From a virus: DNA of 25,223 nt. Made by a program: the position numbers and the translations under genes. This document shows positions 1 to 25,223 of this stretch, piece after piece (within the stretch, counting starts at the first letter, position 1; every line of letters starts with the position of its first letter). The notes beneath the pieces are model-generated. The model had not been told where the DNA came from and searched no databases. It was given only the letters and a program-made list of their open reading frames with translations. The stretch is from IMG/VR virus record IMGVR_UViG_3300027777_000138, positions 1 through 25,223 of that record; one strand, given 5' to 3'.

Positions 1-259
1 AATCTCTACGCGAGGCGATATCCGAATCAAAATCGCCAATTAAATCTCCAGCAATTTCAGTTAAAGTGCCTTCACTTAAGTACTCCGCTAGGTTAGCGCC
101 AAAGTCTTGATCGCTTTCCTCTTCTGGCTCTAGGGTAATCTCTAACCCATCTATACCAATAGTTAATGATTCTGGATCTTCAACTTCAATATCAATGGCG
201 GGTTCCTGTGATGAATCCATGCCTTCGGGTAGTTGGTATAGTGCTTTTTCAATTGCCAT
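1..259 (-). CDS. Portal protein, N-terminal part (partial)
   Basis: The first 86 codons are visible; the gene runs off the left edge. The start ATG at 257-259 has an AGGAAA ribosome site and lies 8 nt after the terminase stop, the usual terminase-portal order. The product begins MAIEKALYQLPEG, continues with a long acidic stretch, and ends in a helical segment (roughly residues 57-86) with LAEYLSEGTLTEIAGDLIGD and then DIASRRD. This acidic leader followed by an 'IASRRD'-like segment recalls the N-termini of P22-type portal proteins, the dodecameric DNA entry ring at the capsid vertex. The portal call is an inference from position plus this short resemblance, since the conserved core lies outside the window. 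A scaffold or other head protein is possible but less likely. Confidence 0.55.
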   Translation of the reverse strand, partial: MAIEKALYQLPEGMDSSQEPAIDIEVEDPESLTIGIDGLEITLEPEEESDQDFGANLAEYLSEGTLTEIAGDLIGDFDSDIASRRD

Positions 260-267
260 AGTTTTTC

Positions 268-1755
268 CTAGTAATACGCGGTTTTGCGTCTAAAATCAAT
301 CGGTTCATCTTCTTCGTCCGTGGGTAAACGGATAAATCCACCCTTTCTAAAACGAATCAGACACATAGTCGAGGAGTCAACTAAGTCATCGTGGTCAGAA
401 TTTGGAAAGGCTGCCATCTCTTCAATCACTTCTTCTGCCCACCTTTTTCGAGGCGCCCAGACTTTTCCGGAAGCAAACAAGTCCGTTACCGAATTCATAC
501 GCGTGATCTTATCATTACCACGAGTAGGTGTAAACTCTGATACGGGTATACCCATGCGTCTTAACTCAAATATAAGAGGGCTTCCTGAAGCTTTCGCCTC
601 TACGATAAACGCATCGGGTTCCCATTCCTTATACATTTGATAGGCTCTTTCCTTTAATTCAGGGAATTCTAGCCGTTCTTTAAAGGCGTCCAAAAGAATA
701 ACGTGGGCATCATTTTCGTTTTCATTCATAAAGAAAACACCCCAAGTTGTACAGGCTGAATAGTCTGAACGCTCATTCTTGGTAAAGGCGGTGTCCCAAC
801 CTTGGATAATAAACTCGCATTTTGGTGGTCTTTCATTCTCCCAGACTTTCCACCATTCCCGTTTAACTAATGCGCCCTCTTCTGAGGTCGGCTGTTGTTG
901 GTACTGGGCGTTCCACTTGGCAACTGGTAGTTCTTCCTTTAAGGCGAGGAGTTCTGGCAAAGGCCAAAAGGCTGGCCACAAAGGCTCATGGTTTGGCAAT
1001 ATTGCAGGAAAGTCAATTACTTCCCATTCGTCGCCATCTCTTTCAATTGATGCTTGAAGGATTTTCCCCGTTAAATCCCGCTTACTCCAGCGGGTCATTA
1101 CGATAACAATCGCACCCCCTGGTTGAAGACGCTGTCTTGGACCAGACGAATACCACTCATAAACTTTATCGTAAACCTCTGGATTTGTGGCTGCTATCGC
1201 CGCCTCTTGTTCCGAGTGAGGATCGTCAATAATGAGCAAATCCGCTCCTTTACCGGTAACAGTACCGCCAACGCCAATAGCAAAGTAGTCCCCGCCGCCA
1301 GAAGTACCCCAGCGCCCAGCAGCCTTACTATCAGATTTAAGAGAGACATTTGGGAATATCTTTGCATACTGATCACTTCCTACCAAGTTACGAACTTTAC
1401 GACCAAAGCCCACAGCGAGTTCAGCCGTGTTCGAGCATTGGATAACTTTTCTGTCAGGATATCTGCCCAGATACCACGCAGGAAGCAAGTAACTAGCAAA
1501 TTCAGACTTAGTATGACGGGGAGGCATATTAATAATAAGACGCTTGCAAGTTCCATTGGCTATCTCCTCAAATTTATTTGCCATTACCTTGTGGTGGGCG
1601 CCATTAATGAATCCGGGCCACATTTGGCGGGTGTATGTCATAAAGTCTTTTTGGGATTTTTCCCGCCCTAAAGATGAAATATAGTCTTTAGCAAACTCAT
1701 AGAACGCATCTTGTTCTAACTCAGGTAGCTGGTTAACGATACTTTCTATGTCCAT
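268..1755 (-). CDS. terL: Terminase large subunit (ATPase-nuclease)
   Basis: This is the motor that pumps phage DNA into the prohead and cuts it. Of 495 aa, the N-terminal half is the ATPase: an adenine-binding region, a Walker A variant PPRHTKS at residues 78-84, Walker B LLIIDDPH with D177/D178 near 173-180, and a coupling motif MTRWSKRD around 222-229. The C-terminal half is the RNase H-like nuclease, with acidic residues in QGWDTAFTKNERSDYSA, in FIVEAKASGSPL, and in the closing DDLVDSSTM. Length and motif order are normal for the family, and no residue looks missing. The start overlaps the stop of the upstream LexA-like gene as TAATG, so translation is probably coupled. Its gene is followed 8 nt later by the portal-like gene. 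Confidence 0.96.
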   Translation of the reverse strand: MDIESIVNQLPELEQDAFYEFAKDYISSLGREKSQKDFMTYTRQMWPGFINGAHHKVMANKFEEIANGTCKRLIINMPPRHTKSEFASYLLPAWYLGRYPDRKVIQCSNTAELAVGFGRKVRNLVGSDQYAKIFPNVSLKSDSKAAGRWGTSGGGDYFAIGVGGTVTGKGADLLIIDDPHSEQEAAIAATNPEVYDKVYEWYSSGPRQRLQPGGAIVIVMTRWSKRDLTGKILQASIERDGDEWEVIDFPAILPNHEPLWPAFWPLPELLALKEELPVAKWNAQYQQQPTSEEGALVKREWWKVWENERPPKCEFIIQGWDTAFTKNERSDYSACTTWGVFFMNENENDAHVILLDAFKERLEFPELKERAYQMYKEWEPDAFIVEAKASGSPLIFELRRMGIPVSEFTPTRGNDKITRMNSVTDLFASGKVWAPRKRWAEEVIEEMAAFPNSDHDDLVDSSTMCLIRFRKGGFIRLPTDEEDEPIDFRRKTAYY

Positions 1756-1979
1756 TACTCGATATTCCTAATCCTAATATAAGACGGTCTAATGCTTCTC
1801 GCCCGATTAGGAAGACTCTTGCAGTGTCCTAAATCACATAACTGTTTCATAGCACGATGCACATTGCCCCGCCCTCTGTCACCAGTAAACTTCATAATGT
1901 CATCTATAGAGGGAGCAAACCCAAACTTTCTCCACCATTCGTCTATAGCCATATAGATCTGCTTTTGCTTCTCGGTCAT
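1755..1979 (-). CDS. Free-standing LexA-type winged-helix DNA-binding domain
   Basis: The 74-aa product aligns by eye with the N-terminal domain of LexA. It starts MTEKQKQIYMAIDEWWRKFG, where LexA has 'LT.rQ..vl.fI.d.i...G', followed by FAPSIDDIM and GNVHRAMKQLCDLGH as the recognition-helix region, and a C-terminal SIRPSYIRI strand. The S24 autopeptidase domain of full LexA (about 120 more residues) is entirely absent, so it cannot self-cleave. It sits between a small ORF (ATGA overlap at its start) and the large terminase (TAATG overlap). It may bind operators such as the CTGT-N8-ACAG boxes in this window, competing or cooperating with host LexA. That is inference. It could also be a small packaging-associated DNA-binding protein that uses the same fold. 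Confidence 0.7.
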   Translation of the reverse strand: MTEKQKQIYMAIDEWWRKFGFAPSIDDIMKFTGDRGRGNVHRAMKQLCDLGHCKSLPNRARSIRPSYIRIRNIE

Positions 1980-2131
1980 TCTTTACACCGCTTAATTAAG
2001 GCTTCCGTATGAAGCTCGGCAGAGGCTTGGTTTCCAGCTTCCATTTTCTGATGTAGGTTCAACATTAAGCTAACAAACGATAGTTCATCTAACAAATCTA
2101 TGTAGAGAGTCTGTAACTCATCATAAGACAT
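1976..2131 (-). CDS. Small protein of unknown function (51 aa)
   Basis: The ORF begins MSYDELQTLYIDLLDELSFV and ends EALIKRCKE. It is predicted to be mostly helical and has no recognised family. Support comes from the ATGA overlap with the LexA-like gene downstream and from filling almost exactly the gap between that gene and the small terminase-like gene. No strong Shine-Dalgarno precedes the ATG; the nearest is a G-run about 25 nt upstream. An in-frame TAA lies just upstream, so the start is well bounded. Confidence 0.55.
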   Translation of the reverse strand: MSYDELQTLYIDLLDELSFVSLMLNLHQKMEAGNQASAELHTEALIKRCKE

Positions 2132-2160
2132 ATCGTTGTAATTTATCAAAATATACCCCC

Positions 2161-3015
2161 CTACCCTTTTTCACCAGAAATGATGACGGGGGGGTCTTCA
2201 CATGAAAGAACTTTCATATGATCTTGGGAATTTGTACCCCCCTCCCCCTCTTGTTTCCAATCGGTATGGGGGACATCGTCTAGATCTGCTATTGGTTTGT
2301 CTGGAATACTATGTGTATTCTGAGCGGTACTATTTTTTAAAAAGGGGGTGTCGGGAGTGGGTGGGGCAGCGGGTTCAGCCTTACGCTTAAGGGCTGGCTT
2401 TGAGATCAGGGCGAGCAATTCGTCCGCATCATCCATCCCGCTAGCATCTATCGTCCGCATATTGTCCGCAATCGCCCGCTTAAGTTGCGCCATCATATCG
2501 GCTCGAGCGGTGTCGCTATCCTTGATGACTCTTTGCTCGCTGATGTGTAGGAATGCATCCACGCCAGCAACTGTGCCAAGCGCTTTCAACGCAGTGAGTC
2601 TAGATGCGGGGGGATTCTCCTCGTTAAGCGCCTCTTTTGTTAGTTGCGATACGACCAATGCCCTCAATTGAGCGGTTGTATGCGATGTTTGGAACGCAAT
2701 AGCCCTTTTTATAGCCTCTATTTCCAATTGTATTACCTCATTGCCTTTTAGCTTGCTTGCCCGATTCCCAGCGACCTTTGGTTTCACAGGTGTCTTGCCT
2801 TTCCTATATGCCTTACGATAAGCCTCAGCCCCTGTATCTCCATGAGCCACATTCTTAGCAAACTGTTGTTGCTTGTGGGTTAATGCTCTCTTCTCAATCC
2901 CCATTACATCTTCGAAAGGAACTTGGTCGAGGCTTTCTCTCATTTGCTTTCTTGTTAATCTAGCGATCTTCATGTCTTGGGTATAAGTTGGGAATCTGCA
3001 AAATAGGGTAATCAT
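2161..3015 (-). CDS. terS: Terminase small subunit-like DNA-binding protein
   Basis: The 284-aa product carries a helix-turn-helix region at about residues 44-95 (ALTHKQQQFAKNVAHGDTGA, AYRKAYRKG, VAGNRASKL, VIQLEIEAI). This matches the 'LT.kQ..F...y..g....eAy..AY' pattern of terminase small subunits, which recognise the packaging site and stimulate the large subunit. A helical oligomerisation-like segment follows (about 95-200). The C-terminal 80 residues are low-complexity, rich in proline and charge, encoded across several G/C homopolymer tracts. The first ATG is used here; Met15 (ATG at 2971-2973) is a reasonable alternative because neither has a good ribosome site. The small-terminase call is supported by position at the head of the packaging operon. 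The C-terminal extension is longer than usual. Confidence 0.7.
   Translation of the reverse strand: MITLFCRFPTYTQDMKIARLTRKQMRESLDQVPFEDVMGIEKRALTHKQQQFAKNVAHGDTGAEAYRKAYRKGKTPVKPKVAGNRASKLKGNEVIQLEIEAIKRAIAFQTSHTTAQLRALVVSQLTKEALNEENPPASRLTALKALGTVAGVDAFLHISEQRVIKDSDTARADMMAQLKRAIADNMRTIDASGMDDADELLALISKPALKRKAEPAAPPTPDTPFLKNSTAQNTHSIPDKPIADLDDVPHTDWKQEGEGGTNSQDHMKVLSCEDPPVIISGEKG
2200..2217. repeat. Palindromic repeat, copy 1 (inside terS)
   Basis: ACATGAAAGAACTTTCAT holds 7-bp arms ATGAAAG/CTTTCAT around a 2-nt centre. The same 18 nt occur in opposite orientation at 12574-12591. This copy lies in the 3' part of the small terminase gene. A chance 18-nt repeat is unlikely in 25 kb, so it may be a protein-binding site. 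Confidence 0.55.
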
Positions 3016-3346
3016 ACCATTAACTGTATATCCGTACAGTAAAAAAACGCATTCTCGTGCCTTGCTTTACTTTCCTCTTGTATCTTCTCCTTGTGTATTG
3101 CTCTCTACTGCACAAGATAAGCTGACCATTCGGCAATATGGCGGGCTTTTAGTTTTTAGTGGTCGGCAGCAGAACTTCCGGAATCCTGGAAAACCGCCAA
3201 AGTTTATTAAGCCCAATGTTTATAAGGGCTTGACCTTTGTGTGATGTAATAACCCCACAGTTCTATCTGTTATTGTACAAATTGCAAAAATTAGATTAAG
3301 ATCTATCTATGGCATTCAGCCATTACACCTTGAGGAGGGTTAAAGC
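3016..3346. other. Divergent intergenic region between packaging and early operons
   Basis: This 331-bp gap separates the leftward terminase operon from the rightward small-gene operon, so it should hold promoters for both. Seen in it: a LexA-type box (3022-3041) 8 nt before terS; a possible 10-codon leader ORF on the minus strand (ATG 3052-3050, stop 3022-3020) that spans the box; several purine-rich SD-like stretches on the minus strand at about 3060-3100; and an AAGCCC/GGGCTT dyad near 3209-3231. No clean -35/-10 pair could be picked for either direction. A 60-codon plus-strand frame at 3062-3244 does not look like a protein. Confidence 0.5.
3022..3041. promoter_or_regulatory. LexA/SOS-type box upstream of terS
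   Basis: CTGT at 3024-3027 and ACAG at 3036-3039 are separated by 8 nt (ATATCCGT), the CTGT-N8-ACAG form of LexA operators in beta- and gammaproteobacteria. ACTGT/ACAGT extends the dyad by one pair. It ends 8 nt before the terS start, where bound repressor would block initiation. Function is inferred. Confidence 0.6.
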
Positions 3347-3547
3347 GTGCGATTCAACAAAGAAAATATGAAAGCTCACATAGTAAAAGAGCTAATTTAC
3401 CTTGAGAAAAAATGGGGTTTTGACCCCAGAAATGGATACGATCAAGTAAAGGATAGTGATCTTTATCGGGTCATGGCTTACGGAGAATATAAGGCTTTAA
3501 AAAATTTGTGGGATGCAATTGAATACAACAACATTGGAGAAGAATAA
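3347..3547 (+). CDS. Hypothetical protein (66 aa), first gene of rightward operon
   Basis: The GTG start is preceded 7 nt upstream by a strong GAGGAGGG ribosome site, and this decides the start. The product (MRFNKENMKAHIVKELIYLE then KKWGFDPRN) looks helical and soluble. I do not recognise the family. It is separated by 2 nt from the next gene. Confidence 0.6.
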   Translation: MRFNKENMKAHIVKELIYLEKKWGFDPRNGYDQVKDSDLYRVMAYGEYKALKNLWDAIEYNNIGEE

Positions 3548-3549
3548 TT

Positions 3550-3885
3550 ATGAACATCACAACAAGCGAGCCAATTTTAGGAATGACCCCAGATTATAAA
3601 TGGGTCATTGTCATGCCTGATGGTAAGAACTATAAAAAGTCATTCAGTCCAGCGTATGACTTGAAGTTTCTTGATTTTGAACAGGCTAAATATTTTCTAT
3701 CCAATATGGAATCAAAAAAGAAACATAAGGTAAAAATTAGCCTTGAGATTGAATTAGAGGTTTCAACAGATTATTTTGAGAAGTTATGCGATCAACTCTC
3801 TTTGGAGGTTGTTCGTAATTGTTTTAAAAATCACAATCGCACCATTAATTCAGAATCAATGACCATTATCAAGGAGGAAGTATGA
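3550..3885 (+). CDS. Hypothetical protein (111 aa)
   Basis: The product starts MNITTSEPILGMTPDYKWVI. It has an N-terminal half that looks like short beta strands (WVIVMPDGKNY) and a middle alternating charged strand, KHKVKISLEIELEV, near residues 58-71. No family is recognised. It ends in an ATGA overlap with the next gene, and an AAGGAGG ribosome site for that gene lies inside its 3' end. Confidence 0.6.
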   Translation: MNITTSEPILGMTPDYKWVIVMPDGKNYKKSFSPAYDLKFLDFEQAKYFLSNMESKKKHKVKISLEIELEVSTDYFEKLCDQLSLEVVRNCFKNHNRTINSESMTIIKEEV

Positions 3886-4181
3886 CTTATAAAAACGAAT
3901 TTTCGGATTTTGCTTACGATTTGCCCAATTTGGGCGATGGCTGGGAGGATAACTCTTGGCATAACGATTCTTGTCCATCCTTAGACTATCCGCTAGGCGA
4001 TGGCAAGATGTTGCGCATTTGGTTTCAAGAATCTAACCCTGAAGAGCGGGAATGCGGGGGCAAGCAGTTTGTTTTAGTAATTGGTGAATATGGCGATTCT
4101 GATCATCTTATGGAATCGGACGATTTAGACGAAGTTTTAGCTTATATCAAGGATCACAATTTAACTAAGGAAAAATCATGA
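3882..4181 (+). CDS. Hypothetical acidic protein (99 aa)
   Basis: This is an acidic, aromatic-rich product (DGWEDNSWHNDSCPSLDYPL near residues 19-38, then KMLRIWFQESNPEERE). It is coupled to both neighbours by ATGA overlaps and has a good AAGGAGGA ribosome site. The composition resembles small phage early proteins that mimic DNA or inhibit host factors, but no specific family can be named. Confidence 0.6.
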   Translation: MTYKNEFSDFAYDLPNLGDGWEDNSWHNDSCPSLDYPLGDGKMLRIWFQESNPEERECGGKQFVLVIGEYGDSDHLMESDDLDEVLAYIKDHNLTKEKS

Positions 4182-4642
4182 CTACATATGCAATTTTTAG
4201 CAGTAAACATGACTCTGAAATATGGGTCAATCTTAAGGTCGGAACGCTCGAAAGCATGGAGACAGTTCGGGAATTAGTTATAGAAGAGATGAACAACGAT
4301 CCAAGCCTTGAGCGTGGATATGTTGAATCCTATCCATTCTTTCAAGCTGATTGGGTAGTAATGGGCGGAAGAATAGAGACTCCCTTTGATTTCAATCAGA
4401 TTTTAGAAGTAGAAAACGATCATGGTACTTTTGAAGAATCAAAACAATTTGAATGCTTTTGGGGTGATGGTTATCGGGCTGACGATAACAAATCTATTCT
4501 CGCTTATTACGATCAGGACTTTTTCAATCAAGATCGGGGATATGGGGAAATGGAATGCCACATGATTTCCACTTTAGAAAAAGGCGATAGTTTAGATATT
4601 AGCGATGTAAGTGGTCATCATTGGGTAAGGCGGATTAAATGA
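4178..4642 (+). CDS. Hypothetical protein (154 aa)
   Basis: The N-terminus, MTTYAIFSSKHDSEIWVNLK, alternates polar and hydrophobic residues like beta strands, and tryptophan and glycine are frequent later (FFQADWVVMGGRIET; FECFWGDGYRADD). No recognised domain. ATGA overlaps join it to the genes on either side, so it belongs to the same transcript. Confidence 0.6.
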   Translation: MTTYAIFSSKHDSEIWVNLKVGTLESMETVRELVIEEMNNDPSLERGYVESYPFFQADWVVMGGRIETPFDFNQILEVENDHGTFEESKQFECFWGDGYRADDNKSILAYYDQDFFNQDRGYGEMECHMISTLEKGDSLDISDVSGHHWVRRIK

Positions 4643-4851
4643 AAATCTATTACGCACACGCACAGAGTCGGAATTTTGATTTCCAAGCCTTTGGATTGAC
4701 TTATAACGAGGCGATTAAGACTCTTCATAAAGGGCTTAAGAAACACGCTAAACAATACAACCTAGAGCCGAAATGGTTCGAGGAATGGGCGGATATAAGG
4801 GTGGAAGAACTAGAGGGGGGCATAGCTTATCGAGATCGCTCGCCACTATAA
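4639..4851 (+). CDS. Hypothetical protein (70 aa) just upstream of the ribozyme
   Basis: The product begins MKIYYAHAQSRNFDFQAFGL and has a helical middle (EAIKTLHKGLKKHAKQYN). The family is unknown. Its TAA stop (4849-4851) directly abuts the first base of hammerhead stem I, so a ribosome terminating here would cover the ribozyme's 5' strand. The MKIYY start is shared with the 54-aa gene at 5219, a weak hint of paralogy. Confidence 0.6.
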   Translation: MKIYYAHAQSRNFDFQAFGLTYNEAIKTLHKGLKKHAKQYNLEPKWFEEWADIRVEELEGGIAYRDRSPL

Positions 4852-4901
4852 GCAAGTCTGATGAGGCTTTATTAGCCGAAACCCCGAAAGGGGTCATTTG
4901 C
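4852..4901 (+). ncRNA. Hammerhead self-cleaving ribozyme (type I)
   Basis: All parts of a minimal hammerhead are visible in order. Stem I 5' strand GCAAGT (4852-4857); core CTGATGA (4858-4864); stem II GGCT/AGCC (4865-4868 with 4874-4877) closed by a TTATT loop; core GAA (4878-4880); A15.1 at 4881 pairing with U16.1 at 4894; stem III CCCC/GGGG (4882-4885 with 4890-4893) closed by a GAAA tetraloop; cleavage nucleotide C at 4895, giving the canonical GUC site; stem I 3' strand ATTTGC (4896-4901). Stem I is six pairs including one G-U. Because stem I is the open helix, this is type I. It lies between two genes of the rightward operon, and the predicted cut between 4895 and 4896 leaves a 5'-OH end 29 nt before the next ATG. 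Activity is inferred from the fold. The peripheral loop contacts that speed natural hammerheads cannot be judged by eye. Confidence 0.9.
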
Positions 4902-4924
4902 AAACAACCAAAAGAGGAAACAAA

Positions 4925-5215
4925 ATGGCACAGACTCAAATTTTCAGAGGCGTTGAAACGACCACCTATTGCGACCAAGATGGGGCGCTTGTGGGTGTAT
5001 ATCGGGGGACTCCTGTAGTTCGCCAACTAGGGAACAAGATCACGCTTAAAACGGGCGGTTGGAAGTCTCGCACCACTAAATTAAGAATGAATCAGTTCTC
5101 TAGATCTTATTGTCAAAATCGGTTCGGGGTAACTCAAGAAAATTATGAATGGTTTTTAATTCTTAATGATCAAAAAATCCCGTTTGATGGCGATCAGATC
5201 TCTTTCGAGGTGTGA
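4925..5215 (+). CDS. Hypothetical protein (96 aa) downstream of the ribozyme
   Basis: ATG at 4925 is chosen because AGAGGAAA sits 6-12 nt upstream; an in-frame TTG at 4898 would lie inside the ribozyme. The product starts MAQTQIFRGVETTTYCDQDG and reads as a mainly beta, basic protein (KITLKTGGWKSRTTKLRMNQ). No family is recognised. Its mRNA would acquire a new 5' end 29 nt upstream after hammerhead cleavage, still keeping the ribosome site. Confidence 0.65.
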   Translation: MAQTQIFRGVETTTYCDQDGALVGVYRGTPVVRQLGNKITLKTGGWKSRTTKLRMNQFSRSYCQNRFGVTQENYEWFLILNDQKIPFDGDQISFEV

Positions 5216-5218
5216 TCT

Positions 5219-5383
5219 ATGAAGATTTATTACTATTGCGGAATCACTCGACAAGAGCGGGTTTTACACGCAAGCAAACATTTTGCAAAAGATCAGGCAT
5301 TTTTTTGGGGCTACCTTGAGCGGTTAGGGGATAGCTTACATTTAATCGAACTAGATGAGGGGGAAACATGGGCTACACCATAG
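5219..5383 (+). CDS. Small hypothetical protein (54 aa)
   Basis: The ATG lies 3 nt after the previous TGA. The product starts MKIYYYCGITRQERVLHASK and ends in an acidic LIELDEGETWATP. Unrecognised. The CDS overlaps the next gene by 16 nt. Its opening MKIYY resembles the 70-aa protein at 4639. Confidence 0.5.
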   Translation: MKIYYYCGITRQERVLHASKHFAKDQAFFWGYLERLGDSLHLIELDEGETWATP

Positions 5384-5526
5384 ACGATCTATTTATCTCT
5401 GTTAATGATATATACGAACAATACGACGAGGGCGAGATTCCGTTGGATGAGGCTAACGACATCTTAAAACGATGTTGCGAGTCCTTTATTCAAGCGCTAG
5501 AGGAAAAGGCTCGCTTGGCAGCATGA
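5368..5526 (+). CDS. Small hypothetical protein (52 aa)
   Basis: A GAGGGGGAAAC ribosome site precedes the ATG. The product, MGYTIDDLFISVNDIYEQYD then EIPLDEANDILKRCCESF, looks like two or three acidic helices. No family recognised. It is the last gene before the structured gap at 5527-5703. Confidence 0.5.
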   Translation: MGYTIDDLFISVNDIYEQYDEGEIPLDEANDILKRCCESFIQALEEKARLAA

Positions 5527-5703
5527 ATTAAATTTAGCCTGAAAAATCTCAGATTTGGGATTTTTTGGAGTAAGTTTTTTGTTTTTCCGTTTTCTAGTGC
5601 GTAGTAATACGCCAAAAAAGGCCAGAACCAGGCTTGAGGCGGTATTTTACTGGTTTCCGGATTGTAATTCGTAGCACAAGGCTAAATTTTAAAAGGAGGA
5701 GTC
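5527..5703 (+). other. Dyad-rich intergenic leader, possible structured RNA
   Basis: This 177-nt gap in an otherwise gapless operon contains nested dyads. An 11-bp perfect outer pair is AAATTTAGCCT (5530-5540) with AGGCTAAATTT (5679-5689). Inside are a hairpin GCGTA-GTAA-TACGC (5599-5612) with a GNRA-type tetraloop, an AACCAG/CTGGTT pair (5626-5631 with 5650-5655), and an AAAAATC/GATTTTT pair near 5542-5565. The outer 3' arm ends directly before the AAAAGGAGGA ribosome site of the next gene. This could be a regulatory leader, a processing site or an internal terminator/promoter region. No known RNA class is recognised. Confidence 0.45.
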
Positions 5704-5871
5704 ATGCAAAAGAAGTGGTTTGATATTTTTTTTAAAGGCGAGTACTTAGGCGCTATGTTTTTGCCAGCGTCTAAACCAAAAGCAGTGCAAGAAGTGTGTA
5801 ATAGGCTTGAAAAAACAGGCTTGCAGTATGTTTCATCAGATTTTTTACTAAAAGAAATGGAGAAAGTATGA
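5704..5871 (+). CDS. Small hypothetical protein (55 aa)
   Basis: A very strong AAGGAGGAGTC ribosome site precedes the ATG. The product, MQKKWFDIFFKGEYLGAMFL then a helical KPKAVQEVCNRLEKTG, has an alpha/beta look but no recognised family. It ends in an ATGA overlap. It is the first gene after the dyad-rich gap, so it is the one most likely controlled by it. Confidence 0.55.
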   Translation: MQKKWFDIFFKGEYLGAMFLPASKPKAVQEVCNRLEKTGLQYVSSDFLLKEMEKV

Positions 5872-6080
5872 AATATAAAGTATATCTAATTGACAAAACT
5901 TTAGAGGCAGATACGCCTGTTGATTTGCACAACTTAGTATGGGATTGGCAAATCGACCACCAAATATCGGAGGAAGATTGGACTAGCCCAGCAGTCTGGT
6001 TCGGTAATGAAGTAATAGGCGTAATTAATTACAACGGGAGGATATGTGCTGAACAAGAGAGAATTAAGCAAAAAGGCTAA
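5868..6080 (+). CDS. Small hypothetical protein (70 aa)
   Basis: The product starts MKYKVYLIDKTLEADTPVDL, a beta-strand-like opening followed by a tryptophan-rich middle (LVWDWQIDHQISEEDWTSPA). Unrecognised. It is coupled upstream by ATGA and overlaps the next gene by 35 nt; that gene's ribosome site GGGAGG lies within its 3' end. Confidence 0.55.
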   Translation: MKYKVYLIDKTLEADTPVDLHNLVWDWQIDHQISEEDWTSPAVWFGNEVIGVINYNGRICAEQERIKQKG

Positions 6081-6240
6081 TGCCATGAAAGACGTTCAAG
6101 AATCAATTGATTACTTAACCGCAAAGAAAGAGGAGTACTCAGGGATTGCCCTGGCTATTGTAGAAAAACATTTAGGTTATGCTTTACTTAAAAAGGAGGA
6201 GTTATGCAAATCAACAGAGAATACTTTATCAACCAAATAG
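6046..6240 (+). CDS. Small hypothetical protein (64 aa)
   Basis: GTG at 6046 is preferred because GGGAGG lies 5 nt upstream; an ATG at 6085 has no comparable site. The product is lysine- and glutamate-rich and helical (SIDYLTAKKEEYSGIALAIV). No family recognised. It overlaps the next gene by 37 nt. Confidence 0.5.
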   Translation: MLNKRELSKKANAMKDVQESIDYLTAKKEEYSGIALAIVEKHLGYALLKKEELCKSTENTLSTK

Positions 6241-6443
6241 AACAATATCTACACACAATGGAGAAAGATGAGATGAAACCATATGCCGTCAAGGTTAGCT
6301 ACAGAGGAACAAAATATTATTATTTAGATGCGCCCGATGAGTGCGAGGCTGAAGAAATAGCTTGCGAGATGTTTGAGAGTGAGTTTAAGCTAGATAATGT
6401 TGAAACAGAAGGCTATGCCGAGGGAGACAGTGACGATGAATGA
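6204..6443 (+). CDS. Small acidic hypothetical protein (79 aa)
   Basis: AAAAAGGAGGAG precedes the ATG. The middle reads YAVKVSYRGTKYYYLDAPDE, then a helix with CEAEEIACEMFESE and a very acidic tail ending EGDSDDE. The pattern suggests a small alpha/beta fold of unknown role. It overlaps the next tiny gene as ATGAATGA. Confidence 0.55.
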   Translation: MQINREYFINQIEQYLHTMEKDEMKPYAVKVSYRGTKYYYLDAPDECEAEEIACEMFESEFKLDNVETEGYAEGDSDDE

Positions 6444-6516
6444 CGAACTTAAGTTGGAAGATGTAGTCTGCGTATTTTTATTTGGCCTTTTTGTTGTAGC
6501 GTGGTGCTTAGTATGA
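6436..6516 (+). CDS. Tiny single-span membrane peptide (26 aa)
   Basis: The frame begins MNDELKLEDVV and continues with a hydrophobic run (VCVFLFGLFVVAWCLV), ending at the C-terminus. It overlaps the previous stop (ATGAATGA) and the next start (ATGA). Exact packing between two genes is the main support. A short membrane peptide or a purely translational spacer are both possible. Confidence 0.45.
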   Translation: MNDELKLEDVVCVFLFGLFVVAWCLV

Positions 6517-6695
6517 GGCTATTACACGATAGAAACGAACTTATCCATACGGTTGAAAGATTGGAGGATAAGGGCGGTTTTGCGGTATCATTGGGTAAAG
6601 CTGCATTATTGGCTGACGATGACAACCTAAAGATACTTGTAAAAGCGTTCCCCGCTATATTCTCAACAAGCAATAGCATAAGGCTAATTAAATGA
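6513..6695 (+). CDS. Small hypothetical protein (60 aa)
   Basis: The ATG at 6513 overlaps the previous TGA and is preferred over the upstream in-frame GTG codons. The product starts MRLLHDRNELIHTVERLEDK and is helical, with an alanine- and leucine-rich centre (SLGKAALLADDDNLKILV). Unrecognised. Confidence 0.5.
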   Translation: MRLLHDRNELIHTVERLEDKGGFAVSLGKAALLADDDNLKILVKAFPAIFSTSNSIRLIK

Positions 6696-6880
6696 ATGCA
6701 GTCATTATCTATCTAAAAGACGGTAAAAACGGCAAAGTAGAGCTTTCTATGGAGCTAATCGGCGATCCTGGTCAGTCTTTTTTGGTAGGTAATGCTGTAG
6801 TAAACAACCTTGTGGATTTAAATAGCGTTGTTTTCGCTAATAATGAGTTTACCCAGAGACCGCATGACCGATTGCAATAA
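6692..6880 (+). CDS. Small hypothetical protein (62 aa), last of rightward block
   Basis: The product, MNAVIIYLKDGKNGKVELSM and onward, looks like beta strands. Its last 32 nt overlap the 3' end of the convergent primase-like gene, so the two ends share coding DNA in opposite strands. No terminator hairpin was seen at the junction. No family recognised. Confidence 0.5.
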   Translation: MNAVIIYLKDGKNGKVELSMELIGDPGQSFLVGNAVVNNLVDLNSVVFANNEFTQRPHDRLQ

Positions 6881-7655
6881 GCGATAGGCCAGCGGTTTCT
6901 GCACCCACTCTTAACTCATAATCATTGAAATCCTCGCCCTCTACTGGCGATACCCAATAAGGCATACCCGTTTTCTTAGCTACTTTGATCCCAATCGGAT
7001 CATTGTCGGCTACGATTAAGCAATCAGGATAGTTCTTTGCTACCTCTAAGATGTTATTAGCCGAGAAACATACATGGATGGTATAGCGCTTTTTAACAGT
7101 CTTTAAAGCCTTTCTAATGGATAGAGCAGTAGCCAACCCCTCACAAAGAATGTGTCTTCCCTTGGCGTCAATCCTAAATTCAGCACCTTTAGTAATCTGT
7201 CCAGAAAGAAACCTTTTGCCACCCTCTTTGTCTATCATCTGACAACCTACCAATGACTGGTTTATACGCATTGGAACAATCAGCATTTCTTTCCATACCG
7301 ACAGTTTTTTATCTCCTGCAAAACCTTTGCTAGCTAAGTAAGGATGAGTTCCTTTTGTTGCGGAATTCAAAATGTAAGCCGCCTTATCCGCTGCGTGTTT
7401 TTGCCGATCAAGCCTAGTTTGATCTGTTGCAATCTTTTTTACTTGCCAATTAGTATCTTGAATAAAGTCATTGTTAAAATAAGGAATAGGCTTTTCATGC
7501 ATAGCCCAGTTTCTAACGGCCCCGCTCTTGCCATCAAATATATAAACACCATTACGCTTATTTGGTTTGTCTACTGTGGCGCATCTAGCCCAACGATCAT
7601 GCACCAAGTCTTGAATGATTAAACCGTGTTGTTCAGCAAAAGATTCAAAGGTCAT
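6849..7655 (-). CDS. TOPRIM-domain primase-like protein
   Basis: The 268-aa product has a TOPRIM core in its second half. The catalytic glutamate is in ILCEGLATALSIRKAL, and the DxD-type acidic pair in CLIVADNDPIGIKVAKKTG, followed by EGEDFNDYE. The first half has a domain with HDRWARCATVDKPNKRNGVY and AVRNWAMHE, typical of phage and plasmid primase-like proteins of the Toprim_3 kind. There is no zinc-binding domain and no fused helicase, so it would supply RNA primers next to the separate SF2 helicase of this operon. The start overlaps the methyltransferase stop by 11 nt. Primase is the best call; a TOPRIM nuclease role is less likely. Confidence 0.8.
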   Translation of the reverse strand: MTFESFAEQHGLIIQDLVHDRWARCATVDKPNKRNGVYIFDGKSGAVRNWAMHEKPIPYFNNDFIQDTNWQVKKIATDQTRLDRQKHAADKAAYILNSATKGTHPYLASKGFAGDKKLSVWKEMLIVPMRINQSLVGCQMIDKEGGKRFLSGQITKGAEFRIDAKGRHILCEGLATALSIRKALKTVKKRYTIHVCFSANNILEVAKNYPDCLIVADNDPIGIKVAKKTGMPYWVSPVEGEDFNDYELRVGAETAGLSLIAIGHAVSG

Positions 7656-9246
7656 TGTCTATCTCCATAATTCGTTGTCCAATCCATTTCATACAGGGGA
7701 CTGCCATACTGTTACCCATAGCCTTATATCTAAGACCGTCGGGTGATTGTTCTTTACCACGCCAAGGAATATCCGTATAAAAATCAGGAAATCCTTGCAA
7801 CCTTTCGCATTCAACAGGAGTAAGCCTGCGAACTGCCATTGTCGTGGCGTACACTGCGGCCACTTGACCTGTAATCTCGGTAGACTGAGGCGAACGGCTT
7901 GGGTCATTGCTAGCAGTCAGAGTTGGGGCAACGATAGGAACATGACCACCTCCATCGCCCATAGCGCTTGTTAGGGTTGGAGCCTGGTCTTCTGCTATTG
8001 CGGCATTAGGGTGTTGTCCACCAATACAAGCAACAGATTCAGCCACAAAAGTCTGGGCGTGATGCGATTGAACTGATGGGCGTAAGGCCTGAAGTGCGGG
8101 CGTTACATCCAATAGCGTAGCACTAAAGTTATTGGCTTTAGCATCTTCTCTAAGACTATAAGCTACACATTGATTATGTTTGTATGTTGTTTGGGTCAAA
8201 GTATGTGCTATGTCATCACTAGCTTTTGGTGTTTGCTCAGTTGTAAACGCTACTACAGACTGTGCAACTCCTTGGGTTGCTGCCGCATCGAGCGTGTAAC
8301 TAACCCCATCATCTGACCAGCCTTTGCCGTTCTGTTTCTTATCTCTTCCAGATACATCTTGTAAGGCAATAGGCACATTACCTCCACCTGTACCCCATCT
8401 CGAGGTAACAGTTTGGCAGACATCGCCCATCTCTTTGATGCGACTATCCGCTGGGTGAGTCTCGTAAACTTTGGCAATCAGATCGCTAGCGCTTTTATAG
8501 TCTCTCGCAGCAATAGTACTGGCTACTTCCTCAGTGCCGTATTCACCGCTGGACTGACGATCAAAAGTTACTAAAGTTTCTGATCCTCCTCCAAGATCTC
8601 CTCCGTTTGCCCTGATTGTGCCGACTCCCTCGCTGTAGTTTCCAAAGCTGCTTGGAGTAAATGGGGCAACTTCTTCCCTCTTTTTTCTGCTCGGCGCAGG
8701 ATTCCGGCGCAAGCAAGAGGACTCAAATAAAACTTTTGCGGGAGATTCCCAGTCTCCAAGACATCCAACAACAAAGACGCGACGGCGTCGCTGGGGTACT
8801 CCGAAGTACTGAGCGTCAAGAACCCGATAGCTGAACCCATACCCGAGTTCGACCAACGCCCCGAGGAAGGAACCAAAGTCCCGTCCTCCATTTGAACTGA
8901 GGACACCTGGCACGTTTTCCCATACGCACCACTTGGGTCTAAACTTGTCAAGAATTCCAACATAGGTAAGGGCAAGGTTTCCACGGGGGTCTTCAAGTCC
9001 TTTGCGGAGTCCAGCAACGGAGAAAGATTGGCAGGGAGTTCCTCCGACCAAAAGTCCAATTGGTTCATTTAAATTCCATTCCTTGTATTTAGTCATATCC
9101 CCTAGGTTGGGGACTGTTGGATAGTGATGTTCTAGAACTGCAGATGGAAACTTTTCAATCTCCGAAAATGCTATTGGTTTAAATCCAAGATCATGCCATG
9201 CGACAGTGGCTGCCTCTACGCCAGAGCAAACAGAAAGATAGTTCAT
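7645..9246 (-). CDS. dcm: DNA (cytosine-5-)methyltransferase with extended target-recognition region
   Basis: It transfers methyl from SAM to cytosine C5. Motif I (MNYLSVCSGVEAATVA) is at the N-terminus, catalytic GGTPCQSFSVAG with Cys72 is motif IV, ENVPG at 110-114 is motif VI, QRRRRVFVVG from 152 is motif VIII, and YKAMGNSMAVP near the C-terminus is motif X. LTPVECERLQGFPD near 475-490 is motif IX. Between VIII and IX lie about 290 residues, much longer than usual. They repeat a loose unit, 'TLT-x-GGG-x-PI-A' (for example TVTSRWGTGGGNVPIALQ and TLTSAMGDGGGHVPIVAP), suggesting duplicated target-recognition modules. A second ORF overlaps residues 60-225. It is coupled by ATGA to the 75-aa gene upstream. 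It probably protects phage DNA from restriction, though no partner nuclease is visible. Confidence 0.95.
   Translation of the reverse strand: MNYLSVCSGVEAATVAWHDLGFKPIAFSEIEKFPSAVLEHHYPTVPNLGDMTKYKEWNLNEPIGLLVGGTPCQSFSVAGLRKGLEDPRGNLALTYVGILDKFRPKWCVWENVPGVLSSNGGRDFGSFLGALVELGYGFSYRVLDAQYFGVPQRRRRVFVVGCLGDWESPAKVLFESSCLRRNPAPSRKKREEVAPFTPSSFGNYSEGVGTIRANGGDLGGGSETLVTFDRQSSGEYGTEEVASTIAARDYKSASDLIAKVYETHPADSRIKEMGDVCQTVTSRWGTGGGNVPIALQDVSGRDKKQNGKGWSDDGVSYTLDAAATQGVAQSVVAFTTEQTPKASDDIAHTLTQTTYKHNQCVAYSLREDAKANNFSATLLDVTPALQALRPSVQSHHAQTFVAESVACIGGQHPNAAIAEDQAPTLTSAMGDGGGHVPIVAPTLTASNDPSRSPQSTEITGQVAAVYATTMAVRRLTPVECERLQGFPDFYTDIPWRGKEQSPDGLRYKAMGNSMAVPCMKWIGQRIMEIDNDL
8571..9068 (-). CDS. Overlapping alternate-frame ORF inside the methyltransferase (165 aa)
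   Basis: A 165-codon stop-free frame with an ATG start is nested in the methyltransferase gene, shifted by one base, covering its residues 60-225. Two stretches look like real protein sequence: RWSNSGM at 71-77 with a following TLSTSEYPSDA, and YLSPLACAGILRRAEKRG at 114-131. From memory, this 'WSNSGM ... YLSpkACaGILRRAekRGk.LP' pattern recurs in phage proteins, usually annotated hypothetical and sometimes as stand-alone genes. A weak AAGGAA lies 10-13 nt upstream of the ATG. Whether it is translated here, or is a by-product of codon constraint in the methyltransferase, cannot be settled by eye. Confidence 0.5.
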   Translation of the reverse strand: MNQLDFWSEELPANLSPLLDSAKDLKTPVETLPLPMLEFLTSLDPSGAYGKTCQVSSVQMEDGTLVPSSGRWSNSGMGSAIGFLTLSTSEYPSDAVASLLLDVLETGNLPQKFYLSPLACAGILRRAEKRGKKLPHLLQAALETTARESAQSGQTEEILEEDQKL

Positions 9247-9470
9247 CTTTTAATTCCGTGAGCTTTTTCTATATACCGAGCAAATTCATGCAAAGTTTCA
9301 AACTTCTTATGCTTAATTATTTCATCTATTGCCCAATCGGTTAGCGGACTTCTAAATTGCGCATAATCCCTTAAATCAGCAACCACTTTAGTAAATCTTT
9401 TAGAGTCCTCAAGGTGGGCTGTATAGTGCCAGTTAATATCATCAACTAACTCTTGTTCTTGGGCGTTCAT
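9243..9470 (-). CDS. Small hypothetical protein (75 aa)
   Basis: A helical, charged protein, MNAQEQELVDDINWHYTAHL to YIEKAHGIKR. No family recognised. It is joined by ATGA overlaps to both the helicase gene upstream and the methyltransferase downstream, so it is firmly part of this operon. Confidence 0.6.
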   Translation of the reverse strand: MNAQEQELVDDINWHYTAHLEDSKRFTKVVADLRDYAQFRSPLTDWAIDEIIKHKKFETLHEFARYIEKAHGIKR

Positions 9471-10957
9471 GCTGCAATCCTTTGTGGTGTTTTGCTTTTG
9501 CTAAAAGCAATCATTCGGCTTTTAATCCAGCGCAATGTCTCTGGGGTTGGTGGTTTTGGGTCTACTCTTAATCCATTGGGAAAGACTGAAAACTTTTCTT
9601 TATATTTGTAAGCTGCCCAACCCTCTTTGTAACCTTTAAGTCTGCCGTAATACATCAATTCAGAGTAAAAGTCTGTGTTATTTTTCTGAAGTTTTCGGTT
9701 GGATTCTTCTAATTCCTCCAGCTCCCCAGCTATGCTTATAATGTTAGATATAAATTGCCGCTCATGGCCGCACGAAAGGCATACATTCGTCTGCGATATC
9801 CATAAAGCCTCGCACTTCGGACACTTTGCCTGCTTCTTTTCTTTTTCAGTAGGCTCACGCTTAGTGCTTTCGTAATTACCCTCATCAAGGGTTTGAACCC
9901 CCTCATTGAATAAATTATCCCAGTCATCTCTAAACCTTAAAAAGTTACCAGAATGATCTAACCATAAGGCAAACTCTTTGGATTCATTAGGGCGCATAAC
10001 CCTACCCAATTGCTGGACATGGGAACTAAAAGACTTAGAAAATGGGCGGGCTGATACGCCAATCATTACATCTGAAACATCAAATCCACGGGTCAAAATA
10101 TCAGTAGCAATTAATCCATGAATTTCGGTATCGGGTCTAGAAAAGTCCTCAATGGTTTGGCGCTTAAACTCATCGTCTTCCTTATAGGATATAGATACAA
10201 AGTTATATCCAGCTTCAGCAAACTGTCTGACTAAATCGCGCCCATGCTCTACGCCAGAACAAAATACAATTGTTTTCCTAGGCCCACCAAATACATCATA
10301 AGTTTTCTTGATCCACTCAACAACAATGTCGCCAGTAATCTGCATACCACGCTTGGTTACATCATCGGCTTTCCATTCTCCAGCCAGCTTGGTAACGCCG
10401 GACATATCAATCTCTTTGGCAATGTATACCTTTAGTGGAACAAGCCAGTTCTTTTCTATTAATTCGCCCGTAGGAGATGCGCCAACCACATGGGTATAGA
10501 TATCCCCTAACCCTTTGGTAAACGGAGTCGCAGTAAGCCCTATAACCTTAATCTGGGGGTTATTTTTAATAAACTCTACTGTCTTGGCTCTCATTATGTG
10601 AGCTTCGTCAATAACCAACAACTCAATATCTGGAAAGTTTAGTCTGCGCTCCAATGTTTGAGCAGAACAGATCTGAATGCGTTCATTGGGTCTATCTCGC
10701 CAATGATTTGACTGCATAACCCCATGTTCTATACCGTACTTTGAAAGCCTAATGCTTGTCTGCTCAACCAAGACAATACGATCTAAAATCATTGCAGTTT
10801 TTTTGTAGTCTTCGGAAACGGCTTTCATAATTGCCATTGCTACTTCTGTTTTTCCGAACCCCGTTGGGGCGTACAACATTTGCCTTGTGTGTCCTTGCTC
10901 AAACCCTTGTTTGATCTTTTCTACCACTTCAATTTGATGCTCTCGTAGCTCTAACAC
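9467..10957 (-). CDS. SF2 helicase, RadD-like, with C-terminal zinc ribbon
   Basis: A DNA-dependent ATPase of superfamily 2. Q-motif-like RxHQ (LREHQIEV) at the start; Walker A APTGFGKT at 30-37; DEAH box LLVIDEAH near 113-120; motif III GLTATP; the second RecA domain with IVFCSG, ATDILTRGFDV and motif VI QLGRVMRP. A four-cysteine zinc ribbon (CPKCEALW, then CLSCGHE) follows, then a helical tail. Domain order matches RadD/YejH-type helicases, which act on replication forks and recombination intermediates. It uses a GTG start with AAGGAG 7 nt upstream. In the same operon as a primase and a ParB-like protein, it probably unwinds DNA at replication or repair forks. Confidence 0.9.
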   Translation of the reverse strand: MLELREHQIEVVEKIKQGFEQGHTRQMLYAPTGFGKTEVAMAIMKAVSEDYKKTAMILDRIVLVEQTSIRLSKYGIEHGVMQSNHWRDRPNERIQICSAQTLERRLNFPDIELLVIDEAHIMRAKTVEFIKNNPQIKVIGLTATPFTKGLGDIYTHVVGASPTGELIEKNWLVPLKVYIAKEIDMSGVTKLAGEWKADDVTKRGMQITGDIVVEWIKKTYDVFGGPRKTIVFCSGVEHGRDLVRQFAEAGYNFVSISYKEDDEFKRQTIEDFSRPDTEIHGLIATDILTRGFDVSDVMIGVSARPFSKSFSSHVQQLGRVMRPNESKEFALWLDHSGNFLRFRDDWDNLFNEGVQTLDEGNYESTKREPTEKEKKQAKCPKCEALWISQTNVCLSCGHERQFISNIISIAGELEELEESNRKLQKNNTDFYSELMYYGRLKGYKEGWAAYKYKEKFSVFPNGLRVDPKPPTPETLRWIKSRMIAFSKSKTPQRIAA

Positions 10958-10969
10958 TTATGCTCCTTG

Positions 10970-11065
10970 CTAACAGGAATCCGCCTGATTTCGGGTGGGG
11001 TACTCACGTAATGTGAAGGAGTATTTAACTCTATACAGGCTGTTTAAGGTCGCCGAGCCGACCAC
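10970..11065 (-). CDS. Tiny hypothetical protein (31 aa)
   Basis: GTG at 11063-11065 is preceded by GGGGGAAAGC. The product, MVGSATLNSLYRVKYSFTLR then EYPTRNQADSC, looks protein-like, and its stop sits 2 nt before the AAGGAG of the helicase gene. It fills the only gap between the helicase and the tiny membrane peptide upstream. Its 5' end lies in a GGTCG/CGACC hairpin (about 11048-11063). Confidence 0.45.
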   Translation of the reverse strand: MVGSATLNSLYRVKYSFTLREYPTRNQADSC

Positions 11066-11084
11066 GCTTTCCCCCAATGAAACT

Positions 11085-11159
11085 TTACTTTTTTTTCAAA
11101 AATTTTAGTATAGAGATATACCCTAATGTCCCAACAATAACCCCAAAAATAAACATCAT
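11085..11159 (-). CDS. Tiny single-span membrane peptide (24 aa)
   Basis: The product is MMFIFGVIVGTLGYISILKF followed by LKKK: one hydrophobic segment and a basic cytoplasmic tail. Its ATG overlaps the ParB-like gene's TGA. Shape and overlap suggest a genuine membrane peptide, as seen elsewhere in this window, but 24 codons is short enough for chance. Confidence 0.45.
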   Translation of the reverse strand: MMFIFGVIVGTLGYISILKFLKKK

Positions 11160-11947
11160 GCTGCTTGTTTAACTTGCTTTTTCCAGTAGTTAATCTGCTT
11201 CATTAATTCTGCATTTTTGTTTTGAAAAGTATCTCTGCTGACTTTTAAAGCTCTAATCTCAATCTCTTGGCTTTTAACCTTAGCCTGGAGTTCATTAATT
11301 AATTCCTGAGCAGCATTTCTTTCCTCGTCAGTGGCATCCATTGCCACAACCGCAACTCTTGCCTCAAGTTTTTCATTCTCATTGGCTAATGTTTCAATCG
11401 TAGTAGCAAGCTCTTGAATTCGATGATCTTCTTCGGTTGGCTCGGGAATCTCTTCAATGCGAGGTTTTATAGTTCTTTCAATTTCTTGGCCGTTTCGAAT
11501 ATATTTAACGGATTCTTTTTCTGGCATTCCCATTGCTTTTCGAACCGCTGAAACCAGCATATTTGATACATTACAAGCCTTGGCAATTTCTCGGTCACTC
11601 CACTCAGACCACTCAAAATCATCAAGAATTTTACAAACAGCTTTACGTTTATCTGCGTGTGTTCTAGGTAATCCGTGAGCATTGTTTGCTCCAGCAGCAT
11701 AAAGCATTGCACTTCTGCGTGTACCTTCTCGTACATCAGCATCAATAATCTCTAATCCAGCCTCTTTATGAGCAAAATAACGGTGAATTCCGTCCGCTAA
11801 GTAATACTTAGTGCCGTCGTGAAAAAGAATAATTGAGGGAAATTTAACTCCGTTACGCAAAGCTTCTGCATATTCGGTAACGGTTTCTTTGTTGATATTT
11901 ACACGAAATTGTAAATCTGGATCAATGTTAATTTGCGACAGTTTCAT
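11156..11947 (-). CDS. ParB/sulfiredoxin-fold N-terminal domain protein with coiled-coil tail
   Basis: Residues about 1-90 form a ParB-like nuclease/CTPase fold: SQINIDPDLQFR at the start, then YYLADGIHRYFAHKEAGLE, the xDGxHRxxA signature, and EGTRRSAMLYAAGANNAHGL. A helix-turn-helix follows around 100-140 (SDREIAKACNVSNMLVSAVR). The last 100 residues are charged heptad-like coiled coil (EELQ/KVKSQEIEIRALKV). Phage ParB-like proteins act as DNA-binding regulators, partition factors or nucleases. Its place beside replication genes fits a DNA-bound role, and no parA is seen. It starts within the TAATG overlap of the 61-aa gene. Confidence 0.85.
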   Translation of the reverse strand: MKLSQINIDPDLQFRVNINKETVTEYAEALRNGVKFPSIILFHDGTKYYLADGIHRYFAHKEAGLEIIDADVREGTRRSAMLYAAGANNAHGLPRTHADKRKAVCKILDDFEWSEWSDREIAKACNVSNMLVSAVRKAMGMPEKESVKYIRNGQEIERTIKPRIEEIPEPTEEDHRIQELATTIETLANENEKLEARVAVVAMDATDEERNAAQELINELQAKVKSQEIEIRALKVSRDTFQNKNAELMKQINYWKKQVKQAA

Positions 11948-12132
11948 TATAGGTTCCTTGTTAAGTCTGCTAATGCTTGTTGTAATTCTCTTTCAGATGA
12001 CTTGGGGTTATTTGCAACTCGAAGTGCATTAATCGCCCGCTCTTTCCATCTAATCGTAGTTTGCACCGATCCACGATTTACCGCATCGGGGATTACCCCA
12101 CTTGCTTTTTTCAATCTTTCCCGTAAGTCCAT
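11947..12132 (-). CDS. Small hypothetical protein (61 aa)
   Basis: A basic helical protein (MDLRERLKKASGVIPDAVNR to ELQQALADLTRNL). GGAG lies about 9 nt before the ATG, and its stop overlaps the ParB-like start as TAATG. No family recognised. Confidence 0.6.
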   Translation of the reverse strand: MDLRERLKKASGVIPDAVNRGSVQTTIRWKERAINALRVANNPKSSERELQQALADLTRNL

Positions 12133-12189
12133 CCGCTTTCACTCCATATGTTTACCACTTGTATGCACTCTGTTCTCTTTTGGTGGACG

Positions 12190-12209
12190 CACCTAGCCTT
12201 ACCTAGGTG
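12190..12209. other. Perfect hairpin in the leftward operon leader
   Basis: CACCTAG (12190-12196) pairs with CTAGGTG (12203-12209) around a 6-nt loop. It is seven perfect pairs, with no T-run on either side. It overlaps the stop of the 33-aa ORF and lies about 58 nt upstream of the ATG at 12132. It may be a processing or regulatory hairpin rather than a terminator. Confidence 0.45.
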
Positions 12210-12300
12210 AGCCTTCAACTGTTCCCTTTTGGAGCCACAGCACCCGCCAGTCGTACGTAGAATCGGCACTAGCTTCGCCACCGATATTGCGCTGTTGCAT
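12199..12300 (-). CDS. Possible tiny protein (33 aa) in the leader
   Basis: The frame MQQRNIGGEASADSTYDWRV continuing LWLQKGTVEGSPR starts 4 nt after another short frame's stop and follows CTGGGGGTAAG, a usable ribosome site. The sequence looks protein-like (YDWRVLW). It could be a small gene of the operon or a leader peptide for the downstream gene. Confidence 0.35.
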   Translation of the reverse strand: MQQRNIGGEASADSTYDWRVLWLQKGTVEGSPR

Positions 12301-12304
12301 CTAC

Positions 12305-12412
12305 TTACCCCCAGTAGCGCTTCAGTCTATTCCGCTGGTGTTTATTGAATGCCGCCCAGAATGACCGGCAGAAATGAAAAAACCCCATACAACTGGAGTC
12401 TATTTTGGTCAT
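12305..12412 (-). CDS. Possible tiny protein (35 aa) in the leader
   Basis: The frame is MTKIDSSCMGFFHFCRSFWA then AFNKHQRNRLKRYWG, basic and aromatic. The frame stays open upstream to 12529, but that part looks unlike protein. There is no clear ribosome site. Its stop is 4 nt from the ATG of the 33-aa frame, which hints at coupling. Confidence 0.25.
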   Translation of the reverse strand: MTKIDSSCMGFFHFCRSFWAAFNKHQRNRLKRYWG

Positions 12413-12571
12413 TCGCTTATATTTGTCAATCACGGAACCAAGTATAAGAAAACTTTGTATAGACCCCATGTGTATAGGGTTTTCCGTGTCGATTATACAT
12501 AATGAACTGACCAAAGTCCATTGCTGCATGGCAAGTGTATCACGATCTTTTTAAAAGCTGCAAGCTTTTGC
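12413..12571. other. Non-coding leader and promoter region of the leftward replication operon
   Basis: No convincing gene lies here. It holds the minus-strand promoter (12492-12520), a CACGGAA/TTCCGTG dyad (12431-12437 with 12482-12488) near the predicted transcript 5' end, and a 7-bp hairpin AAAAGCT-GCA-AGCTTTT (12553-12569). Confidence 0.5.
12492..12520 (-). promoter_or_regulatory. Sigma70-type promoter for the leftward replication operon
   Basis: On the minus strand: -35 TGGACT (12515-12520, 4/6), 17-nt spacer, -10 TATAAT (12492-12497, 6/6). The predicted start is near 12485, about 350 nt before the 61-aa gene's ATG, giving a long leader. It lies just after the terminator that ends rusA. 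Confidence 0.55.
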
Positions 12572-12591
12572 ACATGAAAGTTCTTTCATGT
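12572..12591. repeat. Palindromic repeat, copy 2 (intergenic)
   Basis: ACATGAAAG-TT-CTTTCATGT is a perfect 9-bp-arm palindrome. Eighteen of its bases recur inverted at 2200-2217. It is placed about 50 bp upstream of the -35 of the leftward promoter, a typical operator position. The binding protein is unknown. Confidence 0.6.
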
Positions 12592-12622
12592 AAAAAAATA
12601 GGGTGACATATGAGCCACCCTA
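12591..12622 (-). terminator. Rho-independent terminator after rusA
   Basis: Read on the minus strand, a TAGGGTG/CACCCTA stem (12616-12622 with 12599-12605, loop of 10) is followed by a run of seven Ts (12592-12598). It should stop leftward transcripts from rusA before the replication-operon promoter. Confidence 0.75.
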
Positions 12623-12653
12623 AAAGACCACCAAGGAATGCCTCAGTATGTAC

Positions 12654-12673
12654 TACTGTACAAATATACAGTA
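12654..12673. promoter_or_regulatory. LexA/SOS-type box, full 20-bp consensus arms
   Basis: TACTGT-ACAAATAT-ACAGTA has perfect 6-bp arms and the 8-nt AT-rich spacer of the classical LexA operator. It is intergenic, 12 bp beyond the rusA stop and upstream of the terminator. It could control a leftward transcript through this cluster. No promoter overlapping it was identified. Confidence 0.7.
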
Positions 12674-12689
12674 TTAGGGTTTACCCTAA
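12674..12689. repeat. Perfect palindrome TTAGGGT-TT-ACCCTAA at rusA stop
   Basis: Seven-bp arms with a 2-nt centre abut the LexA-type box and overlap the rusA stop codon. The core GGGTTTACCC (as GGGTAAACCC) recurs at 15799-15808, 24904-24913 and 25192-25201, more often than expected for a 10-mer. It may be a recognition motif. Confidence 0.45.
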
Positions 12690-13036
12690 CTTTCTTCTTG
12701 ATATGGCTGAATAGTCACCTGGCACCCACCACCTTTAATCTTTTGCCGGCGCTCAATGCTTAGTTTCCAGACATTTTGGTCATCTTCATAAATAATGCCA
12801 TTCATGGAGTCTAAAATTGCCTTACAAACATTGTCTACATCTAACAGTCTTTTGTCCCTTGGAAACAATAAGATTGTTACTTCAACCTTTTGATCTTCAA
12901 ATGATGGAATTCCAGCGCAAGCTTCTTGTACTGCCTTTTTGAATTCCATACCCCGCTTAGAAATATATCGGCGATGGCCGCTGGCCAACCAATAATTATT
13001 TATGCTGGGGGGGTAGGGAAATGTAAGGGTAATCAC
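12686..13036 (-). CDS. rusA: RusA-type Holliday junction resolvase
   Basis: RusA dimers cut four-way junctions, resolving recombination or replication intermediates before packaging. The 116-aa product has the N-terminal FPYPPSINNYW motif and the catalytic acidic residues D66 and D68 in LLDVDNVCKAILDSMNG, with K72, then an acidic pair in IIYEDDQNV (D85/D86). Length is typical (about 120 aa). The GTG start is set by an in-frame TAA directly upstream, yet no Shine-Dalgarno is visible, so translation may be weak. It is transcribed divergently from the 13121 operon through overlapping promoters and ends at a terminator. Confidence 0.92.
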   Translation of the reverse strand: MITLTFPYPPSINNYWLASGHRRYISKRGMEFKKAVQEACAGIPSFEDQKVEVTILLFPRDKRLLDVDNVCKAILDSMNGIIYEDDQNVWKLSIERRQKIKGGGCQVTIQPYQEES

Positions 13037-13071
13037 TTATAAAATAATTGTATTAAATTCAGTAAGATGCA

Positions 13072-13100
13072 TTGACAGTAATGAATGGGATCATTATAGT
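13072..13100 (+). promoter_or_regulatory. Strong sigma70 promoter for the rightward operon
   Basis: TTGACA (13072-13077, 6/6), 17-nt spacer, TATAGT (13095-13100, 5/6). The predicted start near 13107 leaves a short leader with AAGAGGAG before the ATG at 13121. It overlaps the minus-strand promoter for rusA. Confidence 0.8.
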
Positions 13101-13120
13101 TCAATCAAGAGGAGAATCAA
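13093..13120 (-). promoter_or_regulatory. Overlapping divergent promoter for rusA
   Basis: On the minus strand: TTGATT (13115-13120, 4/6), 16-nt spacer, TATAAT (13093-13098). Its -10 shares bases with the -10 of the rightward promoter, so polymerase can hardly occupy both at once. Confidence 0.5.
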
Positions 13121-13609
13121 ATGCCAGCAATTAATCACGCAGATGAACCAGCATGGTTCAATGATCTGCAGCCAAATAGTCTTTTATCGACTAAAGAATT
13201 AACGACACTTTTTAAATTTAAAAGCCATACTGCAATTTCTACTGCGGTTATAAAAAATAATTTTCCAAAGCCAGACAGAAAATTTAAAGGAAGAATGTAT
13301 TGGAATGTTGATACGATTAAAAAAGAAATAAAAAGAAGAACCCATGTTCATAGCAATCAAAAAAAACTTATTCCAATATCCATGAATGATGTTGCTTCTA
13401 TTAATGAGTTAATTTCTCGTTGTAGGGTATTTTCAGACTCTAAAGAGGTTGCTTCTGGTCTTGAAGATTGTGGTGATATGTACGATAGATACTATATATG
13501 TGAAGCTAGAGATCATATTAATGGATCATGGCAATGGATGGTTCAGGCATACAAAGTATTAAGGCACATTCAAGCAAAATATGAGCAACCACCAAAGGAA
13601 GAAGCATGA
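13121..13609 (+). CDS. HTH (AlpA/excisionase-like) putative regulator
   Basis: The 162-aa product has, at about residues 21-70, a winged-helix segment: LLSTKELTTLFKFKSHTAIS, NNFPKPDRKFKGRMYWNVD, then TIKKEIKRR. This is the layout of AlpA/excisionase-type DNA binders, where a 'grMyW' wing follows the recognition helix. The C-terminal 90 residues are unrecognised. AAGAGGAG precedes the ATG. As first gene after the divergent promoters it is well placed to regulate them. It is AT-rich with many lysines. Confidence 0.55.
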   Translation: MPAINHADEPAWFNDLQPNSLLSTKELTTLFKFKSHTAISTAVIKNNFPKPDRKFKGRMYWNVDTIKKEIKRRTHVHSNQKKLIPISMNDVASINELISRCRVFSDSKEVASGLEDCGDMYDRYYICEARDHINGSWQWMVQAYKVLRHIQAKYEQPPKEEA

Positions 13610-13686
13610 TAACTATTATTTTGATGGCAATTTTTGTATTTTTATCTTTGTATTTAACGGTTAAGTTTTTGCAAGGTAAAGATTAA
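13606..13686 (+). CDS. Tiny single-span membrane peptide (26 aa)
   Basis: MITIILMAIFVFLSLYLTVK then FLQGKD: one hydrophobic helix and a short charged tail. The ATG overlaps the regulator's TGA, and it fills the gap to the GT10-like gene. It is similar in design to the 24- and 26-aa membrane peptides elsewhere in the window. Confidence 0.45.
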   Translation: MITIILMAIFVFLSLYLTVKFLQGKD

Positions 13687-13688
13687 AA

Positions 13689-14543
13689 ATGAAAAAGGTA
13701 TGTGTAGTTAACTTCTGGGACGGTGCGTTTGACGGGGACTTCTTTGAGTTCTTTTTTAGCGCAGCATTTGATGGCATAAAGTATGTGCATAGCCCGCATG
13801 ACGCTGACGTAATCATTAGCTCCGTCTTTGGTCATACAGAAACAAATCCCGCAAAAACAATTATGTATATTGGCGAGAATGTACGTCCTAATTACATGGG
13901 ATATAACTACTCCCTTTCATTTGATCACGATACTTATGGTGGACGTAACTTCCGTTTACCTTTATGGTGGTCACGCCTTGCATGGGACGGATTTACACAA
14001 AAGCCCCGCAAACAGAATTCCCACAATCATGGATACGAAGACCTTATATCCATTGATTCCCTAACAAACGGGCGCACTCTTGATTTGAGCCAGAAGACTA
14101 AGTTCTGCGCCATGATTGCTGGGAACCCTGAAGGACTGCGAGTTAACTTGTACAACTCATTGAACAAGTACAAACCAATAGATGGCTATGGTCTGATGTT
14201 TGGTAACTCATTGCGCCAATCTAAGTTTGATATATTGCCTGAGTATAAGTTCTGCTTATGCCCTGAGAACTCGGTCTATGACGGCTATGTAACAGAGAAA
14301 CTAATTGACGCTTACGCGGGCGGTACTGTGCCAATCTATAGTGGGGACTCATCGGTAGCTGAGGACTTTAACTACAACGCATTTTTAAATTATCAAGAAA
14401 TTAGAAATATGGAACAGTTTGTAGAACACGTTTCTTTTTTTGACCGCAACACAGAAGCATACCGAGCTGTATATGAGCGGCCTTTGCTAGATGAAGCGCC
14501 AAGTCTTGATAACGCAATTGCTTTTGTAAGGAGTATTGTATGA
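13689..14543 (+). CDS. Glycosyltransferase family 10 (alpha-1,3-fucosyltransferase-like)
   Basis: The 284-aa product ends in the conserved GT10 donor-binding block, about residues 181-214: YKFCLCPENSVYDGYVTEKL then IDAYAGGTVPIYSGD. This matches the fucosyltransferase 'YKF.l.fENS...gYvTEKl.da...g.vPiy.G' signature. The N-terminal half carries an acceptor-side Rossmann-like domain (VIISSVFGH, TIMYIGENVRP). GT10 enzymes move fucose or related sugars from GDP-sugar to a glycan. It could decorate host surface glycans or phage structures; the substrate is unknown. It opens a cassette with a radical SAM enzyme, a methyltransferase and two more glycosyltransferases. Confidence 0.85.
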   Translation: MKKVCVVNFWDGAFDGDFFEFFFSAAFDGIKYVHSPHDADVIISSVFGHTETNPAKTIMYIGENVRPNYMGYNYSLSFDHDTYGGRNFRLPLWWSRLAWDGFTQKPRKQNSHNHGYEDLISIDSLTNGRTLDLSQKTKFCAMIAGNPEGLRVNLYNSLNKYKPIDGYGLMFGNSLRQSKFDILPEYKFCLCPENSVYDGYVTEKLIDAYAGGTVPIYSGDSSVAEDFNYNAFLNYQEIRNMEQFVEHVSFFDRNTEAYRAVYERPLLDEAPSLDNAIAFVRSIV

Positions 14544-14839
14544 ACGTAAATGAAATAGCTGATTGGTTAGAGCAACAATCTAGCGTTAGTTGGTCAAACG
14601 ATTTTGGTCAATTTTTAATTGATATAGCCACCATGCTACGCCAGCAACAAGCTGAAATAGAGGCGTTAAAACAAATCATTGACGCAAACAATCTAAGCCA
14701 AAACATTGGGCAGTTTGTAAAACCAAATTTAAAAATTGAGGAAGTCATGTTGGAGAATTGCACTTGCTACAAGTTAGGTTATAGCCAGTTAAATAATTAT
14801 AGAAAGGTAAACAATGAAAATAATAACGAAGCTGCGTAA
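14540..14839 (+). CDS. Hypothetical protein (99 aa) with short coiled coil
   Basis: A helical N-terminal half with AEIEALKQIIDANNLSQNIG suggests a short coiled coil. A CTCYK motif lies near residue 75, and the tail is asparagine-rich (NNENNNEAA). ATGA overlap upstream, 26-nt overlap downstream. No family recognised. Confidence 0.5.
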   Translation: MNVNEIADWLEQQSSVSWSNDFGQFLIDIATMLRQQQAEIEALKQIIDANNLSQNIGQFVKPNLKIEEVMLENCTCYKLGYSQLNNYRKVNNENNNEAA

Positions 14840-15026
14840 AGAAAGAAAAGACGGTTCAGCTATTTGCGAGCTTGATTTGGATAAAGAAGCCAAGGACTGG
14901 CTAATAGGTGAGGGGTTTGTATCCGTCTTAAGTAAAGCATTGGGTATGTCCGAGTCGTTTACGAAGAAGCAACCTAAAAGAATAAGAGAGTTATTAGAAG
15001 ATTTTGATGTAGACGGGCGTTGCTAA
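14814..15026 (+). CDS. Small hypothetical protein (70 aa)
   Basis: MKIITKLRKERKDGSAICEL and onward to RELLEDFDVDGRC looks like a small alpha/beta fold. AGAAAGG lies 8-10 nt upstream. Its stop overlaps the radical SAM start as TAATG, which argues for coupling. Unrecognised. Confidence 0.55.
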   Translation: MKIITKLRKERKDGSAICELDLDKEAKDWLIGEGFVSVLSKALGMSESFTKKQPKRIRELLEDFDVDGRC

Positions 15027-15895
15027 TGAAATCTAAGTACGGCATACAGCACCCACACTCGCCAGTAATGGAGCTAACAACTATGGTTGGGTGTCCGCTT
15101 ATGTGTTCATTTTGTCCGCAAGAAAACTTGCGCGATAACTATGGCGATAAGACCAAGTATTTACAGCCAGTAGATTTAACCCATGTTCTTGCCCAGCTAC
15201 CAAAGAATACCCGCATAGATTTTTCAGGTATGTCCGAACCTTGGGCGAATCCTAAGTGTACCGATATGCTGGAAGAAGTTTTATACATGGGATTTAATAT
15301 AGCGATCTACACGACCCTGTACGGAATGACAAATGAAGACGCAATTAGGGTTAAGAAAGTGTTAGAAGACCACCCTAAGCAAGTTGAGGTAATTATGTTT
15401 CACCTACCCGATTCCAATGGCAACATGAAAGGCTGGAAATATTCAGACGAATGGGTAGAGTCGTTAAAGATAATGACTCAGCTTGATCTTCCTTGTGGCT
15501 TTGGTGCTATGACTATGGACGGTTCAGGTAAGGTTCACGTTGATCTTCAAGATATGATTGGCGATCTGCCCGGCTGGAAAGGCCATACACGGGCGGATAG
15601 CCTTAAGGTAGAGCAAGTAGGTGATCAGGCGTTAAGCGTTACTCCGCGTCATCAGTTCGCTTTAACCTGTGCCTCTACGCCATTCTATGACCGCAATGTT
15701 TTATTACCAAATGGAGACGTAGTTCTTTGCTGTATGGACTACAACTTAAAGCACGTTATAGGCAACCTATTAGAACAGACCTATGACGAGATATTTGCGG
15801 GTAAACCCTTACTTGATCTGATCGCTATGAACGAAAAGCCTGAGTTTAACAAGTGCAGTATATGTAAGTCGTGCGATAACGTGAGAAGAATATGA
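15026..15895 (+). CDS. Radical SAM enzyme with SPASM-like C-terminus
   Basis: Radical SAM enzymes use a 4Fe-4S cluster and SAM to make a 5'-deoxyadenosyl radical. The cluster motif C23-x3-C27-x2-C30 (GCPLMCSFC) is intact. A GMSEP segment near residue 71 could contact SAM, and the core barrel follows. The C-terminus has the SPASM-type cysteine cluster: CASTPFYDRNVLLPNGDVVL followed by CCMDYNLKHVIGN, then CSICKSC near the end, likely for extra Fe-S clusters. The TAATG overlap with the 70-aa gene fixes the start at 15026. SPASM enzymes often modify peptides, and some act on sugars. In this cassette a carbohydrate or peptide substrate is possible, but none is identified. Confidence 0.9.
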   Translation: MKSKYGIQHPHSPVMELTTMVGCPLMCSFCPQENLRDNYGDKTKYLQPVDLTHVLAQLPKNTRIDFSGMSEPWANPKCTDMLEEVLYMGFNIAIYTTLYGMTNEDAIRVKKVLEDHPKQVEVIMFHLPDSNGNMKGWKYSDEWVESLKIMTQLDLPCGFGAMTMDGSGKVHVDLQDMIGDLPGWKGHTRADSLKVEQVGDQALSVTPRHQFALTCASTPFYDRNVLLPNGDVVLCCMDYNLKHVIGNLLEQTYDEIFAGKPLLDLIAMNEKPEFNKCSICKSCDNVRRI

Positions 15896-16617
15896 TTGAT
15901 CAACTAAAAGAATTAGTTAAGGCATTGCGCCCCGTAAAGACTAAGTTTGAGCTTATACGGATAGGCGGGGATAACGATGGCGGTTATCTTATTCCCGATG
16001 ATTTAGAGTGTATATCCTGTTGTTTTTCACCCGGTGTTGCTGATACGGCTAGCTTTGAAGTTGGCCTTTGTAAACGCGGTATTGGTTCACACCTTGCTGA
16101 TGGATCGGTAGACAGTGCGCCCAAAGGATTTACCCCGTTATCGTTTACTAAGAAGTATCTAGATGGCTACAACGATGAAAACAATATGACCTTAACCGCA
16201 TGGATGCATGGGCAATTGGCTATTCTTGGCGATTACATTTTGCAAATGGATATTGAAGGCGGCGAATATACGACCATTCTAACTACTGATCGCAACACAT
16301 TAAACAGATTTAGGATTATCTGCATTGAAATACACGACACTGATGCGTGGTTTAATCCGATTGCTTGGAACACCGTATGTACGTTTTTTGCCAAGCTAAC
16401 ACAAGATTTTTATGTAGTACATAACCACCCTAACAATAACTGTGGGAATGTGGATGCTGGTGGATTTATTTTGCCACGGGTATTTGAATTAACTTTATTG
16501 CGTAAGGATAGAAGTGAAGCATTAGGATTTGTAGAAGTTTTACCTCACCCATTAGATGCACCGAATGTAACCGATAAACCTGTATTAGAACTACCAAAGG
16601 AATGGTATGGAAACTAG
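15892..16617 (+). CDS. FkbM-like SAM-dependent methyltransferase
   Basis: The 241-aa product has an opening IRIGGDNDGGYLIPDDLECI with FSPGVADTASFE, the SAM-binding start of FkbM-type enzymes, and the later LQMDIEGGEYTTIL and RIICIEIHD, the characteristic 'k.DiEG.E...l' and following strand. FkbM enzymes O-methylate sugars and polyketides, often in glycan cassettes, which suits its neighbours. It is coupled to the radical SAM gene by ATGA and overlaps the next gene by 11 nt. The core motifs look intact. Confidence 0.8.
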   Translation: MIDQLKELVKALRPVKTKFELIRIGGDNDGGYLIPDDLECISCCFSPGVADTASFEVGLCKRGIGSHLADGSVDSAPKGFTPLSFTKKYLDGYNDENNMTLTAWMHGQLAILGDYILQMDIEGGEYTTILTTDRNTLNRFRIICIEIHDTDAWFNPIAWNTVCTFFAKLTQDFYVVHNHPNNNCGNVDAGGFILPRVFELTLLRKDRSEALGFVEVLPHPLDAPNVTDKPVLELPKEWYGN

Positions 16618-16768
16618 AGACGAATTTGCTAAATCAATTATGGCTGGCATTATTGCGGCTGATTGGAAGTTTGATTTAACTGAAAAGAAGTGGGACGAGA
16701 TTGCCGCTAAACGTGCTTATGAGCTAGCAGATGCGATGATTAAAGAACGAGAGATTAATAATGTATAA
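16607..16768 (+). CDS. Small phage hypothetical protein (53 aa)
   Basis: METRDEFAKSIMAGIIAADW followed by a helix ending RAYELADAMIKEREINNV. The 'A..Ay.lADAMi..R' ending is recalled from many small tailed-phage proteins of unknown role. It overlaps the FkbM-like gene by 11 nt and the next gene by 8. Confidence 0.6.
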   Translation: METRDEFAKSIMAGIIAADWKFDLTEKKWDEIAAKRAYELADAMIKEREINNV

Positions 16769-16931
16769 GAACATTGGTCTTGGCATACTTTTTATTGCTT
16801 TGATTCTAGCGTTTAGTATGCGTAGCAACAACTGCCAAAAGGTAACTGTAGAACCGTATAAACAGAACCAAATGGTTGACGGCTGTGTAATGCAGAAATC
16901 AGGCAGCGTATGGATTAGGACTTGCGGATAA
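16761..16931 (+). CDS. Small membrane-anchored or exported protein (56 aa)
   Basis: An N-terminal hydrophobic segment (IGLGILFIALILAFSM, residues 5-20) is followed by a short soluble part with three cysteines (SNNCQKVTVEPY, GCVMQKS, IRTCG). It looks like a membrane-anchored periplasmic peptide. Overlaps the previous gene by 8 nt. Unrecognised. Confidence 0.5.
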   Translation: MYKNIGLGILFIALILAFSMRSNNCQKVTVEPYKQNQMVDGCVMQKSGSVWIRTCG

Positions 16932-16937
16932 ATAAAA

Positions 16938-17102
16938 ATGCAATTAACTAAAGAATATTTAAACATGAGTCAAGACGAAGTTGCCGAGGTGTTAAACATT
17001 AACCGCAAAGCAGTTTTGGACGCAGAACGATCTGGCATTGAAAAAATCCGCAAGGCGCTTGAAGAACGCGGCATTGACATTAAGATGTTGCTAGGAGATT
17101 AA
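16938..17102 (+). CDS. Small HTH protein, sigma-region-4-like (54 aa)
   Basis: MQLTKEYLNMSQDEVAEVLN then INRKAVLDAERSGIEKIRKA is a helix-turn-helix like sigma-70 region 4 or a small transcription factor, with the recognition helix near residues 23-40. It lies 6 nt after the previous stop and ends at the next ATG. A regulatory role is plausible; it could bind host RNA polymerase or DNA. Confidence 0.55.
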   Translation: MQLTKEYLNMSQDEVAEVLNINRKAVLDAERSGIEKIRKALEERGIDIKMLLGD

Positions 17103-17804
17103 ATGAGAGTTATGGTAATCACCCCCACTACTGGGAAAAGTACGGTTAATAAAGCGATTGAAAGTGTTGTTAATCAGACGATAGAGACCGAGCATTTAAT
17201 TGTGGTAGATGGTGCAAAGGCTCAAGACAATTTAACCATTAACAACATTCAAGTACCGCCTAATTGGAATGGAAATATGATGCCGCTTTATGAAAACGTA
17301 GGCGGTAACGGTTGGTATGGTCACCGAGTTTATGCTGCTATGCCACTAATGGTAAACGCTGATTACATTCTGTTCTTAGATGAAGATAATTGGTTTGAGC
17401 CTAATCATGTAGAAACAATGATTAATAAGATTAAAAGTAAAAACTTAATGTGGGCGTACAGCTTGAGGAGAATATGTGATGAATCAGGACAATATGTTTG
17501 TGACGATGATTGCGAATCACTTGGTCGCTGTCCGACGTTTTACGATAGTACTCTCAATTTTGTTGATACTAATTGTTATTGCTTTCGCCGCGAATTCTTG
17601 GTTACTGTGGCGCACAATTTTTATGGGCAATGGGGCGCAGACCGTCCTTTCTATAAAGCTGCCAGCACAGCCTTGCCTGCCTTCGGATGCACAGGAGAGG
17701 CTACGGTTAATTACCGAGCGCCCGAAAGATTATTTAAGATGTTTGCAGAAGGAAACAAATTAATGAAAGATGCATACAAAGTCTTGCCTTGGAGAATGAA
17801 ATGA
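17103..17804 (+). CDS. Glycosyltransferase, GT-A fold (GT2-like)
   Basis: The 233-aa product opens MRVMVITPTTGKSTVNKAIE, then SVVNQTIETEHLIVVDGA, the GT2 start, and has a metal-site-like FLDEDNWFEPNHVE near residue 95. It would transfer a sugar from a nucleotide donor to a glycan. CDDDCESLGRC in the middle adds possible cysteine pairs. It has GGAG before the start and ATGA overlap with the next gene. Substrate unknown. Confidence 0.75.
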   Translation: MRVMVITPTTGKSTVNKAIESVVNQTIETEHLIVVDGAKAQDNLTINNIQVPPNWNGNMMPLYENVGGNGWYGHRVYAAMPLMVNADYILFLDEDNWFEPNHVETMINKIKSKNLMWAYSLRRICDESGQYVCDDDCESLGRCPTFYDSTLNFVDTNCYCFRREFLVTVAHNFYGQWGADRPFYKAASTALPAFGCTGEATVNYRAPERLFKMFAEGNKLMKDAYKVLPWRMK

Positions 17805-18016
17805 TCTGGGAAATAGCTTGTAAGATTGACGAGTTAAACAACAGAATATCTAACGCCGCAGACGCTCTTGAGCTTATTGCTGATGATATAACTAGCCAAC
17901 CGCATAGCGGGGCATTGTGGTTAGTGCGGGATGTACTAAATGAAACAAACAAGGCCATTGAGTTATTGGTTAGTGATTTAATGCATGAAGATAAACCTAA
18001 AGGAAAAAAGAAATGA
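17801..18016 (+). CDS. Small hypothetical protein (71 aa)
   Basis: MIWEIACKIDELNNRISNAA continuing through a helical NETNKAIELLVSDLMHEDK and a lysine tail. It begins at the ATGA overlap with the glycosyltransferase rather than at the upstream TTG. Likely a small helical, possibly dimeric, protein. No family recognised. Confidence 0.5.
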   Translation: MIWEIACKIDELNNRISNAADALELIADDITSQPHSGALWLVRDVLNETNKAIELLVSDLMHEDKPKGKKK

Positions 18017-18810
18017 GCTTTAAGAAGAACAAATTAGCACCAATGATTCAAGTACAAAAGCCACCAAAACAGACTAAGCTATTTGTAGCCACGCCTATGT
18101 ATGGCGGTATGTGTACAGGCATGTATTCGTCAGCGATTATGCAGATGGTAGGCGTATGTGGACAGGCCGGTATCCAGATGTACTACTCTTTTATGATGAA
18201 CGAGTCCTTGATTACCCGCGCCAGAAACTCGATGGCTTATGACTTTATGGAAACGGATGCCACCCACCTTATGTTTATTGACGCGGATATTGCTTTTAAC
18301 CCAGCCGATATTCCTCGTATGGTTGCGGCAGACAAAGACATTATTTGTGGCCTTTACCCAAAGAAAGAAATTAACTGGCTGCAAGTAACTGAGGCCGTTA
18401 AAGCCGGTGTACCAGCAGAACAATTACACCTTCATACTGGGGCATTTGTACTTAATTTAGCACATGGAGAAACCCAAACAACAGGTAATGTTAATGAACC
18501 TATTGAGATTGCCAACGGCGGAACTGGCTTCATGCTAATTAAACGCAAAGTTTTTGAAACGCTAAACGATAAAGTACCTAGCTATACCAACGATATGTAC
18601 CACGCAGTTGATGTAGTCCGTAAGGTTAAAATTATCAAGGAGTTCTTTGCTACTAGCATTGACGAGGAATCTAACCGTTTATTGTCTGAGGATTATCACT
18701 TTTGCAAGATTTCAAGGATGGCTGGATTTAAGGTTTTCTGTGCGCCTTGGGCTAACTTTAGTCATACAGGCTCTTACAACTTTAGCGGAACTTTACCGAG
18801 GTCTGTATGA
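18013..18810 (+). CDS. GT-A fold glycosyltransferase-like protein
   Basis: The 265-aa product has KLFVATPMYGGMCTGMYSSA at the start, then DATHLMFIDADIAFNPADIP with the DxD metal motif (DAD) near residue 94, and GGTGFMLIKRKVFE and SEDYHFCKISR later, a layout seen in phage-encoded GT-A proteins. It probably transfers a sugar to a glycan or to DNA or protein; the acceptor is unknown. Coupled upstream by ATGA and followed by an ATGA overlap with a two-span membrane gene. Confidence 0.75.
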   Translation: MSFKKNKLAPMIQVQKPPKQTKLFVATPMYGGMCTGMYSSAIMQMVGVCGQAGIQMYYSFMMNESLITRARNSMAYDFMETDATHLMFIDADIAFNPADIPRMVAADKDIICGLYPKKEINWLQVTEAVKAGVPAEQLHLHTGAFVLNLAHGETQTTGNVNEPIEIANGGTGFMLIKRKVFETLNDKVPSYTNDMYHAVDVVRKVKIIKEFFATSIDEESNRLLSEDYHFCKISRMAGFKVFCAPWANFSHTGSYNFSGTLPRSV

Positions 18811-18953
18811 GCGGCTGGTTAATAATCTTAACTGGCCTTATATACGCTTGGATAGCGGTGGAGCAAGGTCTTAAAGGGAACATACCCATGTTGATCTGTT
18901 ACATCTGCTATGCGGGCGCTAACGTAGGTTTATGGATGATGGCAACTAAGTGA
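18807..18953 (+). CDS. Two-span membrane protein (48 aa)
   Basis: MSGWLIILTGLIYAWIAVEQ, a short GLKGNIP loop, then MLICYICYAGANVGLWMMAT. Two hydrophobic helices are clear. It overlaps the glycosyltransferase stop by ATGA. It resembles small membrane proteins often found in phage genomes, with no known role. Confidence 0.6.
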   Translation: MSGWLIILTGLIYAWIAVEQGLKGNIPMLICYICYAGANVGLWMMATK

Positions 18954-18960
18954 GTAAATT

Positions 18961-19260
18961 ATGAGGAAAATATTAATAGCTGTATGTTTATACAGTGGTA
19001 TCGCATCGGCACAAGTAACAAACTGGGATAACAGTCCTATGAACTTTAAAAATTCAGATATGAATTGGAATAATAGTTCTGCCAATTGGGATAACAGCCC
19101 GCTAAACTTTAAAAATAGCGACATGAATTTTAATCAGCGTAATGGGGTTTACGATAATAGCGGAACCTACAAAGGTTATGAAACAATCAGTCCTGGTGGC
19201 GCAAGAAATTATTATGACGGCGATGGAACTAGACAAGGATATACCCCATATGGAAGATAA
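18961..19260 (+). CDS. Secreted heptad-repeat protein (99 aa)
   Basis: A signal peptide (MRKILIAVCLYSGIASA, cleavage likely after residue 17) is followed by six 7-residue repeats of the form x-x-N-(W/F)-x-N-S across residues 19-60, for example TNWDNS, PMNFKNS, DMNWNNS, SANWDNS, PLNFKNS. The tail has a YDNSGTYKGYETI segment. Asn/Trp repeats of this kind recur in exported proteins of some proteobacteria, from memory. The repeats suggest a beta-rich surface or periplasmic protein. A LexA-type box falls within its signal-peptide codons. Confidence 0.6.
   Translation: MRKILIAVCLYSGIASAQVTNWDNSPMNFKNSDMNWNNSSANWDNSPLNFKNSDMNFNQRNGVYDNSGTYKGYETISPGGARNYYDGDGTRQGYTPYGR
18980..18995. promoter_or_regulatory. 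Third CTGT-N8-ACAG site, inside a coding start
   Basis: CTGT-ATGTTTAT-ACAG matches the LexA-type box, but it lies 20 nt inside a coding sequence with no flanking palindrome. About 0.4 such sites are expected by chance in this window, so this copy is doubtful. Confidence 0.3.
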
Positions 19261-19426
19261 GATGATTGATTATTCAGAGAAGTTGTTAAACATTAATAGG
19301 TCAATGCGGTGCGTTCAGGAACTGTTGCTTAATAGGAATGGCAAAGAAGCAGTTGATAAGCTTGATGATGTAATTATTGATGCAATTTCCATGAAAGCTT
19401 GGATTAAATACAATGACAAGAATTGA
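19250..19426 (+). CDS. Small hypothetical protein (58 aa)
   Basis: The start at 19250 (MEDKMIDYSEKLLNINRSMR) overlaps the previous stop; an in-frame ATG at 19262 with GGAAG upstream is a good alternative. The product is helical, ending DAISMKAWIKYNDKN. It is separated by 6 nt from the exonuclease gene. Unrecognised. Confidence 0.5.
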   Translation: MEDKMIDYSEKLLNINRSMRCVQELLLNRNGKEAVDKLDDVIIDAISMKAWIKYNDKN

Positions 19427-19432
19427 TTTGAT

Positions 19433-20308
19433 ATGATAGTTACCAATAAACATGGTATGCCAGAGACTTTGGTAAACCTAGCAAGGCGTGATAAATACAC
19501 CAAAGGTAAAGCTCATTTATCAGCAACAGAAATGCTTAATAGCCCACGTATTGTTCAGTTGCGCAAAAAGTATGACGACCAAGTTGAGGTTGATGTAACC
19601 GATTTAATCCCATCAATGTGGGGTACCGCAATGCATTACATGGTCGAGCAAGGTAAAGCAGACAATCATATTATTGAGCAGCGTCTTCATGCGGAAATTG
19701 ATGGCTGGCATATTTCAGGCGCAATTGATCTGCAAACAGTTACACCAGATGGCATTGAGATTAGCGATTGGAAGAATGTAGGTGTTTGGGCTGTGATGAA
19801 TGAAAAGGTTGAGTGGGAACAGCAACTTAATATTTATGCATGGTTGGTTGAGGAAGTAGCTAAAAAACCAGTAACAAAGCTTTCTATTGTTGCCATTGTT
19901 AATAATTGGAACAAGCGAGATGCAAAATCTAAAGAGGGATATCCACCAGCCAGAGGCATTGTTTTAGATATAAAGCTCTGGCCGTTTGAGGAAAGACTTA
20001 AGTTTATTCGTGGTCGTATTCATGCTCATTCGGAGGGTCAGTTTTCTACAGATGCTGGAGAGGAGCTGCCATTGTGTACTCCGGTTGATATGTGGGAAAA
20101 GCCAACAAGTTATGCAGTAAAAAAAGAGGGTGGAGCAAGAGCAAAATCGGTTCATGCGGATTTACAAGAAGCCGAAGAAGCATTATTAAAAGCAGGAACT
20201 GGATATGCATTAGAAATAAGGCAGGGCGAGCGCACACGTTGTGATGAGTATTGTTCTGTCAATAAATGGTGTGATCAGTATCAAAGTTATTTAAAAAGGG
20301 ATAAATAA
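19433..20308 (+). CDS. RecB/Cas4-type PD-(D/E)XK exonuclease
   Basis: It would degrade duplex ends to make single strands for annealing. In 291 aa: a GTAMH motif with H68, the metal site in SGAIDL (D99), the D112-x-K114 pair in ISDWKN, and a Q131-x3-Y135 motif in QQLNIYAWL, matching the Cas4/RecB nuclease core. C-terminal cysteines C270, C274 and C280 (RCDEYCSVNKWC) resemble part of the Fe-S ligation of such enzymes; the N-terminal fourth cysteine of Cas4 is not seen, so a cluster is uncertain. It lies a few genes before the annealing protein, forming a recombination pair. Confidence 0.88.
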   Translation: MIVTNKHGMPETLVNLARRDKYTKGKAHLSATEMLNSPRIVQLRKKYDDQVEVDVTDLIPSMWGTAMHYMVEQGKADNHIIEQRLHAEIDGWHISGAIDLQTVTPDGIEISDWKNVGVWAVMNEKVEWEQQLNIYAWLVEEVAKKPVTKLSIVAIVNNWNKRDAKSKEGYPPARGIVLDIKLWPFEERLKFIRGRIHAHSEGQFSTDAGEELPLCTPVDMWEKPTSYAVKKEGGARAKSVHADLQEAEEALLKAGTGYALEIRQGERTRCDEYCSVNKWCDQYQSYLKRDK

Positions 20309-20309
20309 T

Positions 20310-20513
20310 ATGAGCAATTACATGGAAACAATCATGTTGGCGTTGGAAAAAGGCACAATTAAAGGTGGTCTATTAATGCCACAGGTTGCACACGACAGTT
20401 GGTGCAAAATTAACAAGGGCAAGGAATGCAATTGTCATCCAGAAATTTCTGTTGAAACTGATGATGGATTGATTTTTTTAAATGATAACGGCAGTATTAA
20501 AAATAAAATTTAG
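20310..20513 (+). CDS. Small cysteine/histidine-rich protein (67 aa)
   Basis: HDSWCKINKGKECNCHPEIS at residues about 28-47 could bind a metal ion through C-x8-C-x-C-H. Similar 'HD.WC...CnC.PEi' segments are recalled from small phage proteins of unknown function. Starts 1 nt after the exonuclease stop. Confidence 0.55.
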   Translation: MSNYMETIMLALEKGTIKGGLLMPQVAHDSWCKINKGKECNCHPEISVETDDGLIFLNDNGSIKNKI

Positions 20514-20521
20514 GAGGAAAT

Positions 20522-20740
20522 ATGTTTAATAAAGTATACAAATATCTTAAAAAAGAACTTTGGGGTGGCGAAAAAGATTGGCAACCAGCAAAAGAAACCA
20601 TTTATTATGGGCTTATGACTGACGAGGAGATAGCAGATATGCGCAAGCGTAATGAGGCTGCTATGGCTAAAGCTAAGAAAAGCCTAGGTAAGAAATGGTT
20701 ATTGCACCCAGCTAACAAGGTAGTAAAAAATGACGGCTAA
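20522..20740 (+). CDS. Small hypothetical protein (72 aa)
   Basis: A strong AGGAGGAAAT ribosome site precedes the ATG. A lysine-rich helical protein (YKYLKKELWGGEKDWQPAKE, then a helix with NEAAMAKAKKSLG). Unrecognised. Overlaps the DUF3310 gene by 11 nt. Confidence 0.55.
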   Translation: MFNKVYKYLKKELWGGEKDWQPAKETIYYGLMTDEEIADMRKRNEAAMAKAKKSLGKKWLLHPANKVVKNDG

Positions 20741-20984
20741 TAACTTTCAAGTTGGTGGAGATCATTATTCAAAGAATGCAATCCAGCCTTGGGATTATAT
20801 AGTTGCTAATGAACTCGGCTACCTTGAGGGGAACATTGTTAAATACATAACAAGGTGGCGGGATAAGGGTGGGTTACAGGATATTGATAAAGTAATCCAC
20901 TATGCACAGAAGTTAAAAGAAGTAGAAACATTGAGGAAATTAAAAGAGGACTATGATGGAATACAAGGAACTACGCAGTATTGA
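20730..20984 (+). CDS. DUF3310 protein
   Basis: The 84-aa product has the family pattern: FQVGGDHYSKNAIQPWDYIV, then GNIVKYITRWRDKGG and a C-terminal KVIHYAQKLKE. DUF3310 proteins are common small phage proteins, sometimes called nucleotide kinase-like, with no firm activity. It overlaps the next gene by 32 nt, typical of this operon. Confidence 0.85.
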   Translation: MTANNFQVGGDHYSKNAIQPWDYIVANELGYLEGNIVKYITRWRDKGGLQDIDKVIHYAQKLKEVETLRKLKEDYDGIQGTTQY

Positions 20985-21696
20985 TGTATCGAAGTACACA
21001 GAAAAGAAGAATGGTCTTACTTATCTATCTTGGGCATGGGCGGTTGACCAGCTACTACTGGCTGACCCAAAGGCACATTGGTTCTATCCAGAGTTCCAGC
21101 GTTGGGGTAATGGGACAGTAATGGTGTTTTGTACCGTAGTCGCTAACGACATAGCTCGCACTGCACAACTGCCTGTTATGGATTATCGGAACAAACCCAT
21201 TTCTGAACCCGACTCTTTCGCTGTGAACACGGCGATGCAAAGGGCATTGGCTAAGGCGATTGCTCTCCACGGAATTGGCTTGTATATTTACAACGGTGAA
21301 GACATCCCGCCTGAATTAGGGAATGACGTAACTATGGTAGAAACAAAGCCAGTTACAAAGTCTATTACCATAAACGCCGCACCGAATGAAGCAAAGATAG
21401 TTATAGAGGATTTAAGTACTGCATCAAAATCAGCTTTATTTCCATCTGAAAAAGTATCAGCAAAGTTACCAGGAGAGTGGACTCTTAAGCCAACAGGCGA
21501 GGGAGAGGCTTGGTTGACATCCCTCAAAACGGGGTGTGACTCACTATTACAGCTAGCAACTAGCGTAGATGATGTGGCTAATCTATTTAAGGTTAACCGC
21601 ACATCGTTTGACAAAGCCAAAGAGATGGATGAGAAGTTTTATTCAGATATGATGGCAAACTTTACCGCAACTAAAAAATCACTTACTAAGGAGTAA
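20953..21696 (+). CDS. Sak/DUF1071-type single-strand annealing protein
   Basis: A recombinase that anneals complementary ssDNA. The N-terminal half has the family signature: LTYLSWAWAVDQLL near residue 23, LPVMDYRNKPI, then NTAMQRALAKAIALHGIGLY and IYNGEDIPPE. The C-terminal half is less conserved, with a helical end (FDKAKEMDEKF). There are two candidate ATGs, 20953 and 20956; the second is better spaced from AGAGG. With the PD-(D/E)XK exonuclease 0.6 kb upstream and a possible SSB downstream, this is a Red-like recombination set. Confidence 0.85.
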   Translation: MMEYKELRSIDVSKYTEKKNGLTYLSWAWAVDQLLLADPKAHWFYPEFQRWGNGTVMVFCTVVANDIARTAQLPVMDYRNKPISEPDSFAVNTAMQRALAKAIALHGIGLYIYNGEDIPPELGNDVTMVETKPVTKSITINAAPNEAKIVIEDLSTASKSALFPSEKVSAKLPGEWTLKPTGEGEAWLTSLKTGCDSLLQLATSVDDVANLFKVNRTSFDKAKEMDEKFYSDMMANFTATKKSLTKE

Positions 21697-21699
21697 TAA

Positions 21700-21966
21700 A
21701 TGGAATACCCAAACAAAGGCACGCTATTTTTAACTGAAGACAAAAAGTCTGAAAAGTTTCCAGACATGAATGGTTACATTAAGATTGAGCGTGACTATTT
21801 AAAACAGCTTATGGATAAGGGCGAATCCTTAGTTGAGATTAAGCTTTCTGGCTGGAAAAAAACATTTGCATCTGGCAAGAAAGGTGTTTCTTTAGCTATA
21901 GATACTTATGTAAAGTCCGATGCTGCACCTGCTTCCAAATCTCAGGAGAAAGATCCGTGGGAATGA
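21700..21966 (+). CDS. Possible single-stranded DNA-binding protein (88 aa)
   Basis: The product has beta-strand segments (GYIKIERDY, LVEIKLSGWKKTFASGKKGV, LAIDTYV) like a compact OB-fold. It ends in an acidic, aromatic tip (EKDPWE) similar to the C-terminal tails of SSB proteins. It follows the annealing gene by 3 nt with AGGAG. The SSB role is inferred from position and tail. Confidence 0.45.
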   Translation: MEYPNKGTLFLTEDKKSEKFPDMNGYIKIERDYLKQLMDKGESLVEIKLSGWKKTFASGKKGVSLAIDTYVKSDAAPASKSQEKDPWE

Positions 21967-22220
21967 AAAAATATGTTAGCAAAGAAAGTAAAAAGTTTTT
22001 TAACGGCATTTACGAAGAGCTTCCTATGCCCGTAGATTGGGAAAAGTTATGCAAACAACTTCAGGAAGCTTTGGCTAAAGAGATGTGCGAAAACCAAGAC
22101 TTAGAAGCTGAAAGAGATCAGTTATTAATTGAAATGTTAGAACTAAAAGGCGTTATTAAATATCTTGAAAAGCAACTAATTATCACGTTTGAAAGGACGT
22201 ATGGAAACCAGCCAGTTTGA
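21963..22220 (+). CDS. Coiled-coil hypothetical protein (85 aa)
   Basis: The ATG at 21963 overlaps the previous TGA and is preferred to the upstream GTG. A long helical stretch (KLCKQLQEALAKEMCENQDL, then EAERDQLLIEMLELKG) suggests a coiled-coil dimer. Unrecognised. It overlaps the next gene by 20 nt. Confidence 0.5.
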   Translation: MKKYVSKESKKFFNGIYEELPMPVDWEKLCKQLQEALAKEMCENQDLEAERDQLLIEMLELKGVIKYLEKQLIITFERTYGNQPV

Positions 22221-22617
22221 AGGTAAGAAAGTAGCCCTCAAGCAGACCAAGGACGGCCATGTATTGACTTTGGCGATTCACCCCGACGAGATTCCAGATG
22301 AGATTTTAAGGGATTTTGTGGGCGCCAGATACATGGTTGTTATGGTTCGTTTAGCGGATGATGAAACACCGCACTCTAGGAAAGACTATGAGGGCGCTTG
22401 GGCGGTTAAATTGGCTGGGATGATGTGTAGGGACAAGAAGTTCCAAGAGTTCCTCTATGAGCGTTCTATGGTGTTTGAAACATCTGAAGAAACTGCCGCA
22501 GAAGCGCTTTGTGAATACCTTGGATTAGAGTCCCGCGCCCAACTTAAGGCAGATGCTAATGCCCAAAACAAACTCAACCAATTAAACGATGAGTTTAAGG
22601 AGTGGAAACATGGATAA
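22201..22617 (+). CDS. Conserved phage hypothetical protein (138 aa)
   Basis: AAAGGA precedes the ATG at 22201. The product carries GARYMVVMVRLADDETPHSR, KLAGMMCRDKKFQEFL and CEYLGLESRAQLK, a pattern recalled from phage proteins near recombination genes. Function unknown. It may form a complex with the annealing or ssDNA-binding proteins; this is inference from position only. Confidence 0.65.
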   Translation: METSQFEGKKVALKQTKDGHVLTLAIHPDEIPDEILRDFVGARYMVVMVRLADDETPHSRKDYEGAWAVKLAGMMCRDKKFQEFLYERSMVFETSEETAAEALCEYLGLESRAQLKADANAQNKLNQLNDEFKEWKHG

Positions 22618-22816
22618 AGATCAGCAATATATGCGGTTTTTAGCATCTTGTTTTACCATGAATGGATTAATATCTAATGGTATTGAAAGCCCAAAAAAAG
22701 CGGTGGAGTTAGCAGATGCACTTATAGAGGAGCTGCAAAATGAGAATGTTGTTAATGGCGGTATTACTACCATTGTCCCTAAGCGTAAGCGCAGGAATAA
22801 TATCCGAAATACCTAA
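22610..22816 (+). CDS. Small hypothetical protein (68 aa)
   Basis: AAGGAG lies 8 nt before the ATG. MDKDQQYMRFLASCFTMNGL to a basic tail (VPKRKRRNNIRNT). The last 77 nt overlap the next gene in another frame. The first two thirds look like helical protein, and the basic tail may be shaped by the overlap. Confidence 0.5.
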   Translation: MDKDQQYMRFLASCFTMNGLISNGIESPKKAVELADALIEELQNENVVNGGITTIVPKRKRRNNIRNT

Positions 22817-23036
22817 TGGGGGTGGAGGAGGTATAGCCTTACTAGATTTGCCATGTAAGTCAATGCCTAATACTTTTGTTGCTTATTCCTATTTGCCAGA
22901 TGGCAGATCTGTACTTGGATGTTGGAGTGCGGGTGGAAATCGTATATTTATACAGTGGTCTGATGGGGATATGAGGTCTTATCCCGCAACTGATTTTGTT
23001 GCAAAGCCCGCTAAACGAGCAAGGATAGGGATATGA
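22740..23036 (+). CDS. Secreted or periplasmic small protein (98 aa)
   Basis: A signal peptide (MRMLLMAVLLPLSLSVSA, cleavage after about residue 18) precedes a soluble domain with two cysteines (LLDLPCKSM, VLGCWSAGG) and FIQWSDGDMRSYPATDF. GAGGAG sits 8 nt before the ATG, arguing that it is expressed despite the 77-nt overlap. An exported role in host-envelope interaction or superinfection is possible but not shown. Confidence 0.6.
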   Translation: MRMLLMAVLLPLSLSVSAGIISEIPNGGGGGIALLDLPCKSMPNTFVAYSYLPDGRSVLGCWSAGGNRIFIQWSDGDMRSYPATDFVAKPAKRARIGI

Positions 23037-23200
23037 CAAACGATGAAATAGAAGAGGTTATACTAGCTTTGAAAGCGGCAGGTATGCAAATGCCTGAATA
23101 CGAAATTTTACCAGACGGGTCATATCACTTTTTTCAAAATGGACAAACGAGCCTTAATACTGCAGTACATAGCCAAGAACCCCGGAGTCCTCTCAATTGA
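23033..23200 (+). CDS. Small hypothetical protein (55 aa)
   Basis: MTNDEIEEVILALKAAGMQM then PEYEILPDGSYHFFQNGQ. It overlaps the previous stop by ATGA and the next gene by 62 nt in another frame. The N-terminal 40 residues look genuine; the tail falls in the overlap. Confidence 0.45.
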   Translation: MTNDEIEEVILALKAAGMQMPEYEILPDGSYHFFQNGQTSLNTAVHSQEPRSPLN

Positions 23201-23390
23201 TATTAATGTAGGTTTAAGTAGAGCTTCTATTGGCGCCCATACTAAAGCTTTAATGGACGACGGAAAACTAATGAGAGATGATTCCAATGGCTGGCATATA
23301 GCTAAAAATTATGTTGTAGATTTTGATAGCCATACACCTATGGATGTAGCTGGTGAACATATTAGAAAAATGATTGATGTATCGAAATAA
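23139..23390 (+). CDS. Winged-helix protein (83 aa)
   Basis: MDKRALILQYIAKNPGVLSI, then GLSRASIGAHTKALMDDGKL and WHIAKNY, matches a small winged HTH (MarR/phage-type), with the recognition helix near residues 25-41. No good ribosome site is visible, so translation may depend on the overlapping gene upstream. A transcriptional regulator of this operon is plausible. Confidence 0.6.
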   Translation: MDKRALILQYIAKNPGVLSIDINVGLSRASIGAHTKALMDDGKLMRDDSNGWHIAKNYVVDFDSHTPMDVAGEHIRKMIDVSK

Positions 23391-23664
23391 AAGGCTATTA
23401 GAAATTGTACGAGAATCTCCTTGCCAAAATTGTGGAATACAAAACGGCACGATTGTTGCGGCGCACAGTAATCAGCTTCGCGACGGTAAAGGTAGGGGAC
23501 TTAAGTGTTCGGACTATAGAATTGCCGCCCTCTGTTTTGGATGCCATTCGGAACTCGACCAAGGAAAATCGTTATCTAAAGACCAAAGGATTGAGATGTT
23601 CGAGAGTGCGCACCGTGCCACCATTGGTTGGCTTTTTGAAAACGAACATATTAAAATAAAATGA
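23377..23664 (+). CDS. HNH-like/DUF1364-type zinc protein
   Basis: The 95-aa product has a CQNCGIQ pair near residue 16, AHSNQLRDGKGRGLKCSD, and LCFGCHSELDQG near 53-64, with TIGWL at the end. This matches the phage DUF1364 pattern, a compact HNH/zinc fold suspected of nuclease or recombination-assisting activity. The ATG at 23377 is used; TTG three bases earlier is possible. Ends in an ATGA overlap with the PP-loop gene. Confidence 0.7.
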   Translation: MYRNKRLLEIVRESPCQNCGIQNGTIVAAHSNQLRDGKGRGLKCSDYRIAALCFGCHSELDQGKSLSKDQRIEMFESAHRATIGWLFENEHIKIK

Positions 23665-24386
23665 GAATAGTTTGTTGGTTTAGCTGTGGGGCCGCTAGTG
23701 CGGTTGCCACAAAGTTAGCCCTATCCCAGTTTAGCGGGGAGGGGTATGAATTTATTATTGCATATACAGAAGTAATAGAAGAACATCCCGATAACAAGCG
23801 ATTTTTAATGGATTGTGAAAAATGGTTTGGTCAGAAAATATTAATCCTTGGGAATGATAAATATAATCGGTCTATTTATAAAACATTTGAAACTTCTGCG
23901 ATGAATATCAAGGGGGCTTCCCCATGCACAAGGAAACTTAAAAAAAATGTTCGGCTTAAGTTTGAATTGCCAACCGATATTCAAGTATTTGGGTACACAA
24001 TGGAAGAGCAAGACCGCTATGACCGATTTTTAGATGCCAATAATATTAAGGCTATAGCACCTTTAATTGATAAGGGTTTAGGAAAAGCGGATTGTTTGGC
24101 AATGATTCAGAACGCTGGTATAGAGTTGCCAGAAATGTATAAATTAGGTTATCACAACAATAATTGCATTGGTTGTGTAAAGGGTGGCAAAGGGTATTGG
24201 AATAAGATTAAAGTAGATTTTCCAATCCAGTTTGACCGTATGGCTAAACTTGAACGATTTAAAAGCCAAACAGTACTTAAAGACGTATATCTAGATGAAC
24301 TGCCACCAACTGCGGGAAACTATCCACAAGAGCCAGACATACAGTGCGGAATTTTTTGCCACATGGCAGAGGAAGAATATAAGTAA
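23661..24386 (+). CDS. PP-loop ATPase, PAPS reductase family
   Basis: The N-terminal nucleotide-binding loop FSCGAASA (S8, G10, S13) is the 'SxGxxS' PP-loop. The 241-aa product also has AYTEVIEEHPDN, SPCTRKLK near residue 93, a paired HNNNCIGCVKGG near 170, and CGIFC at the end. Members of this group activate substrates with ATP for sulfur or amine transfer; phage relatives are often annotated as PAPS reductase-like with unknown substrate. A role in DNA or RNA modification is possible here, but no dnd-type partners are seen. It is the last gene of the rightward block. Confidence 0.8.
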   Translation: MRIVCWFSCGAASAVATKLALSQFSGEGYEFIIAYTEVIEEHPDNKRFLMDCEKWFGQKILILGNDKYNRSIYKTFETSAMNIKGASPCTRKLKKNVRLKFELPTDIQVFGYTMEEQDRYDRFLDANNIKAIAPLIDKGLGKADCLAMIQNAGIELPEMYKLGYHNNNCIGCVKGGKGYWNKIKVDFPIQFDRMAKLERFKSQTVLKDVYLDELPPTAGNYPQEPDIQCGIFCHMAEEEYK

Positions 24387-24389
24387 GTT

Positions 24390-24441
24390 GGGAGGCTGTC
24401 CGTGGGACTGGGCTTAAAAGAGGAGGGAAAGCCCGCCTCCC
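24390..24441. other. Three-way-junction structure between convergent genes
   Basis: An outer stem GGGAGGC/GCCTCCC (24390-24396 with 24435-24441) encloses two hairpins: GTCC/GGAC (24398-24401 with 24405-24408, 3-nt loop) and GGGCTT/AAGCCC (24410-24415 with 24429-24434, 13-nt loop). Junction strands are 1, 1 and 0 nt. There is no adjacent T-run on either strand, so it is not a standard Rho-independent terminator. It may still end or protect the two converging transcripts, or be an RNA of its own. Confidence 0.55.
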
Positions 24442-24455
24442 GTTGTTAGTATATC

Positions 24456-24809
24456 TTATAATTCGAGCGGATCAAACCCTAGTTCAGTCGCAATAGAATG
24501 CGCCCGTCTACGAAAGGTAGCGTCATGCTTTGTCCATGCGTCAGATACGGTTCCTGACCTAGACATATGAATCATTTCATGCGCCATCGTCCGTATAACA
24601 GTATCCAAATGCCCACAACGAGCATCTGAGATAGTAATAATATGTTCGTGCTTTTCCCCATCGTCATAAAGGTAAGAACCCATAGTCTCTGGGTCAGTCT
24701 CTACGACAAACTTAATCTGCTCTGGCAATGGTAACGACCACTTCATAAATGGTTCGCAACAGTACAGAGTCGAATAGATATTTTTAAGTATTTGAGTAGT
24801 CAGTTTCAT
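24456..24809 (-). CDS. SprT-like zinc metalloprotease domain protein
   Basis: The 117-aa product contains the HExxH zinc motif (MAHEMIHM, H77, E78, H81) and a possible third ligand H95 in KHDATF, followed by AHSIATELGFD, as in SprT-like domains. SprT/Spartan proteins cleave proteins crosslinked to DNA or act in DNA-linked proteolysis. Phages often carry such short versions with unknown targets. It starts in an ATGA overlap with the metallophosphoesterase. The domain is short but complete in core motifs. Confidence 0.8.
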   Translation of the reverse strand: MKLTTQILKNIYSTLYCCEPFMKWSLPLPEQIKFVVETDPETMGSYLYDDGEKHEHIITISDARCGHLDTVIRTMAHEMIHMSRSGTVSDAWTKHDATFRRRAHSIATELGFDPLEL

Positions 24810-25223
24810 GTTTGATTAATACAGCCACGGAATTCAAATTCATCTTCTCCGCATACTTGAATCAGTTCTGGAAGCATTAATCTACCCCGTTCAAACGATA
24901 GTAGGGTAAACCCTGATCTCCAGTCTTTGGGTCCGTCCTCAGTATAGCCCATGAACTGCTCTGCATTAGGGTCAGCTAGGGTTCCTGTTTGGACGCCATA
25001 GCGGGTTCCGTTATAGTCAGTTAAGGGCTGGACAGCTAGGTTGTGGGTATGGCCTGTAATCATGTGTACGCCAGCATTAAGAGCATTTGCCCTACCAGCA
25101 CCAAATCCACCTTTCCAACGGTGCTTAATGCAGGTGTCCTCATTTACCCAGTATGACCAGCATGGCTCCCATAAAGGAAAGTGATCTTTAAGGGTAAACC
25201 CTGATATTCCCTCGTATTGGGGT
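24806..25223 (-). CDS. Calcineurin-like metallophosphoesterase, C-terminal part (partial)
   Basis: The gene enters from the right edge; 138 codons are visible and the frame is open to the end of the window. GVHMITGHTHNLA gives the metal-binding GHTH motif of calcineurin-like phosphoesterases. Before it lies SYWVNEDTCIKHRWKGGFGA and after it YGVQTGTLADPNAEQFMGY, then a strand-rich C-terminus ending RGCINQT. Phage members are suggested to process nucleic acid ends or nucleotides, but the target here is unknown. The catalytic N-terminal motifs are outside the window. Confidence 0.85.
   Translation of the reverse strand, partial: PQYEGISGFTLKDHFPLWEPCWSYWVNEDTCIKHRWKGGFGAGRANALNAGVHMITGHTHNLAVQPLTDYNGTRYGVQTGTLADPNAEQFMGYTEDGPKDWRSGFTLLSFERGRLMLPELIQVCGEDEFEFRGCINQT

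Follow-up and report, generated by a model that had tools for sequence, protein, structure and literature searches.

In the window, i.e., the whole 25,223-nt stretch of viral DNA analyzed here (IMG/VR record IMGVR_UViG_3300027777_000138), we found a complete type I hammerhead ribozyme between two phage genes, and we consider it likely that this element is functional and acts as RNA punctuation. The reading draws on the anatomy of the element, its statistical reality, its conservation with compensatory changes, its strand bias and its placement, and from these we infer both cleavage in vivo and a benefit.

Anatomy of the hammerhead and its gene setting

The 50-base element reads GCAAGU-CUGAUGA-GGCU(UUAUU)AGCC-GAA-ACCCC(GAAA)GGGGU-C-AUUUGC. 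Its parts and the two flanking genes are as follows, with the basis of each assignment in parentheses.

4639-4851 (+): upstream gene, 70 aa, family F0 (open reading frame; relatives in L003, L054, L152, L153 and L155)
4852-4901 (+): type I hammerhead ribozyme, whole element (type I descriptor, covariance model, isolated fold)
4852-4857 (+): stem I, 5′ strand GCAAGU (sequence, fold, descriptor)
4858-4864 (+): catalytic core CUGAUGA, C3 to A9 (sequence, descriptor)
4865-4877 (+): stem II, 4 bp (4865-4868/4874-4877), with loop UUAUU, which fits the family pattern U-N-A-N-U (sequence)
4878-4880 (+): core GAA, G12 to A14 (sequence)
4881-4894 (+): stem III, 5 bp (4881-4885/4890-4894), with GAAA tetraloop (sequence, fold)
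4895/4896 (+): predicted cleavage site after C17, GUC^A (sequence and knowledge of the hammerhead family)
4896-4901 (+): stem I, 3′ strand AUUUGC, which would be the 5′-OH start of the downstream mRNA (sequence, fold)
4902-4924 (+): rest of the 29-nt leader, with a conserved A directly after stem I and the purine-rich ribosome-binding site AGAGG at 4913-4917 (sequence, family statistics)
4925-5215 (+): downstream gene, 96 aa (Pfam PF23790 Kyano_Gp96 / PHROG 554)

All residues of the hammerhead core (C3 U4 G5 A6 N7 G8 A9 and G12 A13 A14) are in place, surrounded by three helices of 6, 4 and 5 bp, with the A15.1-U16.1 pair present as the outermost pair of stem III (A4881-U4894). Stem I (4852-4857/4896-4901) includes one G-U pair, and the cleavable H17 after U (NUH) is supplied by GUC at 4893-4895. 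Both the 5′ and 3′ ends lie at the open stem I and loops close stems II and III, i.e., the type I arrangement. In isolation, 4852-4901 folds exactly as drawn (−18 kcal/mol), with 1 of 200 shuffled sequences folding as well. A first-pass annotation of the window had described a complete type I hammerhead with all core elements in order, a GUC site, a GAAA-capped stem III and a six-pair stem I, and both sequence and descriptor bear this out. Its account of the junctions was also accurate: the UAA stop of the upstream gene (4849-4851) abuts stem I, its last A being the conserved A on the 5′ side of that stem, and the predicted cut leaves a 29-nt leader up to the ATG at 4925.

The hammerhead sits within a (+) strand gene run (3347-6443), so it is placed on the same strand as, and co-directionally with, the surrounding phage genes. 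We found no promoter-like or terminator-like site in the interval between the upstream and downstream genes, which are therefore probably co-transcribed; stem III was considered as an intrinsic terminator and rejected, being absent from the terminator-like sites found. The upstream 70-aa gene had no match in Pfam or PHROGs, and comparing the operon region with named phages by BLAST gave no match. It is plausible that the run is early, given its small genes without assigned function, divergent from the terminase. Within it, a 154-aa gene at 4178-4642 (+) appears to have arisen by fusion of two small genes: in many relatives the match is confined to residues 1-79 or 89-154, and in L008 another small gene lies between the two halves. 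Elsewhere in the window, a phage-carried Betaproteobacteria-1 RNA (RF02932, 90.1 bits) occupies 12242-12366 (−), with a ParB-like gene on one side and a small gene on the other, on the same strand; this RNA hints at a betaproteobacterial host.

Statistical support and covariance models

The type I descriptor, applied to both strands of the window, found no site besides 4852-4901, and no further hammerhead, whatever its type, was revealed there by the descriptors for types II and III or by the covariance model. Among 300 Markov sequences of window length, searched on both strands, the type I descriptor (stems of at least 3 bp) matched once in all, and stems of 6/4/5 bp occurred 0 times. We then scored the window, with filters off, against our own covariance model (R1), built from 42 aligned phage hammerheads with the window element and every relative left out. 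The element scored 67.7 bits (E 4.9e-16, a rough value owing to short calibration), and the next match reached 9 bits. The same model matched the Pseudomonas phage PaP3 at 44029-44116 (−) with 36.6 bits, which we take as the published PaP3 hammerhead, and the cultured Pelagibacter phage Jormungand with 51.3 bits.

A search with the Rfam hammerhead models, which the first-pass annotation had put forward as a check, gave no hammerhead match in the window at gathering thresholds (Rfam 15). Relaxed thresholds yielded just a mis-registered Hammerhead_3 match (19.4 bits) at the element. The published PaP3 hammerhead region likewise fails (17.1 bits), none of 15 hammerhead-bearing loci reached the gathering score, and some family members scored 27-30 bits with Rfam Hammerhead_1 against a cut-off of 34. 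Because the published PaP3 hammerhead is missed as well, we attribute the Rfam result to a weakness of those models here, so that this check sets an invalid bar; the covariance-model match comes instead from R1. As far as sequence can establish it, the window element is confirmed as a real, complete type I hammerhead.

A large family of phage hammerheads

The pattern used to search for the family fixes just CTGATGA, CGAAACCC and GGGTC (the core plus a portion of stem III), leaving stems I and II free. At least 120 viral-contig stretches matched it, and among the matches listed 101 of 121 loci displayed the complete type I fold even with the extra-U variant still excluded; IMG/VR thus holds well over 100 similar elements. 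A stricter pattern was found at 57 of 120 viral loci among the matches listed versus 6 contigs among 84,980 bacterial and archaeal species, each represented by one genome, a contrast that is a lower bound, the viral count being a minimum. Two of these six bacterial contigs (L165 and L166) carry real hammerheads, in 3 copies; the other four showed no hammerhead fold and were rejected.

Conservation was assessed in 82 non-redundant members in which stem I has 6 bp and the stem II hairpin 13 nt. Stem I was directly preceded by A in 82/82 and directly followed by A in 80/82, the first position of loop II was U in 82/82 and its third was A in 74/82, and the stem III loop was GNRA or UNCG in 63/82. 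The window hammerhead has all the family features, i.e., both flanking As and the U.A of loop II. The flanking As are not part of the minimal ribozyme; they occupy the positions expected for the contact that stem I makes with loop II in fast hammerheads, and together with the loop II pattern they suggest that the usual tertiary contact may be formed. A Watson-Crick pseudoknot in which loop II would pair with the stem I tails (AUAA/UUAU in the window) was rejected, with pairing no higher than for shuffled tails across the 82 members. The core, H17 and the putative tertiary-contact positions are fixed across the family, and the stems vary with pairing kept. Pair counts revealed strong covariation that is partly circular; because the rows were selected by a pairing-demanding descriptor, we give the pattern result and the orthologs more weight than these counts.

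Placement is uniform, with a shared order of stop, A, ribozyme, A, ribosome-binding site and start. Specifically, an upstream reading frame ends between −80 and +25 of the ribozyme start in 161 of 168 copies (versus 40% at random places), and a Shine-Dalgarno sequence and start codon follow within 60 nt in 120 of 168 (versus 20% at random), mostly at 16-31 nt. In the 46 loci with at least two copies, all neighboring pairs (88/88) share a strand, with a median spacing of 660 nt. The result is a large, under-annotated family that Rfam does not report and whose cultured carriers are Jormungand and PaP3; its uniform geometry and these carriers make the punctuation or insulator idea directly testable.

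Orthologs and the exchange of downstream genes

Relatives of the upstream gene were found in other IMG/VR contigs. A hammerhead directly follows them in L003 (the same contig as L158), L155-157 and L054 and lies one gene later in L153/154. The first-pass annotation had held that unpaired changes in the stems and core of related phages would count against the element; the four orthologs (L003, L054, L153 and L155) have no broken pair, and two differences are compensatory. In L003, stem II pair 3 is G-C versus C-G in most orthologs; in L153, stem III pair 2 is U-A versus C-G in most. In addition, the G-U of stem I becomes A-U among the orthologs, and stem III of L003 gains one A-U pair. In several orthologs A9 and stem II are separated by an additional U, and an extra core nucleotide is reportedly tolerated in a viroid hammerhead. 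Such a nucleotide in a viroid hammerhead is the subject of a study listed as reference 28 of PMC6155905.

No hammerhead match was obtained in L152, where the upstream gene has a close homolog, in 13 more distant relatives, or in the named phages DSL-LC04 and HTVC027P, which have related terminases; the element is therefore not essential to the lineage. L152 joins the upstream gene straight to F1, skipping the intervening genes. Among five versions of the locus the upstream gene is constant (with one extra gene in L153), and no two have the same gene immediately behind the hammerhead. That one site is occupied by the element in some close relatives and lacks it in others also makes the punctuation or insulator idea directly testable.

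Proposed function as RNA punctuation

Once transcribed, the ribozyme would split the polycistronic message of the phage, with the cut falling between C4895 and A4896. The upstream part would be left ending in the GAAA-capped stem III with a 2′,3′-cyclic phosphate, and stem III would thereby cap its 3′ end. The downstream message would begin with a 5′-OH and AUUUGC, followed by AAACAACCAAAAGAGGAAACAAA before the AUG, so that the 29-nt leader with its own ribosome-binding site may serve as a short, standard leader for the downstream gene. The likely benefit is that stability and translation of the neighboring genes would be separated without a host nuclease. In phage T7, early mRNA is processed by RNase III. 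The benefit proposed here would be much like that of such processing and of the synthetic RiboJ insulator.

An extension of this reading, which we offer tentatively, is that hammerhead and ribosome-binding site form an inherited expression module, a "natural RiboJ," marking exchangeable slots in phage operons. If so, the upstream sequence would be cut off, any newly acquired gene would be expressed alike, and phages would swap genes at these slots.

Alternative explanations

The gene exchange could also mean that the hammerhead and ribosome-binding site are mainly a recombination joint or a small mobile module for swapping neighboring genes, with cleavage secondary. The five relatives with different downstream genes and the direct joining of the upstream gene to F1 in L152, which is without a hammerhead, point in this direction, as does L096 (4247-5331), where two different hammerhead and ribosome-binding-site modules alternate, each twice, with identical ribozymes and unrelated genes after them. 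A mere homology joint, however, would have no need of pairing kept in variable stems or of a fixed core, H17 and putative tertiary-contact positions, nor does it fit the strand always being that of the neighboring copies (88/88). We regard this explanation as unlikely, and a role as recombination joint is compatible with RNA punctuation.

Folded with its native flanks, the window hammerhead behaves less simply than in isolation: the minimum-energy fold breaks stem I, which is displaced by an upstream hairpin (4825-4853) or by CAGACU of the next gene, which pairs with AGUCUG, and a fold constrained to keep the hammerhead is ~6 kcal/mol worse. Minimum-energy folds ignore tertiary contact, translation and co-transcriptional order, and as a model result the broken stem I is a real caution for the window copy.

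The hairpin at 4825-4853 lies in the upstream coding sequence and would be opened by a ribosome, and it thus bears on the idea that ribosomes finishing the upstream gene control ribozyme folding, so that cutting reports translation. The overlap of stop and core might be read in the same way: in L003 and L155 the upstream-gene stop is the UGA of the catalytic CUGA, and 17 of 103 six-bp members use this internal UGA as a stop. However, the competing hairpin was not kept in the orthologs as read, and stem I and the core would more likely be covered than freed by a ribosome that terminates there. Across the family, the stop ranges from before stem I to inside stem II, as expected if the hammerhead simply fills the intergenic gap, and the compact spacing of phage genes by itself brings a stop next to stem I. 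When upstream flanks (30 nt) were swapped among 101 members, stem I was affected to the same degree (0.495 with native versus 0.463 ± 0.03 with swapped flanks). With native and swapped flanks equivalent, selection for or against inhibitory upstream structure was rejected. The first-pass annotation had suggested that ribosome-coupled cleavage splits the mRNA; the element is indeed placed to cut between two genes, but the swap does not support the coupling, which we consider quite improbable.

The flanked folds of the window could equally indicate a decayed, inactive relic that folds otherwise in the natural transcript. Yet the core retains every invariant residue, the cleavable GUC and the putative tertiary-contact residues are likewise intact, and the orthologs carry compensatory changes. 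Moreover, with 30 nt of upstream sequence included, all stems survive folding in only about half of the family, so the fold test cannot separate a relic from a working copy, and we judge decay very unlikely. Finally, although many viral contigs carry 2-7 copies flanking genes, it is extremely improbable that the element belongs to a pair that excises and circularizes a gene-length RNA through ligase joining of 5′-OH and cyclic-phosphate ends, since the 25-kb record, which may be incomplete, holds one copy only and Perreault et al. sought spliced or circular products and found none (PMC3088659).

Relation to known systems

Hammerheads that punctuate phage transcripts are not new, and the novelty implied by the first-pass annotation was too high. 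In 2011, Perreault et al. described hammerheads flanking single genes in prophages and proposed that they cut phage transcripts into gene-length mRNAs; three prophage arrays were cleaved in vitro, the Agrobacterium tumefaciens array also when transcribed in Escherichia coli (PMC3088659). A 2017 review noted the persistent tie to phages and called the role of hammerheads there a still open question (PMC6155905), and a 2023 paper found hammerheads enriched near Mu-like phage genes (PMC10085705). The window element is a further example of this known or proposed type. As far as the literature was searched, the geometry at viral-metagenome scale, the Rfam failure and the constant ribozyme with exchangeable downstream genes are new.

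In core and topology, the element agrees with Rfam Hammerhead_1 (RF00163, clan CL00010). The PaP3 hammerhead (PMC3088659) is, like that of the window, intergenic within a phage gene run, and our match there is followed by a ribosome-binding-site-like AAGGA and a start codon in the same arrangement; unlike the window element, it was listed in 2011 among variants with core changes, has a longer and different stem III and lies among unrelated genes. The prophage clusters of A. tumefaciens (the ardA triple), Azorhizobium and C. scindens (PMC3088659) likewise place hammerheads between single genes but are in bacterial genomes near integrases. RiboJ (PMC6206723), derived from the sTRSV ribozyme, works by a similar logic: set in front of a ribosome-binding site, it cuts the leader back to a standard end. 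In contrast to the window element it is engineered, follows a promoter rather than lying between genes, and leaves an extra hairpin on the downstream RNA.

Other hammerhead candidates in phage genomes

In three separate contigs (L051 2359-2452, L056 1974-2067 and L122 7026-7119), stem III of the hammerhead ends in a large loop of 34-37 nt; this loop includes a repeated motif (like ATGAGACCGCAAA) and is retained from one contig to another. The marine Pelagivirus L160 contains two type I and one type III hammerhead candidates (30011-30634 and 32722-32781), and Jormungand (L159) contains one type I hammerhead (38219-38279). The hammerheads of these two Pelagiviruses lie upstream of MarR and integrase genes, and L159 also has ArdA upstream, the gene set reported around the A. 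tumefaciens hammerheads. Streptomyces phage Janus (L161) displays a type II-like hammerhead candidate at 44092-44151 (−), and R1 gave additional weak matches at other places on that strand.
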